Shown piece after piece: positions 1 to 64,000 of a DNA stretch of 64,000 nucleotides. Positions within the stretch are counted from its first letter, which is position 1, and every line of letters begins with the position of its first letter. The stretch lies in contig NZ_CP016268.1 in assembly GCF_001677435.1 (NCBI RefSeq), positions 1,291,001 through 1,355,000 on the forward strand. Reading direction: 5' to 3'. A program made the translations under genes and the position numbers. The notes below the pieces were generated by a model, which ran no database searches, was not told where the DNA came from, and saw only the letters and a list, made by a program, of their open reading frames with translations. Source of the DNA: Woeseia oceani. Its GTDB lineage: Bacteria > Pseudomonadota > Gammaproteobacteria > Steroidobacterales > Woeseiaceae.

Positions 1-2
1 TC

Positions 3-1433
3 GACAGCTTTCAGGTTTTCGTGGTGGGTGCGCTGGCGGACGCTGATCATGCGGCGATCATACTGTTCTCAATGATGATAGGCGGCATGGTTGGCATCAT
101 CACCCGCAACGGGGGAATGGCCCGTATTGTCGAGATGTTTGTCAGCCGTGCGAAAACTGCGGTCAGTGGTCAGGTGTCGGTCTGGTTGATGGGCTTGATG
201 ATTTTCTTCGACGATTACAGCAACACGCTGGTCGTCGGCAATACCGCAAGGCCATTAACCGACCGATTGTCCATATCACGCGAAAAGTTGGCTTATATCG
301 TTGACTCGACGGCCGCGCCGGTCGTGTGCATTGCGTTGATTACGACCTGGATCGGTTACGAAGTGGGGCTGATCGGCACTGCACTCGAACAGATTCCGGC
401 TATCGACGCGCCGGCATACACCGTGTTTCTAAATTCCATTCCCTATAGCTTCTACCCGATTTTCGCCATCGTATTCGTGTTGGCGGTTGCGGTCAGTGGC
501 CGGGATTTCGGGCCGATGTATCGCGCTGAACAACGGGCTCGCGCTGGCGAGGTGGCGCCGCTCAGTAGCGAAGAGTTGCCCGCCATGCAGGGCGACAATC
601 TGGAAGCCAAACCGGATGTGCCGTTTCGTGCGTGGAATGCGTTCGTACCCTTGCTGGTAATGATCGCGACATTGTTGATCGGGCTTTACGCCACCGGCAG
701 CGGCGATGAACTGATGGACATCATCGGCTCTGCAGATTCGTACAAGGCGATGCTGTGGGCTTCGCTGCTTGGCGCACTGACGGCCGCGGTAATGAGCGTA
801 GCACAACGCATATTAACGGCTGAGGAAACAGTGGATGCCTGGTACGGTGGCGTGCGCGCGATGTTGTTCGCAATGATTGTTCTGGTGCTCGCCTGGGCGC
901 TGTCGAGCGTGACGGAAGCCCTGCACACAGCTGATTACCTGGTGTCGATATTGGCCGATTCGCTGCCGGCACCACTGGTGCCCGCCACGGTATTTCTACT
1001 GTCGGCAGTTACCGCATTCACCACCGGCACCAGTTGGGGCACGATGGGCATACTGATGCCGCTGGTAGTGCCGTTGACCTGGGCCGTGATGGGCGTGTCC
1101 GGTATGCAGGACCCCGAACACATGCATCTGCTGTATTCCGCGATTGCCTGCAATCTGGCCGGTGCCGTCTGGGGCGATCACTGCTCGCCGATTTCAGATA
1201 CAACGGTGCTGTCGTCAATGGCAAGCAGTTGCGATCACATAGAACACATTCGTACCCAGATGCCTTACGCACTGCTGGTTGGTGGCGTGGCCATGGCGGC
1301 GGGCACGATACCCGGAGGTTACGGAGTGTCGCCACTCATTTCATTGCCAATCGGTGTGTTGTTGCTTATTGGTGTCTTGCGCTATTTCGGTCGCGTCGCC
1401 GGTCAGGAACCGGCGACGGGAGCATCGGGCTGA
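3..1433 (+). CDS. NhaC-family Na+/H+ antiporter, 5' truncated by window edge
   Basis: This is an inner-membrane transporter of the NhaC antiporter family, which exchanges sodium (in some members organic anions) for protons. The reading frame is open to the left edge, so the N terminus is missing and about 476 codons are visible. Many hydrophobic helices are seen. Motifs typical of NhaC are DDYSNTLVVG near the start, GTSWGTMGILMPL around two thirds, and GDHCSPISDTTVLSSM shortly after it. A hydrophilic loop lies around visible residues 175-200. The 3' end overlaps the convergent isomerase gene by 31 bp. It lies 1.6 kb from the polyamine cluster, but nothing shows that it carries polyamines. The family call is firm; the substrate is not known. 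Confidence 0.85.
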   Translation, partial: DSFQVFVVGALADADHAAIILFSMMIGGMVGIITRNGGMARIVEMFVSRAKTAVSGQVSVWLMGLMIFFDDYSNTLVVGNTARPLTDRLSISREKLAYIVDSTAAPVVCIALITTWIGYEVGLIGTALEQIPAIDAPAYTVFLNSIPYSFYPIFAIVFVLAVAVSGRDFGPMYRAEQRARAGEVAPLSSEELPAMQGDNLEAKPDVPFRAWNAFVPLLVMIATLLIGLYATGSGDELMDIIGSADSYKAMLWASLLGALTAAVMSVAQRILTAEETVDAWYGGVRAMLFAMIVLVLAWALSSVTEALHTADYLVSILADSLPAPLVPATVFLLSAVTAFTTGTSWGTMGILMPLVVPLTWAVMGVSGMQDPEHMHLLYSAIACNLAGAVWGDHCSPISDTTVLSSMASSCDHIEHIRTQMPYALLVGGVAMAAGTIPGGYGVSPLISLPIGVLLLIGVLRYFGRVAGQEPATGASG

Positions 1434-2053
1434 CGTTCAGGAACGGCCTCGCTGAATGCCGGCAGTTGCAGGCAATGCGCGTCAATTGAGGTCAGCAACG
1501 GGTAGGGTGCAAGGTCAACGTTGAATCGTCTTGCGTTGTACATTTGTGGGACCAGCCATGCATCGGCCATCGTCGCGGAGTCTCCGTAACAGAACCGGCC
1601 ATCGCTACCGGATCGTGCGACGAGTTTCTCCAATGCCGCAAAGTTGCGGCCAATCCAATGTCGCGTCCATTCGGCAACAGCATCGTCGTCAGCGCCGAAG
1701 CTGCTACGCAGGTGATTGAGTACGCGCAGGTTTTGCAACGGATGTGTATCACAGGCAATAAGCGCAGCCATTTCACGTACCCGCGCACGACCGTCGGGGT
1801 CGCTCGGTAGTAAGGCCGGGTCGGGGTAACGTTCTTCAAGGTATTCAGCGATCGCCAGTGACTGGCCCAATGACAACTTACCGGTCTCCAGGACCGGCAC
1901 CAATCCCGTCGGGTTGCGCTCGAGAAACTCAGCTTTGGATTGTTCGCCGCGGTTCAGCATGACGGGCTCGAATTCCCAGCTGATTTTCTTCAGGTTCAAC
2001 AGAATTCTGATTCGGTAACTCGCGCTGCTACGGTAATACCCATACAGTTTCAT
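1403..2053 (-). CDS. maiA: Maleylacetoacetate isomerase (zeta-class glutathione transferase)
   Basis: This enzyme isomerises maleylacetoacetate to fumarylacetoacetate using glutathione, in tyrosine/homogentisate breakdown in the cytoplasm. The N-terminal thioredoxin-like domain carries YYRSSASYRIRILLNLK, the zeta-class SSxxxR signature for glutathione. NPTGLVPVLE supplies the cis-proline, and an all-helical GST domain follows (about residues 85-213). I chose the ATG at 2053, where homologues begin; a GTG at 2065 is also possible. No hppD, hmgA or fahA lies next to it, so the rest of the pathway is outside the window. Related zeta GSTs act on other substrates, so the exact substrate is inferred from the family. 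Confidence 0.87.
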   Translation of the reverse strand: MKLYGYYRSSASYRIRILLNLKKISWEFEPVMLNRGEQSKAEFLERNPTGLVPVLETGKLSLGQSLAIAEYLEERYPDPALLPSDPDGRARVREMAALIACDTHPLQNLRVLNHLRSSFGADDDAVAEWTRHWIGRNFAALEKLVARSGSDGRFCYGDSATMADAWLVPQMYNARRFNVDLAPYPLLTSIDAHCLQLPAFSEAVPERQPDAPVAGS

Positions 2054-2198
2054 AGGAAAATTCACATCTCTTCAGGTGGTGGAAAGGACGGCACGGCGGC
2101 GAATAGTTTAACGTTTCAGGAGCGCGGCGTCTGACTGATAAATAGGCTAAACTGCTGCATCCAGTTATTTTTTTAATACTCAAAATTGAGGACACACG

Positions 2199-2942
2199 AT
2201 GCGTAGCCTTGTTTCACTCATTGTATTGCTGATGGCGTTGCCGTCAATCGCCGACGAACAGACCGAACAGAAAGTCCGTGACGCCATGACGTCGTCCGTA
2301 AGGACTGAAGCGGAAATTGCACGTGATGCCAATCGCAAGCCGGTCGAGACACTGGCGTTTTTTGGATTGAAAGACGATATGCGTGTGCTCGAGCTGTTAC
2401 CCGGGGGTGGCTGGTACACGAAGCTGCTGGCACCGGTACTGCGTGATAAAGGTGAGCTGTACGTGTCAATCGGCACGAATAGCGTCAGCAGCAATCTGAT
2501 GACACAGGACGGCTTTGATCACATCAAAGTTTTGGACATTGATGCCGCGATGGAGCGTTCTGGTCCTTTTGGCACCAATAACATTGGGCCATTTGATTTC
2601 GGCGTTAAAGGCCTGGATCTGGTGGTTACTTTCCGCAACATGCACAACTTCACGCCCGAAGGCCGCGCCAACATCAATGACGCGGTATTCAAATCACTCG
2701 CCCGTGGCGGACTCTACGGCGTGATTGACCATAGCCGTCGGCACATGGAACCGTTGTCTATGGAAACACGCCGACGTGCCGATGTTGTTGAGATCATCAA
2801 GGAAGTACAGGCTGCCGGTTTCGAGCTCGTGGACTACAGCGATCTGCATTTCCGCCCGGATGACGAGCTTCGCTACGAAGTTGGTCGTCGCACCGTGACC
2901 GGCAATACCGATCGCTTCACGTTGTTGTTCAAGAAACCCTGA
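2199..2942 (+). CDS. Exported class I SAM methyltransferase-like protein (COG4798 type)
   Basis: This 247-residue protein has a clear signal peptide (about residues 1-18, ending before DEQTEQ), so it is probably exported. The mature part has a Rossmann methyltransferase fold: VLELLPGGGWYTKLLAPVL is the glycine-rich SAM-binding motif I, and LDLVVTFRNMHNF corresponds to motif IV. The family is described as predicted methyltransferases without a proven substrate. Having a SAM-type fold behind a signal peptide is odd, because SAM is not expected in the periplasm, but it is characteristic of this family. The gene stands alone and ends in a strong hairpin (2951-2979). The product is hypothetical in function. 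Confidence 0.75.
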   Translation: MRSLVSLIVLLMALPSIADEQTEQKVRDAMTSSVRTEAEIARDANRKPVETLAFFGLKDDMRVLELLPGGGWYTKLLAPVLRDKGELYVSIGTNSVSSNLMTQDGFDHIKVLDIDAAMERSGPFGTNNIGPFDFGVKGLDLVVTFRNMHNFTPEGRANINDAVFKSLARGGLYGVIDHSRRHMEPLSMETRRRADVVEIIKEVQAAGFELVDYSDLHFRPDDELRYEVGRRTVTGNTDRFTLLFKKP

Positions 2943-2950
2943 AACAGCGA

Positions 2951-2979
2951 GCGGGCAGGGCATCGACAGCCCTGCCCGC
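2951..2979 (+). terminator. GC-rich hairpin after the methyltransferase-like gene
   Basis: An 11-bp perfect inverted repeat (GCGGGCAGGGC / GCCCTGCCCGC) with a 7-nt loop begins 8 nt after the stop codon. It is not followed by a T tract, so it may act as an RNA 3'-end stabiliser or a U-tract-independent terminator rather than a classical one. Confidence 0.6.
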
Positions 2980-3075
2980 CGTCAGGTGGTGTACAGGAAC
3001 GTCGGGTCTGACGTATCCTAGACCTTCCGGGCAAAAATGCCTGACGCGACCAGGTTCAGGCCATTTTGGCCCTAT

Positions 3076-3831
3076 ATGTGTGCAAAACCCGTAATCGGAA
3101 TTCCGTCGGATCGGCGTATCGTCGAGCCGCACCCGTTCCATATGGTGGGCGAAAAATACATCTCGGCGATCGTTGACGGCGCTCGAAGTCTGCCGGTCTT
3201 ATTGCCCGCGCTGGGTGGTCGGCTGCCTGCCGGGGAGTTGCTAACGGCAATCGACGGTCTGTTCCTGACCGGTAGCCCGTCGAACGTTGAGCCGCATCAC
3301 TACGGTGGTTCGCCCAGCCGTTCGGGCACCTTGCACGATCCCGCGCGGGACGCCACGACGTTGCCCCTGATCGACGCCGCGCTGGCGGCCGGCATGCCTG
3401 TCTTTGCCGTGTGCCGTGGTTTTCAGGAACTGAACGTGGTGCTTGGTGGCTCGCTGCACCCGTTTGTGCACGAAGTGCCGGGCTATCACGTGCACAAAGA
3501 AAACCCTGCTGATCCGCTCGATGTTCAGTACGCGCCGGCCCACCCCGTCAAACTGGTTGAGGGTGGATTGCTGCACGCATTGGCCGGTCGAGGTTCTGTG
3601 ATGGTGAACTCATTGCACAGTCAGGGCATCGCCCAACTGGCCAGTGATGTGCGCATTGAGGCATTGGCAGACGATGGCTTGGTTGAGGCGTTCAGTGTTG
3701 ACAAGTACAACAGTTTCGCACTGGCGGTGCAGTGGCACCCGGAATGGCGCGTGACCGAGAACGAATTTTCCATGGCAATGTTTTCCGCATTCGGTGATGC
3801 GTGCCGCGATTTTGCGCAACGACATCGATAA
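3076..3831 (+). CDS. puuD: Gamma-glutamyl-GABA hydrolase (class I glutamine amidotransferase-like)
   Basis: PuuD-type enzymes release glutamate from gamma-glutamyl-GABA or related gamma-glutamyl amino acids, the last step of the glutamylated polyamine route. The nucleophile Cys113 lies in FAVCRGFQELN, and the His/Glu of the triad are in VQWHPEW near the C terminus. The 251-residue length fits the family. The frame opens at 3037, but the ATG at 3076 (MCAKPVIGIP) matches homologues and is preferred. It lies just upstream of the PuuA-like synthetase on the same strand, 81 bp away, consistent with one polyamine operon. Hydrolysis of a related conjugate, such as gamma-glutamyl-beta-alanine, is also possible. 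Confidence 0.9.
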   Translation: MCAKPVIGIPSDRRIVEPHPFHMVGEKYISAIVDGARSLPVLLPALGGRLPAGELLTAIDGLFLTGSPSNVEPHHYGGSPSRSGTLHDPARDATTLPLIDAALAAGMPVFAVCRGFQELNVVLGGSLHPFVHEVPGYHVHKENPADPLDVQYAPAHPVKLVEGGLLHALAGRGSVMVNSLHSQGIAQLASDVRIEALADDGLVEAFSVDKYNSFALAVQWHPEWRVTENEFSMAMFSAFGDACRDFAQRHR

Positions 3832-3890
3832 TCTGTGCAACAACAACGACGTACTTAAAACAATAAAGCAATCAATCCAAGGTGCCCGGA

Positions 3891-3901
3891 AAGTGGCACA
3901 T
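3891..3901 (+). promoter_or_regulatory. Candidate polyamine-regulon operator upstream of puuA
   Basis: AAGTGGCACAT lies immediately before the Shine-Dalgarno (GAAGG, 3902-3906) of the synthetase gene. Nearly the same sequence occurs twice in the regulator/oxidase promoter region (8305-8315 on +, 8268-8278 on -). Recurrence at two promoters of one cluster that encodes an HTH regulator suggests an operator. This is an inference from three copies. Confidence 0.4.
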
Positions 3902-3912
3902 GAAGGTGTAAC

Positions 3913-5244
3913 GTGGATGACAAGGAGTTATTTCAAAATTGGTTCCGGGAACATAAAACGGAGGATCTAGAGGCCTTCGTTCCGGACATGGCCGGCGCCG
4001 CAAGAGGCAAGTTATTGCCCGCGGACAAATTTGGCAGAGGTGAGATGAAATTGCCCGAAGGCATTTTCGCTCAGACCGTTTCCGGCAACTATGTCGTAAA
4101 CAAATCCAATATCGAAGACCGGGATATGCTGTTGGTACCTGATTTCGCAACATTGCGACCGGTACCGTGGGCCAGCGATCCGGCGGCATCCGTATTCATG
4201 GATTGCCAGCGCAAAGACGGATCGCCAGTTAATACTTCCCCCCGGCAGGTCCTGAAGAACATCGTCAAGTTATACAGCGACAAAGGCTGGACGCCGGTGG
4301 TCGCACCCGAAGTCGAGTTCTATCTGCTGAATCCGCACTCTGATGCGAACGCGGAAGTGGAACCGCCGGAGGGCAGGCTTGGCCGAACTGAAACGGCCAA
4401 ACAGCCCTACAGTATTGACACGATGAATGATTTCGATCCGTTCATTAACGACGTTTATCTCTACTGCGAAGAACAAGGCATTTCGATTGACACGCTGTCC
4501 CAGGAAATGGGGCCAGCCCAGTTCGAGATCAACTTCTTGCATGGCGATCCAATCACGCTTGCCGATCAGGTGTTCCTGTTCAAACGCACGATTCGTGAAG
4601 CAGCAATCAAACATGAAATGCACGCGACTTTTCTTGCACGGCCAATGTCAGAGGAAGCCGGCAGTGCATTGCATATCCACCAGAGCGTCATCGACAAGGA
4701 CGGCGAGAATATATTCTCGAATTCGGATGGGTCGGCCAGTGAATTGTTTTATTCCTACATCGCGGGCCTGCAGAGGTACGTGCCCGAGGCTTTGCTAATG
4801 TTTGCACCGTATCCCAATTCCTATCGGCGTTTTCTCAGCTACTGGGCATCACCGATCAACCTGGATTGGGCAGTCGACAACAGGACGGTCGGGCTGCGAG
4901 TGCCGGATTCTGCACCCGCAGCACGCCGGGTTGAAAACCGGCTTGCCGGCGCGGACGTCAACCCCTATCTGGCGATAGCGGCTACACTGGCCTGCGGTTA
5001 CCTTGGCATGACCGAAGGCTTGTCGCCGACGGAAGAAACGACAGGCAGTGCCTATGACAAGCCGTTCGGTTTGCACCGACACATGTTCTCGGCGATTGAG
5101 GCCTTTGAAAGCAGTGACGCGCTACGCGCGACCCTGGGCGATTCGTTTGTTTCGCTGTACACGGCGCTCAAGTACGAAGAAGTGACGGAATTTGAACAGA
5201 TCGTGACTCCGTGGGAGCGCGAGGTCTTGATGTTCAACGTCTGA
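3913..5244 (+). CDS. puuA: Gamma-glutamylpolyamine synthetase (glutamine synthetase family)
   Basis: This ATP-dependent ligase joins glutamate to a diamine or polyamine such as putrescine, the first step of the Puu pathway. The 443-residue protein has the glutamine synthetase fold: an N-terminal beta-grasp domain (about 1-105) and a catalytic domain with metal/ATP motifs APEVEFYLL, FEINFLHGDP, ALHIHQSV and NSYRRFL. It is shorter than a GlnA of nitrogen assimilation and lacks the adenylylation-site region, as in the PuuA/PauA group. The GTG start at 3913 is preceded by GAAGG at a 6-nt spacing. The neighbouring PuuD, PuuB and agmatinase homologues support polyamine use. Which polyamine is preferred cannot be read from the sequence. 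Confidence 0.88.
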   Translation: MDDKELFQNWFREHKTEDLEAFVPDMAGAARGKLLPADKFGRGEMKLPEGIFAQTVSGNYVVNKSNIEDRDMLLVPDFATLRPVPWASDPAASVFMDCQRKDGSPVNTSPRQVLKNIVKLYSDKGWTPVVAPEVEFYLLNPHSDANAEVEPPEGRLGRTETAKQPYSIDTMNDFDPFINDVYLYCEEQGISIDTLSQEMGPAQFEINFLHGDPITLADQVFLFKRTIREAAIKHEMHATFLARPMSEEAGSALHIHQSVIDKDGENIFSNSDGSASELFYSYIAGLQRYVPEALLMFAPYPNSYRRFLSYWASPINLDWAVDNRTVGLRVPDSAPAARRVENRLAGADVNPYLAIAATLACGYLGMTEGLSPTEETTGSAYDKPFGLHRHMFSAIEAFESSDALRATLGDSFVSLYTALKYEEVTEFEQIVTPWEREVLMFNV

Positions 5245-5362
5245 TCGATCATTGCACCCAGCCTTTAGTGAGACCGTCAGGATGTGAAATCACACTGCCG
5301 AACGGTTTCACTATTGGCTAACATGATTCGCATAACTACCTACCCAATTGAGGATCCGGACT

Positions 5363-6736
5363 ATGGCAATTGCCGATAGCCGTCAAGGCAGTGAATGGAA
5401 AGACCTGGACGGTCGCCACTACTTGCACCCGTTTACCGACCACAAGTCACTGGCCAAGACCGGGAGTCGCATCGTTACCCGTGCCGACGGTGTCTATATT
5501 TTCGATGCCGACGGCAACAAAATTCTTGATGGTATGTCCGGGCTCTGGTGCGTGAATGCGGGCTACGGTCGCGACGAACTGGTCGATGCCGCTGCAAACC
5601 AGATGCGGGAATTGCCGTACTACAACAGCTTCTTTCAGTGCGCTCATCCGCCGTCAATTGAGTTGTCGCGCATGTTGCAGGAAATCACCCAGCCGCAATT
5701 CAATCGGGTTTTTTACACGGGCTCAGGTTCCGAATCGATCGATACCATGATTCGGATGGTGCGCCACTACTGGGAACTGAAGGGCGAGCCACAACGCAAG
5801 ACCCTCATCGCGCGGAAAAACGCCTACCACGGTTCGACAATTGGCGGCGCCAGCCTTGGCGGGATGAAGCCGATGCATTCTCAAGGCGGGCCAATGGTGC
5901 CGCGCATTGAACATATCGATCAGCCGTACTGGTTTGGCAGCGACCGTTCGTTGTCGCCGGACGAATTCGGTCTGCAGGCTGCGCAGTTGTTGCGCCAGAA
6001 AATTGAAGCGCTGGGGCCGGATCAGGTGGCGGCTTTTGTGGGTGAGCCTATACAGGGGGCGGGCGGAGTGATTATTCCGCCGGACAGCTACTGGCCCGAG
6101 ATTCAGAAGATTTGCGACGAGTACGGCATCCTGTTGGTGACCGATGAGGTCATTTGTGGCTTTGGTCGACTCGGGCAATGGTTTGGCGCGGATTATTTCG
6201 ACGTCAAACCCGATCTCATGACGTTTGCCAAAGGTGTCACCTCCGGCTATCTGCCGCTTGGCGGTGTCATGGTCGGTGACCGGGTTGCGGACGCGCTGAT
6301 CGACAAGGGCGGCGAGTTTTACCATGGCTATACTTACTCGGGGCACCCGGCGGCTTGCGCCGTCGCAATAGAAAATATACGCATCCTGCAGCGGGAGAAT
6401 CTGGTGGAGCGCGTGCGCGATGACATCGGCCCCTATCTGGCAGAGCGCTGGCGCACGCTCGCAGAACACCCCATCGTTGGTGAAACGAGGATGGTTGGAT
6501 TGATGGGTGCGCTGGAGCTGGTGGCCGATAAATCGAGTCTCGCACGGTTTGACGAAAAAATAGGCGCAGGCACCCTCTGCCGTGATTTTCTGGTGAACAA
6601 CGGGCTTGTCATGCGCGCCGTAGGAGATACGATCGTGGTTGCTCCGCCATTGACGTTGAGTCATGAAGAGGCGGACGAGCTGATAGGCAAAGCCTGGAAG
6701 TGCCTCGACCTGACGCAAAAGGCGATCGCGGCTTAA
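5363..6736 (+). CDS. spuC: Class III aminotransferase, putrescine/diamine--pyruvate type
   Basis: This PLP-dependent aminotransferase of the class III (omega) group probably uses a diamine or omega-amino acid with pyruvate. The 457-residue protein has the cofactor-binding TGSGSESIDT, the aspartate in LLVTDEVICGFGRLG, and the Schiff-base lysine in LMTFAKGVTSGYLPLGG. The overall sequence resembles SpuC/putrescine--pyruvate aminotransferases. ATG 5363 is preferred over the in-frame TTG at 5348. It is followed 26 bp later by the agmatinase-family gene, probably co-transcribed. A second, clearly distinct class III enzyme lies at 9738-11078, so the two probably act on different amines of the pathway. 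Confidence 0.85.
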   Translation: MAIADSRQGSEWKDLDGRHYLHPFTDHKSLAKTGSRIVTRADGVYIFDADGNKILDGMSGLWCVNAGYGRDELVDAAANQMRELPYYNSFFQCAHPPSIELSRMLQEITQPQFNRVFYTGSGSESIDTMIRMVRHYWELKGEPQRKTLIARKNAYHGSTIGGASLGGMKPMHSQGGPMVPRIEHIDQPYWFGSDRSLSPDEFGLQAAQLLRQKIEALGPDQVAAFVGEPIQGAGGVIIPPDSYWPEIQKICDEYGILLVTDEVICGFGRLGQWFGADYFDVKPDLMTFAKGVTSGYLPLGGVMVGDRVADALIDKGGEFYHGYTYSGHPAACAVAIENIRILQRENLVERVRDDIGPYLAERWRTLAEHPIVGETRMVGLMGALELVADKSSLARFDEKIGAGTLCRDFLVNNGLVMRAVGDTIVVAPPLTLSHEEADELIGKAWKCLDLTQKAIAA

Positions 6737-6762
6737 CAGCGGAATCGCAACGGAGTTCATGC

Positions 6763-7710
6763 ATGGACAAACGGGCTGGCGACCACGCGATTTTACGCAG
6801 TGATCTTTACGGCACTACGCCTGAGCCAACTTTCGCCGGTGCTTTGTCGTTCATGCGGCGCAAGTACAGCCGCGATCTTGAAGGCGTGGATCTGGTAGTG
6901 AGCGGTGTGCCGCTCGACACGGCAACGACCAACAGGCCGGGTGCCCGGTTCGGACCCAGGGCCATCAGGGCGGCGTCGTCGATCATGGCCTGGGAACGGC
7001 CATACGGCATGGAGTTCGACCCTTTCGACGTGCTGGCGGTCGTTGACTACGGCGACTGTTTTTTTGATCACGGTCGCCCGGATACGGTGCCAGAGGTCAT
7101 CGAGAGACACGCGCTCGAGATCATTTCACAGGGGCCGGGTTTGTTGTCTCTCGGTGGCGATCATTTTGTCTCCTACCCCTTGCTGCGGGCGCACGCGGAA
7201 AAATTCGGCGCGCCACTATCGTTACTGCATTTCGATGCGCACAGTGACACCTGGGAAGATGACGAAGGCCGGATTGACCACGGCACGATGTTTTACCACG
7301 CGGTCCAGGAGGGCTTGGTCGATCCCGAGCATTCTGTGCAGATCGGGCTGCGAACGCGCAATGCCGATACGCTCGGTTTCCAGATTCTTGACGGTCCGTG
7401 GGTGCAAGACAACGGGATTGACGCTGTCGTTGATGCGGCGCACGCGATACTGGGCGAGCGCCCGGTATACCTGACGTTTGATATCGACTGCCTCGACCCG
7501 GCATTTGCGCCCGGCACTGGTACGCCGGTGTGCGGCGGTCTCAGCACCTACCAGGCGATCAGTATTCTGCGCGGCATGCACGGCATTAACCTGATTGGCG
7601 GTGACGTCGTCGAAGTTGCACCGGCTTACGATGTTGGGGAAATAACCGCATTGGCCGCGGCGCACGTGGCGATGGAAATTATCGGTATCTACGCAGCCGC
7701 CAACAGCTAG
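6763..7710 (+). CDS. speB: Agmatinase / ureohydrolase family enzyme
   Basis: Ureohydrolases cleave a guanidino group to urea; SpeB converts agmatine to putrescine. The binuclear manganese site is complete: SLGGDHFVSYP, HFDAHSDTWED and TFDIDCLDPAFAPGTGTP carry the His/Asp ligands. The length of 315 residues is normal. The ATG at 6763 has CGGAG upstream; the frame also extends 63 nt further into the preceding gene. In context it would feed putrescine into the gamma-glutamyl route. Guanidinobutyrase and guanidinopropionase belong to the same family and cannot be excluded, and guanidinopropionate would fit the beta-alanine genes downstream. Its end is 7 bp from the convergent regulator gene. Confidence 0.85.
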   Translation: MDKRAGDHAILRSDLYGTTPEPTFAGALSFMRRKYSRDLEGVDLVVSGVPLDTATTNRPGARFGPRAIRAASSIMAWERPYGMEFDPFDVLAVVDYGDCFFDHGRPDTVPEVIERHALEIISQGPGLLSLGGDHFVSYPLLRAHAEKFGAPLSLLHFDAHSDTWEDDEGRIDHGTMFYHAVQEGLVDPEHSVQIGLRTRNADTLGFQILDGPWVQDNGIDAVVDAAHAILGERPVYLTFDIDCLDPAFAPGTGTPVCGGLSTYQAISILRGMHGINLIGGDVVEVAPAYDVGEITALAAAHVAMEIIGIYAAANS

Positions 7711-7717
7711 CGTCGTT

Positions 7718-8263
7718 CTAAAAGCTCGGCGGGGTGCAAGCGGAGACCAGCAGGCATTCAGAGCTGCCGGTATTGCGAAAGCGATGCGGCATGCGGCTGT
7801 TGAAGCGATAGGCGTCGCCGACTCCCAGTGTCTGTACCTGGTCGCCGACCGTAACCTCCAGGCGTCCCGAGAGGATGATGCCACCTTCCTCAGCATCGTG
7901 ACTTAACATCGACTTGCCGGTGTCAGCGCCAGGCTCGTAGCGTTCGTAAAGAATCTGCAACTGGCTGCCACTCAGGTCGCTACCGACCTGGCGAAAGCTG
8001 ATCGGACCGCTGCTGATTTCGCTCAGCTCCTCGGCGCGAAAAAACACTTGTTCGCGGGAGCTGCTGTCTTCGGCAAAGAACTCTGAAAACGATACGCCCA
8101 TGGCAACGAGTATGCGCTTCAGCAAGCCCATCGACGGGTCGCTTTGTCCTGATTCGATGAGGGAAACAGTCGCGTTGGATACGCCCGCCATCGCGGCGAG
8201 TCGACGTTGCGACAGGTGATGCGAATGGCGAAGTTTCTTCAAACGCAGCCCAATTTCGTCCAT
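7718..8263 (-). CDS. puuR: PuuR/PauR-like HTH-cupin transcriptional regulator
   Basis: This 181-residue regulator has an N-terminal XRE-type helix-turn-helix (residues about 5-60, LSQRRLAAMAGVSNATVSLIES) and a C-terminal cupin-2 domain (about 105-178, GGIILSGRLEVTVG and PHRFRN). That is the architecture of the putrescine repressor PuuR and its Pseudomonas counterpart PauR. ATG 8263 is preferred to the upstream GTG at 8269; AAGAGG on the minus strand is its ribosome-binding site. It is divergent from the oxidase gene and probably represses the cluster, with polyamine or a glutamyl intermediate as inducer. The repeated AAGwGGCACrT motif overlaps its own leader, suggesting autoregulation. Confidence 0.85.
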   Translation of the reverse strand: MDEIGLRLKKLRHSHHLSQRRLAAMAGVSNATVSLIESGQSDPSMGLLKRILVAMGVSFSEFFAEDSSSREQVFFRAEELSEISSGPISFRQVGSDLSGSQLQILYERYEPGADTGKSMLSHDAEEGGIILSGRLEVTVGDQVQTLGVGDAYRFNSRMPHRFRNTGSSECLLVSACTPPSF

Positions 8264-8267
8264 GCGC

Positions 8268-8315
8268 ACGTGCCTCTTGTTGAATCGTTAAAAATAATAA
8301 ACGAAAGTGGCACGT
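8268..8315. promoter_or_regulatory. Divergent puuR/puuB control region with an 11-bp inverted repeat
   Basis: ACGTGCCTCTT (8268-8278) and AAGTGGCACGT (8305-8315) are inverted copies differing at one position, flanking an A/T-rich spacer that is the likely promoter zone. The right arm, extended as GAAAGTGGCACGT, matches the sequence before the synthetase gene at 3889-3901 with one difference. This is a plausible binding site for the adjacent HTH-cupin regulator. Confidence 0.5.
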
Positions 8316-8393
8316 AGTCTATATAAAACAAGTAGTTAATATCAATCGTTTAAATATTGTTAACTCCCGAATGCAGGAGTACCCTGAGCCACC

Positions 8394-9674
8394 ATGCAGT
8401 ACACAGAACCTCATACCGCTTCGTACTACGCAGCGACGAGCCACTGGCAGACCGATTACCCGCGCCTCGATGGAGATGCGAGTTGTGACGTGGCTGTCGT
8501 TGGTGCGGGCTTTACCGGTGTCTCGGCGGCGCTCAGTCTTGCCGAACGTGGCTACAACGTCATCCTGCTCGAGTCACATCGCGTGGGCTGGGGTGCCTCA
8601 GGACGCAATGGCGGGCAGCTGATTGACGGCTTCGTCGAAGTCGAAAAAATCGAAAAGCGCTTAGGGCATCAAGCGGCAGAGATTGCCTACGGAATGGGTC
8701 TCGAATGCCGGGACCTGGTGCTCGAGCGGATAGAGCGCTACGGCATTGATTGTGATCTCAAGTTCGGCTATCTGGATCTGGCGCTGAACGACGGTGATAT
8801 GGCGTATTTCCGGTCAGAGATCGAACGCAAGGAGCAACGGGCCTACCCTCACGCGATGACACTGGTCGAGAAGGCCGATATTCCACGTTATATTGGCTCC
8901 GAGCGTTATGTCGGCGGGCTTGTCAATCGCGGCAATGGTCACCTGCATCCGTTGAATCTGTGCATCGGCGAGGCTCGCGCCGCGGAGCAATTGGGTGTGC
9001 GCATCCATGAGCAGACTCCGGTTACCCGCGTGTTGCACGGCGCCAGCCCCAAAGTGGAAACGCCATTTGGCACGGTCAGCGCGAACAAAGTCGTTCTGGC
9101 CGGCAACGCTTATTTGGGGCGCAGCGAACGACGGTTATTTGGCTCTGTCATTCCTGCCGGTAGCTACATAATTGCTACCGAAGCGTTAGGCGACGAGCAA
9201 GCGACAACGCTGCTGCCCGAAGACATGGCCGCCTGCGACCAGCGCGTGGGTCTGGACTATTTTCGCTTGTCGGCTGACAAGCGCTTGTTGTTTGGTGGTC
9301 TGTGCAATTACTCGGGGCGTGACCCGAGCGACATCGGCGCGACGTTGCGGCCGAATATGCTCAAAGTATTCCCGCAATTGGCCGATGCAAAAATCGAGTT
9401 CCAGTGGGGCGGCAATATTGCCATCAGCATTAATCGTATCCCGCAGTTCGGGCGCATCGAAGACAACACCTGGTACGCGCAAGGGTATTCCGGACACGGG
9501 CTTGCACCTTCGCATCTTGCCGGCAAAGTGCTGGCCGATGCGATTGGTGGCGAAATGGAGCAGTTCGACGTCTTCGCGCGTATTCGCCATCTGCGTTTGC
9601 CGGGCGGCAAGTGGTTTGCCAATCCCGCGCTTGCACTGGGCATGCTTTATTACCGTTTGAAAGAAATTCTTTAG
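8394..9674 (+). CDS. puuB: Gamma-glutamylpolyamine oxidase (FAD, DAO family)
   Basis: PuuB-type flavoenzymes oxidise gamma-glutamylputrescine to the aldehyde with release of ammonia and peroxide. The N-terminal dinucleotide motif is VAVVGAGFTGVSAALSLAE, followed by WGASGRNGGQ, the signature of the OrdL/PuuB group. A C-terminal YAQGYSGHGLAPSHLAG segment closes the FAD site. The 426-residue length is normal. It is the first gene rightward from the divergent control region and is followed 63 bp later by an aminotransferase gene. The aldehyde it makes would need a PuuC-type dehydrogenase, which is not present in the window. Confidence 0.88.
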   Translation: MQYTEPHTASYYAATSHWQTDYPRLDGDASCDVAVVGAGFTGVSAALSLAERGYNVILLESHRVGWGASGRNGGQLIDGFVEVEKIEKRLGHQAAEIAYGMGLECRDLVLERIERYGIDCDLKFGYLDLALNDGDMAYFRSEIERKEQRAYPHAMTLVEKADIPRYIGSERYVGGLVNRGNGHLHPLNLCIGEARAAEQLGVRIHEQTPVTRVLHGASPKVETPFGTVSANKVVLAGNAYLGRSERRLFGSVIPAGSYIIATEALGDEQATTLLPEDMAACDQRVGLDYFRLSADKRLLFGGLCNYSGRDPSDIGATLRPNMLKVFPQLADAKIEFQWGGNIAISINRIPQFGRIEDNTWYAQGYSGHGLAPSHLAGKVLADAIGGEMEQFDVFARIRHLRLPGGKWFANPALALGMLYYRLKEIL

Positions 9675-9737
9675 TCCTGATCCTGAACGTACTCGTCGCG
9701 CAGTTATTGCGCGCGACTTGCTTGCGGAGAGTTGGAA

Positions 9738-11078
9738 ATGCCAAACAATACTGCGGAACAACTGGCCACTGAAATGCCGGACCTGCAATCGTACTGGATG
9801 CCTTTTACCGGCAATCGGTACTTCAAACAGAATCCACGCTTGATCACCAGCGCAAAGGGTATGCATTGTTATACCCACGATGGTCGCGAGCTGATCGATG
9901 CGGTTGCCGGTCTTTGGTGCTGCAATGCTGGGCACTGCCATCCTAAGATTGTTGAGGCAATCAAGGCGCAGGCGGAAACGCTCGACTATTCCATGGCGTT
10001 TCAGCTTAGCCACCCAACGGTTTTCGATCTGGCAAACAAGGTCACGGCGATGGCGCCGGAAGGAATTGACTACGCGTTTTTCGTCAATTCCGGATCAGAA
10101 GCGGTTGATACCGCGTTAAAGATGGCGCTGGCGTATCACCGGATTCGTGGCGATGCATCACGCACCCGACTGATCGGCCGCGAGCGTGGCTATCACGGTG
10201 TAGGCTTCGGTGGAATATCGGTTGGTGGCATATCGCCGAACCGAAAAATGTTCGGAACCATGCTGCCCGGCGTCGATCACCTGCCACATACCCATAATCT
10301 GTCAGAGAACGCGTACTCCAGAGGGTTGCCAAAATGGGGCGCGCACCTTGCCGATGACCTCGAGAATATTGTGGCGTTGCACGATGCATCCACGATAGCT
10401 GCTGTTATCGTCGAACCCGTTGCCGGTTCCACTGGTGTCTTGTTGCCACCGGATGGCTATTTGCAACGCTTACGCGATATCTGCGACAAGCATGGCATAT
10501 TGCTGATATTTGACGAGGTGATTACCGCGTTTGGCCGGCTCGGCGATAACTTCGCTTCGAGTCGTTTTGGTGTAACGCCGGATCTGATTACCACGGCGAA
10601 AGGCCTGACCAGTGGCACAGTACCGATGGGTGCCGTGCTGGCCAAGAGCGAAATTTACGACACCTTCATGACGGGGCCTGAAGGCGCGATAGAATTTTTC
10701 CACGGATACACCTATTCCGGTCACCCTTTGGCAGCAGCGGCCGGTTGTGCAACGCTGGACGTATACAAGGAAGAAGGACTGATCGAACGAGCGCGCAGTA
10801 TGGAGGGCAAGCTTGAAGATGCCCTGCACAGCTTGAAGGGCGAGCCACACGTGATTGATGTGCGTAACATCGGCATGATCGGTGCTGTGGAACTGGAGCC
10901 CATCGCGGGCCAGCCCACTGCTCGTGCGATGCAGGTATTTCGTGATTGCTACGATAAAGGCGTCATCATTCGTACGACGGGCGATATCATTGCATTCTCA
11001 CCGCCGTTGATCGTGGCGGATGAGCACATTGAAAAGATGATCGAAACTGTACGCAGTTCACTACGCGCACTTAATTGA
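9738..11078 (+). CDS. Class III omega-aminotransferase, probably beta-alanine--pyruvate
   Basis: This 446-residue PLP enzyme belongs to the omega-amino acid:pyruvate aminotransferase group. Visible motifs are FFVNSGSEAVDTALKMAL for phosphate binding, LLIFDEVITAFGRLGD with the cofactor aspartate, and LITTAKGLTSGTVPMGAV with the Schiff-base lysine. SYWMPFTGNRYFK near the N terminus resembles beta-alanine aminotransferases. ATG 9738 is used. The next gene is methylmalonate/malonate-semialdehyde dehydrogenase, 25 bp away. Together they form the standard pair converting beta-alanine to malonate semialdehyde and then acetyl-CoA. The substrate is inferred from this pairing. Confidence 0.83.
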   Translation: MPNNTAEQLATEMPDLQSYWMPFTGNRYFKQNPRLITSAKGMHCYTHDGRELIDAVAGLWCCNAGHCHPKIVEAIKAQAETLDYSMAFQLSHPTVFDLANKVTAMAPEGIDYAFFVNSGSEAVDTALKMALAYHRIRGDASRTRLIGRERGYHGVGFGGISVGGISPNRKMFGTMLPGVDHLPHTHNLSENAYSRGLPKWGAHLADDLENIVALHDASTIAAVIVEPVAGSTGVLLPPDGYLQRLRDICDKHGILLIFDEVITAFGRLGDNFASSRFGVTPDLITTAKGLTSGTVPMGAVLAKSEIYDTFMTGPEGAIEFFHGYTYSGHPLAAAAGCATLDVYKEEGLIERARSMEGKLEDALHSLKGEPHVIDVRNIGMIGAVELEPIAGQPTARAMQVFRDCYDKGVIIRTTGDIIAFSPPLIVADEHIEKMIETVRSSLRALN

Positions 11079-11103
11079 AAAAGACTAAAGGCAGGCAAGA
11101 AAC

Positions 11104-12621
11104 ATGGCACAGAAAGCATCCGAACTAAACACCATCCGTCAGGTTCATAACTGGATCGACGGCAAGGTTGTTGAGTCCGCAACCGGGCGCACGACTGACG
11201 TATTTGACTCAGCCACCGGCAAGCGCTGCGCGACTGTTGCCATGTCGAGTGTGGACGAGGTTGCACAAGCGGTGGCCTCCGCAAAGCGCGCTTTCGAGAC
11301 CTGGTCAGTGACGCCGGTGTTGCGGCGTGCGCGAGTCATGTTTCGGCTTCAGGAACTGATCGAACGCGACAAGCACGAGTTAGCTGCACTGATTACTGAA
11401 GAGCATGGCAAGGTGTTGCACGATGCGCTCGGGTCGGTGCAGAGAGGGCTTGAAGTTGTCGAGTTCGCTTGCGGTATCCCGCACTTGATCAAGGGCGAGT
11501 TTTCTCCGCAGGTCGGCACCGGTGTTGATACCTATTCGCTGCGTCAGCCCCTCGGCGTATGTGCCGGAATCACGCCGTTCAATTTCCCGGCGATGGTGCC
11601 GATGTGGATGTTCCCGCTGGCGATCGCCTGCGGCAATACCTTCGTACTCAAGCCGTCAGAGAAGGACCCGAGTTGCTCCCTGAAGTGGGCGGAATTGCTC
11701 AAGGAAGCGGGCCTGCCTGATGGCGTGTTCAACGTCGTTCAGGGTGATCACGTCGCCGTTAATGCGTTGCTGGAATCACCGGACGTCGCGGCCGTCAGTT
11801 TCGTCGGCTCAACACCGGTTGCAGAGCACGTCTACCGCACTGCCTCCGAACACGGCAAACGCGTACAGGCGCTGGGCGGTGCCAAAAATCACCTCGTTGT
11901 GTTGCCGGATGCCGATATGGCCAAGACGGCGGATGCACTGCTCGGTGCCGCGTACGGTTCTGCCGGTGAGCGTTGCATGGCTATCTCAGCCGTAGTCACT
12001 GTCGGTGATGCAGCAGAACCGCTGCTGAAAGAACTCTTGCCACGCATTGCCGCATTGCGAATTGGTCCTGGCTCTGACAATAACAACGACATGGGACCTC
12101 TGATTACGGCGGAGCATCGGGATAAAGTTCGTTCCTATATTGACCTCGGCGAGGAAGAAGGCGCTACGCTGCTGGTCGATGGTCGAACCCACGAGATCAC
12201 CAAGTCTGACGGTTACTTCCTCGGTCCCACGTTGTTCGACAATACGACGACGGACATGCGCATTTACAAGGAAGAAGTATTCGGACCGTTCTTGACAATG
12301 ACCCGGGTCGATACCTTTGATGAGGCGATCCAGATCATCAACGATCACGAGTTTGGCAATGGCACGTCCATCTTTACCCGTGACGGTGATGCGGCTCGGG
12401 AATTCGCGAACAGCATCCTCGTCGGCATGGTCGGGATCAACGTGCCGATCCCGGTTCCGCTGGCATTCCACAGTTTCGGCGGCTGGAAGCGCTCATTGTT
12501 TGGCGATACATCGGTATACGGGATGGAAGGCGTTCGATTCTATTCGCGTTTGAAAACGGTCACGTCGCGCTGGCCGGCAGGAATCCGCGCTGGCGCGGAC
12601 TTCTCAATGCCGACGATGTAA
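11104..12621 (+). CDS. mmsA: CoA-acylating methylmalonate/malonate-semialdehyde dehydrogenase
   Basis: This NAD-dependent aldehyde dehydrogenase oxidises malonate or methylmalonate semialdehyde with decarboxylation to acetyl- or propionyl-CoA. The 505-residue protein has the ALDH fold: GITPFNFPAMVPMWMFPLAI is the family signature, VSFVGSTPVAEHVY lies in the NAD-binding region, and the catalytic cysteine is Cys291 in AGERCMAIS. NVPIPVPLAFHSFGGWKRS is typical of MmsA. It lies directly after the beta-alanine-type aminotransferase and is the last gene of that run, ending in a hairpin. Its class uses CoA, unlike PuuC-type dehydrogenases, so it is unlikely to replace the missing PuuC. Confidence 0.93.
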   Translation: MAQKASELNTIRQVHNWIDGKVVESATGRTTDVFDSATGKRCATVAMSSVDEVAQAVASAKRAFETWSVTPVLRRARVMFRLQELIERDKHELAALITEEHGKVLHDALGSVQRGLEVVEFACGIPHLIKGEFSPQVGTGVDTYSLRQPLGVCAGITPFNFPAMVPMWMFPLAIACGNTFVLKPSEKDPSCSLKWAELLKEAGLPDGVFNVVQGDHVAVNALLESPDVAAVSFVGSTPVAEHVYRTASEHGKRVQALGGAKNHLVVLPDADMAKTADALLGAAYGSAGERCMAISAVVTVGDAAEPLLKELLPRIAALRIGPGSDNNNDMGPLITAEHRDKVRSYIDLGEEEGATLLVDGRTHEITKSDGYFLGPTLFDNTTTDMRIYKEEVFGPFLTMTRVDTFDEAIQIINDHEFGNGTSIFTRDGDAAREFANSILVGMVGINVPIPVPLAFHSFGGWKRSLFGDTSVYGMEGVRFYSRLKTVTSRWPAGIRAGADFSMPTM

Positions 12622-12629
12622 GCCTCGTT

Positions 12630-12658
12630 GCTGCCCCGACGGGTGGTCGGGTGGCAGC
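12630..12658 (+). terminator. Hairpin after mmsA
   Basis: GCTGCCCCGAC (12630-12640) pairs with GTCGG plus GGCAGC (12646-12650, 12653-12658) around a 5-nt loop, with a 2-nt bulge. It starts 8 nt past the stop codon, has no T tract, and probably marks the end of the aminotransferase-mmsA transcript. Confidence 0.55.
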
Positions 12659-12871
12659 CAATACCATTTACATCGCCGTAGAACGGGTCAGGGGACCGGC
12701 CCGTTCCACGGTGATGCAAAACCCGGCGTGCGAGCCCGGCCGGCGCGGGTTGCTTGCCCCGCACCGCGCACTTCAGCTGATGGCACTCAATAGGCAGATC
12801 TGTTTCCGGCGGGTTCGGCAAGTGCCGTCGCGATGGTATATTAGCGGCCCGAACAGTGGCACGAGTGGCTC

Positions 12872-13426
12872 ATGGATATATCAGGCGAGTACCGGATCGA
12901 TGCACGTCGCGAGCGCGTGTGGGCAGCGCTTAATGACCCGGAGGTGCTGCAATCCTGTATTCCCGGCTGCGAGGCCATTGAGCAGATTTCAGCCACTGAA
13001 ATGCGGGCCATGGTAACCGCCGTCATTGGACCGGTAAAAGCAAAGTTCAAGACTCACATCGAATTGCAGAATCTGAATCCGCCTGAGAGCTACACGCTGT
13101 CTGGCAATGCAAAAGCCGGCGCAACAGGGTTCGGCCGCGGCAGCGCAGACGTGACGTTAGACGATACCGGCGATGGCCAGACCAATCTAAAATATTCCGC
13201 AGATTTTAAAGTCGGTGGCAAATTGGCGCAGGTCGGGTCACGGCTGGTTGCAGGAGCAACGCGCAAGACGGCAGATGAGTTCTTCAGCAATTTGACGAAG
13301 CAACTGGGTACGGTCGAGCCGACCGCAAATACTGAAGGACAAACTGTGCCGACATCAAGACCGTACTACGTCACGGTCATTGCGGTCATCGTCGTGCTGT
13401 TGATGCTGTATTTCGTACTCGGCTAG
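12872..13426 (+). CDS. coxG: CoxG-like SRPBCC protein with C-terminal membrane anchor
   Basis: CoxG proteins accompany aerobic CO dehydrogenase and related molybdenum hydroxylases and are thought to help attach the enzyme to the membrane. Residues about 1-145 form the START/SRPBCC domain (PEVLQSCIPGCEAIEQ is characteristic), and the last 20 residues are a single hydrophobic helix ending the 184-residue protein. It begins a run with the iron-sulfur and FAD subunit genes, 27 bp ahead of coxS. The start ATG at 12872 fits the domain boundary. The family is clear; its molecular role is only partly established in known systems. Confidence 0.85.
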   Translation: MDISGEYRIDARRERVWAALNDPEVLQSCIPGCEAIEQISATEMRAMVTAVIGPVKAKFKTHIELQNLNPPESYTLSGNAKAGATGFGRGSADVTLDDTGDGQTNLKYSADFKVGGKLAQVGSRLVAGATRKTADEFFSNLTKQLGTVEPTANTEGQTVPTSRPYYVTVIAVIVVLLMLYFVLG

Positions 13427-13453
13427 TCAGCAGGCCAGCGGCAGAATTTCGGC

Positions 13454-13933
13454 ATGAACAAGACTGTGGAATTTACATTGAATGGTGCGCCGGTCAGTGT
13501 CTCTGTTGAACCGCAGACATTGCTGGTGGACATGCTGCGCAGCCACCTGAAATTGACCGGCACTCACATTGGTTGCGATACGAGTCAATGTGGTGCGTGC
13601 GTCGTCCATGTGGACGGTCAGTCGGTAAAAAGCTGCACGATCCTGGCGATGCAAGTGGAGCAGTCAGACGTAGTGACGATCGAGGGACTGGCGCAAGACG
13701 GCGAATTGCATCCGCTGCAGAAAGCGTTTCACGAACAGCATGGACTGCAGTGCGGATTTTGTACGCCGGGCATGATCATGAGCGCGCTGGACCTGCTGCG
13801 AAACAACCCGGACCCCAGCGATACCGAGATTCGTAATTGGCTGGAAGGCAATCTTTGCCGCTGTACCGGCTATCAGAATATTGTACGGGCTGTTCGTAGT
13901 GCGGCACGTGACATGGCATCGGGAGTCAGCTGA
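13454..13933 (+). CDS. coxS: Molybdenum hydroxylase [2Fe-2S] subunit (CoxS-like)
   Basis: This is the small electron-transfer subunit of xanthine dehydrogenase/CO dehydrogenase family enzymes. The N-terminal plant-type ferredoxin domain binds a [2Fe-2S] cluster through [16 protein letters not shown] plus a later cysteine. The C-terminal helical domain binds a second cluster through [12 protein letters not shown] and [11 protein letters not shown]. All expected cysteines are present, and the 159-residue length is normal. It lies between coxG and coxM in one run. The catalytic molybdopterin subunit that should complete the heterotrimer is not encoded nearby. Confidence 0.93.
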
Positions 13934-13937
13934 GCGT

Positions 13938-14738
13938 ATGCACGCTTTCGAGTACGTCCGCCCACACTCGTTGCTCGAAGCAAAGCAACTTCTGACTGCT
14001 GATAGCGAAGCAACTCTGCTGGCAGGTGGCATGACATTGCTGCCGACGTTGAAAATGCGTTTGGCCGAACCATCGAAATTGATCGACATGGCTGGCATCG
14101 CTGAGCTAAGCGGTGTGCGGGGTGCTGGCAATACGGTGGAGATCGGCGCAATGACGACGCACGCAGCCGTCGCGCGCGATACAGTACTGCAAACAAAGTT
14201 ACCTGCGCTCGCGAAACTAGCCGCTGGCATAGGCGATGCGCAAGTGCGGAATCGGGGAACCCTGGGTGGTTCGATTGCGAACAGCGATCCTGCGGCAGAT
14301 TATCCTGCGGCAGTACTTGCCCTCAATGCGACTATCGTTACCGATCAGCGCGAGATCGCGGCCGACACGTTCTTCGTAGATATGTTTGAAACGGCGTTGG
14401 AGCCAACCGAAATTATCGTCGCCGTGCGTTTCGAGATTCCGAAACGCGCGGCGTACCAAAAATTGCCAAGCCCGGCATCGAGATACGCCGTTGTTGGCGT
14501 CATGGTGGCCGAGTACGATAAGACCGTGCGGCTCGCGGTTACCGGTGCAGCGAGCTGTGTCTTTCGTTATGAGGCCATGGAACACGCGTTGCGGCATCGT
14601 TTCTCGCCGGCTGCTCTGGAAGGTATTGCTGTCGACTCGAACACCTTTAACAGTGACATGCACGCCAGCGCGGAATACCGTGCGCATCTGGTTAGGGTCA
14701 TGGCCGCGCGCGCGGTCGCAGCCTCTGCCCATGATTGA
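13938..14738 (+). CDS. coxM: Molybdenum hydroxylase FAD-binding subunit (CoxM-like)
   Basis: This is the medium, FAD-binding subunit of the xanthine dehydrogenase/CO dehydrogenase family, passing electrons from the iron-sulfur subunit to the acceptor. The 266-residue protein has the PCMH fold; LLAGGMTLLPTLKMR and LGGSIANSDPAADYPAAVLA are the two FAD pyrophosphate-binding segments. The ATG at 13938 follows the coxS stop by 4 nt, so translation is probably coupled; the frame extends upstream without a better start. In usual operons the large subunit gene is adjacent, but here an XdhC-type maturation gene follows after 54 bp. Confidence 0.91.
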   Translation: MHAFEYVRPHSLLEAKQLLTADSEATLLAGGMTLLPTLKMRLAEPSKLIDMAGIAELSGVRGAGNTVEIGAMTTHAAVARDTVLQTKLPALAKLAAGIGDAQVRNRGTLGGSIANSDPAADYPAAVLALNATIVTDQREIAADTFFVDMFETALEPTEIIVAVRFEIPKRAAYQKLPSPASRYAVVGVMVAEYDKTVRLAVTGAASCVFRYEAMEHALRHRFSPAALEGIAVDSNTFNSDMHASAEYRAHLVRVMAARAVAASAHD

Positions 14739-14792
14739 CCGGTGCACGATGCGACGACCTGACACGCAAATACTCCACTGCAGGGCTGAACA

Positions 14793-15857
14793 GTGAGCCC
14801 GCGGCACTTGCTCCGTGCGTTCGAGCGTTGGCGACGTGCAGATGCAGCGCTGGTCCTGGCGACGGTTTTCGAAACCGAAGGGTCGACTTACAGCAAAGCC
14901 GGTGCCCAGATGCTGATCGATGCCGAAGGCAACTTTCAGGGCATGTTGTCGGGTGGCTGTCTTGAGGGCGATCTGGCGCACCGCGCGCGGGAAGTACTGA
15001 CGACAGGCACGCCACAACAGGTGAGCTATGACCTCGGCAGTAACGACGAGGAACTCTGGGGGTTGGGCGTGGGCTGTGATGGGCTGATGCGGATTTTTCT
15101 GCAACCTTTGACCAGTGCAAACAGTTACCAACCGTTCGCCGCGATGGCGGAGGTGTACGAGAGCCTGCAACTGGGTGCGGCGGCCACCGTACTCAGTTCA
15201 ACCGGCAGTGATTTCCAGGCGGGTATGTCGGAAGTGATCTCCGGGATAAACGCCTTGCAGGAAATCAATGCAGGAGAGCCTGCGGACTGGCTGCGAACGG
15301 GTATGCAGACCGTGCTGCGAACTCGTCGCTCGTATCGCCAAACGTTTGAGCGTGGTGACAGCACTGTGGACGTATTATTCGCTAGTCTGCGGCCGCCGCC
15401 GAACGTGCTGGTACTGGGCGCCGGCCTGGACGCGGAGCCGGTTGTTCGCCTGATCAGTGATCTGGGCTGGAGAGTTACCGTTCAGGATCACCGGCCGGCG
15501 TATATAGAGAAAGGCAATTTCAGTTGCGCGGACCGGGTACTGAACTGCGCGGCCAGTGACTTGCTTACTGAGTTGGACCTTTCGCTCTACGACGCCGCCA
15601 TAGTCATGAGCCATCATTTGCAGACGGATCGTAGCTACCTTGAGTTGCTCGCGGAGTCGACATTGGCGTACATCGGTTTATTGGGTCCACGCGAGCGCCG
15701 TCGACGATTGCTACACGATCTCGGGGATGCCGGAGCCAAATTGGCCGGCCGGGTACACGGACCGGCGGGACTCAATATCGGCGGACGGGGCCCGGCGTCA
15801 ATTGCCTTGTCTATCGTCGCGGAAATGCACCAGGTGCTGATGCAAGACGAGGCCTGA
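14793..15857 (+). CDS. xdhC: XdhC/CoxI family molybdenum hydroxylase maturation protein
   Basis: XdhC/CoxI proteins bind molybdenum cofactor and help insert the sulfurated form into xanthine dehydrogenase-type enzymes. The N-terminal XdhC_CoxI domain contains VFETEGSTYSKAGAQMLI and LSGGCLEGDLAHRAREVL. The C-terminal Rossmann domain begins at NVLVLGAGLDAEPVVRLISD and includes YIGLLGPRERRRRLL. The length of 354 residues is full. The start is a GTG at 14793. It follows the coxM gene on the same strand and is a natural partner of the MocA cytidylyltransferase encoded at 31.5 kb. It ends 1 bp before the convergent TetR gene. Confidence 0.9.
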   Translation: MSPRHLLRAFERWRRADAALVLATVFETEGSTYSKAGAQMLIDAEGNFQGMLSGGCLEGDLAHRAREVLTTGTPQQVSYDLGSNDEELWGLGVGCDGLMRIFLQPLTSANSYQPFAAMAEVYESLQLGAAATVLSSTGSDFQAGMSEVISGINALQEINAGEPADWLRTGMQTVLRTRRSYRQTFERGDSTVDVLFASLRPPPNVLVLGAGLDAEPVVRLISDLGWRVTVQDHRPAYIEKGNFSCADRVLNCAASDLLTELDLSLYDAAIVMSHHLQTDRSYLELLAESTLAYIGLLGPRERRRRLLHDLGDAGAKLAGRVHGPAGLNIGGRGPASIALSIVAEMHQVLMQDEA

Positions 15858-15858
15858 A

Positions 15859-16524
15859 TTACGCGGTGCGCGGATTGCCGGTTGGCAGGAAAATATTGAC
15901 GATCATGTCTGCCAGCATGTCCACGTTTCTGGGGTCATCCAGATCCACGCCACTGGATTCCTTCAATTCGACGTTCAGTGCGAGCACGGCGCCTGCAGAA
16001 ACGCGAATCATGTTGAACAACAGCGCGGGGTTGCCGGCGGGTGCGAGGCCCTGTTCCTGCAGCTTTTTCAGATCGGTGGCGGCTACCTCGAAAAGTGGCC
16101 GCATGTAGGTATCGATCAACCAGTCCAGACGTGGGTTGCTGTGACTGGACTCCTGGAACAACACTTTGTGCAGCGTCGGGTGGTCTGCTGCATAGTGCAC
16201 GTAGGCGCGAATTAACATCGCCATGCGTTCCCTCGGCGGTTCAGCTGCTGCTTGCGACTGAGCGTTTTCCAGTACCTGCATAAAGCCGGCGAATACGCGA
16301 TCGGCTGCCGCACGCCACAGTTCTTCTTTGTTCTTGAAATGGTACGTGATCAAGGGATGGTGGACACCGGCGCGTTCCGCGATGTCACGTGTGGAGGTAC
16401 CTTTAAAGCCGTTCTCGGCGAATGCCTGCAAGGCGGCATCGAGCAGCTTCTGTTTTGTAAGGATACTGCGCTGTTGCTGGCGGCGCGGTCGTTTTGGCTG
16501 CGCCTTGTCGTTCTGTGTACTCAC
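15859..16524 (-). CDS. TetR/AcrR family transcriptional regulator
   Basis: This 221-residue regulator has a basic N-terminal tail, then a TetR helix-turn-helix at about residues 22-68 (AFAENGFKGTSTRDIAERAG and LITYHFKNKEELW), and a ligand-binding helical domain with the C-terminal region typical of fatty-acid or xenobiotic-sensing members. It is convergent with the XdhC gene and its control target is not obvious. The nearest divergently placed promoter is that of its own gene. The ligand is unknown. Confidence 0.85.
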   Translation of the reverse strand: MSTQNDKAQPKRPRRQQQRSILTKQKLLDAALQAFAENGFKGTSTRDIAERAGVHHPLITYHFKNKEELWRAAADRVFAGFMQVLENAQSQAAAEPPRERMAMLIRAYVHYAADHPTLHKVLFQESSHSNPRLDWLIDTYMRPLFEVAATDLKKLQEQGLAPAGNPALLFNMIRVSAGAVLALNVELKESSGVDLDDPRNVDMLADMIVNIFLPTGNPRTA

Positions 16525-16646
16525 CTTTAGTCACTCTGACCATTGAACCGGATCCCTAGGGTATAAGGAAGTGTAGCGGTGGTCCAATTGGTTCGCGACA
16601 GCGCGCTGATCGTGCGCTTGCTTTTGCGCGTTACGCTAATGCCGGT

Positions 16647-19490
16647 TTATTCGATGCTGAATGACATCCGTACCGCGACGCGTTTTGGTACCGCGCGGCC
16701 GTTTTCGATGACTGGTTCGAAGCGCCATTGTTCGACAGCATCAGCGGCTGCTTCATCAAAAATCGAGCCGGGCGTGGAGTCTATGATCTCAAGGTCGGTA
16801 ACGCTGCCGGTAGTGGTTACGGTAAAGCGGACATCAACCCAGCCGGTCACACTTCGGCGCTGTGCGCTGCGTGGGTATTTCGGTGCTACGTAGTTGATTC
16901 GGGTCAGTTGACTCACGGCTACCGGTTCCGGGTTGCCGGTAGCCGCCGTCGCTTGTGGCTTTTGATTCGCAGTGCGGGAGACCGCGCTGCCGTTAATGGC
17001 GGGGGCCGTTGAATCGCTGCCGTCTGTTGCGGCCGGCGCTGACGGTTGCGGCGTGCCGGAAGGCGTTGAAGTGATTTCATTCGCCCCGTCACTCGCCGGA
17101 CCTGCGGAGCTCAGCGTTGCAGAACTTGCTGCCCTGCGGCGCAATTCTGCGGCTCGTTGGGCTTCTTCTTCAATAGCCGCGGCTTGTCGGGCGGCTTCGG
17201 CCTGCCGCTCTGCTTCCGCTTGCTGGCTGATCGCGTTTTGCAGTGCTGCTTCCGAAGCTTGCAGTTCTTCGCTGTTCGGGGCGAGAGCCCGGGCGTCATT
17301 CAGGTACGTTTCCGCAATATCCAGAGCGCCAGTGTCTATCGCCGCACGCGCTTTCAAAACCAGTTTGCTCGCAACCACCAGCAAGCCTTGTTGTGCAGTT
17401 GCATTGTCCGGATCGTTAGACAGCGCGAGCTCGTAGAAGTACCGGGCATTGTCATTGGATGGCGCAGTCAATAGATCGTTCGCGAGACGCTGAGCCGCTA
17501 GCTCCAGCGTGTCTTCAACGCGCGCCGCACTGCGCGCTGCGGCAAGGTCGTTTGCCAGTTGCTGGATCTGAGTGACGTCAGCCCCGGGCAGTGTTTCCGC
17601 ACGTGCCAGGTGCCGGCTGGCGTCTTCGAATCGTGCCTCGCGGATCGCCTCACGCGCATTGTCCAGGGTGATGCGCAATTGTGTTTGCGCCAGTTGCGCC
17701 TGCAAAAAGGCCAGCCGCGAGTTGTCCGGGCTGGCGAGTGCAATCATTGCCAGTGCGTTTTCGGCGTCGGCAACCCGGTTTTCAAGCAGGGCCGTTTCGG
17801 CCATGCCGATTACCTGCTCGACCAGCTGGGCGAGTTCGTCACTAACCATCGCATTGTTGGGTGCTGCCGCGCGTGCGGCGACGTACCACTCAAGCGCATT
17901 GTCACCGGCCGGGGCGAGAACCCGTCCCGAGTCGCGCGCAAATCGTGCGTTGTCCAGCAATGCGACGTATTCCGGTGTCGGCGCGACTTGGGGCTGACTG
18001 GCCGGAAGCTGTTCGGCTTGAACGGGCTCCGCGATGGCGGCAGGCAGGTCCGATTCCGTCACTGAAGGTACTGCCGCTTTGACGGGCGGCTCAACGACTG
18101 TGGTCGGTGCGTCGTCAGTAGCGGCAAAGAACCAACCGGCAATGCCGATCAGGGCAACGACAACCGTGGCCGCGACAATGGGTACGAACCGCCGGCTCCT
18201 GCTTCTCGCTTTGGACTTGGCGCGACCGATTGTCGCTGTCATCTCGGCGACCGTTGCTTTGAGGCTGCCGGTCTCAGTCAGGGCCCGTTCGACGTCCGCG
18301 AACATTGCCTCGTCAGCTACGTGGTCTTCACCCGTCGCCGGAGTTTCTGCGGCAACGGGTACTTCGGGCGTGGCAGCTACTGTTGCCGCCGCTGGCGGCG
18401 CCGTTGGCTTTGTGGCAGCCGGCGCGGACGTCAATGGCGGTGTCGTTGGACGTGCGGGTGGTGCCGCTTTGTTGCCGGCGGCTGCTGGCGCTGCTGCACC
18501 TTTGGCGGCGGCGCTCTTGAAGGCAGCGTCCGCCGCTTCCAGGTGGTGCTTAACGGATGCTTCTACAGCAAGGCGGGCCCGACCCGGTGACACTGGTTTC
18601 AACAGGAATCGATAGACCTGGCCACGGTTGATCAGGTCCATCAGCATTTCACCGTCATCGCGACGGCCGGCGACGATGGCGACGAGTCGTGGCTGACTGA
18701 GCCGAAGCTTTTGCGTAAGAAGTTCGATCTTGCCGCCGGTGATGGCGGCATCTGTAACCAGTACGCCTATGGGGTGCGCTGCCAGGGCATCCAGCGCTTG
18801 TTGGGCTGTGGCGGCATGGTGCACTTTGTGCAGGCCGCTTGAAGACTCACGTATCGTATCGAGAAATTCGGAATCCTTGGTGAGAACCAGAACATCAACA
18901 TTGCGGCCCCGGGATTGCGGATTGAGTTGAATCTTCTCCGGCTTCAGCGCCGGCATGCGCCCGGTGCCATCGCTGATGATCGTCGTGCCGTTCTCGGCGG
19001 TTTCCATGACGATATGCTCGCCTTCGGGTTCCATAGAGGAAACATCCAGCTTCGCCGAAACATCGACATTGGCGGCTGTGTCATTCGCCGATTTCGCAAG
19101 GGTGAGCATGCGTACCCGGCGAGTTGCGTTCTCGACTACCTTGAGCAGCGCATCGGGTTCCACAGCGCCGCGTACGATCTGGAACACTTCCTGGTCGCCG
19201 ACCAATGCTTCCAGGCCATCAGCGTTATCGCTGCCGGCGAGCAGAATGCCCACGGTATCCGGCGAGCGTTTCTTGGCCTCGCGTAATGCTTCGAGCCCGC
19301 TCATGCCGGGCAGGTCCTGCGCGGAGACGATGATATGGATGGGCGTCTCGCCCAACGTGGTCAGGGCCTCGGAGCCGCTGGTGGCGAAATGCACGGAGTA
19401 ACGGTCATTGAAGCCAGCGCCGAGTGTGTCCAGTGTTCCTTGTTCACTGTGCAGCAACAGCACCTGTGTTCTGAATTGCTCCAACGCCAC
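16647..19490 (-). CDS. Receiver-receiver-transmembrane-helical repeat-TonB fusion protein
   Basis: This 947-residue protein has an unusual order of domains. Residues about 8-125 and 198-320 are receiver-like. The first has Ala57 where the phosphorylated aspartate should be and no Lys-Pro near its end; the second keeps Asp247 and Lys298-Pro299 (QVYRFLLKPV). Residues about 321-390 are an Ala/Pro linker. A hydrophobic helix at 435-457 is preceded by a basic stretch, placing the receivers in the cytoplasm. A helical, TPR-like periplasmic part follows (about 490-760), then a charged coiled coil and a low-complexity Ser/Thr/Ala region. Residues about 860-947 form the TonB C-terminal domain (YPRSAQRRSVTGWVDVRF, AVEQWRFEPV). 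It could couple an inner-membrane signal to an outer-membrane receptor. No exbB or exbD lies nearby. The function is unknown. Confidence 0.85.
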   Translation of the reverse strand: MALEQFRTQVLLLHSEQGTLDTLGAGFNDRYSVHFATSGSEALTTLGETPIHIIVSAQDLPGMSGLEALREAKKRSPDTVGILLAGSDNADGLEALVGDQEVFQIVRGAVEPDALLKVVENATRRVRMLTLAKSANDTAANVDVSAKLDVSSMEPEGEHIVMETAENGTTIISDGTGRMPALKPEKIQLNPQSRGRNVDVLVLTKDSEFLDTIRESSSGLHKVHHAATAQQALDALAAHPIGVLVTDAAITGGKIELLTQKLRLSQPRLVAIVAGRRDDGEMLMDLINRGQVYRFLLKPVSPGRARLAVEASVKHHLEAADAAFKSAAAKGAAAPAAAGNKAAPPARPTTPPLTSAPAATKPTAPPAAATVAATPEVPVAAETPATGEDHVADEAMFADVERALTETGSLKATVAEMTATIGRAKSKARSRSRRFVPIVAATVVVALIGIAGWFFAATDDAPTTVVEPPVKAAVPSVTESDLPAAIAEPVQAEQLPASQPQVAPTPEYVALLDNARFARDSGRVLAPAGDNALEWYVAARAAAPNNAMVSDELAQLVEQVIGMAETALLENRVADAENALAMIALASPDNSRLAFLQAQLAQTQLRITLDNAREAIREARFEDASRHLARAETLPGADVTQIQQLANDLAAARSAARVEDTLELAAQRLANDLLTAPSNDNARYFYELALSNDPDNATAQQGLLVVASKLVLKARAAIDTGALDIAETYLNDARALAPNSEELQASEAALQNAISQQAEAERQAEAARQAAAIEEEAQRAAELRRRAASSATLSSAGPASDGANEITSTPSGTPQPSAPAATDGSDSTAPAINGSAVSRTANQKPQATAATGNPEPVAVSQLTRINYVAPKYPRSAQRRSVTGWVDVRFTVTTTGSVTDLEIIDSTPGSIFDEAAADAVEQWRFEPVIENGRAVPKRVAVRMSFSIE

Positions 19491-19707
19491 GACAGACCTC
19501 CGGGGGAGTTATGTTTAATGAGGAAACGTCTGTTTCCGAGCGTTGAGTATAGCCACGGGAATCGCAGTAATTGCGACATGGCGCGGTCGGAGTACTGAAT
19601 TTGTGACACGCAGCACAATGCCACAGTAGCCAGTTCACATTTCCTGGCGCGCGGGGGTTGACAGCGATACCGAGGCCGCCGCTGGCGGTGGGCATTGCGT
19701 CATGCAG

Positions 19708-19740
19708 CCACTGGCCGCCGGAGAGCCCGGCGGCCAGTGG
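19708..19740 (-). terminator. Strong hairpin after thrS
   Basis: A perfect 14-bp stem (CCACTGGCCGCCGG with its complement) and a 5-nt loop begin 7 nt beyond the thrS stop codon on the minus strand. No T tract follows. It probably ends or protects the thrS message and separates it from the receiver-TonB gene. Confidence 0.65.
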
Positions 19741-19746
19741 TGTGTG

Positions 19747-21669
19747 TCAGGCTGCGCGGCCTCTGCTGGCAATTTCGGCCAGCAGCGTCTCGATCGCGTC
19801 GTCCAGGCTGGCCACTTTCTGGTGCTTCGAGCCCAATCGGCGTACGGCAACGGTTTGTTCCTCGACTTCGCGCTGACCAACCGCCAGCAGGACCGGCGTC
19901 TTGGTGACGCTGTGTTCGCGGACTTTGTAGGAGATTTTTTCGTTGCGGAGATCTGCCTCGGCACTGATGCCTGCCGCGCGCAGACGTTTGACCACGTCAC
20001 TGGCATAGTCATCCGCGTCAGAGGTAATGGTAAGAACCTTGACCTGGGTCGGCGCCAGCCACAAAGGCAGATTCCCTGCGTAGTGTTCAATCAGAATGCC
20101 AATGAAACGCTCCAGCGAGCCAAAGATGGCTCGATGCAACATGACGGGTGTGTGTTTCTGGCCGTCTTCGCCGATGTACGTCGCCGACAGTCGCGATGGC
20201 ATGTTGAGGTCAACTTGCAGTGTGCCACACTGCCAATCACGGCCAATGGCATCGCGCAGTACGAATTCCAGTTTGGGGCCATAGAATGCGCCTTCGCCCG
20301 GGTTGTAACTGTACTCAAGTCCAGACTGTTCCAGTGCCTTCTTCAATGCGTTCTCGGCCGCATCCCAGACCTTGTCTTCGCCCACACGGACTTCCGGCCG
20401 GTCAGCAAATTTCACGATGACATTGTCGAAACCAAGATCAGCATAGATGCCGAGTATCAGCTCACAGACAGCAACCGACTCTTCGGTGATCTGCTCAGTG
20501 GTGCAGAATATGTGAGCGTCATCCTGAGTGAATGCACGTACACGCATCATGCCGTGCAGGGCGCCCGACGGTTCGTAACGATGCACCTTGCCGAACTCGG
20601 CAAGCCGGTACGGCAGGTCGCGGTAACTGGTTATGCCTTGCTTGAAGACCTGTACATGCCCGGGGCAGTTCATTGGCTTGATGGCGTAATTGCGCCCGTC
20701 TTCGGTTTCGCTCGTGTACATATGCTCGCCGAACGTTTCCCAATGTCCCGAGGTTTCCCACAGACTGCGATCCATCAGTTCCGGCGTGTTGATCTCTTCA
20801 TAGCCTGCCGCTGTTTGTCGTTGTCGCATGAACTCGATCAGGTTCTGAAACAGGCGCCAGCCCTTCGGGTGCCAGAATACCGCGCCAGGTGCTTCTTCCT
20901 GGAAGTGGAACAGATCCATGATCTTGCCGAGCCGGCGGTGATCGCGTTTTTCGGCTTCTTCCAGCTGCGTCAGGTAAACGCGCAACTGTTTCGGGTCGGC
21001 CCAGGCCGTGCCGTAAATCCGTTGCAACATTGCGTTCTTTGCGTCGCCGCGCCAATAAGCACCCGATACGCGCAGCAGTCGGAATGCTTTGCCCAGCCGC
21101 CCGGTTGACGGCAGGTGAGGGCCGCGGCACAGATCGACAAACTCACCTTGTCGATAGAGCGTCAGTGTGTCGCCGGCCGGAATATCTTCGATGATCTGTG
21201 CTTTGTATTCTTCACCCAGTTGCCGGAAAAAGGCCACCGCGTCGTCGCGCGTCCATACTTCGCGTTCGATTTTCTCGTCGCGCTTTACGATTTCGTGCAT
21301 ACGGGCCTCGATGATTTCGAGGTCCTCTGTGGTGAACGGTTCGTCACGGGCAAAGTCGTAGTAAAAGCCGTTCTCGATAGCCGGGCCGATGGTGACCTGG
21401 GTGTCGGGCCAAAGTTCTTTGACCGCTTCCGCCAAAACATGGGCGGCATCGTGACGCAGCAGCTCCAGGCCGTCTTCGCTCTCGCGAGTGACTATTTCAA
21501 CCTTCGCGTCCGAGTCGAGCTCACGATTGAGATCGCGGAGTTCGCCGTTGACCCGGATCGCCACGGCATCGCGTGCCAGGTTGCGGGAGATTGAGGACGC
21601 GATATCGACGCCGTTCACCGGAGTCGGGTATTCACGCCGGGAGCCGTCGGGCAATTCAATAGTGAGCAT
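19747..21669 (-). CDS. thrS: Threonyl-tRNA synthetase
   Basis: This cytoplasmic class II synthetase charges tRNA-Thr. The 640-residue protein is full length: TGS domain (about 1-62), the editing domain with [16 protein letters not shown] (about 65-225), the class II catalytic core with the zinc ligand Cys in [12 protein letters not shown], motif 2 around [17 protein letters not shown], and the anticodon-binding domain from about 540. ATG 21669 gives the usual N terminus [10 protein letters not shown] minus-strand TACAAT (21709-21714) is a likely -10 box. In many gammaproteobacteria thrS leads into infC-rpmI-rplT; here it stands alone and ends in a hairpin. Confidence 0.97.
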
Positions 21670-21708
21670 CGGTGGGGCCTGTCGTTCGCGCGGAATTCAA
21701 AGCGGGCT

Positions 21709-21737
21709 ATTGTACCCGAATCGTCGGGGCTGGCTAA
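21709..21737 (-). promoter_or_regulatory. Candidate thrS promoter
   Basis: On the minus strand TTAGCC (21732-21737) and TACAAT (21709-21714) are separated by 17 nt, followed by a GC-rich discriminator. The -35 match is weak and the -10 match is good. The site lies about 40 nt before the thrS start. Confidence 0.4.
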
Positions 21738-21759
21738 TCCAGAAGCCGCTTCGTTCAGG

Positions 21760-21765
21760 TACAAT
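21760..21765 (+). promoter_or_regulatory. Candidate zur -10 box
   Basis: TACAAT lies 29 nt before the zur ATG within GTACAATCCCG, an 11-mer that occurs again before glnS (22333-22343). No clear -35 box is seen at 17 nt. A GC-rich discriminator just after a -10 box is typical of stringently controlled promoters, but that reading is inference. Confidence 0.35.
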
Positions 21766-21793
21766 CCCGCAATCCTGTTGCTCGGACCCGCCA

Positions 21794-22282
21794 ATGAGTA
21801 TGCCGCGAATTCCACCGCCGCCGCACGACCATGAAGACTGCGTATCGGGCGCCATCGATACAGCGGAGGCGCTGTGCCGTGAGCGTGGGCTGCGATTTAC
21901 CGCCACTCGCCGCCAGGTTCTTGAGCTGGTGTGGGCCAGCCACAAGCCCATCGGTGCCTACGACATCCTCGATGCGCTTAACCAGAGTGGCAAAAAGGCA
22001 GCGCCACCGACTGTCTATCGGGCGCTGGAGTTCTTGATTGAAGCGGACCTTGTCCACCGCCTGGACTCGCTGAATGCGTTTGTAGGCTGCCCTGATCCGT
22101 CGAGTTCGCATACCGGCCAGTTCCTGATTTGCCGTAGCTGCCGCTCGGTCGCTGAGCTTGATGATGAGGACATCAATCGGCTGGTCCAGCAGAAGGCAGG
22201 CGACCTCGGCTTTTCCGCTGTGCACCAAATGCTCGAGATTCAGGGCCTTTGTCGCCAGTGCAGGAGTGCCGGCCACAACTGA
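21794..22282 (+). CDS. zur: Zinc uptake regulator Zur (Fur family)
   Basis: Zur represses zinc acquisition genes when loaded with zinc. The 162-residue protein has the Fur-type winged helix (about 25-95), with PPTVYRALEFLIEADLVHRL as the recognition segment, followed by SLNAFVGC, a Zur rather than Fur hallmark. The structural zinc CxxC pairs are CRSC and CRQC near residues 121 and 156. ATG 21794 is the natural start; the frame continues far upstream without meaning. The N-terminal PPPPHDHEDC stretch is unusually proline- and histidine-rich. It is divergent from thrS and 91 bp upstream of glnS. No znuABC genes lie in the window. Confidence 0.87.
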   Translation: MSMPRIPPPPHDHEDCVSGAIDTAEALCRERGLRFTATRRQVLELVWASHKPIGAYDILDALNQSGKKAAPPTVYRALEFLIEADLVHRLDSLNAFVGCPDPSSSHTGQFLICRSCRSVAELDDEDINRLVQQKAGDLGFSAVHQMLEIQGLCRQCRSAGHN

Positions 22283-22333
22283 GTGGGGCGGCCGTTCGCC
22301 GCAGAATAGTCCCGACTGAACAGTTGATTGACG

Positions 22334-22339
22334 TACAAT
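22334..22339 (+). promoter_or_regulatory. Candidate glnS -10 box
   Basis: TACAAT lies 35 nt before the glnS ATG inside GTACAATCCCG, the same 11-mer found before zur. TTGATTGACG just upstream is too close to be a standard -35 box. Confidence 0.35.
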
Positions 22340-22373
22340 CCCGTGCTTTATGCTCGCAACCCAATAGATTCCC

Positions 22374-24056
22374 ATGACCAGCGAAACGCCAAAAGATTTC
22401 ATCCGGCAAATCATTGCCAACGATCAAGCCAGTGGTAAACACGGTGGCAAGGTCGTAACCCGGTTTCCTCCGGAGCCCAACGGCTTCTTGCATATAGGGC
22501 ATGCCAAGTCCATTTGCCTGAATTTCGGTGTCGCCGCGGAGAACGGTGGTTCAACGTTCCTGCGTTTTGACGATACCAACCCGGGCAAGGAACGCGAAGA
22601 ATACGTGCAAGCGATTATGGACGACGTACGTTGGCTGGGTTTCGACTGGGGTGAGAATCTGTCGCACGCGTCGGATCACTTCGAGCGTTTGTACGAAGTG
22701 GCCGAGTCGCTGATTCGCAGTGGCGACGCTTACGTCGACAGTCTTTCCGCCGATGAAATCCGCGAATACCGCGGTACGCTGAAATCGCCGGGCAAAGACA
22801 GCCCGCACCGCAGCCGCGGTGTCGAAGAAAACCTGGACCTCTTCCGCCGCATGCGGGCCGGAGAATTCGCCGACGGTGAGCACGTGTTGCGCGCCAAAAT
22901 TGACATGGCTTCGCCGAACATCAACCTGCGCGATCCGACCCTGTACCGAATCCGGCATCTGAACCATCAGCGTACCGGCGATCAGTGGTGCATCTACCCA
23001 ATGTACGATTTCGCGCATGGCCTGTCCGACGCTTTTGAAGGTATCACTCACTCGCTGTGCACACTCGAGTTCGAAGATCACCGGCCGCTGTACGACTGGC
23101 TTCTTGATAAACTTGCGCCGGAACGTCGGCCGCAACAAATCGAGTTCTCGCGCCTCAATCTCGCGTATGCACTGACCAGTAAACGCAAACTCAATCAGCT
23201 GGTTGAAGATAATATTGTGTCCGGCTGGAATGACCCGCGAGTAGCGAGCCTTGCCGGGATGCGCCGGCGTGGCTATCCGCCAGCCGCCGTCCGCGATTTT
23301 ATCAAGCGCGTCGGTGTCACCAAGAAAGAAAACCTGATCGAGATGGCGTTGCTCGAGAACAGCATTCGCGAACAGTTGGGTGAGGAAGCTGAACGACGCA
23401 TGGCCGTAATGAAACCGTTAAAACTGGTGTTGACCAATTACGCGGAAGGTCGGGTTGAAAATCTCGAAGCGATGAACCACCCGAACCGCCCGGAACTCGG
23501 GACTCGCACGGTACCGTTCGGTCGCGAAATCTATATTGAGCAGGATGACTTCATGGAAGATGCGCCGCGCAAATTCTTCCGGTTGAAGCCCGGTGGCGAG
23601 GTGCGGTTGCGTTCGGCGTATATCATCCGTTGCGACGACGTCATCAAGGACTCAAGTGGCAATGTGGTGGAATTGCATTGTACGTACGACGAAGACACGC
23701 GCAGTGGCACCGGCAGCAGCGATCGAAAGGTCAAGGGAACCATACACTGGGTATCGGCGCAGCATGCCGTTACTGCGGAGGTCCGGCTCTATGACCGCTT
23801 GTTTACGGTGGCGGAGCCTGGCAGTGCGGAAGACTTGCACGCAGTGCTGAACCCGACGTCACTGGAAGTCGTTAGTGCGAAGCTGGAACCGTCGCTGGCA
23901 GACGTTCCTGGCGGGTCATCGTTTCAGTTTGAACGGTTAGGTTATTTCTGTCCGGACAGTGTTGATCACTCAGCCACAGCGCCGGTCTTTAATCGCATCG
24001 TCACCTTGCGCGACGGTTGGGCAAAGCTGGAAAAGCAGGCGTTGGCGGGTCAGTAA
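22374..24056 (+). CDS. glnS: Glutaminyl-tRNA synthetase
   Basis: This class I synthetase charges tRNA-Gln directly. The 560-residue protein is full length. [20 protein letters not shown] carries the HIGH motif near residue 40, and [12 protein letters not shown] carries the MSK-like motif (here TSKRK) near residue 270. The C-terminal two beta-barrel anticodon domains begin around residue 340. The N terminus [17 protein letters not shown] matches the bacterial GlnS group, which was acquired from eukaryotes. Having GlnS implies that Gln-tRNA is made directly rather than by GatCAB amidation. It stands alone on the + strand after zur. Confidence 0.97.
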
Positions 24057-24189
24057 CGGCTCAGCCCAAACTGGCCGTGTCCGCTGGGCGACCGTTGCGA
24101 TTGTGCGTGCCAGTAGTGCGTGCCGATGTGTGTTGCCGCCAGCGTCTGGCCGAGGCAACTGATCGTGAGTCATCGCTGACTGCGATTGC

Positions 24190-24996
24190 TCATCCAGTGC
24201 CAAGATCCGTGATGATCAACGGCGCTCCGCGGTCACTGCCCAGGTGCTCTGCAGCGTTGCCCTCAACCCGCGCGATTTCGACAACGCCAAAAGAATTGAT
24301 GAGCGCAAGGTAGCTGCCGGGTTCTGCGCGGCCGTAGGTGGTTTGCATCGGGAACCGGCGGCCCGATAACTTGACCTCGGGAGACCGGAAGCCGTCAATC
24401 AGCCTGGCATCGACGTTGCTGATGAGGTTGCCGAATGCATCAATGGTAACGATGACGCCGCTGACCCGATTGTGGCTGACTTCAGGCTCATCCAGCCAGC
24501 CCGGTGTCCAGTCCTTCGTTTCGGCGCCCGTATCTTCCGGCAATACGTTTCCTGCCGCGAGTTCAGCGGCAACGGGCGCGAAAATATCTCTGCCGTGGAA
24601 GGTGCTGCTGGGGGCGGGCAGATGCAGTCCCGCAAGGCCTTCCAGATCCAGTTTTCGAATGGAGTTCGCGCGTGGCAGTAACGTGGCAAGCAAGCCGTTG
24701 TCCGGTGCTATGAACAAGTGCCCGTCAATTTCCGCTACAAGAATGTCCCGCTCAGTTCCGACGCCGGGGTCAACAATACCCAGATGTATGCTGCCGCGCG
24801 GGAAATACGGGTAGGCACGGCTGATCCAGAAGCCGGCTTCCGGCGGCCAGTGGGCGGGTATGTCGTGAGTGACATCGATGACGTTGGCGCTCGGGTTCCG
24901 GGTGGCAATGACGCCTTTCATCACACCGACAAACGGGCCTTTGTGACCCAGGTCGGTGGTAATGGTAATTACGCCGGCGGGTCTGAACTGACTCAT
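24190..24996 (-). CDS. DUF62 SAM hydrolase (SAM hydroxide adenosyltransferase family)
   Basis: Members of this family, related to fluorinase and chlorinase, split S-adenosylmethionine with water into adenosine and methionine. The 268-residue protein shows the two-domain family features: TTDLGHKGPFVGVMKGVI near the N terminus with a SAM-contacting aspartate, LGIVDPGVGTERDILVAE, and APDNGLL. The C-terminal domain holds FGNLISNVD. It lacks an obvious halide-site insertion, so hydrolysis is more likely than halogenation. ATG 24996 has GGGAG at a 7-nt spacing. It is on the same strand as the YhhQ gene, whose stop is 53 bp upstream of its start. The biological role of the family is unclear. Confidence 0.85.
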   Translation of the reverse strand: MSQFRPAGVITITTDLGHKGPFVGVMKGVIATRNPSANVIDVTHDIPAHWPPEAGFWISRAYPYFPRGSIHLGIVDPGVGTERDILVAEIDGHLFIAPDNGLLATLLPRANSIRKLDLEGLAGLHLPAPSSTFHGRDIFAPVAAELAAGNVLPEDTGAETKDWTPGWLDEPEVSHNRVSGVIVTIDAFGNLISNVDARLIDGFRSPEVKLSGRRFPMQTTYGRAEPGSYLALINSFGVVEIARVEGNAAEHLGSDRGAPLIITDLGTG

Positions 24997-25049
24997 CACT
25001 GAACTCCCGAAGCCGTTGCGACAACGGCATCATAGCTAACGTCGTCGGG

Positions 25050-25793
25050 TCAGGACAGCGCGGCCTCGCGGCGCCTGAAGCTGGCGCGGGCCCAGTATAT
25101 GAAGGCGGTGTCGATCGCGGCGATACCCATCTTCAGGATGTATTTGGCGGCACCCAGTGCCAGTGCTGTTTGCAGGTCGACGATGCCCCACCAGGCGACG
25201 AGCGAGTAGATGACTGTGTCGATCGCCTGCGAGCTCATCGTCGATAAATTGTTGCGCAGCCAAAGCCAGCGATCGCCAGTGACCTTCTTGATGCGGTGAA
25301 ATGCCCAGACATCGAAACTTTGGCTGACGTAATAGGCGAGTAGTGAGCCGAACACAAATCGCGGTGTGTAATTGACTATCGTGATAAAGGAGTCATGAAT
25401 GCTAAGCGAGAATGCCGCTGATTTCGGGTCGGTCGTAGGCTGGTAGAGCAGCGAGATACTTAGCATCAGCAACACAATCACACTGACGGCAAAGCCCATC
25501 CGTACGGCTTTGTTCGCCTCAGCACGGCCGTAGTTTTCGCTTAGTACGTCGGTGGCGAAAAAGATGCTGGAATAGAAAATGACCCCAAGACTGGTTTGCA
25601 GGCCGAAAATCTCTGTGAGCTTAGGGCCACTGAGGTTTGCAAGAATAATGGCGGTAGCAATGGCTACTTGCAGGCCGGCTTTGCCGAACAGGCGGTAGAG
25701 AATCACCGTGCAGCCGAGATCGACCAGCAATGTCGTCAGCCAGAGCAGTTCCTGCTGCGCAGTGAAGAACCGGACCAGCATTTCGGGGAACAT
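25050..25793 (-). CDS. yhhQ: Queuosine precursor transporter (VUT family, YhhQ-like)
   Basis: YhhQ imports the 7-deazaguanine precursors preQ0 and preQ1. The 247-residue protein has about six membrane helices; LLVDLGCTVILYRLFGKAG, IFFATDVLSENYGRAEA, and SLLAYYVSQSFDVWAFHRIK are typical of the VUT/ECF-related family. The motif STMSSQAIDTVIYSLVAWWG lies near the C terminus. The window also encodes QueA and Tgt (57-59 kb), which use the same precursors. Gene order gives no direct partner here: DUF62 lies downstream and acyl-CoA dehydrogenases upstream on the same strand. Confidence 0.88.
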   Translation of the reverse strand: MFPEMLVRFFTAQQELLWLTTLLVDLGCTVILYRLFGKAGLQVAIATAIILANLSGPKLTEIFGLQTSLGVIFYSSIFFATDVLSENYGRAEANKAVRMGFAVSVIVLLMLSISLLYQPTTDPKSAAFSLSIHDSFITIVNYTPRFVFGSLLAYYVSQSFDVWAFHRIKKVTGDRWLWLRNNLSTMSSQAIDTVIYSLVAWWGIVDLQTALALGAAKYILKMGIAAIDTAFIYWARASFRRREAALS

Positions 25794-25838
25794 CGAAAAT
25801 CAGCCTCGTTTCAGTTCCGGTTCCCGGGCTGGCCAGCG

Positions 25839-26969
25839 CTATTTTGCGGCGGCTGCGCGATCCAGATGAAAGTCACTGTCACCGAACAATATATCGATGG
25901 CGGTCATGCGCTTGAAAAAGTGCGCGATATCCAGCTCCCAGGTCATGCCCATGCCGCCGTGTATCTGCACGGCCTCCTGAGCAACTTTGCGGCCGGACGT
26001 GCCGATCAGGTACTTGAGTTCGCTGATGGCGGCGCCAGCTTCCGGACTTCCGGCGTCACTAAGCATGACGCTGCGCAGCAGCAACGACTTGGCCTGTTCA
26101 CAGGCCATGAGCGTGTCCACCATACGGTGTTGCAGTGCCTGAAAGCTGCCGATAGGCACGCCGAACTGCACACGCTGCTTTGTATAGTCCACTGTCTTGT
26201 CGTGCATTGTGCGCATAATGCCAACCGCTTCAGCACAAACCGCGAGCGTTCCGTCATTGACGGTTTCGGCGAGGGCCGAATAACCTTCATTCGGCTTGCC
26301 GAGCAAGGCGCTGTCAGCGACTTTCACGTCGCTCAGAACGATCTCCGCGGCACCGTGACCATCCACGGTCTTGTACGCATTTCGCGTTACTCCGGCTGCT
26401 GAGGCGTCAATGGCGAACAGCGAGATACCCGATTGCGCGGTTTGTTCGCCAGAGGTGCGCGCTGGCAGGATAATCAACTCGGCAGCGCCGCCGTTCAGGA
26501 CCAATGCTTTCGAGCCATTCAGAACCCATTGGTCACCCTCTCGGTTCGCACTGGTTGCAATATTGGCAATGTCGTATCGCGCGTGCGGTTCCGCAAATGC
26601 CAGCGCTGCCTGGCGACTGCCGTCAACGATACCCGCAAGCCAATCGGCTTTTTGTTCGGCACTCGCCAGCCGCTTTAGGATGCCGCCGGCAAGAATTACG
26701 TTGGCAAGAAAGGGTTCGACCACCAGGCCACGTCCGAACTGTTCCATCATCAACATCATTTCGACTGCACCGCCGTCGAAGCCGCCATCGGCGTCGCTGA
26801 ACAACATGGCTGTCCAGCCGAGATCGGCGCAGTTCTGCCAAACTTGCTGGCTGAAAGCATCGTCACTTTCGACAATCGCCATACGTTTGTCGAAGCTGTA
26901 ATCATTGTCGATAAAGCGAGCAATACTGTCCGCCAGCATCGACTGTTCTTCGGTGATTGAGAAATCCAT
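25839..26969 (-). CDS. Acyl-CoA dehydrogenase, non-canonical partner subunit
   Basis: This 376-residue flavoprotein has the acyl-CoA dehydrogenase fold: an N-terminal helical domain, a middle beta domain (QAALAFAEPHARYD, WVLNGSKALVLNG), and a C-terminal helical domain (VQIHGGMGMTWELDIAHFFKR). The C terminus lacks the usual Y-x-G-(T/S)-x-E-I segment that helps bind FAD across the dimer and ends instead in LFGDSDFHLDR. The adjacent dehydrogenase has that segment. This division of features is known from heterotetrameric dehydrogenases of steroid-type side-chain breakdown, so the two probably form one enzyme. Only 17 bp separate them. The substrate is unknown. Confidence 0.85.
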   Translation of the reverse strand: MDFSITEEQSMLADSIARFIDNDYSFDKRMAIVESDDAFSQQVWQNCADLGWTAMLFSDADGGFDGGAVEMMLMMEQFGRGLVVEPFLANVILAGGILKRLASAEQKADWLAGIVDGSRQAALAFAEPHARYDIANIATSANREGDQWVLNGSKALVLNGGAAELIILPARTSGEQTAQSGISLFAIDASAAGVTRNAYKTVDGHGAAEIVLSDVKVADSALLGKPNEGYSALAETVNDGTLAVCAEAVGIMRTMHDKTVDYTKQRVQFGVPIGSFQALQHRMVDTLMACEQAKSLLLRSVMLSDAGSPEAGAAISELKYLIGTSGRKVAQEAVQIHGGMGMTWELDIAHFFKRMTAIDILFGDSDFHLDRAAAAK

Positions 26970-26986
26970 AAGAACGTCCTGTCAGT

Positions 26987-28189
26987 TCAGAGCCCAAGCA
27001 CGTGCTTGGAAACGATGTTTTTCTGTATCTCGTTCGAGCCGCCGTAGATCGATGCTTTGCGGTTATTGAAATAGCGCAATGCCGAGAGCGTTTCCGAACC
27101 GAAGCCCGTTCGTTCGTCGACCGGGTATTCGGCGGTGAACTGCTGCGGCAGGTTGGGCAATGCGTAATATCCAGCCGCTTCCATAAACAGCGTATCCAGC
27201 GCCTGCTGAATTTCTGTTCCTTTGATCTTCAGTATTGACGACTCCGGGCCTGGCGCCTTGCCGACAGCGACGGCTGCCAGTGTTCTCAATTCAGTGAATT
27301 CGAGCGCTTGCAGGTCGATTTCCACGGCGGCCAGCTTGCGCGCGAAATTCTTGTTTTCGGCGAGCGGTGTACCACCGTGAACGGATTGCGCCATTATTTC
27401 CCGTAGTTTGCTGAGGCGGTACTTCGAACGTGCAACGCCTGCAATGTTGGTGCGTTCATGCTGCAGCAGGAGCTTGCCGTACGTCCAGCCTTTGCCTTCT
27501 TCCCCGACCAGGTTTTCGACAGGTACTTTTACGTTCTCAAAGTGGACTTCATTGACTTCACGTTCGCCCTCGATGGTGATGATGGGGCGCACCGTAACTC
27601 CCGGGGTCTGCATATCCACCAACACGAAACTGATGCCTTCCTGGCGCCGGGCAACATCACTGTTGGTACGCACGAGACAGAATATCCAGTCCGCGAAATG
27701 TCCCAGCGTCGTCCAGGTCTTGGTGCCGTTGATGACGTAGTGATCGCCTGCGCGGTCTGCGCGGGTTTTCAACGATGCTAGATCAGAACCGGAACCCGGT
27801 TCGGAATAGCCCTGACACCACCAGATATTGCTGGCGAGAGTGTCGGGCAGAAAGCGCTTTTTCTGTTCTTCGCTGCCAAAAGTGTAAATGATGGGCGCCA
27901 CCATCTTTACCCCAAACGGCACCATGTCCGGTGCATTGGCCATCGCTATTTCATTTTCAAACAGGTACTTCTGGACCGGCGTCCAGCCGGTGCCGCCGTA
28001 CTCAACCGGCCAGTTGATCGCCGCCCAGCCTCGCTGATGGAGGATCTTCTGCCAGCGCACGTAATCTTCACGCGTCAATTGCACGCCATTGTCCTGTTTG
28101 GCGCGGATATCGGCAGGGTATTGCTCGCGGAAGAAAGTTCGAACCTCTTCCTGAAAGGCCAGTTCGTCGTCGGTCAGGTTTACGTGCAT
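26987..28189 (-). CDS. Acyl-CoA dehydrogenase, canonical subunit of a pair
   Basis: This 400-residue flavoprotein introduces a double bond into an acyl-CoA and passes electrons to ETF. Visible elements are QGYSEPGSGSDLASLKTRA and INGTKTWTTLGHFADWIF in the flavin domain, and the C-terminal ASIYGGSNEIQKNIVSKHVL that completes the FAD site. The frame is open for another 94 codons upstream, but ATG 28189 (MHVNLTDDELAFQEEV) matches the family. It precedes the second, shorter dehydrogenase by 17 bp, probably in one transcript. ETF-QO is encoded at 47.3 kb. Possible substrates are branched or ring-derived acyl-CoAs, but the sequence does not decide this. Confidence 0.9.
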   Translation of the reverse strand: MHVNLTDDELAFQEEVRTFFREQYPADIRAKQDNGVQLTREDYVRWQKILHQRGWAAINWPVEYGGTGWTPVQKYLFENEIAMANAPDMVPFGVKMVAPIIYTFGSEEQKKRFLPDTLASNIWWCQGYSEPGSGSDLASLKTRADRAGDHYVINGTKTWTTLGHFADWIFCLVRTNSDVARRQEGISFVLVDMQTPGVTVRPIITIEGEREVNEVHFENVKVPVENLVGEEGKGWTYGKLLLQHERTNIAGVARSKYRLSKLREIMAQSVHGGTPLAENKNFARKLAAVEIDLQALEFTELRTLAAVAVGKAPGPESSILKIKGTEIQQALDTLFMEAAGYYALPNLPQQFTAEYPVDERTGFGSETLSALRYFNNRKASIYGGSNEIQKNIVSKHVLGL

Positions 28190-28577
28190 CGATTGACTCC
28201 GCTGATTGTCGGCATTGCCGGAACGTTGCCAGGCAGCCGCCCGGAAGGGCATTCCGGTGTGGGTACCGGATACTGGCAAGTCTTGCATGTTGCGGCGCGT
28301 CCCGCCGGTACCCTCAGGGCTTACGGTACCAAGGACGTGTTCGGAGCAGCAGTATATCGACCTATGTTGCAGCGCACAACCGGGGCGGGCGGACGGCAAA
28401 CTATTGAGCTGATTGGATAAATTAAACGTCGGATACCCGACCGGCAGGCAGCGGAGACGCCGCCGCGGCAAGCCATACCGAGCACCACAGGGGCCCGTTC
28501 TGACGAGTTTCGTGCGTGACTGGCAGCATGCGCTGCCAATGTGAACGCTCTACACTGCGCTTATCAGCTCCGGGCGA
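28190..28577. other. 388-bp divergent intergenic region between an acyl-CoA dehydrogenase gene and moaA
   Basis: No credible gene is seen. A perfect 7-bp stem hairpin, TGGCAGC-atgc-GCTGCCA, lies at 28521-28538, 40 nt before moaA. GGTACC occurs three times between about 28260 and 28330. I could not find the conserved core of a Moco riboswitch. Promoters for both flanking genes should lie here, but none stands out. Confidence 0.5.
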
Positions 28578-29651
28578 ATGGTGCAGAATACCCGCATGAG
28601 CTCCCTCCCTCCTGCCAGCGAGGCACCGGTGTCGTCCGGGCCCGTGGACAAACTCAAGCGACCAATGCGCGACTTGCGCATCTCGCTGCTTGATCAGTGC
28701 AACTTTCGTTGCCCGTATTGCATGCCGGAAAGTACCTATAACGAGGACTACCAGTTCTTGCGGCGGCAGCAGCGTCTGAGTCATGACGAGATAGTGCGGA
28801 TAGCCGGCATCGCGGTGAGCCTCGGAGTGAACAAGCTGCGTTTGACGGGTGGGGAGCCGCTGCTTGAGAAAAATGTGCCGGCGCTGGTTGCACGTTTGCG
28901 CGCGTTGCCCGACGTTGAAGATCTGGCATTGACGACCAATGGCACGCTGCTAAAACGGTACGCACAAGCACTGGCTGACGCCGGACTCGACCGGGTGACA
29001 GTCAGCCTCGACAGCCTGGACGCCGAGCTCTTTCACCGTATGAGTGGCGGTCGCGGTGAGCTCGACACCGTGCTTGCCGGTATCGATGCCGCGGCAGCGG
29101 CCGGTTTGACGCCAGTCAAGATCAACGCGGTTGTGCAACGCGGCGTCAACGAGCATACGGTCCTCGATTTGCTCGAACGGTTTCGCGGCAGCGGCCATAT
29201 CGTTCGGCTGATCGAGTTCATGGATGTCGGCAATCGAAACGGCTGGCGACTCGATCAGGTCGTGCCATCGCGAGAGCTGTTGGCAGCGATCCATGCACGC
29301 TGGCCGCTTGCGCCAGTGGATCCCAACTATGCCGGCGAAGTGGCCAGTCGCTATCGCTATGCTGACGGTGGTGGCGAAATTGGTTTCATTTCCTCTGTCA
29401 CGGAACCGTTCTGTGGCAACTGCAGTCGTGCACGTTTGTCGGCCGACGGGGTCCTGTATACCTGCTTGTTTGCGACCGTAGGGACTCCGCTTCGCGAGTT
29501 GTTGCGCAACGGTGCCAGCGATGACGAACTTCGCGCTCTGTTGCAGAATGTCTGGTTACGGCGAAATGACCGTTACAGTGAGTTGCGTGGGCGCGAAACT
29601 GTCACTGAAGCGCCATTGCGCAAAGTTGAAATGTACCGGATGGGTGGCTGA
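28578..29651 (+). CDS. moaA: GTP 3',8-cyclase MoaA
   Basis: This radical-SAM enzyme converts GTP to the cyclic intermediate of molybdenum cofactor synthesis, acting with MoaC. The 357-residue protein has the N-terminal [4Fe-4S] motif CNFRCPYC (Cys41, 45, 48), the SAM-binding LRLTGGEPLLEKNV, and the second cluster in EPFCGNCSRARLSADGVLYTC. It ends in the required Gly-Gly (YRMGG). The start is ATG 28578; ATG 28596 is an alternative and neither has a strong ribosome-binding site. It is the first gene of a run moaA-moaC-mobA-moaD-moaE. Confidence 0.95.
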   Translation: MVQNTRMSSLPPASEAPVSSGPVDKLKRPMRDLRISLLDQCNFRCPYCMPESTYNEDYQFLRRQQRLSHDEIVRIAGIAVSLGVNKLRLTGGEPLLEKNVPALVARLRALPDVEDLALTTNGTLLKRYAQALADAGLDRVTVSLDSLDAELFHRMSGGRGELDTVLAGIDAAAAAGLTPVKINAVVQRGVNEHTVLDLLERFRGSGHIVRLIEFMDVGNRNGWRLDQVVPSRELLAAIHARWPLAPVDPNYAGEVASRYRYADGGGEIGFISSVTEPFCGNCSRARLSADGVLYTCLFATVGTPLRELLRNGASDDELRALLQNVWLRRNDRYSELRGRETVTEAPLRKVEMYRMGG

Positions 29652-29726
29652 AGTCGTCAACCTCGACAATCTTCCTGCGGCGAGTGGTCGTCGCACACGC
29701 CTTGATACAGAGTAAGAGATCTATTG

Positions 29727-30203
29727 ATGAGCAAGTTAAGCCATATTGACGAGCAAAACCGACCGACGATGGTTGATGTCAGCCACAAGACCGCAAGCGC
29801 CCGACAAGCACATGCGCGGGCCCTGGTCGAGTTTCCCGCGGAGGTCGCTGCCCGGTTTGCCGATGGCGATATTCAGACGGCCAAGGGGCCGGTATTCGCA
29901 ACGGCAATCATCGCCGGTGTGATGGGCGCAAAACGCACGCACGAGCTGATACCGTTTTGCCACCCGTTGGGCCTTGATAATTGCGCGATCGAAATACACC
30001 TGGATGAGGAACGTCGCGCTGTTATTGATTGCCATTGCAAGGTCAATCACCGTACGGGCGTGGAAATGGAAGCGCTGACGGGCGCAACCGTGGCTGCGTT
30101 GACGGTATACGACATGTGCAAAGCGCTGTCGCATGAGATTCGCATTACGGAAACTCGCTTGATCGCGAAAACCGGCGGCAAAAAGGACTATCACAGTGAA
30201 TGA
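29727..30203 (+). CDS. moaC: Cyclic pyranopterin monophosphate synthase MoaC
   Basis: MoaC turns the MoaA product into cyclic pyranopterin monophosphate, the second half of the first step of Moco synthesis. The 158-residue sequence has MVDVSHKTASARQAHARA at the start, KRTHELIPFCHPLGLDNCAI in the core, and VEMEALTGATVAALTVYDMCK, all family hallmarks. ATG 29727 is used; a TTG immediately precedes it in frame. It overlaps mobA by 8 bp, indicating translational coupling. Confidence 0.96.
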   Translation: MSKLSHIDEQNRPTMVDVSHKTASARQAHARALVEFPAEVAARFADGDIQTAKGPVFATAIIAGVMGAKRTHELIPFCHPLGLDNCAIEIHLDEERRAVIDCHCKVNHRTGVEMEALTGATVAALTVYDMCKALSHEIRITETRLIAKTGGKKDYHSE

Positions 30204-30789
30204 CGCGCCGGTACTCAAAGGGTTAGTGCTTGCCGGTGGACAAAGCCGCAGGATGGGTAGCGACAAAGCGCTATTGCTGCATGACGGGCGCAGCCAGCTG
30301 GCTTACACGATGGCGTTGCTTGGTCAATTCACGTCGGCAGCCTACGTGTCGACGAGCAAGGCGTTGCGGGACGAAACCGAACGCGCGAGCTTTCCGCAGA
30401 TTGTCGATCGATATGACGACCTTGGACCGGTCGCAGGTATCTTGTCGGCGATGGATACGGACCCTCAGGCAGCCTGGCTGGTGGTGGCGGTTGATCTGCC
30501 GAACATCGATGACCGTACACTCGGCTTTCTTGTTGAATCGCGTAACGCTGCGCAGCCGTTTAGCGCATTTCGCAGCAGTCACAATGAGCTTCCGGAACCT
30601 CTGTGCGCGGTCTACGAACCGTCTGCGCGCGCGATAATTGACGATTTCGTGGCGCAGGGAATCGTTTGCCCACGCAAGATCATGATTCGATCCGATACCT
30701 GTTTGCTAAACCAGCCGAATGCCAATGCACTGGATAACATGAATACACCCGATGACCTCGCACGCAGTGATCTGCAGGTAGCGCAATGA
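30196..30789 (+). CDS. mobA: Molybdenum cofactor guanylyltransferase MobA
   Basis: MobA attaches GMP to molybdopterin to make the guanine dinucleotide form used by DMSO reductase-family enzymes. The 197-residue protein has the nucleotidyltransferase signature LVLAGGQSRRMGSDKALL and the metal-binding aspartate in LVVAVDLPNIDDRT. The fold fits MobA, though the C-terminal part is on the short side. It starts inside moaC and overlaps moaD by 4 bp (ATGA), so the three are translationally coupled. A mobA within the moa run is not the most usual order. Together with mocA, both dinucleotide forms of the cofactor seem possible. Confidence 0.88.
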   Translation: MNDAPVLKGLVLAGGQSRRMGSDKALLLHDGRSQLAYTMALLGQFTSAAYVSTSKALRDETERASFPQIVDRYDDLGPVAGILSAMDTDPQAAWLVVAVDLPNIDDRTLGFLVESRNAAQPFSAFRSSHNELPEPLCAVYEPSARAIIDDFVAQGIVCPRKIMIRSDTCLLNQPNANALDNMNTPDDLARSDLQVAQ

Positions 30790-31031
30790 GCAAAGAACTT
30801 ACAGTTCGGTATTTCGCCATGTTTCGCGAGAACGCCGGCAAGACCGAGGAGCGTGTTACGACAAGCGCCGCGACCGCCGCCGATCTGTTTCGCGAGTTGC
30901 ATGACAGGCACGGTTCGGCCGAACCGTTGGCGCATTGCAAAGTGGCGATTAATGATGAAATGGCGAGCTGGGACAGCGTTTTGACGGACGGTGACACCGT
31001 TTTACTGTTCCCACCGGTTGCAGGTGGCTGA
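30786..31031 (+). CDS. moaD: Molybdopterin synthase sulfur carrier subunit MoaD
   Basis: MoaD carries the sulfur, as a C-terminal thiocarboxylate, that MoaE inserts into cyclic pyranopterin. The 81-residue protein has the ubiquitin-like beta-grasp fold with the typical end LLFPPVAGG, including the functional terminal Gly-Gly. It overlaps mobA by 4 bp and is 1 bp from the moaE start. The first residues, MSKELTVRYFAMFRENAGK, match the family. Confidence 0.95.
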   Translation: MSKELTVRYFAMFRENAGKTEERVTTSAATAADLFRELHDRHGSAEPLAHCKVAINDEMASWDSVLTDGDTVLLFPPVAGG

Positions 31032-31032
31032 C

Positions 31033-31461
31033 ATGATGACGATGGTTGAATCGACGATAGACCCGGAACAGCTGCGAACAGCATTGCTGGATCAGGCGGC
31101 GGGCGCATACGCCGGCTTCGAAGGCTGGATACGCAATCACAATGACGGGCAGTCTGTGCTGCGTCTCGAATACGAGGCCTACGCACCGTTGGCCGTAAAG
31201 GAAGGTGAGCGCGTTATACAGGAAGCGATGGCAAAGTTCGACGTACTGCACGCGCGTTGCGTACACCGCTCCGGATTGCTGGAGATCGGCGATTGCGCCG
31301 TCTGGGTCGGAGTCTCAGCCGCACATCGCGATGCCGCTTTCGATGCCTGTCGCTACATCATTGACCAGGTTAAGGTCCGACTGCCGATCTGGAAGAAAGA
31401 GCACTACACCAACGGCGATAGCGGCTGGGTCAACTGCGAACGCTGCGCGGCACACGCCTGA
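31033..31461 (+). CDS. moaE: Molybdopterin synthase catalytic subunit MoaE
   Basis: MoaE is the large subunit of molybdopterin synthase and makes the dithiolene of molybdopterin with sulfur from MoaD. The 142-residue protein includes GAYAGFEGWIRNHNDGQSV, LEYEAYAPLAVKEGE and the catalytic-site KVRLPIWKKEHYTNGDSGWVN near its end. ATG 31033 is the likely start; the frame extends upstream into moaD. It is the last gene of the moa run and ends 1 bp before the convergent mocA stop. Confidence 0.95.
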   Translation: MMTMVESTIDPEQLRTALLDQAAGAYAGFEGWIRNHNDGQSVLRLEYEAYAPLAVKEGERVIQEAMAKFDVLHARCVHRSGLLEIGDCAVWVGVSAAHRDAAFDACRYIIDQVKVRLPIWKKEHYTNGDSGWVNCERCAAHA

Positions 31462-31462
31462 T

Positions 31463-32065
31463 CTAGCGGCCAGGGCTACGGGTAAGATCAGCAAGGTCAG
31501 ATGGCTGGTCGATGTCCACAGCGGCGGCTGCGCAATCGATGGCAATGACATGCTCACCTTGAGCGGATATCAGCGCCCGTGCGCCCTGGTCGCCGCGCAA
31601 CGCGAGTAAATCGTCAAACAGTTCGGCTGGAATGATCGCCGGTACACCCAGGGTTCCGGAATAACGGCTGGCTACCACGCGCCGCGGTTCCCGACACCAA
31701 CGTTGTTTGAGGCGTGTCAGATGGTCACGACCAACCAGTGGCTGGTCTGCGAGCACTAGTAAAACGCCTGCCGCGATGCCCTGTACCGCTGCGACAGCGG
31801 TGCAGATTGAGCTCGCAATGCCGTCGCGGTAACGATCATTGCAAACCAGGAACCCAGCGAGTGGGGCGGCGGCCCTGTGCACGGCCTCGGCAGCATTGCC
31901 AACAACAAGCATAGTGTGTTCGCCACAAACCGCTTCTGCTTCACGCACAGCGTGCTCAACAAGCGTTTGCTCGCCAATGGTCGCCAGTTGTTTCGGCGTA
32001 CCGAAGCGCTGTGACTGCCCGGCAGCGAGCACCAGTGCGAATAGCGGCAGTGATTTGTCACGCAT
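31463..32065 (-). CDS. mocA: Molybdenum cofactor cytidylyltransferase (MocA-like)
   Basis: MocA joins CMP to molybdopterin to give the cytosine dinucleotide form used by xanthine dehydrogenase and CO dehydrogenase-type enzymes. The nucleotidyltransferase motif is LVLAAGQSQRFGTPKQL, with VLLVLADQPLVGRDH as the metal-binding strand and GVPAIIPAELFDDLLALRGD in the family-specific region. The start is uncertain: ATG 32065, 32071 or 32101. It is convergent with moaE. MocA and XdhC usually serve the same enzymes, which links it to the cox genes at 13-16 kb. Confidence 0.87.
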   Translation of the reverse strand: MRDKSLPLFALVLAAGQSQRFGTPKQLATIGEQTLVEHAVREAEAVCGEHTMLVVGNAAEAVHRAAAPLAGFLVCNDRYRDGIASSICTAVAAVQGIAAGVLLVLADQPLVGRDHLTRLKQRWCREPRRVVASRYSGTLGVPAIIPAELFDDLLALRGDQGARALISAQGEHVIAIDCAAAAVDIDQPSDLADLTRSPGR

Positions 32066-32284
32066 GCACATGCCCGCGCCAGCAAAGACAGGGTGCTGCA
32101 AGCATCAGATAGAAAGAGAAAGCTGCGTCAGGCACATCCGGGCAGTATAGTTGCCTCGGGATACACGGCCAATACGGACGTAGCGATTGTTCGGCACTTG
32201 CCCTGTTGTCTGCATGTGTGTATTCCTGTCAACCTGATTGCCGATGTAACCGGCAACGTCTTGCGACAAACCGGGGATTTGAGT

Positions 32285-32776
32285 TTGCATACGATTAGAT
32301 CATTTGAAGATGCCAAGGCACTGGAAGGCCAGGAGATCGGCTTGTCGGACTGGTCCGTTGTTGATCAGAAGTGCATTGATCAATTCGCCGAAGCGACCGG
32401 CGATTTTCAATGGATACACGTTGATACAGCGCGCGCAGCAAAAGAGCTGCCGGAAGGCAAGACTATCGCGCATGGTTACCTCACCTTGTCTCTGATTCCC
32501 GCATTGACACAGCAGTTTGTCAGTTTCGAGAATCTTGCACGTGCCATCAATTTCGGCTGCAACAAGGTGCGCTTCTATACCATGGTTCCGGTGGGCAGCC
32601 GGGTGCGCGCAAGAGCAACTATCGTGCAGGCGCGACAACGTGCTGGCGCATTGCACCTGTCGTCCGAGGTTCGCGTTGAAGTTGAAGGCGAACGCAAGCC
32701 TGCCTGTGTTGCAGAGACGTTGGGAATGTACTTTTTCGATTCGCCTGAAGGCGAGCAAACAACGCCAGAATCATAA
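32285..32776 (+). CDS. MaoC-like (R)-specific enoyl-CoA hydratase
   Basis: MaoC-type hot-dog-fold proteins hydrate enoyl-CoA thioesters. The 163-residue protein has FAEATGDFQWIHVD and KTIAHGYLTLSLIP, which hold the Asp/His catalytic pair and match the single-domain hydratase group. No ATG is available before the domain. A TTG at 32285 with GGGGA about 7 nt upstream gives the normal N terminus (LHTIRSFEDAKALEGQ). An acyl-CoA ligase, thioesterase and dehydrogenases lie nearby, suggesting a role in fatty-acid or aliphatic acid breakdown. Confidence 0.86.
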   Translation: MHTIRSFEDAKALEGQEIGLSDWSVVDQKCIDQFAEATGDFQWIHVDTARAAKELPEGKTIAHGYLTLSLIPALTQQFVSFENLARAINFGCNKVRFYTMVPVGSRVRARATIVQARQRAGALHLSSEVRVEVEGERKPACVAETLGMYFFDSPEGEQTTPES

Positions 32777-32787
32777 GGGAGATTTTC

Positions 32788-32970
32788 ATGCAGGTTCAAA
32801 TATCTTCTTTTTTCGGTTTGCTGATTCTGCTCGCCGATATCTACGCTGTACTGCAAATCGCGCAATCAGGCGCGAGTGACGCCCGCAAGGTTATATGGAT
32901 TGCCGTTGTCATCTTGCTGCCAGTGTTGGGTTTGCTGCTCTGGTATCTGGCCGGGCCGAAGAAACCCTGA
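32788..32970 (+). CDS. Small PLDc_N-type membrane protein
   Basis: This 60-residue protein is two membrane helices (about residues 5-25 and 35-55) with AQSGASDARKVIWIAVVILL between them and the ending LGLLLWYLAGPKKP. This is the phospholipase D N-terminal (PLDc_N) type helical hairpin found alone in many small bacterial proteins. ATG 32788 follows the MaoC gene by 11 bp with AGGGAG before it, so it is probably co-transcribed. Its stop directly abuts the convergent nitrilase stop. The function of such stand-alone proteins is not known. Confidence 0.85.
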   Translation: MQVQISSFFGLLILLADIYAVLQIAQSGASDARKVIWIAVVILLPVLGLLLWYLAGPKKP

Positions 32971-33942
32971 CTAGAGCGTTTCGTCGCCGTTGAATTCGGC
33001 CGTCGTCTGGCGTTTTCGTTCTACAGTCAGGCGGGTAACGTCTGGTCGGGAATAGTGGCCGGCAGGGTCCATGTTGTGACGTTCTTCAAGTACCCGCCGG
33101 TGATCCAGTGTGGCGATACGCAGAGCCTCGCTGCCGGTTTCGGGCGCTAACAGCCATGCGCCGTCCGGGGCCGCAATACAGGAACCGCCGTCCGCCAGAT
33201 TGCCTCGGCATGCTGTTTTGAGCGTGTCAAAATGCGGCAATGCCGGATCGATGTCTTCTGCACGCATCAAGCCGCTGACAGAAACCACGAATGACCGGCC
33301 TTCCTTAGCGATGAAGCGGGTGATGTCCTCAGTATTGCGTTGACTGCCGGGCCAGATTGCGACATGCAGGTCCTCTCCTTGAGCGTAGAGAGCCGCGCGC
33401 GCGAGCGGTAACCAGTTCTCCCAGCAATTCAGGCCGCCAACGGTAAATGCACCCAGCGGGTGGGTACGCAGGCCGTGACCATCGCCGCAAGACCACACGA
33501 GGCGCTCCTCGTACGTCGGCATCAGTTTGCGGTGTACAGATGCGATCTTGCCATTCGCATTGATGTACACCACAGAGCAATACAGGCTATGGCCGCGGTC
33601 CGCGGCTTTCTCAATAACCCCGAGGTAAACGGCAATTCCCCGTTTCGCGGCCAGCGCCGCCAACGGCTCGAGATGCCCTGCGGCTATGTCCACCGCCTCG
33701 TTAACGTAGTGCGCGTACAGTTCCTTTTGCAGGCGGGAATCGAAGCGAGCGCCGTCCGTGCGTTCAACCCAGAACGGGTAGCCAGGGACCAGTGCTTCAC
33801 CAAATACAACAAGCTCGCAGCCTTCTGCCGCTGCCTGTTCGAGCCAGACGCCGACCTTGTCGAGGGTTGCGTCCCGGCGCAGCCAGCAGGGCGCAATTTG
33901 TGCCAGGCCGACAGTCAGTGTGTGGGGATGGCGGGCGACCAT
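32971..33942 (-). CDS. Nitrilase (carbon-nitrogen hydrolase family)
   Basis: This 323-residue enzyme belongs to the true nitrilase branch, which hydrolyses organic nitriles to acids and ammonia. The catalytic triad is visible: Glu in VVFGEALVPGYPFW, Lys in VHRKLMPTYEERLVW, and Cys in GLNCWENWLPLARAAL. The NCWEN sequence after the cysteine is the branch signature, and the length is normal. The start is ATG 33942. It is divergent from the acyl-CoA ligase gene. The acid product could be activated by that ligase, but this is conjecture. Aliphatic versus aromatic preference is not readable. Confidence 0.87.
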   Translation of the reverse strand: MVARHPHTLTVGLAQIAPCWLRRDATLDKVGVWLEQAAAEGCELVVFGEALVPGYPFWVERTDGARFDSRLQKELYAHYVNEAVDIAAGHLEPLAALAAKRGIAVYLGVIEKAADRGHSLYCSVVYINANGKIASVHRKLMPTYEERLVWSCGDGHGLRTHPLGAFTVGGLNCWENWLPLARAALYAQGEDLHVAIWPGSQRNTEDITRFIAKEGRSFVVSVSGLMRAEDIDPALPHFDTLKTACRGNLADGGSCIAAPDGAWLLAPETGSEALRIATLDHRRVLEERHNMDPAGHYSRPDVTRLTVERKRQTTAEFNGDETL

Positions 33943-34086
33943 TGATACTCCTTGGCAGCAGGCGAGCGGATCGGGAACTTGCTGTCAGCATAGCATCCGC
34001 CGTTGCCGACAATGCTTGCAGTCACAGCGCATTGGCCTGTTAAATGTCCATTGTTGCCACAGAAAACGGAAACCAAAGGGGTGGGT

Positions 34087-35727
34087 ATGCAAGGTCTGAT
34101 GATGAATACACCGTTGTTGGTGTCTTCGATTTTGCGCCATGCGGAGCGCAATTTTCCTGAACGCGAGATTGTGTCGATTACGGCTGACGATCCGACTCAT
34201 CGTTATTCCTACCGGGACTGCTGCCGCCGTACCCGCCAGCTGGCCAATGCGCTGGACAAACTGGGAATTGCGAAAGGCGATCGAATCGCCACCCTGGCCT
34301 GGAATGATTACCGGCACCTTGAGGCTTATTACGCCATCGGTGGCGCGGGTTATGTTTGTCATACGCTGAATCCGCGACTGTTTCCCGAGCAACTGGTTTT
34401 TATCATCAATCATGCCGAAGATCAGTGGATAATCACTGACCCGATGTTTCTGCCGTTGCTGGAAAAGCTTGCGCCGCAAACACCTGGCGTGAAGGGTTAT
34501 ATCGTCCTGTCGGATGAGGCGCACATGCCGGAAACAACACTGGCAAACACCGTTTGCTATGAAGCGCTTATCGCGGATTGTGATGACAAATATGATTGGC
34601 CGGAGCTCGATGAAAACGAGGCGGTTGGTCTTTGCTACACCTCCGGTACGACGGGAAATCCGAAAGGTGTGCTCTACAGCCATCGTTCTACGCTGTTGCA
34701 TGCCTATGCCTGCAATACCCCGGACGCGCTGGGCCTTTCGAACCGTGACTCGATGCTGCCGGTAGTGCCGTTGTTTCATGTCAATGCCTGGGGCACGCCG
34801 TTTTCGGCACTGATGGTGGGTGCCAAGATTGTTTTCCCGGGACCCAAGATGGGTGATGGCGAAGCCCTGTACCAGCTGATGGAAGCCGAGAAAGTTACCG
34901 TCGCACTGGGCGTACCAACTGTGTGGTTGGCTCTGCTGCAATACGCTGAGAAAGCCGGCAAGAAACTCAACAGTCTGCAACGTACCGTGATAGGCGGTGC
35001 CGCGCTGCCGCGTTCAATGATCCGCGCATTTCGCGACAAGCACGATGTCGTCACCTGTCAGGGTTGGGGGATGACTGAAATGAGTCCGGTTGGGACAGTC
35101 AACACGCTGAAAGCGGGCATGGAAGATCTCGCCGGCGAAGAACTTGTCAAGCTGAAGGCGAAAGCGGGTCGCGGCCTGTTCGGTGTCGAGATGCGGATCG
35201 TTGACGATGCCGGAACCGAGCTGCCGTGGGACGGCGTCGCATTCGGTGCTTTGCAGGTCCGTGGCCCATGGGTCTGCAGCGGCTATTTCAAGTTGGATGA
35301 CTGCGGCGAATCACACAGTGATGACGGCTGGTTCAATACAGGCGATGTCGCGACCATCGATGCCGAAGGTTATCTGAACATTACCGACAGGACCAAGGAC
35401 GTCATCAAGTCGGGTGGCGAATGGATCAGTTCGATAGAAATCGAGAACGTGGCAGTCGGCCACCCGGATATTGCCGAGGCTGCGGTCATCGGCGTCAAAC
35501 ACCCAAAGTGGTCCGAGCGGCCGTTGCTGATCGTCGTGAAATCGGAAGGTCGAAATCCAGAGCGTGACGAGATACTGAAATACCTGGATGGCAAGATTGC
35601 CAGTTGGTGGGTGCCGGACGATGTCGTCTTCGTGGACGAAATTCCGCACACAGCAACGGGCAAAATCCTGAAAACCAAGTTGCGCGAACAGTTTGCAGAG
35701 TTTACTTTCGCGGACGCAACAAACTAG
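34087..35727 (+). CDS. Medium-chain acyl-CoA ligase (AlkK/DmdB-like)
   Basis: This ATP-dependent ligase of the ANL superfamily forms acyl-CoA through an acyl-adenylate. The 546-residue protein starts [20 protein letters not shown], as in AlkK and 3-methylmercaptopropionate ligase DmdB. The P-loop is [20 protein letters not shown], the A5 motif is [10 protein letters not shown], and the A8-A10 region is [27 protein letters not shown] and [11 protein letters not shown] with the catalytic lysine. ATG 34087 has AAAGGGG upstream. It is followed by an SDR and a thioesterase gene on the same strand. Substrates may be medium-chain or methylthio fatty acids. Confidence 0.9.
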
Positions 35728-35772
35728 CTTCGGAGCCGCTTATGAGGGCTTTACGGAGCAGGAGATCAAACA

Positions 35773-36516
35773 ATGGCGGATAGCGGCCGATTATTCGGCG
35801 TTCGTGCGATGCTGTGTGGTGGTGCCAACGGCATTGGCGAAGCCATAGCACGTACGCTGGTACGCCATGATGCGAGCGTGGTCGCGGTGGACCGGGCGGA
35901 CAGTGATATAGAGACCCGGTACCGTGATGTCAGTGGTGCGACCGGACTGGCGGCGCGGTTTGACGGTGACGAGCATGCGGCTGCAGCTGTAGCCGCGGCG
36001 GAAAAGCAGCTGGGTGGGCTGGATGCCATCGTAATCAGCACAGGTCTGCAGGTACAACCGCCATTGCAGGATGCCGAGACCCATGCTGGAGTGTTGCAGG
36101 GGCGGCTGACAGGAATACGGCAGTTATTTGCTGCCGCTTTGCCACGAATGAAACGCAGCCCGGCCGGGCGCTTCATTGTGGTCGGCATGTTACGCAGCGC
36201 CTTCGGTCGCGATGCCGAATTGCTGGTTCAGGAAGCGGAAGAGTCACTTGCCGGATTGCTTCGCGAGCTGGCCGTCGATGCCGGACCGTTCGGGATCACC
36301 GTAAACTACGTGCAGCCGGGGGCATTGATGACCCCTGAGAGCCGCCGGGTTTTCAGTGATGACAAGTCATTGCGGGACTTTTGTATTGAGCGATCAGCGG
36401 CGCGCCGGCTGGGCGAAGCGCTTGATGTCGCCAAGGCGGTTCTGTTCCTGGCCAGTGACGACGCGACTTTCGTGAGCGGCAGTGGTATTGCTGTTGACGG
36501 CGGTCGAATACGTTGA
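35773..36516 (+). CDS. SDR-family protein lacking the catalytic Tyr-Lys
   Basis: This 247-residue protein has the Rossmann fold of classical short-chain dehydrogenases: GGANGIGEAIARTLVR (cofactor loop) near the N terminus, GITVNYVQPGALMTPE, and FLASDDATFVSGSGIAVDGG at the end. However, the YxxxK region reads LLVQEAEESLAGLL, so by alignment the tyrosine is Val and the lysine is Glu. The NNAG stretch reads ISTGL. Oxidoreductase activity is therefore doubtful. It sits between the acyl-CoA ligase and TesB genes, 45 bp after the former, in what looks like one operon. It may be a structural or regulatory paralogue. Confidence 0.8.
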   Translation: MADSGRLFGVRAMLCGGANGIGEAIARTLVRHDASVVAVDRADSDIETRYRDVSGATGLAARFDGDEHAAAAVAAAEKQLGGLDAIVISTGLQVQPPLQDAETHAGVLQGRLTGIRQLFAAALPRMKRSPAGRFIVVGMLRSAFGRDAELLVQEAEESLAGLLRELAVDAGPFGITVNYVQPGALMTPESRRVFSDDKSLRDFCIERSAARRLGEALDVAKAVLFLASDDATFVSGSGIAVDGGRIR

Positions 36517-36586
36517 TGGCACGATAGTCGCGAAAGGTCTTTGCGACTTCGCTAGACTAAGCGAAACTTTCCACGGACCTTGTTCG

Positions 36587-37486
36587 ATGCATTCAGTACT
36601 TGAAGACCTGCTGCACCTGTTGCAGCTCGAGCGAATAGAGGACAACATTTTTCGCGGCGAAAGCCGCGATATAGGCAGCGCGCAGGTCTTCGGTGGCCAG
36701 GTCCTTGGCCAGGCATTGTCAGCCGCGCAGTTCACTGTCGAAGGCCGCGTAGCCCATTCGCTGCACGCGTATTTTTTGCGTCGCGGTGATGTTGAAGCAC
36801 CGATTATTTACGAAGTCGATCGGTCACGTGATGGCGGCAGTTTTTCAGTACGGCGCGTGGTCGCGATTCAACATGGTCGGCCAATATTCAATTTCGCGGC
36901 GTCTTTTCACGTGCCTGAAGATGGACTGGAGCATCAGGCCGGCATGCCGGACGTTCCGGCGCCGGACGGGTTGCCGGACTTAAGTGACATTCCGCCGGAA
37001 ACGCTCGCCAAGTTGCCGCAGAAAATGCGCCGGTTCCTGACGGATCAGCGACCATTCCAGTTCCGCCCAGTGCAGCCCATCAGGTTCGACGTTCCAGAAG
37101 TCCTGGATCCCGTTCGGCAAGTCTGGATTCGTGCGGTGGACACGTTGTCGGATGAGCTCGCCTTGCATCAGAATTTGCTGGCCTACGTGTCGGATTACGA
37201 ATTGCTGGGCACCTCGACATTGCCACACGGACTGCGCTTCGGTCGTGGCAACGTGATGATGGCGAGTCTCGATCACGCACTCTGGTTCCACCGTCCGTTC
37301 AGAGTTGACGAATGGCTGTTGTATTCGATGGACAGCCCCAACGCGGCCGGTGCACGCGGCTACGCGCGAGGACAGTTCTTCGATACCAACGGTGTTTTGG
37401 TGGCTTCCTCAGCGCAAGAGGGCCTGGTCCGGGTCGTGAACGATGATTCGGGCAACAAGCGATCGAACCCGCGCACCCAGGTATGA
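36587..37486 (+). CDS. tesB: Acyl-CoA thioesterase II
   Basis: TesB hydrolyses medium- and long-chain acyl-CoA to free acid and CoA in the cytoplasm. The 299-residue double hot-dog protein has SAQVFGGQVLGQALSAAQFTV near the N terminus and ARGYARGQFFDTNGVLVASSAQEGLVR at the C terminus, where the active-site residues lie. ATG 36587 is the normal start; the frame continues upstream into noncoding sequence. It follows the SDR gene by 70 bp on the same strand and ends 3 bp from the convergent exported protein. Confidence 0.93.
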   Translation: MHSVLEDLLHLLQLERIEDNIFRGESRDIGSAQVFGGQVLGQALSAAQFTVEGRVAHSLHAYFLRRGDVEAPIIYEVDRSRDGGSFSVRRVVAIQHGRPIFNFAASFHVPEDGLEHQAGMPDVPAPDGLPDLSDIPPETLAKLPQKMRRFLTDQRPFQFRPVQPIRFDVPEVLDPVRQVWIRAVDTLSDELALHQNLLAYVSDYELLGTSTLPHGLRFGRGNVMMASLDHALWFHRPFRVDEWLLYSMDSPNAAGARGYARGQFFDTNGVLVASSAQEGLVRVVNDDSGNKRSNPRTQV

Positions 37487-37489
37487 CGG

Positions 37490-38254
37490 TTAATTTGGCA
37501 ATGGCTGCGCACGTGTTACCAGCTTGAACTCGAGCGCCTCGGACTCGGTTAACAAGCGGATATCGTCGAACGGCACAGCAAACATTTCATCGACCAGTTG
37601 GCTGCTGACACCTACGCTTGCAAAATAGTCGGTCAGCTGTTTGCGGACCCCCTGTATATAGCGATTGTTATCGCTGCTGTCGTAACGACCACGTGCCGGG
37701 TTGTATTGCCCAGGTCGATGGATCCCCAGCCTGGATGGCAATGCCGGGTCGTCATATTCATCGAAGACAGCGTAGCGTTCGAAGCCGGCCGCAAACACGA
37801 TCAGGCAAGCGCTGAAACAAACAGCTGTTTCAGACTCATCCAGCGCGGTTGTGACTCCGGGCAATTGACGACGATAAACATCGTGCTCGCGGATAATGCG
37901 CGCGATCTGGAATGCTGCTGTGGAATCACCGCCGCGGGAATTCAGGACTATTCGGCTTACTTCGGCTGGCCAGTCGGCGAGACGCTGGGTGACTTGGGAA
38001 AACAGCAAGGCACCCTGGCGACTCAGTATGCCGCGCAACCGGACTACGACGGGGCAGGGCCGGTCGCTGACAATGGCGGTTTCCCGCAGAAAATCTTTTG
38101 CGGTGTAGTACCAGTCGCAGTGTGCACTGTCGGGATGACGGTAGTCAGTCTCGATGTAAATGCCTGTCGGTGGCGCCGTGCGCAGAATATCCACCTCGGC
38201 GGCATGGCCGGCGCCAGCGAGAAAAACGAGTGCGGGTAACAGTCGGCAGCGCAT
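37490..38254 (-). CDS. Exported ClpP/crotonase-fold protein
   Basis: This 254-residue protein has a signal peptide (about residues 1-18, ending GHAAEV), so it is probably periplasmic. The body resembles ClpP/SppA-fold proteins: RIVLNSRGGDSTAAFQIARII is the glycine-rich oxyanion segment, and AVCFSACLIVFAAGFERYAV has a serine placed like the ClpP nucleophile. GIHRPG holds a possible catalytic histidine. No known named family fits beyond predicted periplasmic proteins of this fold. Proteolytic activity is possible, not shown. It is convergent with tesB and lies 16 bp downstream of the start of the carbonic anhydrase-type gene on the same strand. Confidence 0.7.
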   Translation of the reverse strand: MRCRLLPALVFLAGAGHAAEVDILRTAPPTGIYIETDYRHPDSAHCDWYYTAKDFLRETAIVSDRPCPVVVRLRGILSRQGALLFSQVTQRLADWPAEVSRIVLNSRGGDSTAAFQIARIIREHDVYRRQLPGVTTALDESETAVCFSACLIVFAAGFERYAVFDEYDDPALPSRLGIHRPGQYNPARGRYDSSDNNRYIQGVRKQLTDYFASVGVSSQLVDEMFAVPFDDIRLLTESEALEFKLVTRAQPLPN

Positions 38255-38270
38255 CCGGGTTGCGCCGCGG

Positions 38271-38810
38271 TCAGTGGTCAGTGGGCCGTTGGGTATCCGC
38301 CAGTTGCTCCAGGAAGCGGCGACTGTTCGCCGTGTAACTGGCGGCGGAAGCGGTCAACAGCGCTAACTCATCGTCATCGAGTTCACGGACCACGCGCGCG
38401 GGTGAGCCCAGTATCAGGACACCGTCGGGAAACTGTTTGCCCTCGGTGACCAGCGAATGCGCGCCGACGAGGCAATGCTTGCCTATGTTCGCCCGGTTCA
38501 GTACCGAACTGCCTATTCCTATCAGACTGCCGTCGCCAACAGTGCAGCCGTGCAACATGACCCGGTGACCAACGGTAACGCCGGTTCCGATTTGTACGGG
38601 CAAACCCGGGTCCGTGTGGACGACGGACGCGTCCTGGATATTGCTGTCAGCGCCTATGTTGATCCAGTCGTTGTCGCCGCGAATCGTTGCGCCGAACCAG
38701 ACACTGCAGCGGGCGCCCAACCGGACTTTACCGATAACATTTGCGTCCGGGGCCACGAAGTGGCCGTCACCCTCGAATACCGGTGATGATTCTCCAAGAC
38801 GGTAGATCAC
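38271..38810 (-). CDS. Gamma-carbonic anhydrase family hexapeptide protein
   Basis: This 179-residue left-handed beta-helix protein belongs to the gamma-carbonic anhydrase/YrdA-PaaY group. Hexapeptide repeats run through most of it, and histidines expected to bind metal between subunits are present in DASVVHTDPG and VGHRVMLHGCTVG. Activity varies in this group, so hydration of CO2 is not certain. The GTG start at 38810 overlaps the last base of the gpmA stop codon, so the two are probably translationally coupled. Confidence 0.87.
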   Translation of the reverse strand: MIYRLGESSPVFEGDGHFVAPDANVIGKVRLGARCSVWFGATIRGDNDWINIGADSNIQDASVVHTDPGLPVQIGTGVTVGHRVMLHGCTVGDGSLIGIGSSVLNRANIGKHCLVGAHSLVTEGKQFPDGVLILGSPARVVRELDDDELALLTASAASYTANSRRFLEQLADTQRPTDH

Positions 38811-39550
38811 TAGCCTTTGGCCTGGTTTGCGACGGCAGCGGCAGCGGCGGCAACGGCGTCCGGGTCGCCAAGAAAGCGCCGTGACAATGGCTGCAGATCG
38901 TCGTCGAGTTCGTACAGGATGGGGATCCCTGTTGGAATATTGAAACCGGTGATTTCTTCTTCAGAGACGTTGTCCAGCATTTTGACCAGCGCACGCAGAC
39001 TGTTGCCGTGTGCGGCGATCAGGACGTTACGCCCGGCTTTCAGTTCCGGCACGATGCACTCGTTCCAGAAGGGTTTGACTCGCTCGAGCGTCGTTGCCAG
39101 TGATTCGGTGGCCGGCAGGCCTTCAATACCCGCGTAACGGGGATCGTGCGCAGGGTGCCTGTCGTCGTCAGCCTCCAGCGGCGGCGGCGGAGTGGCGTAA
39201 CTGCGGCGCCAGACATGTACCTGTTCGTCACCGTACTTTGCGGCAGTTTCTGCCTTGTTCAGTCCCTGCAGCGCACCGTAGTGGCGTTCATTCAGTCGCC
39301 AGTCGCGAATGACTGGAATCCACATGCGATCCATCTCATCGAGCATCAACCACAACGTGCGTATGGCCCGTTTCAGCAACGACGTATAGGCAACATCAAT
39401 GGTGAAGTCGAGCTCTCGGACGGCGACGCCTGCCGCCTTCGCCTCGCTCCTGCCCAAATCCGTCAGGTCAACGTCGGTCCAGCCCGTAAACAGGTTTTTG
39501 AGGTTCCAGTCGCTTTGTCCGTGGCGACACAATATGAGTTTGCCGGGCAT
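38810..39550 (-). CDS. gpmA: 2,3-bisphosphoglycerate-dependent phosphoglycerate mutase
   Basis: This glycolytic enzyme interconverts 3- and 2-phosphoglycerate. The 246-residue protein has the phosphohistidine motif [18 protein letters not shown] at the N terminus, [19 protein letters not shown] in the dPGM-specific region, and the second histidine in [18 protein letters not shown] 39550 gives the normal start [11 protein letters not shown]; the frame opens 14 codons earlier. It is downstream of the glutamate dehydrogenase gene by 31 bp on the same strand and overlaps the carbonic anhydrase-like gene by 1 bp. Confidence 0.96.
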
Positions 39551-39581
39551 ATCTACTCCGTAGTGAAATGTTTTGGCAGTT

Positions 39582-42500
39582 TTATTCTGCAACGAGTTTG
39601 CGCAATTCCTGGGCAGCTACCGATAACGTGGCGAAATCGACTTCTGCACGCAGCTTCATTTCCGCGAGGATCGATTCGAACTTCTTCACGCCGTTGGCAT
39701 TGGCGGCTAGCCAACTCTCGTATTCCTCTGCGGGTGTCTTGTCACCAACGTTTTGCAAGATGCGTGCTGCCAGGTCGCGGCGGCAACGATAAAACTCATC
39801 GCGCAAATTGCTGCGCGCCATCGCTTGCCATCGACCTTCGACGGTCAGGTTCTCGACCCGGCGATGCAGCCAGACGATACCCAGGTGCTCGCTCAGGCGC
39901 GCATACATACTTGCTGTCGCCATGACGTCCGCGTTCATCTCGGTGGCCAGATCGGCGATATCCAGACCGCCGCGCGTGAGCAACAGGGCTGCCATCTTCT
40001 TGGCCAGCTTGTCCGGCACGCCCATCGAGCTGAGTTCGGCCGCTGTGGTTTTCTGCCGATTCTTGCCGGAACCTACAACAATGCTGTTGGCCCGTGAGTA
40101 TACCGTTTGCATCGGAGCCTTGAGGCGTTCGACGGCTTCGACGATGTCGAGATCCTCGCCGAAACGCTCGATCAGCCAATAACAGGCATGACGCAAGGTA
40201 CGGCTGATATCAAACAACATGGTTTGTTGCACTGTTGCGGATACTTGATTATCGAGGCCTTCGATGGTCCGCCAGACGACCGTGGCCGCACAGATCTCTC
40301 TGGCCACGATGTAAGCCCGCGCGATCGTCATTGCGGAGGCACCGGTGTCCTGCTGCACTCGTTTGACGAATACCGGGCCCATGCGGTTGACAATATTATT
40401 GGCGATCAAGGTTGCCAGTATTTCGCGGCTGAGACGGTGCGTCGGAATCAGGTCCTTATAACGTCGACGCAACAGCGGCGGGAAGTAACGTTGCGGATCG
40501 GTAGTCAGGAAGTCTTCCAAGGAGGATGTCGAGGCAACCAGACCGTTGTACAGATCAATCTTGGCGTAGCTGAGGACAACGGCAAGTTCCGGGCGAGTGA
40601 GGCCCTGTTTACGCTGACGGCGTTCGTCAATCTCAACTTCGTTGGGCAGGAACTCAAGCTCACGATCCAGCAGACCGGTCTTCTCCAGGTTACTGATCAA
40701 GCGTGCAGATTCGTCGAGGCGTTCGCGGGCGCGTGCTTCCATCATGCTTATTGCCTGCGTTTGCAGGTAATTGCTGCGCAGGACGAATGCGGCTACGTCG
40801 TCAGTCATTTCGACCAGCAGCTTGTTGCGGGCAGCTCGAGTGAGGCCTTTTTCCTGCTCTGCAGCACGTAGCAGTATCTTGATGTTCACTTCGCGGTCAG
40901 AACTGTCGACACCCGCGGAGTTGTCAATAAAGTCGGTATTGACTCTGCCACCTTTGAGGCTGTATTCGATTCGCGCCCGTTGGGTCATGCCGAGGTTACC
41001 GCCTTCGCCGATTACGCGGCAGCGCAGCTGGTCAGCATTGACCCGCACAGCATCATTATTGCGATCGCCCACGTCCGAGTGACTCTCGCTGCTTGCCTTG
41101 ACGTAGGTGCCAATGCCGCCATTCCATAGCAGATCAACCGGCATCTTCAGGATCGTGCGAATCAGTTCAAGTGGCTGCATGCTGGTCGCTTTGGTGTCCA
41201 GCAGTTTGCGGATTTCGGGTGACAGACGAATTTGTTTTGCCTGGCGCGAAAAGATGCCGCCGCCTTTCGATATCAGGCGTTCGCTGTAGTCTGCCCAGCT
41301 GGAACGCGGCAGTTTGAACAGCCGTTGCCGTTCACGGTAACTGGCTGCCATGTCCGGTGTTGGATCGAGGAATATGTGCTCGTGGTTGAATGCCGCCACC
41401 AGCTTGATCTTGCGTGACAGCAACATGCCGTTGCCGAAAACGTCGCCGCTCATGTCGCCAATACCGGCGACGGTGAACGGATCGGTTTGCGTGTTAATGC
41501 CTTTTTCCCGGAAGTGCCGTTTCACGGCTTCCCACGCACCACGCGCGGTGATGCCCATTTTCTTGTGGTCATAGCCTGCGGAACCGCCGGAGGCGAAGGC
41601 ATCGTCCATCCAGAAGCCGTACTCAATCGATATCGCGTTGGCGATGTCAGAGAACGTCGCAGTGCCTTTGTCCGCGGCAACCACAAGGTAGGGATCGTCG
41701 CCATCGCGGCGCACCACGGCCGGTGGTGGTACGACTTTGCCGTCGACGACATTATCCGTGACGTCCAGCAGGCCGCGTATGAACGTCTGGTAGCAGGAGA
41801 TAACCTCTTTCATTACCGTATCGCGGTCGCCGGCGGGCAGCCGTTTCGGCACAAAGCCGCCTTTGGCGCCGGTTGGCACGATGACCGTGTTCTTGACAAC
41901 CTGCGCTTTCATCAGGCCGAGCACTTCGGTACGGAAATCTTCGCGGCGGTCAGACCAGCGGAGTCCGCCGCGGGCCACCGCGCCACCGCGGAGGTGGACA
42001 CCTTCCACGGCCGGCGAATAAACAAAAATTTCAAACCGCGGTTTGGGCAACGGCGCTTCGGGCAGCTGGCTGGGATCCAGCTTGATGGACAGGCATTTTT
42101 TCATCTGTCCTTCAGCATCGCGTTGATAGTAGTTGGTGCGCAACGTTGCGCTCATCGCGCCGGCAAAGGCGGTGAGAATACGGTCCTCGTCAAGATTGCG
42201 CGCGCGAGAAACTGCTCTCTGGATTGTGCCGATAACCGTCTGCAATTTTTCTTCACGGCTGGATGACTTGATCGCCGGGTCGAACTGCAATTCAAACTGC
42301 TCGACCAGGCTGCGTGCGACACCGGCGTAGTCAGCAAGCACACTTTCCATGTAATTCTGGCTGAATGGCATGCCGAGCTGCTGCAGGTATTTCGCGTAAC
42401 AACGAACCAGTGATGTTTGCCGCCAGTCGAGCCCGGCGAGCAGGATCAGCTTGTTAAAGCCGTCATTCTCGGTTTCGCCTTGCAGCGCCTTGTGAAAGCC

Positions 42501-44411
42501 ATCCTGAAAGCGTGCTGCCGCGTCATCGAGGTTGAGCTCGTCAATCCTGGGGTAGTGCAGGGCGAATTCCTGTATCCAGAAATGCGCGCCGCTGCGAAGC
42601 TTGATCCGGTAGGGGCGTTCGCTGTAAACGTCAGTGCCCATGTCTTCCAGGATGGGCAGAACGTTGGAGAGCAGTAATGGCTGATCAGGGCAGAACGTGC
42701 GGAAATTAAGTTGTCCTTCCACCGCATCTTGCGGGCGATACAGCAGCAGATAATTGTTGTGCTCGCCTTTTAACAGCCCATCGACTCGCTTTACGTCGAG
42801 GCAAGCAGTGGCGGGGTCGAGATCGGCTTCGTAGGCGGCAGGGAAACTTTCCCCATACTCCCGAAACAGGATGGGGCCTTCTTCCTGACCGTACTTCAAA
42901 ATCAATTCATTACGCAGGCGATCGCGCCAGGTTACGACAGCATTGGCTATCTGATCTTCGATACGTCGAATGCTGATTCGTGGCCTGTCGCCTTCGTTGG
43001 TTCGAACAATAAGGTGCACGCGCGCGAGCGGTGAGTCAGAAAGTTGCACGCTGGTGTCGACCGAATGACCGTCAAACGCAGTCAGCAGTATCTGTTCGAT
43101 ACGGCGTCGTACCGCCGTGGTGTATTTTTCGCGGGGTGCGTAGACGATGCACGAGAAAAATCGCCGAAAGGCATCCCGGCGCAGGAAGAACTTGACCTTG
43201 TGGCGGTCCTGTAAATTCAGGATGCCGATAGTGGTGCGGACCAGGTCATGCACGGTACCCTGGAACAACTCGTCACGCGGGAAGGTATCGAGGATATGTA
43301 GCAGTGACTTTCCCCGATGCCCGGACGGATCGACATGCAACCGTTCGAGCACACGTTGTACCTTGAGCCGAAGCAACGGAATATTGCGGGGACTCTCACT
43401 GTAAGCGACCGACGTGAACAGGCCTATGAAGCGAAGTTCACCAACAGGGTTGCCTTTCTTGTCAAATTTCTTGACGCCGACGTAGTCAAGGTAGCTTGAA
43501 CGATGCACGGTGGAGCGGGAATTGGCCTTGGTGATGATCAGCCAATTTTTCGAGTTCGCGTGTCGTCGCATGACATTGCTGAGTTCGACGGTGCGACCAC
43601 CTCTTTCTTCGTTGGTGAGGAGCCCAAGACCGCTGCCCTTGACAGCCTTTAACAGCAACTTGCCGCTACGCTTCTGCAGCTCATATTCACGGTAGCCAAG
43701 GAACGTAAAGTGGTCGTCGGCCATCCATTCGAGTAACTCGCGGCTTTCTTGCCGGACTTCTTCGTCGAATCCCGCCGGTCCGTTGTCGAGTGATGACTGC
43801 GCATCGCGCATCTTGTCGCGCATTGCCCGCCAGTCCCGAACGGCTGCGCGGACGTCAGCCAGTACCTTCAGGATTTCGTGTTCAAGTATGCGCAAGTGTT
43901 GCGGATCAGGTTCACGATCAATGACGAAGCGGATAAAGGATTCTTCCTTGCCGGCATCCGACTTCAGGTCGTGGACGGTTTTCAGCCGTCCACCGGGGGT
44001 TCGGCTGATGCGCATGACCGGGTGCACGGTCATATGTATGGTCAGATCGGAGCGCGAGATCGCGGCGGAAACGGAATCCACCAGGAACGGCATGTTGTCA
44101 TTGACCATCTCAATGATCGTGAATGCCGAGTCGTAGCCATGATCGTCGCTGTTCGGATTGAAAATGCGCAACAACGGTTTGCCTGGCTTGCGCTGCATCG
44201 CAAAATCGAGATGTGACATTGCAGCCTGAGCGACAATTTCTGCCGTTCGGTTCTGCAGATCCTCGACGGGCACGTTGCCAAAATACTGACGCAACCAGGC
44301 ATTGATCTGTTTACGTTCGGCAAGGGCTTTGGACTTCGGTTTTGACGCAATAATCTGGTCGAGCAATTGATCCGTCAGATCGCTCACGCGACGTTGTTGC
44401 CTATTGGACAC
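39582..44411 (-). CDS. gdhB: Large NAD-dependent glutamate dehydrogenase (L-180 class)
   Basis: This very large enzyme deaminates glutamate to 2-oxoglutarate with NAD in catabolism. At 1609 residues it is the usual size for the class. The N-terminal half holds ACT-like and PAS-like regulatory regions. The catalytic core contains [39 protein letters not shown] and the NAD-binding segment around [17 protein letters not shown] long C-terminal helical region follows. In other bacteria it works in arginine and glutamate breakdown, which fits a cell that frees glutamate through PuuD. It is divergent from the tryptophan dioxygenase gene. Confidence 0.96.
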
Positions 44412-44568
44412 TTTATGGCACTCCGGACAGAGGCTAAGAGGGTAGGGAATATCCGATCTGGCGTGACTCTATACCGGATCGACGCCCGATTTCCACAGGT
44501 ACAAGGCACTGTTTTTGCTGTGCCGGAAAATAGCAAGATCTAGCGTGGGTTTTGCCGCAGAAAGTGCC

Positions 44569-44574
44569 TACAAT
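44569..44574 (+). promoter_or_regulatory. Candidate kynA -10 box
   Basis: TACAAT occurs 26 nt before the kynA ATG, in the 188-bp region divergent from the glutamate dehydrogenase gene. No convincing -35 box is seen at the right distance. Confidence 0.3.
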
Positions 44575-44599
44575 GCGTGCTCATTGTGCGAGTACAGTC

Positions 44600-45442
44600 A
44601 TGAAACGGCGAAAGTTAGAACCTTCTATTCACACCAATCTTGATCGCGAAAGCGATTATACGGCCTATTTGCAGCTCGATAAGTTGCTCGATGCGCAAAT
44701 TCCGCTCAGCAGCCCAGCGCATCACGATGAAATGCTGTTTATCGTGCAGCACCAGGTTGCCGAACTTTGGATCAAGCTGGCGATTCACGAAATCGAGGCG
44801 GCAATGGATGATTTGCGCGCCGATGATTTGCCGATGGCGGTGAAAAAGCTGGCCCGTGTAAAGCACATCCAGAATCAGATGTATAACCAGTGGACTGTGC
44901 TCGACACACTCACGCCAAGCGAATATGCGCAGTTTCGCCATGTATTCGGTCGCGCGTCCGGGTTTCAGTCACCTCAGTACCGATTGCTCGAGTTTCTCAT
45001 GGGAAACAAGAGCCGCTCAATACTCAAAGTCTACGAGCAACAGCCGGAATGGCATGAGCGCCTGGAAGACGCTTTGCAGATGCCGGCGTTGTTTGACGAG
45101 TTTCTGGCATATCTGAGCCGTCAGGGTCGCGCGGTGCCGGCCGCCGTTCTCAAACGTGACTTCAGCCAGGCACGTAATGACCATCCGGATGTTGTCGCTG
45201 TTCTGCGCGAGATCTACGAAAATCCGCGCGATGACTGGGCGAGCTATGAAATGTGCGAAGCCCTGATGGATATGGCGAACAATTTCCAGTTCTGGCGGTT
45301 TCACCACATGAAGACGGTTGAGCGCATCATCGGCCACAAGACAGGCTCGGGCGGCTCATCAGGGGTCTCCTTCCTGAAGAAGGCGTTGGAGATCGAATTA
45401 TTCGCCGAGCTGATTCAGGTGCGCACGGAGATTGGCAGCTAG
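44600..45442 (+). CDS. kynA: Tryptophan 2,3-dioxygenase
   Basis: This heme enzyme opens the indole ring of tryptophan to N-formylkynurenine, the first kynurenine step. The 280-residue protein has HHDEMLFIVQHQVAELWIKL at the substrate site and the heme-ligand region FHHMKTVERIIGHKTGSGGS near the C terminus. ATG 44600 is the natural start. No kynureninase or kynurenine formamidase gene is adjacent, so the later steps lie elsewhere. A convergent MarR gene follows after 25 bp. Confidence 0.95.
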   Translation: MKRRKLEPSIHTNLDRESDYTAYLQLDKLLDAQIPLSSPAHHDEMLFIVQHQVAELWIKLAIHEIEAAMDDLRADDLPMAVKKLARVKHIQNQMYNQWTVLDTLTPSEYAQFRHVFGRASGFQSPQYRLLEFLMGNKSRSILKVYEQQPEWHERLEDALQMPALFDEFLAYLSRQGRAVPAAVLKRDFSQARNDHPDVVAVLREIYENPRDDWASYEMCEALMDMANNFQFWRFHHMKTVERIIGHKTGSGGSSGVSFLKKALEIELFAELIQVRTEIGS

Positions 45443-45467
45443 CTGACGACGCTTCTCCAATTGCGGC

Positions 45468-46004
45468 TCAGTTTTGCGTTTCGCCGATGTCGCGCGCCTT
45501 TTCCAGCAGCCTGTCCATCATTCTGTTCAGGGTGCTGATCTCATCATCGCTGAGGCCTTCGAGCAGCTTGTCCTCAATGCCGAGGGCCAGCGGCGAAATC
45601 TGCTCCAGGACTTCAAGGCCTTTTTCCGACAGATTCAGTATTGAGCGGCGGCGGTCGGCATCGGCAAATTGACGGTCGATCCGGCCGGTTTTGATCAGTT
45701 TGGTGACCGCCCGGCTGACGGCGACCTTGTCCATCAAGGTACGTTCCGCGACTTCCACCGCCGACAGCCCGGGGCTGCGACCGAGTATAACGACGACCCG
45801 CCATTCCGGAATGGTCAGACCAAAACGGTGATCGTAAACGGTCGCAATCGAGTTGCTGACGGAATGCGACAGAATCGACAGCCGGTAGGGAAGGAACTTA
45901 TCAAGTGACAATTCACGCTCGTACTCGGGCTTTTGCAGGGCTTGTGTATTCACGTCTGGCGCCATCCGTTCGTTATCACGTTTTGGAAGTATATTATCAA
46001 TCAT
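45468..46004 (-). CDS. MarR-family transcriptional regulator
   Basis: This 178-residue regulator has the winged-helix MarR domain (about residues 50-150), with LTIPEWRVVVILGRSPGLSA, MDKVAVSRAVTKLIKTGRID and the wing DADRRRSILNLSEKG. The start is uncertain: ATG 46004, 45965 or a start at 46052 are all in frame. It is convergent with kynA and may respond to an aromatic compound as many MarR proteins do, but the target is unknown. Confidence 0.87.
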   Translation of the reverse strand: MIDNILPKRDNERMAPDVNTQALQKPEYERELSLDKFLPYRLSILSHSVSNSIATVYDHRFGLTIPEWRVVVILGRSPGLSAVEVAERTLMDKVAVSRAVTKLIKTGRIDRQFADADRRRSILNLSEKGLEVLEQISPLALGIEDKLLEGLSDDEISTLNRMMDRLLEKARDIGETQN

Positions 46005-46066
46005 ACCGGATGGCCCGTGAATTCCAACCATGGCCACCGGGCAAAGTGTCAAGAAGCGTTAACATT

Positions 46067-47155
46067 TCAAGCCCGATGGGCGGCGTGGAGGTACTCCATT
46101 GACTGCATTTCTGTCAGGCGGCTGACGGTCCGCTGAAACTCAAAGGCAAGGCGCTCGCCCTGGTAGAGCTCGAGCGCCGGCCGCTCGGCGGAGACCACCA
46201 GCTTTACGCGACGATCGTAGAATTCGTCGACCAAGGCGATGAATCGCCGGGCGGCGTCGTCGTTGCGCCGGTCCAGCGCCGGAATCGAAGACACGATCAC
46301 AGTGTGGTACCAGCGCGCGATCTCGATATAGTCGGCCTGGCTGCGCGGGCCGAGGCAGAGTTCGGCAAAGTCGAACCAGGCCACGCCTTTGGCGCAACGC
46401 AGTGTTTCCAACGGTCGACCATTGATGTCCAGAATTCGCCCTTCCTCCGTGCGGCCGGCCGCGGCACTGGAAAAAAAGCGCTGCAGGCGATCCATCGCGC
46501 TGCTGTCCGCGGGGGTCAAATAGGTACCGGCCTGGTGAAGCAGTTCAAAACGGTAGTCCGTGCCGCCGTCGAGCTGCAGAATTTCGGTGTGTGTCTCCAG
46601 CAACTTGATTGCGGGCAGGAAACGCTGGCGCTGCAATCCGTTGGCATAGAGGCCGGACGGCGGGACGTTGCTGGTGGTGACCAGTGTGACTCCGCGCTGA
46701 AACAGCGCCTCGAGCAGGCGTCCCAGGATCATCGCGTCGCCGATGTCGCTGACAAAGAACTCGTCGAAGCACAGCACCGTTGCTTCTTTTGCCAGCGCTG
46801 CTGCGACGATATCGAGCGGGTCACGTTCATTGTTAAGTCCAGCCAGGCGTTGGTGGACCTCCTGCATCATGCGATGAAAGTGGATGCGCTTTTTGGCCGG
46901 ATGATCGAGATGCTCGAAGAACAGGTCCATCAGGAAGGTCTTGCCGCGCCCTACATCGCCCCATATATAGAGGCCCTTTACGACGTCGGGCTTGCGGGAC
47001 CAGGCGAATCGTCGGCGCAGTGCGTTGCGGATGTTGCGGGATTGCTGAAGGTCTTGTTGAAGTAGCTGCAAACGGTCGATGACCGCGAGCTGGCCAGGGT
47101 CATGGCTAAGTCCGGCGGTATCCAGATAAGCCTGTTTGAGAGTGGGAGCGGTCAT
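46067..47155 (-). CDS. zapE: Cell division protein ZapE (AFG1-like ATPase)
   Basis: ZapE is a P-loop ATPase that acts at the division ring and resembles mitochondrial AFG1/Lace1. The 362-residue protein has the Walker A GDVGRGKTFLMDLFFE, the Walker B TVLCFDEFFVSDIGDA, and the family motif VTTSNVPPSGLYANGLQRQRF. ATG 47155 has GCGAGG upstream; the frame extends 13 codons further. It is divergent from the ETF-QO gene. The gene occurs singly in many proteobacteria, so position gives little more. Confidence 0.92.
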   Translation of the reverse strand: MTAPTLKQAYLDTAGLSHDPGQLAVIDRLQLLQQDLQQSRNIRNALRRRFAWSRKPDVVKGLYIWGDVGRGKTFLMDLFFEHLDHPAKKRIHFHRMMQEVHQRLAGLNNERDPLDIVAAALAKEATVLCFDEFFVSDIGDAMILGRLLEALFQRGVTLVTTSNVPPSGLYANGLQRQRFLPAIKLLETHTEILQLDGGTDYRFELLHQAGTYLTPADSSAMDRLQRFFSSAAAGRTEEGRILDINGRPLETLRCAKGVAWFDFAELCLGPRSQADYIEIARWYHTVIVSSIPALDRRNDDAARRFIALVDEFYDRRVKLVVSAERPALELYQGERLAFEFQRTVSRLTEMQSMEYLHAAHRA

Positions 47156-47286
47156 GAGCCTCGCTTTGAATAGGCCGACGACCGGCCGCCGCAAGGTTAC
47201 CGCGCAGTGCCAGGCGCCGCCAGCGACAGACCCGGATTTCGCGCTCTGTTAGAATTGCCGTCTTTGCCAGCCTGGGATCATTTCGA

Positions 47287-48948
47287 ATGACGGAATCGGC
47301 CGAACGCGAAGCCATGGAATTTGATGTAGTCATCGTCGGCGGCGGGCCTGCCGGCCTGGCCACTGCCTGCAAACTCATGCAACTCGCAGGCGAGAAGGGG
47401 GAAGAACTGAATGTCGTCGTCGTCGAAAAGGGCTCGGAGATCGGCGCGCACATTTTGTCCGGGAACGTGTTTGATCCGCGTGGATTGTCGGAGTTGTTTC
47501 CTGACTGGCAAGAACGCGGTGCGCCGTTGTCAGCCGCCGTAACCGGCGACGATATCCATTATCTGACCAGCGCAACCGGCGGCCAGAAGGTCCCCGGGTT
47601 CCTCGTGCCCGCACCGATGCGCAACCACGGGAATTACATTGTCAGCCTCGGCCGCGTCTGCCAATGGTTGGGCGAACAGGCAGAAGCACTCGGCGTCAAC
47701 GTATTTCCCGGATTTGCGGCTTCCGAAGTGCTTTACGACGATGCCGGCCGGGTACGGGGTATTGCGACCAGCGACATGGGCATTGGCAAGGACGGCAAGC
47801 GCAAGAGCAGCTGGCAGGCTGGCTATGAATTGTTGGGCAAGTACACGGTGTTCGCGGAAGGTTGCCGTGGCAACCTGGGTGAACAGTTGGTGGAAAAATT
47901 TGATTTGCGGCGGGATTCGGATCCGCAGCACTACGGCATCGGCTTGAAGGAAATCTGGGAAATTGACCCGGCATTGCACGAGCAGGGCAAAGTTGTGCAC
48001 ACGCTGGGTTGGCCGCTGGACAATCACACTGAAGGCGGCGGCTTTCTCTACCATGCGGCGGGCAACAAAGTGTTCCTCGGTATGATCATCGCGCTGAACT
48101 ACCGCAATCCCCATTTGTCGCCGTTTCACGAGTTTCAGCGCTGGAAGCAACACCCGCGCATTCGGCAATACCTCGAGGGTGGCAAGCGAGTGGCCTACGG
48201 TGCACGTGCTGTGAACAAAGGCGGTTTGCAGTCGTTGCCCAAGCTCAGCTTTCCGGGTGGCGTGCTGACGGGTTGCGATGCCGGCTTTTTGAACGGCGCC
48301 AAAATTAAGGGAGCCCACACGGCGATCAAGAGCGGCATTCTGGCCGCCGAGAGTGTTTGGCAGTCGCTGCTGCGCAATGCCGGCGGGCAGAAAGACCTGC
48401 AGGATTACGAGAGTGCGGTGCGTTCGTCGTGGATATACGAAGAATTGCATCGTGCCCGAAACTTTTCGCCGGCATTACACAAGTTCGGTACCTTTTTCGG
48501 TTCAGCTTTTGTGTGGCTGGATCAGAATATTTTCCGCGGTCGATTGCCGTTCACGTTGCATAACCGGGAGCCTGATCACGCATCGTTGCAGGAAGCCAGC
48601 AACGCTAAAAAGATTGACTACCCGAAACCAGATGGTGTGATCAGTTTCGACCGGCTTTCATCCGTTTTCCTGTCGAGTACTAATCATGAAGAGGACCAGC
48701 CTTCTCATCTTCGGTTGAAAGACCCGGACGTGCCTATCAACTACAACTTGCCGCACTATGACGAACCCGCTCAACGTTATTGCCCGGCGGGCGTTTACGA
48801 AGTGGTTGAAGAAGAGGGCAAGCCGCGATTTCAAATCAATGCGCAGAATTGCGTGCATTGCAAAACCTGCGATATCAAAGACCCCACGCAGAACATCGTA
48901 TGGACGGTACCGGAAGGTGGCGGCGGGCCCAACTACCCCGGAATGTAG
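47287..48948 (+). CDS. etfD: Electron transfer flavoprotein-ubiquinone oxidoreductase
   Basis: ETF-QO takes electrons from electron transfer flavoprotein and reduces ubiquinone at the inner membrane, linking acyl-CoA dehydrogenases to respiration. The 553-residue protein has the FAD motif DVVIVGGGPAGLATACKL near the N terminus, a quinone-region helix in the middle, and the C-terminal [4Fe-4S] ligands in YCPAGVYEVV and CVHCKTCDIKDP. The start is ATG 47287; ATG 47317 is also in frame. The etfAB genes are not in the window. Confidence 0.96.
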   Translation: MTESAEREAMEFDVVIVGGGPAGLATACKLMQLAGEKGEELNVVVVEKGSEIGAHILSGNVFDPRGLSELFPDWQERGAPLSAAVTGDDIHYLTSATGGQKVPGFLVPAPMRNHGNYIVSLGRVCQWLGEQAEALGVNVFPGFAASEVLYDDAGRVRGIATSDMGIGKDGKRKSSWQAGYELLGKYTVFAEGCRGNLGEQLVEKFDLRRDSDPQHYGIGLKEIWEIDPALHEQGKVVHTLGWPLDNHTEGGGFLYHAAGNKVFLGMIIALNYRNPHLSPFHEFQRWKQHPRIRQYLEGGKRVAYGARAVNKGGLQSLPKLSFPGGVLTGCDAGFLNGAKIKGAHTAIKSGILAAESVWQSLLRNAGGQKDLQDYESAVRSSWIYEELHRARNFSPALHKFGTFFGSAFVWLDQNIFRGRLPFTLHNREPDHASLQEASNAKKIDYPKPDGVISFDRLSSVFLSSTNHEEDQPSHLRLKDPDVPINYNLPHYDEPAQRYCPAGVYEVVEEEGKPRFQINAQNCVHCKTCDIKDPTQNIVWTVPEGGGGPNYPGM

Positions 48949-48972
48949 CTTGAATCGCGCGCCGCCTGCGAG

Positions 48973-49740
48973 TTACTTCGGTTGCATCCTTATGGCGCCG
49001 TCGAGCCGTATGGTCTCGCCATTGATCATGGTATTGCCGTAGATCGCGACCACCAGGTCAGCGTATTCGTCAGGTCGGCCCATGCGCGGCGGAAACGGCA
49101 CCTGCGCGCCGAGTGATTGTTGCACCTCGTCCGGCAGTCCGGCCATCATGGGAGTCAGAAAAATACCCGGCGCAATCGTGTTTACGCGGATACCGAGGCG
49201 TGCGAACTCGCGGGCCAGTGGCAGCATCATGCCGACCACGCCACCTTTGGATGCTGAGTAGCCTGCCTGGCCGATCTGGCCTTCGAAGGCAGCAACCGAT
49301 GCTGTATTGACGATCAGCCCGCGTTCGCCATCCGCGGTTGGTTCGTTGTGTTGCATGATATTGGCCGCTTCCTTGGCAAGGATGAACGAGCCAACCAGAT
49401 TGATGGTAACCGAGCGCGCAAAGCTTTCCGCCGGCAATGGGCCGTCACGCCCCAGAACTCGCGCAGGCAGCAGTATGCCCGCACAATTCACGGCCAGCGT
49501 AATGCCGCCCATCAACTTGGCCGCCTGGCTCATGGCGTCTTGCACCGACGCTTCATCGGCAACGTCTGTGCGAATGAAATGGGCGCGTTCGCCCAGCGCG
49601 GCAGCACTGTCCGGGCCAAGTTTGTCATTGATGTCCAGCAGTACCACCTGGCCACCGGCTGCAATCACTCTCTCTGCCGTGGCCAGTCCAAGGCCGGATG
49701 CACCACCCGAAACGATGGCCTTTGCTGACGATAATTCCAT
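48973..49740 (-). CDS. 3-hydroxyacyl-CoA dehydrogenase, short-chain type (HSD10-like)
   Basis: This 255-residue classical SDR oxidises 3-hydroxyacyl-CoA with NAD. The motifs are complete: GGASGLGLATAERVI, NCAG, and the catalytic Ser-Tyr-Lys in NTASVAAFEGQIGQAGYSASK. NTIAPGIFLTPMMAGLP is characteristic of the human HSD17B10-like group of 3-hydroxyacyl-CoA dehydrogenases. It is followed in transcription by ETF-QO's convergent end and preceded by a thiolase gene 46 bp upstream, so the two probably act in consecutive beta-oxidation steps. Confidence 0.9.
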   Translation of the reverse strand: MELSSAKAIVSGGASGLGLATAERVIAAGGQVVLLDINDKLGPDSAAALGERAHFIRTDVADEASVQDAMSQAAKLMGGITLAVNCAGILLPARVLGRDGPLPAESFARSVTINLVGSFILAKEAANIMQHNEPTADGERGLIVNTASVAAFEGQIGQAGYSASKGGVVGMMLPLAREFARLGIRVNTIAPGIFLTPMMAGLPDEVQQSLGAQVPFPPRMGRPDEYADLVVAIYGNTMINGETIRLDGAIRMQPK

Positions 49741-49786
49741 GTACTAGCTCCGTTTTTCTGTTTATTTGGTGACTAATAATCCGAGA

Positions 49787-50965
49787 TCAGGCTTCAATGC
49801 CGATGGCTACAGCCTCGCCACCACCGATGCACAGTGACGCAATACCGCGCCCACCACCACGCTTTTGCAATGCGTGTATCAACGTCACTATGAGTCGTGC
49901 ACCCGAAGCGCCGATTGGATGACCTAATGCGCATGCACCGCCATGAACGTTGACCTTTTCATGGGGGATGCCGACGTCATGCATCGCGGCCATGGTAACG
50001 CAGGCAAAGGCCTCATTGATTTCGTAAAGATCAACCGATTCTGGTGACCAGCCCAGTTTCTTGTGGAGTGCCTTGATGGCGAAGACCGGTGAGGTCGTAA
50101 ACCACTCGGGTTCCTGTGCGTAAGACGAGTGTCCGACAATACGGACCAGTGGTTTGATGCCGGCCTTTTCGGCGTCACTGTCGCGCATCAGTATCAGGCT
50201 GGCGGCACCGTCAGAAATAGAGGACGAGCTGGCGGCAGTGACGGTTCCATCGGCAGCGAACGCAGGTCGCAATGTGGGAATCTTGTCCACGTTGATTGCG
50301 CCGGGGCCCTCGTCGCTGCTGACAACCGTTTCGCCTTTGCGGCTCTTGACTGTAACGGCGGCAATTTCGTTGGCGAAGGCTCCGGTATTCGCCGCATTGG
50401 CTGCACGGGTAACGGATTCCACGGCAAAAGCATCTTGCTGCTTGCGGGTAAAGCCGTACTTACTCGCCGTCTGCTCGGCAAAATGCCCCATCATCTGGCC
50501 GTCAAACGGGCTTTGCAGGCCGTCGTAGAACATGTGGTCGAGCACTTCCTGATGCCCCATGCGGTAGCCACTGCGGGCTTTGGGCATCAAATACGGCGCG
50601 TTGCTCATGGATTCCATGCCGCCGGCCAGGACAACGCGGGCGCTGTCAGCCCGAATCAGATCGGCACCCAACATCACCGTTTTCATGCCGGAGCCACAGA
50701 CTTTATTGACGGTCGTACACGGTACGCCGAGGGGCAAACCCGCGGCAAGCGCCGCTTGACGAGCAGGAGCCTGGCCGAGCCCAGCCGGTAGTACGCAGCC
50801 CATCAGGACTTCGTCGATTGATGCGCTGTCCACGCCACAGTCGGCCAATGCTGCGCGAGTGGCAGTAGCCGACAGGTCAGTGGCTTTGACCGCACTGAGT
50901 GAGCCCTGAAAAGTGCCGATCGGTGTACGGCGAGCCGCAACGATTACGATGGAGTCCTGTTTCAT
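49787..50965 (-). CDS. Acetyl-CoA C-acetyltransferase (thiolase)
   Basis: This biosynthetic/degradative thiolase joins or splits acetyl units on CoA. The 392-residue protein has the nucleophile Cys90 in NKVCGSGMK, the His in GGACALGHPIGASGAR, and the second Cys in LCIGGGEAVAIGIE. The length and the short loop after the N-terminal core favour the acetoacetyl-CoA type (AtoB/PhaA) over the trifunctional FadA type. It is upstream of the HSD10-like dehydrogenase gene on the same strand. Confidence 0.93.
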   Translation of the reverse strand: MKQDSIVIVAARRTPIGTFQGSLSAVKATDLSATATRAALADCGVDSASIDEVLMGCVLPAGLGQAPARQAALAAGLPLGVPCTTVNKVCGSGMKTVMLGADLIRADSARVVLAGGMESMSNAPYLMPKARSGYRMGHQEVLDHMFYDGLQSPFDGQMMGHFAEQTASKYGFTRKQQDAFAVESVTRAANAANTGAFANEIAAVTVKSRKGETVVSSDEGPGAINVDKIPTLRPAFAADGTVTAASSSSISDGAASLILMRDSDAEKAGIKPLVRIVGHSSYAQEPEWFTTSPVFAIKALHKKLGWSPESVDLYEINEAFACVTMAAMHDVGIPHEKVNVHGGACALGHPIGASGARLIVTLIHALQKRGGGRGIASLCIGGGEAVAIGIEA

Positions 50966-51093
50966 GATGTCCCGTCTTGATTGGATTGGCGATGACTATG
51001 CGAGCGTCTGTAATGCTTGTCGCGGCAATTTCCCGCAACGAGCGAACGGACGCAATATATAAGAATGGGTAGTCAAGCGCATGCAAACTTCTG

Positions 51094-51879
51094 TCAAGCG
51101 GCTGGCGTTTCCGCCAGCAAGTCCGGTTCGTCAAGAACAGACAATATGCGTTGCCGAGCCGCTTCAGCCAGGGCTTTGCTGTTGCTGAACGATTGCGGAT
51201 CCAACGTTGCGAGTATGTCGATCGTCAGTGCCGCCCGTCGCGGCAGCATTCGCTCTGCGGGCAATATCCGCCGTGCGCCACGAATGACCACCGGGACTAC
51301 CGGTACTTCCGCGCGAATTGCGGCAGCAAAAGCGCCCGGGCGAAAGGCGGCAAGCCCGGGGTGCGCGGAAAAGGTCCCTTCCGGAAAAAACGCGAGAGAT
51401 TGGCCGTTGTTGGCCGAGCGCAGCAAAGTGCGTGCATCGCGTGCACTGGCACCGGGTGAGTAGCGATCGACAAAATGTGCGCCGATACGTCGCAACAGGA
51501 AGTGCACGATCGGCACCTTGCGCACCTCTCCTTTAATTACGTAGGAGAACCGCGGTGGCAGAAACGCCTGTAAAATTACGCCATCAAGATAACTGGCATG
51601 GTTAGCTACGACGACGCTGTGAGTTTCGGGCAAGTGTTCAAGTCCGCTGATCTCGGTCGGAATAAACGCGAGGCGAAATGGCAGCCGTGCAAACCGCGTC
51701 ACCCAGCGGCGACGGCGTAGTAAACCGGGCAGGCAGCACGCACAGACAAGCGCCGCCAATGCGCAAACGATGAATACCAGCCAGGCGTATACACCGTAAG
51801 TGGCCGCTATCAATGACTGCAGCAGAGTGGATTTTTCTGTAGTGGCCAATGCTTCTGTTGCTTTGTCGTTGCTGTTCAC
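51094..51879 (-). CDS. PlsC-like lysophospholipid acyltransferase
   Basis: This membrane-bound acyltransferase probably adds an acyl chain to a lysophospholipid or similar acceptor. The 261-residue protein has hydrophobic segments in about residues 20-55, then the HX4D motif in VVANHASYLDGVIL and the acceptor motif LAFFPEGTFSAHPG, where FPEGTR reads FPEGTF. The length suits the PlsC/1-acyl-glycerol-3-phosphate acyltransferase group. It is divergent from xerD, with two CRP-like sites upstream. The exact acceptor is unknown. Confidence 0.85.
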   Translation of the reverse strand: MNSNDKATEALATTEKSTLLQSLIAATYGVYAWLVFIVCALAALVCACCLPGLLRRRRWVTRFARLPFRLAFIPTEISGLEHLPETHSVVVANHASYLDGVILQAFLPPRFSYVIKGEVRKVPIVHFLLRRIGAHFVDRYSPGASARDARTLLRSANNGQSLAFFPEGTFSAHPGLAAFRPGAFAAAIRAEVPVVPVVIRGARRILPAERMLPRRAALTIDILATLDPQSFSNSKALAEAARQRILSVLDEPDLLAETPAA

Positions 51880-51939
51880 GGCTGGTGGTGGGCGGTTGTG
51901 TATTCCGATGCGTTCTGCATTCTATGTCGCGCTTGCTTA

Positions 51940-51955
51940 TGTGACGCAGATCACC
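51940..51955. promoter_or_regulatory. CRP-like palindrome 1
   Basis: TGTGA-cgcaga-TCACC matches the CRP/Vfr core TGTGA-N6-TCACA except at its last base. It lies 61-76 bp before the plsC-like start codon. Confidence 0.5.
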
Positions 51956-51978
51956 TTATGTTAACGCGGTCACTAATC

Positions 51979-51994
51979 TGTGACAGCCATCACG
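51979..51994. promoter_or_regulatory. CRP-like palindrome 2
   Basis: TGTGA-cagcca-TCACG matches the same core with one end mismatch. Its centre is 39 bp from that of site 1, and it is 100-115 bp before the plsC-like start and about 190 bp before xerD. Confidence 0.5.
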
Positions 51995-52181
51995 CCGTGT
52001 TCAGAGTAGCGTCACCATACTCAAATGCTTGAATTTTCCGTTGCTTGGTGATGGCGACATTCGACTATCGGCCAGCAGGCTGCAGCGATCCGACCGACAC
52101 ATGGATCGCGAGTTATGCTAACAGCCGCGATGTCAGGAATGTAAGGGCAATTACCGCGCATACGGCTGGCTCCCGCAATCG

Positions 52182-53123
52182 ATGGCAGACATGGCAAGTA
52201 CTCAGCAAGACAAAAATGCAGGTGATACCCACGATCGTTCGGAGAAACTGGTTGACCGGTTTCTTGATGCGATCTGGATGGAACGCGGCCTGTCGTCGAA
52301 CACGCTGGGTGCGTACCGCGCAGACCTGATGACCTTGGAGCGCGGGCTCTCGGAACGCAACATACTTATCGAAAAGGCTCAGAAGGCTGACTTGCTGGAA
52401 TTCATTGCCCAGCGTGTCGAAAGTGGTGCGAAGCCGCGCTCGACGGCACGGCAACTCTCCAGTTTCCGACGCTTTTTCCGTTACATCATGCGTGAGGGCA
52501 TGCGCGATTCTGATCCCACAGCGGATATAGAAATGCCGCGTATCGGCCGGTCGCTCCCCAAGTCGCTGACCGAAGATGAAGTCGACGCTTTGTTACACGC
52601 GCCGAACACGGATGAGCCGCTGGGCCACCGTGACCGCGCGATGCTTGAACTGCTGTACGCAACGGGTTTGCGGGTATCGGAACTGATCAACCTCAAACAG
52701 TCCGAAGTGAACTTCAACCAGGGCGTCATCCGAATAGTGGGCAAGGGCGATCGCGAACGATTGATTCCTCTCGGTGACGAAGCGCAACGCTGGATGCGGG
52801 ACTTTATCGATGGTCCGCGTATGGAAATTTTGCTTGAACGGCAGACCGACTACCTGTTTCCCACCCGTCGGGGTGACCGTATGACCCGGCAGGCGTTCTG
52901 GCACATCATCAAACGCTATGCCACGAAGGCCGGGGTCGAAAAGAAGCTGTCACCACACAGTTTGCGGCACGCTTTCGCGACCCACCTGCTTAATCGCGGT
53001 GCAGATTTGCGGGTTGTGCAACTCTTACTGGGTCACAGTGACCTGTCCACTACCCAGATCTATACGCATGTAGCCCGCGAACGCCTCAAAGACCTGCACG
53101 GTCGTCACCATCCTCGCGGCTGA
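52182..53123 (+). CDS. xerD: Site-specific tyrosine recombinase XerD
   Basis: XerD resolves chromosome dimers at dif with XerC and FtsK. The 313-residue protein has an N-terminal SAM-like core-binding domain (about 20-105) and a catalytic domain with the full set Arg164 (TGLRVSEL), Lys188 (GKGDRERLIPL), His259 and Arg262 (HSLRHAFATHLL), His285 (LGHSDLSTTQIYTH) and Tyr294. The sequence is that of the chromosomal XerD group rather than a phage integrase, and no att-bounded element lies nearby. ATG 52182 or 52191 could be the start. dsbC follows 144 bp later, a pairing seen in many gammaproteobacteria. Confidence 0.93.
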   Translation: MADMASTQQDKNAGDTHDRSEKLVDRFLDAIWMERGLSSNTLGAYRADLMTLERGLSERNILIEKAQKADLLEFIAQRVESGAKPRSTARQLSSFRRFFRYIMREGMRDSDPTADIEMPRIGRSLPKSLTEDEVDALLHAPNTDEPLGHRDRAMLELLYATGLRVSELINLKQSEVNFNQGVIRIVGKGDRERLIPLGDEAQRWMRDFIDGPRMEILLERQTDYLFPTRRGDRMTRQAFWHIIKRYATKAGVEKKLSPHSLRHAFATHLLNRGADLRVVQLLLGHSDLSTTQIYTHVARERLKDLHGRHHPRG

Positions 53124-53267
53124 GTCAGGCGGATAGGGTATCCGGCTAGCTACTTAAGCGGCGCTCTTTGCTACACTTGGCAGATTGAACTGCCGGTTAA
53201 TGCCGGTGTCGAAACGCAAAGAAATTCCGCCCCTGTGCCTGCTGGCACCCGATTCTGGACCTATCGA

Positions 53268-53999
53268 ATGAAACTATTATTACTGCAGTTGACCCTGGCC
53301 TTCGCGCTACAGGCAACGACCGTGCACGCGGACGAGGCTGGCGATGAAGTGGCCGCTGTCCGGGAAAAGGTGTCGAGCCTGTTTGCCGAAATTCAGCCGG
53401 AACACGTGTTTTCCGGTCCAATTGATGGCTGGTACACGATCAGAAAGGGCGCAATCGTGGCCTATATTTCGGCCGATGGCCGCTACCTGCTGCAAGGCGA
53501 CATGATCGATCTCGACGAGCAGGTAAACCTGACTGAGAACGAACGCGACAATGCCCGCCGGGACATGATGTCCGCTGTGCCGGATGCCAACACCATTCTT
53601 TTTTCGCCAGAGAAGGTGACCCACCGCGTATCGGTTTTCACCGACGTGGATTGCACGTACTGTCGGCGCCTGCACAGCCAGATTGCTGACTACATGGCGA
53701 AAGGCATTGAAATCCGGTATTTCCTGTATCCCCGCAACGGGCCCGCATCAGCGTCGTGGACCAAGGCCGAACAAGTCTGGTGTGCCGATAACCGGAATGT
53801 CGCGTTGACAGCGGCGAAAGCGGACCAGAAATTCGAAACGCATAGCTGCGATGCCAGCATCGTCAGCAATCACTACGCTATCGGCCAGGACGTGGGCTTG
53901 CGCGGTACGCCCGCCATTGTCTTCGAAGATGGCACTCTGGTGAGCGGTTACCTGCCGCCCGAGCAACTTGCGCAGCGGCTGGATGCGGCTGACCGCTAA
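53268..53999 (+). CDS. dsbC: Thiol:disulfide interchange protein DsbC
   Basis: DsbC is a periplasmic isomerase that rearranges wrong disulfides. The 243-residue protein has a signal peptide (about 1-21, ending VHADEA), an N-terminal dimerisation domain (about 25-85), and a thioredoxin domain with the active site CTYC at residues 129-132 in FTDVDCTYCRRLHS. The cis-proline is in RGTPAIVFEDG. ATG 53268 is the start that provides the signal peptide. It follows xerD and is convergent with the Nudix gene, 10 bp apart. Confidence 0.94.
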   Translation: MKLLLLQLTLAFALQATTVHADEAGDEVAAVREKVSSLFAEIQPEHVFSGPIDGWYTIRKGAIVAYISADGRYLLQGDMIDLDEQVNLTENERDNARRDMMSAVPDANTILFSPEKVTHRVSVFTDVDCTYCRRLHSQIADYMAKGIEIRYFLYPRNGPASASWTKAEQVWCADNRNVALTAAKADQKFETHSCDASIVSNHYAIGQDVGLRGTPAIVFEDGTLVSGYLPPEQLAQRLDAADR

Positions 54000-54009
54000 G
54001 GTTTAGCGC

Positions 54010-54543
54010 TTATTCGCGGTGACGTGTGATGGCGTGCATATGCACGCCATTATTCGTTCCGCCGTCAGCAAAATACTTTTCAAGCGCAAACGTTCCGCTG
54101 CGAAAGGCGATGTCGTCCCAGGGGATTTCCGCTTCGCTGAACAGTGCAACTTCAAGACTCTCCTGACCCACACCGTAGCCACCGATGAGTTCGGCGGTGA
54201 AAAACATATGTACCTGACCGGCTTCCGCGACATCTACAGACGCGAACAGATGGCCTATCCGGACTTCTGCGCAGGCTTCCTCGAGGGTTTCCCGGGCCGC
54301 GCCTTCCGCCACGGTTTCGCCAAGCTCCATGAAGCCAGCCGGCACTGTCCAGTACCCACGGCGCGGTTCAATGGCCCGGCGACACAATAGAATTTTGCCG
54401 TCACGGGCGGGTACGCAGCCAACGACGATGCGAGGATTCTGGTAATGAATGGTGCTGCAGGATTCGCAGACCCAGCGTTGGCGGTTGTCGCCATCAGGCG
54501 TTTTTCGCGTGACGGTGGCGCCACAGCTCGAGCAGTACTTCAT
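54010..54543 (-). CDS. Nudix hydrolase with zinc ribbon (NudC-like)
   Basis: This 177-residue protein has an N-terminal zinc ribbon (Cys4, Cys7, Cys26, Cys29) and a Nudix domain. The Nudix box is GFMELGETVAEGAARETLEE, carrying the metal-binding glutamates; the position that is usually glycine after it is a cysteine. Zinc ribbon plus Nudix resembles the C-terminal half of NADH pyrophosphatase, but the protein is shorter and the substrate is unclear. Candidates are nucleoside diphosphate derivatives. It starts 48 bp from the tRNA-Leu gene on the same strand. Confidence 0.88.
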   Translation of the reverse strand: MKYCSSCGATVTRKTPDGDNRQRWVCESCSTIHYQNPRIVVGCVPARDGKILLCRRAIEPRRGYWTVPAGFMELGETVAEGAARETLEEACAEVRIGHLFASVDVAEAGQVHMFFTAELIGGYGVGQESLEVALFSEAEIPWDDIAFRSGTFALEKYFADGGTNNGVHMHAITRHRE

Positions 54544-54590
54544 GGCATCCGTCGCAATACGCCTGGCTGGGAGCGAGCTTATAAGTGTGT

Positions 54591-54677
54591 TGGTGCCGGG
54601 GGGGGGAATCGAACCCCCACTCTGTTTCCAGAACCGGATTTTGAATCCGGCGCGTCTACCAGTTCCGCCACCCCGGC
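54591..54677 (-). tRNA. tRNA-Leu (anticodon CAA)
   Basis: The 87-nt gene on the minus strand begins GCCGGGG and ends CCCCGGC followed by an encoded ACCA. The anticodon stem CCGGA/TCCGG closes a 7-nt loop TTCAAAA, giving anticodon CAA for UUG. The long variable arm with TCTGGAAACAGA is typical of leucine tRNAs, and the T arm carries GGTTCGATTCC. On the plus strand the C-rich end shows as a run of nine G. No integrated element abuts it. Confidence 0.97.
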
Positions 54678-54765
54678 AGCGGTGGCGCCAAGTATAAGGG
54701 CGAGTTTCAATGATCGCTACCGTTGTGCGACCTTCTTTTGAATTCGGGCATCTAGACTGTCAGAC

Positions 54766-55371
54766 ATGAGCCGATTTACCGACATAGACATCGATGCCGC
54801 TATCGTGAAGCGAGCCGCGCAAGGCGACGTGCGCGCTCACGAGATCATCTATCGCGCATTTTCCGCGCCGGTGTACTCGATTTGCCTGCGGTTTACCCGG
54901 GTGCCGGCGCATGCAGAAGACCTTACTCAGGACACGTTTATAGAAATCATGCGCAGTATCGGTTCGTTTCGCGGCGATGCGCCGCTCGGCAGCTGGGTTC
55001 GGCGTGTAGCAGTCAGCAAAGCGCTTATGTTTTTGCGTTCTGCGTGGCAGCGTCGAGGCCAAAGCCTGGATGACGACTGGGAAGAATATCTGCCGGCCCC
55101 GGATGCCAGACGCGCGCAGGCGGAGCGTCCGGAGCAGGCTTTGGACCTGGATGCCGCATTGGCCAGCCTGCCCGACGTTGGTCGCGCCGTGGTCTGGTTG
55201 CACGACGTAGAGGGCTTCACGCACAAGGAAATCGCCGGGTTGATGGGAAAGACCGAAAGCTTCTCGAAATCCCAGCTGTCGCGCGCGTACCAGCGATTGC
55301 GGCCAATGTTGGAGCAGGGAGTCGCCGAGGCGACTGGCACCATGAATTCAACGATGCCGGAACTCTGTTGA
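54766..55371 (+). CDS. ECF-type RNA polymerase sigma factor
   Basis: This 201-residue sigma-70 family protein of the extracytoplasmic-function type has region 2 at about residues 20-85 (AFSAPVYSICLRFTRVPAHAEDL, with DTFIEIMRSIGSFRG) and region 4 at about 135-185 (LPDVGRAVVWLHDVEGFTHKEIAGLMG). It is RpoE-like but not closely the housekeeping RpoE. It is followed at once by a small membrane protein that is the likely anti-sigma factor, and then by a PDZ protein. The inducing signal is unknown. Confidence 0.92.
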   Translation: MSRFTDIDIDAAIVKRAAQGDVRAHEIIYRAFSAPVYSICLRFTRVPAHAEDLTQDTFIEIMRSIGSFRGDAPLGSWVRRVAVSKALMFLRSAWQRRGQSLDDDWEEYLPAPDARRAQAERPEQALDLDAALASLPDVGRAVVWLHDVEGFTHKEIAGLMGKTESFSKSQLSRAYQRLRPMLEQGVAEATGTMNSTMPELC

Positions 55372-55392
55372 GTGCCGGATGAGGACAGCAAG

Positions 55393-55980
55393 ATGAATGG
55401 CAATGTAGATGAGCAGGAGGACGCCGTGAACAGCGGATTGGGCGTCGCAGAACGCGACCTGTTACTGCGTGGCTTGCACCAGCTGCCGGATGCACCACCT
55501 CCGCGGCAGGTGTGGCAGCGACTGGCGGAACAGGCGGCAGCAGAGGGCTTGTTGCAACCGACCCGTAAATCGCACCGGACGCACTGGTTTCTGGGTGCCG
55601 GTCTGGCGGCAGCAGTGCTGCTGGCGGCCTTGCGTTTGCCGCTCTGGCAGTCGCCGGAAGTGGAGTCGGGTCCATTCCCGACCGAACCCGCCTATGTCGA
55701 AAACAGTTCTGACGCGGTTCTCGATGCACTCATGGTGCGCTCGCAAATTCTGGAACAGAACCTGCGTGCATTGCCGGGCAAGCCGAGCATGATGCGAGTG
55801 GGCACAGCCGCCACGATCGGTGATCTGGAAGAGCGGATTGCCGCAATTGACCAGGCGTTGAGTGACCTGGGTGCCAGCCATAGTCCGGCACAGATCGAAA
55901 CTTACTGGCGGGAGCGGGTCCGCCTGATGGATTCATTACTGCAGTTGCGGTATGCGCAGGCACGCCGCAGCTCAATGTAG
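55393..55980 (+). CDS. Predicted membrane anti-sigma factor
   Basis: This 195-residue protein has an N-terminal cytoplasmic part of about 60 residues, one membrane helix (about 65-85, FLGAGLAAAVLLAAL), and a periplasmic part with coiled-coil-like heptads (about 130-165). No family is recognised, but the position right after an ECF sigma gene and the single membrane helix are those of an anti-sigma factor. The frame begins with a GTG directly after the sigma stop. ATG 55393, with GAGGA 7 nt upstream, is preferred. The typical zinc-binding anti-sigma motif (HxxxCxxC) is not present. Confidence 0.6.
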   Translation: MNGNVDEQEDAVNSGLGVAERDLLLRGLHQLPDAPPPRQVWQRLAEQAAAEGLLQPTRKSHRTHWFLGAGLAAAVLLAALRLPLWQSPEVESGPFPTEPAYVENSSDAVLDALMVRSQILEQNLRALPGKPSMMRVGTAATIGDLEERIAAIDQALSDLGASHSPAQIETYWRERVRLMDSLLQLRYAQARRSSM

Positions 55981-56033
55981 GGAACAGGCCAATATTGTCG
56001 TCGGCATCCGTGTCGATGAATCAGGAGTAACAC

Positions 56034-57050
56034 ATGAAACACACATTCTCTCTTGCTGCGCTACTGCTGGTGACCGCTATGCACAGCGCAGCTATGGCAC
56101 AAACAGCCGAAAAGCAGGAATTGGAGCGCAGTATTGAGGTCGAACAGCGTGCGTCTGAATCGGCGCAGGAGGCACACAGTTTCGAAGCGCAAATGCGCGC
56201 GGCTGAAGCGCGCCTTGAGGAAGCTGCGCGCCACATCGCCGAGCTCAGCACGCGGCAATTGCCACGTTTGAATGGGGAGGGCTGGGAATTCAGTTTCGGC
56301 AATCGTCCCGTGTTGGGAATTTCAATCGATGCCGGCGAGCAGGATGGCCCGGTTGACGGCGTTACCGTTCTCGCCGTATCGCCGGGTGGCGCCGCATTTG
56401 CAGCGGGCATGCGGGCGGGCGATGTCATTACCTCGGTTAATGGCGAATCGCTGCAGGCAGCGAGCAACGAAAGGGCAAACGAGAAGCTTCTCGATTTCAT
56501 GAAAGGCGTCGAAGAGGGCGATGCGCTGGATGTTCAGTACAAGCGTGGCGGCAAACTCGCCAACGTTGAGGTCAAGCTCCAGGTCGCAACCGAGCAGCTG
56601 TTTGCGTTCCAACTACCGGGCTCAGGCGTCGCGCCGCACGCCCCGGCGGCACCGCGAGCGCCTGCGGCGGCCATCGATCTGCGGGAGTTTGCGTTCTGGC
56701 GCGGCAACGGTGGCTGGAGCGACATGGAAGTTGTGCCGCTTAGCGCCGATCTCGGCCGTTACTTTGGTGCGGACAAGGGCCTGTTGGTGATCCGGGCGCC
56801 GAGTGACAAGACTCTGCAGCTACGCGATGGCGACGTCATCCGCGCGATCGACGGTCGCGAACCAACCTCAATCGGGCACGTGGTACGGATACTGGATTCC
56901 TACCAGCCTGGCGAGTCACTGAACATTGAGATCATGCGCGACAAACGCAAACAGACGTTGACCGTGGATATTCCCGACAACCGTCAAAGCGGCATTATGG
57001 AACCGGGCTCATGGGCCAAGGTATCGTCATGGCCGGCGGTACAGAAATAG
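56034..57050 (+). CDS. Exported double-PDZ protein
   Basis: This 338-residue protein has a signal peptide (about 1-22, ending AMAQTAEK), an N-terminal helical region (about 25-75) and two PDZ domains. The first (about 95-190) has the GISIDAGEQDG ligand-binding loop and GMRAGDVITSVNGES. The second (about 240-325) contains RDGDVIRAIDGREPTSIGHV. No protease domain is present, unlike DegS or DegP. It is 53 bp after the predicted anti-sigma gene on the same strand, so it may sense misfolded periplasmic proteins for that sigma system. That role is inferred from context. Confidence 0.83.
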   Translation: MKHTFSLAALLLVTAMHSAAMAQTAEKQELERSIEVEQRASESAQEAHSFEAQMRAAEARLEEAARHIAELSTRQLPRLNGEGWEFSFGNRPVLGISIDAGEQDGPVDGVTVLAVSPGGAAFAAGMRAGDVITSVNGESLQAASNERANEKLLDFMKGVEEGDALDVQYKRGGKLANVEVKLQVATEQLFAFQLPGSGVAPHAPAAPRAPAAAIDLREFAFWRGNGGWSDMEVVPLSADLGRYFGADKGLLVIRAPSDKTLQLRDGDVIRAIDGREPTSIGHVVRILDSYQPGESLNIEIMRDKRKQTLTVDIPDNRQSGIMEPGSWAKVSSWPAVQK

Positions 57051-57125
57051 GCCGGCGGAGGTCTGCCGTGCCGAGGTGCAAGATACGTTCATACCGCGGG
57101 TGTGCCTCTGCTAACATGCGCGCCC

Positions 57126-59281
<2,156 letters not shown>

Positions 59282-59339
59282 GACCGCAGGCAGGCTGTTG
59301 CTTGAATCTGCGAGCTTCGGCCCAAGATCTCGCGTCGTA

Positions 59340-59348
59340 TGCCATAAT
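59340..59348 (+). promoter_or_regulatory. Candidate extended -10 promoter for yajC
   Basis: TG-c-CATAAT matches an extended -10 element 57 nt before the yajC start in the 123-bp tgt-yajC gap. It may let the sec genes be transcribed independently of queA-tgt. The -35 region is not clear. Confidence 0.35.
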
Positions 59349-59404
59349 GGCGCGCAATTTTGACCCCGGACCGCCTGAAGGTTCTCTGAAGGTACTGAAA
59401 TATC

Positions 59405-59728
59405 ATGGAATTTTTTATATCTAATGCCTACGCGCAAGGTGCGCAACAAGGCGATGCGTTTAGTTTCCTGCTGCCGATGCTCATCATTTTCGGCGCGTTC
59501 TACTTTCTCCTGATCCGGCCGCAGCAAAAACGCCAGAAAGCGCACGCTGCGCTGGTTGGCGCGCTAAAGACCGGCGACGAAGTGATGACAGCCGGCGGCA
59601 TACTTGGCCTCGTGACCGGCGTCAGTGATCACTACGCGACCTTGAAGATTGCGGATAACGTTGAAATCAAGGTGCAGAAGTCCACGGTGTCAGCCGTGGT
59701 GCCGAAGGGCACGATCGATGCGGCATAG
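59405..59728 (+). CDS. yajC: Preprotein translocase subunit YajC
   Basis: YajC associates with SecDF in the inner membrane. The 107-residue protein has one N-terminal membrane helix (FLLPMLIIFGAFYFLLIRP) followed by QQKRQKAHAALVGALKTGDEVMTAGGI, the family hallmark. The ATG at 59405 is preceded by GAAGG at spacing 13, so the ribosome-binding site is imperfect. It lies 21 bp upstream of secD. Confidence 0.96.
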   Translation: MEFFISNAYAQGAQQGDAFSFLLPMLIIFGAFYFLLIRPQQKRQKAHAALVGALKTGDEVMTAGGILGLVTGVSDHYATLKIADNVEIKVQKSTVSAVVPKGTIDAA

Positions 59729-59749
59729 TATCCAGCCAGTGAGCAAGTA

Positions 59750-61561
59750 ATGAATCGATACCCTGTCTGGCTCAATCTACTGCTGCTCGGCATCTTGTTG
59801 CTGGGTTCCGTACTGGCTTTGCCGAACATTTACGGCAGTGCTCCGGCGGTGCAGCTCGCCAATCTTGATGGCAGCGGCTACAACGAATCACGCCTGCCGG
59901 AAATCGTGCGGATTCTCGAGGCCGATCAGTTGGGTCCGGAGGCATCCTACGTTGAGGACGGCCGTGCCGTGTTGCGCTTTCATTCTGTCGAAGAACAGCA
60001 GAAGGCGAGCGTCGTACTCGGCGAAAGACTGCAACGGGAGGCCAGCGTAGCGTTGACGTTGGCGCCGAAACTGCCAGCCTGGCTGCGCGAATTCGGTCTG
60101 CAGCCGATGAGTCTCGGTCTCGACCTGCGGGGTGGTGTCCACTTCCTGCTGGAAGTGGACATGGATGCGGCATTGACCACGCGGCTCGAATCCTACCGGG
60201 AATCATTGAGCGACTTGTTGCGTGATGCCGAAATGCGTAATCGCGTGGACCTGAGTGGTCAGACCATCACAGTCCGGTTGACGGCGGAAGACGATGCCGA
60301 GCGGGCTCGCGATCTGATACGTGATTCCGACCCGGAATTGCTGGTGATCGACGGCTCTGACGCACGCACGTTCCGGGTACGGATGAGCGAACAGCAGATT
60401 CGCGAACGCCAGGATTTTGCGATCGAGCAGAACATCACCACGTTGCGAAATCGCGTTAACCAACTGGGCGTTTCCGAACCTCTGGTACAAAGACAGGGCG
60501 TTGACCGTATCGTTGTACAGTTACCTGGTGTGCAGGATCCCAATCGCCTCGACGACATTCTGACCGCGACGGCGACGCTGGAATTTCGGCTGGTAGATAC
60601 CTCGGGTGACAGCCCGGGTTCACGCCGCTATCCAGGGCGCACCGGTGAGGCATCGCAGATACTCAAGCGCGAAGTCATCGCTTCAGGTGATCAGATAATT
60701 GATGCCGAAGCCGGGTTCAGTGAAGGCAGTCCCGCGGTATTTATCGGTCTCGATGCATCCGGCGGCGAAAAAATGCTGGCGACGACGCAAGCGAACCTGA
60801 AAAAGCCGATGTCGACGGTGTTCATCGAGTCGCGACGCATCGCGGAAGAGCGCGATGGCGAGACGGTTTACCGTACCGAGCGCAGCGAAGAGATCATCAA
60901 CACCGCGACCATTCAGGGCATTTTCAAAGACCGTTTTCAGATTACCGGACTGACTCCCGGCGAAGCCCGCGACCTGTCGTTGCTGTTACGTGCCGGCGCG
61001 CTGGCGGCACCGGTCTACAAGGTTGAAGAACGAACTATCGGTCCGAGCCTCGGGCGCGACAACATTGAACGAGGTTTCAATGCGGTAAAAATCGGCTTCC
61101 TTGCCGTGGTCGTCTTCATGGCGATCTACTATCGCGGCTTCGGTCTTATCGCCAACGTCGCATTGCTGGCCAATCTTGTGTTCATCGTTTCCCTGCTGTC
61201 TTTGCTGCAGGCATCGTTAACCCTGCCGGGCATCGCCGGAATCGTGCTGACGGTGGGTATGGCGGTGGATGCCAACGTGCTCATCTTTGAACGAATACGT
61301 GAAGAGCTGTCGGCAGGCTCATCGCCGCAGAACGCGATCAATGCCGGCTATGAAAAGGCCTTGTCGTCTATCGCTGACGCCAACGTTACTACGTTGATTG
61401 CCGCGATTGTGCTGTTTGCTCTCGGCACCGGACCCATCAAAGGATTCGCCATTACTCTGTCGCTCGGCATCATTACCTCGATGTTCACGGCGATCATCGG
61501 CACGCGCGCAGTTGTCAATTTGGTATTCGGCGGTCGCAAATTGACCAGCTTGCCGGTCTAG
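59750..61561 (+). CDS. secD: Protein translocase subunit SecD
   Basis: SecD, with SecF, uses proton motive force to pull exported proteins through SecYEG. The 603-residue protein has an N-terminal membrane helix, the large P1 periplasmic domain with LGLDLRGGVHFLLEVDMDAA, and five C-terminal helices including GIAGIVLTVGMAVDANVLIF and NAGYEKALSSIADANVTTLI. The length is normal. It is 7 bp upstream of secF, so the two are co-expressed. Confidence 0.97.
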   Translation: MNRYPVWLNLLLLGILLLGSVLALPNIYGSAPAVQLANLDGSGYNESRLPEIVRILEADQLGPEASYVEDGRAVLRFHSVEEQQKASVVLGERLQREASVALTLAPKLPAWLREFGLQPMSLGLDLRGGVHFLLEVDMDAALTTRLESYRESLSDLLRDAEMRNRVDLSGQTITVRLTAEDDAERARDLIRDSDPELLVIDGSDARTFRVRMSEQQIRERQDFAIEQNITTLRNRVNQLGVSEPLVQRQGVDRIVVQLPGVQDPNRLDDILTATATLEFRLVDTSGDSPGSRRYPGRTGEASQILKREVIASGDQIIDAEAGFSEGSPAVFIGLDASGGEKMLATTQANLKKPMSTVFIESRRIAEERDGETVYRTERSEEIINTATIQGIFKDRFQITGLTPGEARDLSLLLRAGALAAPVYKVEERTIGPSLGRDNIERGFNAVKIGFLAVVVFMAIYYRGFGLIANVALLANLVFIVSLLSLLQASLTLPGIAGIVLTVGMAVDANVLIFERIREELSAGSSPQNAINAGYEKALSSIADANVTTLIAAIVLFALGTGPIKGFAITLSLGIITSMFTAIIGTRAVVNLVFGGRKLTSLPV

Positions 61562-61568
61562 GATTCTC

Positions 61569-62513
61569 ATGAGATTAGTTAAAGAAAATACAAAGATCGA
61601 TTTCCTGAGTGACACTCGGCGGAAAGTTGCAGTTGGGTTCTCGGTGTTACTCGTTCTTGCTTCACTGGTGTCCCTTGCGACCCGCGGGCTGGATTTCGGC
61701 ATCGATTTTACCGGCGGTGTTTTGCTGGAAGTCGGCTACCCACAAGACGCCGATCTTGATCGAATACGCGCATTGATTACTGATGCCGGCTTTGAGGAAG
61801 CGCAGGTGCAGACGTTCGGTGCGACGACGGATGTGATGATTCGTTTGCCGCCACAGGAAAACGAGAATCCAAATGAAATTCGGGAAACCCTGCGCAGTGT
61901 GTTGTCCAGTGACGAACCGAATGTCGACTTGCGCCGGGTCGACTTTGTCGGTCCGCAGGTTGGCCAGGAGCTGACCGAGCAGGGCGGCCTGGCGATGATC
62001 TTTACGTTGTTGATGATTTTCGCCTACATCATGTTTCGCTTTCAGTGGAAGTTCGCGGCTGGTGCTGTCGCGGCACTGGCCCATGACATCATCGTGACGC
62101 TGGGATTCTTTTCGTTTTTCCACTGGCCATTTGATCTCACTGTTGTCGCGGCGGTGCTGGCGGTGGTCGGCTACTCGTTGAACGACACCGTCGTGGTATT
62201 TGATCGCATCAGGGAGAACTTCTTCCGGCTGCGCGGTACCTCGGCAGAAGAGGTCATGAATATTTCGATCAATGAAACCCTGGCGCGAACGGTCATAACC
62301 GGGCTGACGACACTGGTCGTGCTGGCGGCGTTGTTGTTTCTTGGTGGCGAATCCGTTGGTCCGTTTTCACTGGCGCTGATCGTCGGCATTCTTGTCGGTA
62401 CCTACTCGTCGATTTACATGGCGAGTGCGACGGCGCTGATGCTGGAGGTAACGGCGGTCGACCTGATGCCACCGCAGGACGACGGCGGCGAACTGGTGGA
62501 CGACCTGCCTTAG
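61569..62513 (+). CDS. secF: Protein translocase subunit SecF
   Basis: SecF is the partner of SecD in the translocation motor. The 314-residue protein has an N-terminal helix, the periplasmic P4-type segment with FGIDFTGGVLLEVGY, and C-terminal helices with VVGYSLNDTVVVFDRIRENF and SINETLARTVITGLTTLVVL. It ends the yajC-secD-secF series and is convergent with suhB, 24 bp apart. Confidence 0.97.
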   Translation: MRLVKENTKIDFLSDTRRKVAVGFSVLLVLASLVSLATRGLDFGIDFTGGVLLEVGYPQDADLDRIRALITDAGFEEAQVQTFGATTDVMIRLPPQENENPNEIRETLRSVLSSDEPNVDLRRVDFVGPQVGQELTEQGGLAMIFTLLMIFAYIMFRFQWKFAAGAVAALAHDIIVTLGFFSFFHWPFDLTVVAAVLAVVGYSLNDTVVVFDRIRENFFRLRGTSAEEVMNISINETLARTVITGLTTLVVLAALLFLGGESVGPFSLALIVGILVGTYSSIYMASATALMLEVTAVDLMPPQDDGGELVDDLP

Positions 62514-62537
62514 CCCTGTCAGGCGCGGCCTGCCGGG

Positions 62538-63341
62538 TCAGCTCGTAGCAAACATCGTCTTGATGTCATTGCTGAACAGGCGCGCCATGCCGCTGTAGAT
62601 CTTGGGCGTGGCGGCCAGTACGTGGCCGGACTCAAGGAAGTTTTCGCTGCCATCAAGGCCGGAGATAATGCCGCCCGCTTCGCGAATCAATAATGCGCCG
62701 GCGGCAATATCCCAGGACTTCAGCCCGGTTTCCCAGAAGCCGTCCAGCCGCCCGGCGGCGACGTAGCACAGATCGAGCGCGGCAGAACCGGCGCGGCGCA
62801 CACCGGAAGTGGCTTGCAGCGATTTCTGCAGCATCTTCAGGTACGGCTCAAGTGCCAGATTGGAGTCACGATAGGGAAAGCCGGTGCCGAGCAATGCGCG
62901 TTCCATGTTGCTTTGACGGCTGACCCGGATGCGGCGTCCGTCAAGCTGCGCACCGGCTCCGCGGGAGGCCGTAAACAGCTCCTGGCGCAACGGATCGTAG
63001 ACGGCGGCGTGCTCCGGCCGACCGTTGTGCAGGACGGCAATGGAGACACAAAAGACCGGAAAGCCGTGCAGAAAATTCGTTGTGCCGTCGAGCGGGTCGA
63101 TCACCCAGACATACTCCGACTCGCCGTGTTGCCCGCTTTCTTCGGCAAGTATGGCGTGGTCCGGGTAGTGCTTTTGGATGGTCTCGATCACGGCCCGCTC
63201 GGCGGTGCGATCGGCTTCACTGACGAAATCGTTGCGGCCTTTTTGTTCGACCTTTATTTTGTCGAGCTTGTTCAGACTGCGTACCAGGGTATCGCCGCCG
63301 CGACGTGCCGCCATGATCGCGACATTAAGCAATGCGTGCAT
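62538..63341 (-). CDS. suhB: Inositol-1-monophosphatase family protein SuhB
   Basis: SuhB dephosphorylates inositol monophosphates and, in gammaproteobacteria, also takes part in rRNA antitermination complexes. The 267-residue protein has the metal-binding motifs AILAEESGQ, VWVIDPLDGTTNFLHGFP and SWDIAAGALLIREAGG. It is divergent from trmJ, the usual gammaproteobacterial arrangement, across a 137-bp gap. Confidence 0.95.
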   Translation of the reverse strand: MHALLNVAIMAARRGGDTLVRSLNKLDKIKVEQKGRNDFVSEADRTAERAVIETIQKHYPDHAILAEESGQHGESEYVWVIDPLDGTTNFLHGFPVFCVSIAVLHNGRPEHAAVYDPLRQELFTASRGAGAQLDGRRIRVSRQSNMERALLGTGFPYRDSNLALEPYLKMLQKSLQATSGVRRAGSAALDLCYVAAGRLDGFWETGLKSWDIAAGALLIREAGGIISGLDGSENFLESGHVLAATPKIYSGMARLFSNDIKTMFATS

Positions 63342-63478
63342 CGTTAGATTCCGTCAGATTAGAAAAGAGCGTGGTATTGCTGGCGAGTCGCCAGCACAGG
63401 CGCGATAGAATAACAGACACCGGCCTCCGGCCATATCAGGAATTGTCCTGCCAGCAGGGACATCAAAAGGCATCAGCA

Positions 63479-64000
63479 ATGGACGTGCGCATAATCTTGG
63501 TTGGAACTACCCATCCGGGGAACATCGGAGCCTGCGCCAGGGCGATGAAAAATATGGGCTTGTCGGACCTCATGCTGGTTCGTCCGCGGCATTTTCCGCA
63601 CGAGGATGCGACCGCCAGGGCATCCGGCGCCACCGATATTCTGGATGCCGTTCGGGTCGTCGAAAATCTCGATGAGGCATTGCTGGACTGCGTATACGTT
63701 GCGGGGGCGAGTGCCCGCTCGCGAACCATAGGCTGGCCAAGTTTCACGCCGCGTGACTGCGCTGCAAGGTTGTTGAAAGAAGCGCAGACCGGCAAGGTTG
63801 CCGCCGTTTTCGGGCCGGAAAAGTCCGGGTTGACCAACGAAGATCTTGACCGTTGTCACGCATTGCTGACGATCCCGACCGACCCCGGCTTCAGTTCGCT
63901 CAACCTGGCGATGGCCGTGCAGATCCTGACCTACGAATTGCGGGTGGCCACACTGGACGGTCCGCCGCCGGTCTACGAGCCGGAAGCCCCGCTCGCCTCC
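63479..64000 (+). CDS. trmJ: tRNA (cytidine/uridine-32-2'-O)-methyltransferase TrmJ, 3' truncated by window edge
   Basis: TrmJ methylates the ribose at position 32 of several tRNAs. The visible 174 residues include the SPOUT knot elements IILVGTTHPGNIGACARAMK and VAAVFGPEKSGLTNEDLDRC, with LTIPTDPGFSSLNLAMAVQI closing the SAM site. The frame is open to the right edge, so the C-terminal region is missing. The ATG at 63479 fits the family start. It is divergent from suhB. Confidence 0.93.
   Translation, partial: MDVRIILVGTTHPGNIGACARAMKNMGLSDLMLVRPRHFPHEDATARASGATDILDAVRVVENLDEALLDCVYVAGASARSRTIGWPSFTPRDCAARLLKEAQTGKVAAVFGPEKSGLTNEDLDRCHALLTIPTDPGFSSLNLAMAVQILTYELRVATLDGPPPVYEPEAPLAS

Follow-up and report, generated by a model that had tools for sequence, protein, structure and literature searches.

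The window analyzed here is a 64-kb stretch of the Woeseia oceani genome. Its minus strand contains an uninterrupted frame for a protein of 947 amino acids, the first residue of which is also the start residue of its homologues in alignments. An earlier note on this DNA, which left the strand unnamed, had placed two receivers, an Ala/Pro linker, a membrane helix, a helical repeat, and a TonB C-terminal domain (TonB_C) in this frame; Pfam, AlphaFold2, and structure matches located every one of them (Table 1). The AlphaFold2 model of the protein has a mean pLDDT of 72. Most ten-residue blocks outside the linkers and the membrane helix exceed 80, and residues 328–446 fall under 50. In the model, REC1 spans residues 8–135 and REC2 residues 199–318. 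A helix modeled with low confidence at residues 440–454 lies within the hydrophobic stretch 435–457. A promoter-like scan of positions 16400–19800 returned no sites (mean of 0.5 in shuffles). The same interval holds 11 terminator-like sites, against a mean of 4.2.

Table 1. Features of the receiver–TonB gene and its conserved neighbors (positions within the window)
Feature	Residues	Position	Strand	Basis
Entire coding sequence, 947 aa, opening with GTG at 19490		16647..19490	-	ORF list; homologues' starts align
GGAGG, likely ribosome-binding site, 6 nt 5' of GTG		19497..19501	-	By eye
REC1, pseudo-receiver	8-135	19086..19469	-	Pfam, alignment, AlphaFold2 model, structure match
REC2, degenerate receiver	198-320	18531..18899	-	Alignment, AlphaFold2 model, structure match
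Cytoplasmic linker, Ala/Pro/Thr-rich, basic ahead of membrane	321-434	18189..18530	-	Model
Transmembrane helix, without His	435-457	18120..18188	-	Hydrophobic window scan, model
Periplasmic all-helical TPR-like repeat, final long helix 741-793	506-793	17112..17975	-	Model
TonB C-terminal domain	855-947	16650..16928	-	Pfam, TIGR01352, model, structure match
thrS, conserved upstream neighbor		19747..21669	-	Named by eye from sequence
TetR-family regulator, conserved downstream neighbor		15859..16524	-	TetR_N E 1e-16

The gene is conserved across Woeseiaceae, a family of marine-sediment bacteria. We found 69 distinct full-length homologues, the window's own protein included, that have the same layout in a single chain. 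Mean identity to the window protein is 71% in each receiver, 47% in the helical part, and 59% in TonB_C, as calculated from 63 of the 69 rows, with the reference itself set aside along with five sequences that were truncated or odd. All 62 loci whose upstream flank measures 2.5 kb or more have thrS on the same strand no further than 1.5 kb upstream (65/70 when every locus is counted). A TetR-family gene lies downstream in 53 of the 58 loci whose downstream flank measures 1.5 kb or more (56/70 of all). These neighbors are constant and uninformative on function. As the earlier note had remarked, neither exbBD nor a gene for a TonB-dependent receptor is adjacent. In the loci examined around the orthologues, no operon-type histidine kinase was found and, in a two-query search, no receptor gene. 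The other closed ORFs of at least 600 amino acids in the window look by eye like thrS, glutamate dehydrogenase, and SecD; thus, no TonB-dependent receptor of the usual size is encoded in the window. Such receptors are present in 60 of 60 relatives, which renders their co-occurrence with the gene uninformative. These relatives include eight genomes of a small-genome genus that lacks the window gene, so that receptors as such evidently function without it. Searching plasmids with the window protein gave no match.

Catalytic residues of the two receivers

The Pfam model Response_reg (PF00072) matched two stretches of the protein with an E-value of 2.8e-13 (50.5 bits; cut-off 30.2), and both REC1 and REC2 align to known receiver structures with Z scores of 16–19. 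In REC1, all five catalytic positions are lost: the acidic pair is H14/S15, the Asp is A57 (the alanine pointed out in the earlier note), the Thr is A85, and the Lys is G108. The α4 helix is absent from the AlphaFold2 model of this domain. We counted these residues in 15 fusions (16 were picked from the 69; L092 was left out because domain cutting for the receiver tree had taken its REC1 part from its REC2). Nearly all have H, S, A, A, and G, and the pentad is lost throughout except that one fusion retains the Thr. By contrast, the REC1 pentad is intact in 20/20 REC-REC regulators from outside the bacterial order and in 14/14 regulators encoded in the three-gene sets described below. Judged by these residues, REC1 is a pseudo-receiver, and their loss rules out a phospho-relay through it.

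REC2 presents a different picture. Asp206 as well as Asp247 and Lys298, the two residues that the earlier note had singled out, are present in 69 of 69 homologues in the alignment. The acidic pair position is occupied by Thr/Ser plus Lys/Arg/Gln in the 15 fusions counted, and the Thr position by Gly/Ala in all 15 (G275, or A274 if the other alignment column is used). By its residues, then, REC2 is a degenerate receiver with neither acidic pair nor Thr. The suggestion that REC2 becomes phosphorylated is therefore weakened by these replacements, although it draws some support from the universal Asp247 and Lys298. At the position of the REC2 Asp, 15 of the 20 regulators from outside the order have Glu, whereas 34 of the 35 TonB-linked regulators have Asp. 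This residue may therefore matter, which would count against the phosphorylation-independent reading proposed below. Residues 270–318 contain 36 positions out of 49 that are invariant in 49 sequences, compared with 15/71 for residues 199–269.

PleD (REC-REC-GGDEF), the best Foldseek match, has tandem receivers in common with the window protein. REC1 of PleD is phosphorylated, and its REC2 is a degenerate dimerization adaptor. In the window protein, REC1 is dead, and a TonB arm that crosses the membrane takes the place of the cyclase. Across both receivers at once, PleD aligned only with an rmsd of 14–19, and modeling does not fix the placing of REC1 relative to REC2 (pTM 0.43), so that a PleD-like packing with the second receiver as adaptor is conjectural. 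FrzS and RitR, which are aspartate-less or pseudo-receivers, likewise have a receiver fold without the phospho-acceptor (as in REC1) or the metal site (as in REC2). The abstract of PMC12632262 uses the term pseudo-receiver for a receiver fold without key catalytic residues; TonB is not mentioned in the main text of that paper or of PMC4395418, which also deals with these domains.

The TonB-like arm and its relatives

TonB_C (PF03544) was detected at residues 869–945 with an E-value of 1.7e-20 (73.7 bits; cut-off 24.6), and TIGR01352 scored 63.8 bits (cut-off 27.1), so that the domain search proposed in the earlier note recovered both halves of the protein above the Pfam cut-offs. The Foldseek and VIA match lists are occupied by receivers and TonB domains. 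Among the closest solved folds are TonB bound to FoxA (6i97_D; rmsd 1.0, TM by target 0.91) and to BtuB (2gsk_B). The window protein shares with TonB of E. coli and Pseudomonas aeruginosa the same C-terminal domain, a single membrane helix, and flexible Ala/Pro linkers. It differs in having ~435 residues before the membrane helix where TonB has a short tail, an extra periplasmic helical repeat of 290 residues, no Ser-xxx-His in the helix, and no exbBD next door. Pfam TPR models gave no match to the window protein and weak matches to some relatives.

Similar arms occur in other settings. At least 14 loci from the same order encode, as separate genes, a histidine kinase, a REC-REC regulator with an intact REC1, and a TM-TPR-TonB_C protein; these are the loci retrieved, not a full count. 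The class survey drew on 369 genomes, so that rarity outside is known from a sample. In one such set (L119), the genes are separated by 26 and 19 bp, and in another (L131) the third gene has no TonB_C in its frame. Outside the order, the kinase/REC-REC pair mostly occurs without TonB: a kinase ORF shares the locus of the regulator in 20 of 20 cases (L189–L208), and a TonB_C gene lies alongside in one of the 20. These output-less regulators contain a homologous receiver pair, but their REC1 is intact and they are separate from the membrane. That one is L201, a kinase/REC-REC/TonB_C set with a different arm, which falls outside the clade of the three-gene regulators and fusions in the receiver tree. 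Among 17 further REC2 matches, including one from the window's own family (L258), none had a TonB_C ORF and eight were REC-REC genes by profile.

Pkinase and TonB_C were found in one chain in six scanned proteins (L135, L136, L138, and L141–L143), four of which match most of the arm. A related arm gene directly precedes a gene for a TonB-dependent receptor in L242 (44-bp gap), as does the arm gene of L143, from a genome of the window's genus (161 bp). These receptor neighbors, 2 among 32 arm loci, could partly reflect chance. The three-gene sets, L201, and the kinase-TonB_C chains support the notion, raised in the earlier note, that cytoplasmic signaling is tied to a TonB-like arm, and these relatives suggest that arms of this type were wired to two-component and kinase signaling more than once. 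In the open-access literature searched, we found neither receiver-TonB nor kinase-TonB chains described.

An arbitrarily rooted receiver tree, to which single-receiver proteins contribute REC2 alone, groups the fusions with single-receiver fusions (FastTree support 0.995) and these with the three-gene regulators (0.99). The three-gene regulators form a clade separate from the fusions. A tree of TonB_C only, in which L131 was wrongly included, did not cleanly resolve the groups and carries no weight here. In terms of its sequence relationships, the window protein is best described as a REC-REC regulator fused to a TonB arm, with REC1 dead and no such kinase nearby.

Models for the function of the fusion

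To the architecture, predicted folds, conservation, catalytic loss, and relation to the three-gene sets established above, we add a proposal that has, in our judgment, an even chance of being right: a phosphorylation-independent receiver pair sets the state or docking of a TonB-like arm that spans the envelope. The window protein would be a single-pass, TonB-like protein of the inner membrane, as its predicted topology suggests, and its cytoplasmic double receiver would descend from the output-less REC-REC regulator that belonged to a histidine-kinase system. For the three-gene relatives, we envisage that REC1 receives its phosphate from the kinase and that the two receivers together then act on the TM-TPR-TonB_C protein, which is a chain of its own there. 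Because regulator and arm are in one chain and REC1 lacks its catalytic residues, we infer a device that works independently of phosphorylation. The receiver pair, chiefly through the nearly invariant β4-α4-β5-α5 side of REC2, would dimerize or dock a conserved cytoplasmic partner and thereby set the state of the arm, the TonB_C of which would reach a partner in the outer membrane, most likely TonB-dependent receptors. The arm would then bias, tether, or monitor receptors rather than pull on them with ExbBD force; that it modulates or reports on receptors is, like its partners and its dimerization, something we infer. The set of D206, D247, and K298 in REC2 is unexpectedly full for a dead domain and stands against this explanation.

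The flow of information may instead run from outside to inside, opposite to the direction proposed in the earlier note. TonB_C and the TPR region would then sense how an outer-membrane receptor or the envelope is faring, while the receivers release or bind a cytoplasmic effector. The six Ser/Thr kinase-TonB_C chains, in which sensing would fall to the periplasmic part, favor such a direction, as does the position of the kinase-TonB_C gene of L143 directly before a receptor gene. The Hanks-type kinase PknS also combines a cytoplasmic signaling domain, one helix, and a periplasmic TPR region; like the kinase-TonB_C chains, it has a kinase where the window protein has receivers. The PknS paper, the main text of which does not mention TonB, suggests that the periplasmic TPR-rich domain modulates kinase activation. 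However, receivers normally take their input from kinases, and the membrane kinase of the three-gene sets suggests flow from kinase to receiver. We consider outside-in sensing unlikely, though a serious contender.

The protein might also be, along the lines of the earlier note, a true TonB that is energized by ExbBD, with a cytoplasmic gate on the delivery of force. Its TonB_C is canonical, and the genome has seven places with MotA/TolQ/ExbB-family genes, none inside the window, and an ExbB-ExbD-TonB locus (L147). In one other genus, L239–L241 encode receiver-like TonB chains roughly 3–5 kb from ExbB/ExbD, with two genes between. Against this, neither SxxxH nor any other His occurs in the best hydrophobic window of the 69 homologues, a count in which the windows of at least four (L027, L064, L091, and L093) make no convincing helix and those of L022, L084, and L106 are possibly other stretches. 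The criterion is imperfect: when four TonB_C proteins of the Woeseia genome were checked, two had the His, and one of the two without it (L150) adjoins ExbB- and ExbD-type genes. Among other arm proteins, 3 of 31 have a His in the window. Because the helix lacks the Ser-His motif, ExbBD is unlikely to energize the window protein, and its role as an energy transducer, put forward as possible in the earlier note, is doubtful. We therefore hold a cytoplasmically gated, ExbBD-driven TonB to be distinctly improbable.

No better placed is a structural or localizing scaffold like GltJ/GltG or TolA, in which the receivers position the arm and no receptor traffic is regulated. GltJ/GltG (AgmX/PglI), which act in Myxococcus gliding, likewise span the envelope and have a cytoplasmic signaling part, but their cytoplasmic domains differ from the receivers of the window protein. 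According to PMC9389320, they carry TonB_C-like motifs, and PMC8262864 provides a precedent in SjdR, which resembles TonB but probably serves a purpose other than transport. The window protein matches NF033768, the AgmX/PglI tail model, weakly (21.9 bits, under its cut-off of 40); TonB_C scores far above it, and no motility genes were recognized next door. Misassembly or the wrong joining of two genes, the objection that the earlier note had raised against itself, is exceedingly improbable given 69 distinct single chains with receivers and TonB_C across many assemblies, and the split relatives lend it no support, being at other loci and phylogenetically apart as a separate clade of three-gene regulators.

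TonB systems are usually regarded as power lines, with transcription and receptor occupancy as their controls. It is conceivable, although we would put it somewhat short of an even chance, that an undescribed modular class exists in which TonB_C arms are mounted on histidine-kinase/REC-REC systems, pseudo-receivers, and Ser/Thr kinases, and through which the cytoplasm switches or listens to receptors. Within such a class, arms of two kinds would have been joined to histidine-kinase/REC-REC systems at least twice, and the window protein would be the phosphorylation-independent fused member, a conserved gene of the Woeseiaceae. A chain with receivers on one side of a membrane helix and the receptor-touching TonB domain on the other, akin to kinase-regulator-TonB gene sets, would render direct control of the outer membrane from the cytoplasm, or the reverse, testable. 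The same receiver pair, with REC1 intact in some proteins and dead in others of the same bacterial family, would also provide a clean natural case of a receiver after it has lost phosphorylation.

The window gene and its homologues

The 947-residue frame described in the earlier note is real and lies on the minus strand, with GGAGG visible shortly 5' of its GTG start. The start residue is the same in aligned homologues. In Pfam, two families pass their curated cut-offs: TonB_C at residues 869–945 (E 1.7e-20) and Response_reg, which covers two segments (E 2.8e-13). An AlphaFold2 model built with 48 relatives (mean pLDDT 72) contains the first and second receivers (REC1 and REC2), the membrane helix, an all-helical region (506–793) and the TonB C-terminal domain, separated by linkers of low confidence. 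Foldseek matched PleD across both receivers, whose mutual orientation is predicted with low confidence (pTM 0.43), and its matches included the TonB C-terminal domains of FoxA-bound TonB (6i97_D, rmsd 1.0) and BtuB-bound TonB (2gsk_B). In VIA-align, REC1 and REC2 each aligned with receivers at Z 16–19. The observation of the earlier note is confirmed.

We searched 99 genomes, 61 from the window's family (its own genome, a single contig of 4,059,891 bases, included) and 38 from other families of the order. Of the 61, 47 gave a match with E at or below 1e-60, some of these matches being fragments at contig ends; the best match among the 38 was no better than 8.5e-24. The 14 family genomes with no such match include all nine of genus g5 (1.1–2.0 Mb). 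Eight of these nine small genomes were checked for TonB-dependent receptors, and all eight keep them. The homologue loci gave 87 closed frames longer than 700 residues; among them are 69 different proteins (counting that of the window), which share the single-chain layout. A thrS gene lies directly upstream in all 62 loci with enough flank and a TetR gene directly downstream in 53 of 58. Because of these homologues and this constant neighborhood, misassembly is rejected and the window gene is a stable gene. A 14-pair hairpin with no T run was seen by eye directly 3' of the thrS stop codon (window 19708–19740).

Coordinates of the window gene and related loci (L-numbers denote loci in other genome stretches)
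Feature	Position	Strand	Remarks
947-residue coding frame	16647-19490	minus	GTG start at 19490
L201 kinase	L201:6639-8369		
L201 REC-REC	L201:5663-6670		
L201 TonB_C protein	L201:4867-5820		TonB_C E 2.5e-21; coiled coil in place of TPR region (by eye)
Ser/Thr kinase-TonB_C chain	L138:3431-6025		arm matched over most of length
Ser/Thr kinase-TonB_C chain	L141:4421-6931		arm matched over most of length
Ser/Thr kinase-TonB_C chain	L142:4587-7091		arm matched over most of length
Ser/Thr kinase-TonB_C chain	L143:4087-6594		arm matched over most of length
Ser/Thr kinase-TonB_C chain	L135:6798-9401		arm match at TonB_C end only
Ser/Thr kinase-TonB_C chain	L136:7285-9453		arm match at TonB_C end only
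Receiver-like-TM-TPR-TonB_C gene, then receptor gene	L242:5075-9303		

Receivers and their relatives

The two receivers are the most conserved parts of the chain. Across 63 aligned rows, mean identity to the window protein is 71% for each receiver, 61% for the linker between them, 59% for TonB_C, 47% for the helical region and 18–25% for the other linkers and the membrane helix. In 15 fusions (a sample of 16 from the 69, less L092), REC1 has His and Ser at the acidic-pair positions, Ala in place of the Asp (Val in one), Ala in place of the Thr (Thr kept in one) and Gly in place of the Lys (a gap in one). Ala57 is present in 65 of the 69 homologues, the remainder having one Glu, one Val and two gaps. 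All five REC1 positions are intact in 20/20 REC-REC regulators that come from other orders and in 14/14 regulators encoded between a histidine kinase and a separate TonB_C protein (three-gene sets).

REC2 keeps Asp206, Asp247 and Lys298 in 69/69 homologues. The fusions have Thr/Ser and Lys/Arg/Gln at its acidic-pair positions. In the Thr column they have Gly275, against Thr or Ser among the regulators outside the order and, for the most part, Ser in those of the three-gene sets. Because the metal-binding pair is absent, normal phosphotransfer at REC2 appears unlikely. The Asp column is Glu in 15 of 20 regulators outside the order and Asp in 13/14 three-gene, 15/15 fused and 6/6 single-receiver proteins; this retention in TonB-linked REC2 speaks against dismissing Asp247. 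In 49 sequences, 36 of 49 positions are invariant in residues 270–318, the beta4-alpha4-beta5-alpha5 side, versus 15 of 71 in residues 199–269. A passage of one paper names the alpha4-beta5-alpha5 interface in OmpR-type dimers (PMC12632262).

Following matches elsewhere in the order, we retrieved three-gene sets at 14 loci in 13 genomes from four families. The first gene encodes a membrane-bound histidine kinase, with the H-box SHEINTP in 14/14 and HATPase_c in each of the four submitted to Pfam; the second encodes a REC-REC protein whose REC1 is intact. The third product is a TM-TPR-TonB_C protein, identified by Pfam in two sets and by profile in the others; its gene is broken into two frames at L131. 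Fusions of the TonB half with a single REC2-type receiver also occur in other families of the order (L124–L129). Around the window gene's orthologues, where only the three-gene kinase type was sought, it was not found in 100 loci (at least 3 kb upstream in 60 and at least 3 kb downstream in 53).

In a class-wide draw, the REC2 profile matched 53 of 369 genomes. The same kinase type was present in 20/20 REC2-type loci taken from outside the order, one of which, L201, has a TonB_C gene as third gene; no TonB_C ORF lay near 17 further REC2 matches, of which 8 were assigned to REC-REC genes by profile. The kinase, regulator and coiled-coil-arm TonB_C genes of L201 are consecutive (4867–8369). Pairs of a histidine kinase and an output-less REC-REC regulator (L189–L208) are widespread in Gammaproteobacteria; two such pairs were scanned with NCBIfam, and each of the 25 top-ranked models fell below its own cut-off.

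In the receiver tree, fusions and single-receiver fusions group together (support 0.995), three-gene regulators join next (0.99), and L201 falls outside this clade. The tree and L201 therefore suggest that a TonB_C partner joined REC-REC systems at least twice. Partner and regulator seem to have fused within the window's order, a sequence of events that we infer.

The TonB arm and its possible working

The arm (membrane helix, periplasmic TPR-like region and TonB_C) is also attached to other signaling domains. Pkinase and TonB_C share one chain at six loci (table). An arm query matched 39 of 369 genomes class-wide, many through TonB_C alone, and recovered chains of 573–582 residues in two other families; over their first 140 residues these match the REC2 profile (E 1e-11 to 5e-5, five sequences) but, in the three scanned, no Pfam receiver model. 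At L239–L241, from one genus of another family, a receiver-like TonB chain lies a few kb from ExbB/ExbD-type genes and from thrS (identified by a scan in L239). As thrS also adjoins the window gene, this is perhaps an old shared location.

Two receptor queries were run against 32 arm loci. A TonB-dependent receptor gene directly follows the arm gene on the same strand in two of them, which could partly be chance: L242 (gap 44 bp) and L143, from the window's genus (receptor gene 1349–3925, gap 161 bp). Upstream of the former, on the opposite strand, is a kinase/LuxR-type regulator pair. At L126, L127 and L135 a receptor gene lies 2.6–3.1 kb from the arm gene; the two queries found none in the orthologue loci of the window gene.

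The earlier note read the chain as a possible energy transducer from a cytoplasmic signal to the outer membrane. The conserved connection from receivers to TonB_C supports part of this reading; energising is doubtful, since the membrane helix lacks His in 69/69 homologues. In the E. coli Ton structure, a Ser-His pair is reported to contact ExbB, with the His described as essential (PMC12215075). Its absence here is to be read with caution: of four TonB_C proteins examined in the window genome, two have no His either, and one of these two adjoins ExbB- and ExbD-type genes. The latter, encoded at L150:5227-7931 (window's contig G000:C1, about 2.637–2.640 Mb), is TonB_C-like, with a match below the family cut-off.

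TonB_C of the window protein points to an outer-membrane partner, and its genome encodes at least 23 TonB-dependent receptors. From these features and the His-less helix, with the caution noted, we therefore favor a receiver pair that, in the predicted topology, would control a passive TonB arm with no need for phosphorylation. The pair would bind itself or a partner, and this binding would set the position or state of the arm. Since this arm is found on kinases too, the strongest rival is the reverse direction, in which the arm would sense the envelope and the receivers would let go of something in the cytoplasm. PknS is reported to have a TPR-rich domain in the periplasm, which may modulate the activity of the kinase (PMC13147305).

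The component parts, TonB, receivers, pseudo-receivers and PleD-type pairs, are each already known. We found no description of a receiver-TonB or kinase-TonB chain in the open-access literature searched, and TonB is absent from the main text of two papers on receivers lacking key residues (PMC12632262, PMC4395418). GltG and GltJ are described as TonB-like components of a motility apparatus (PMC9389320). A bolder reading, favored by L201 and L143, is that the window protein would belong to a class of signal-wired TonB arms.
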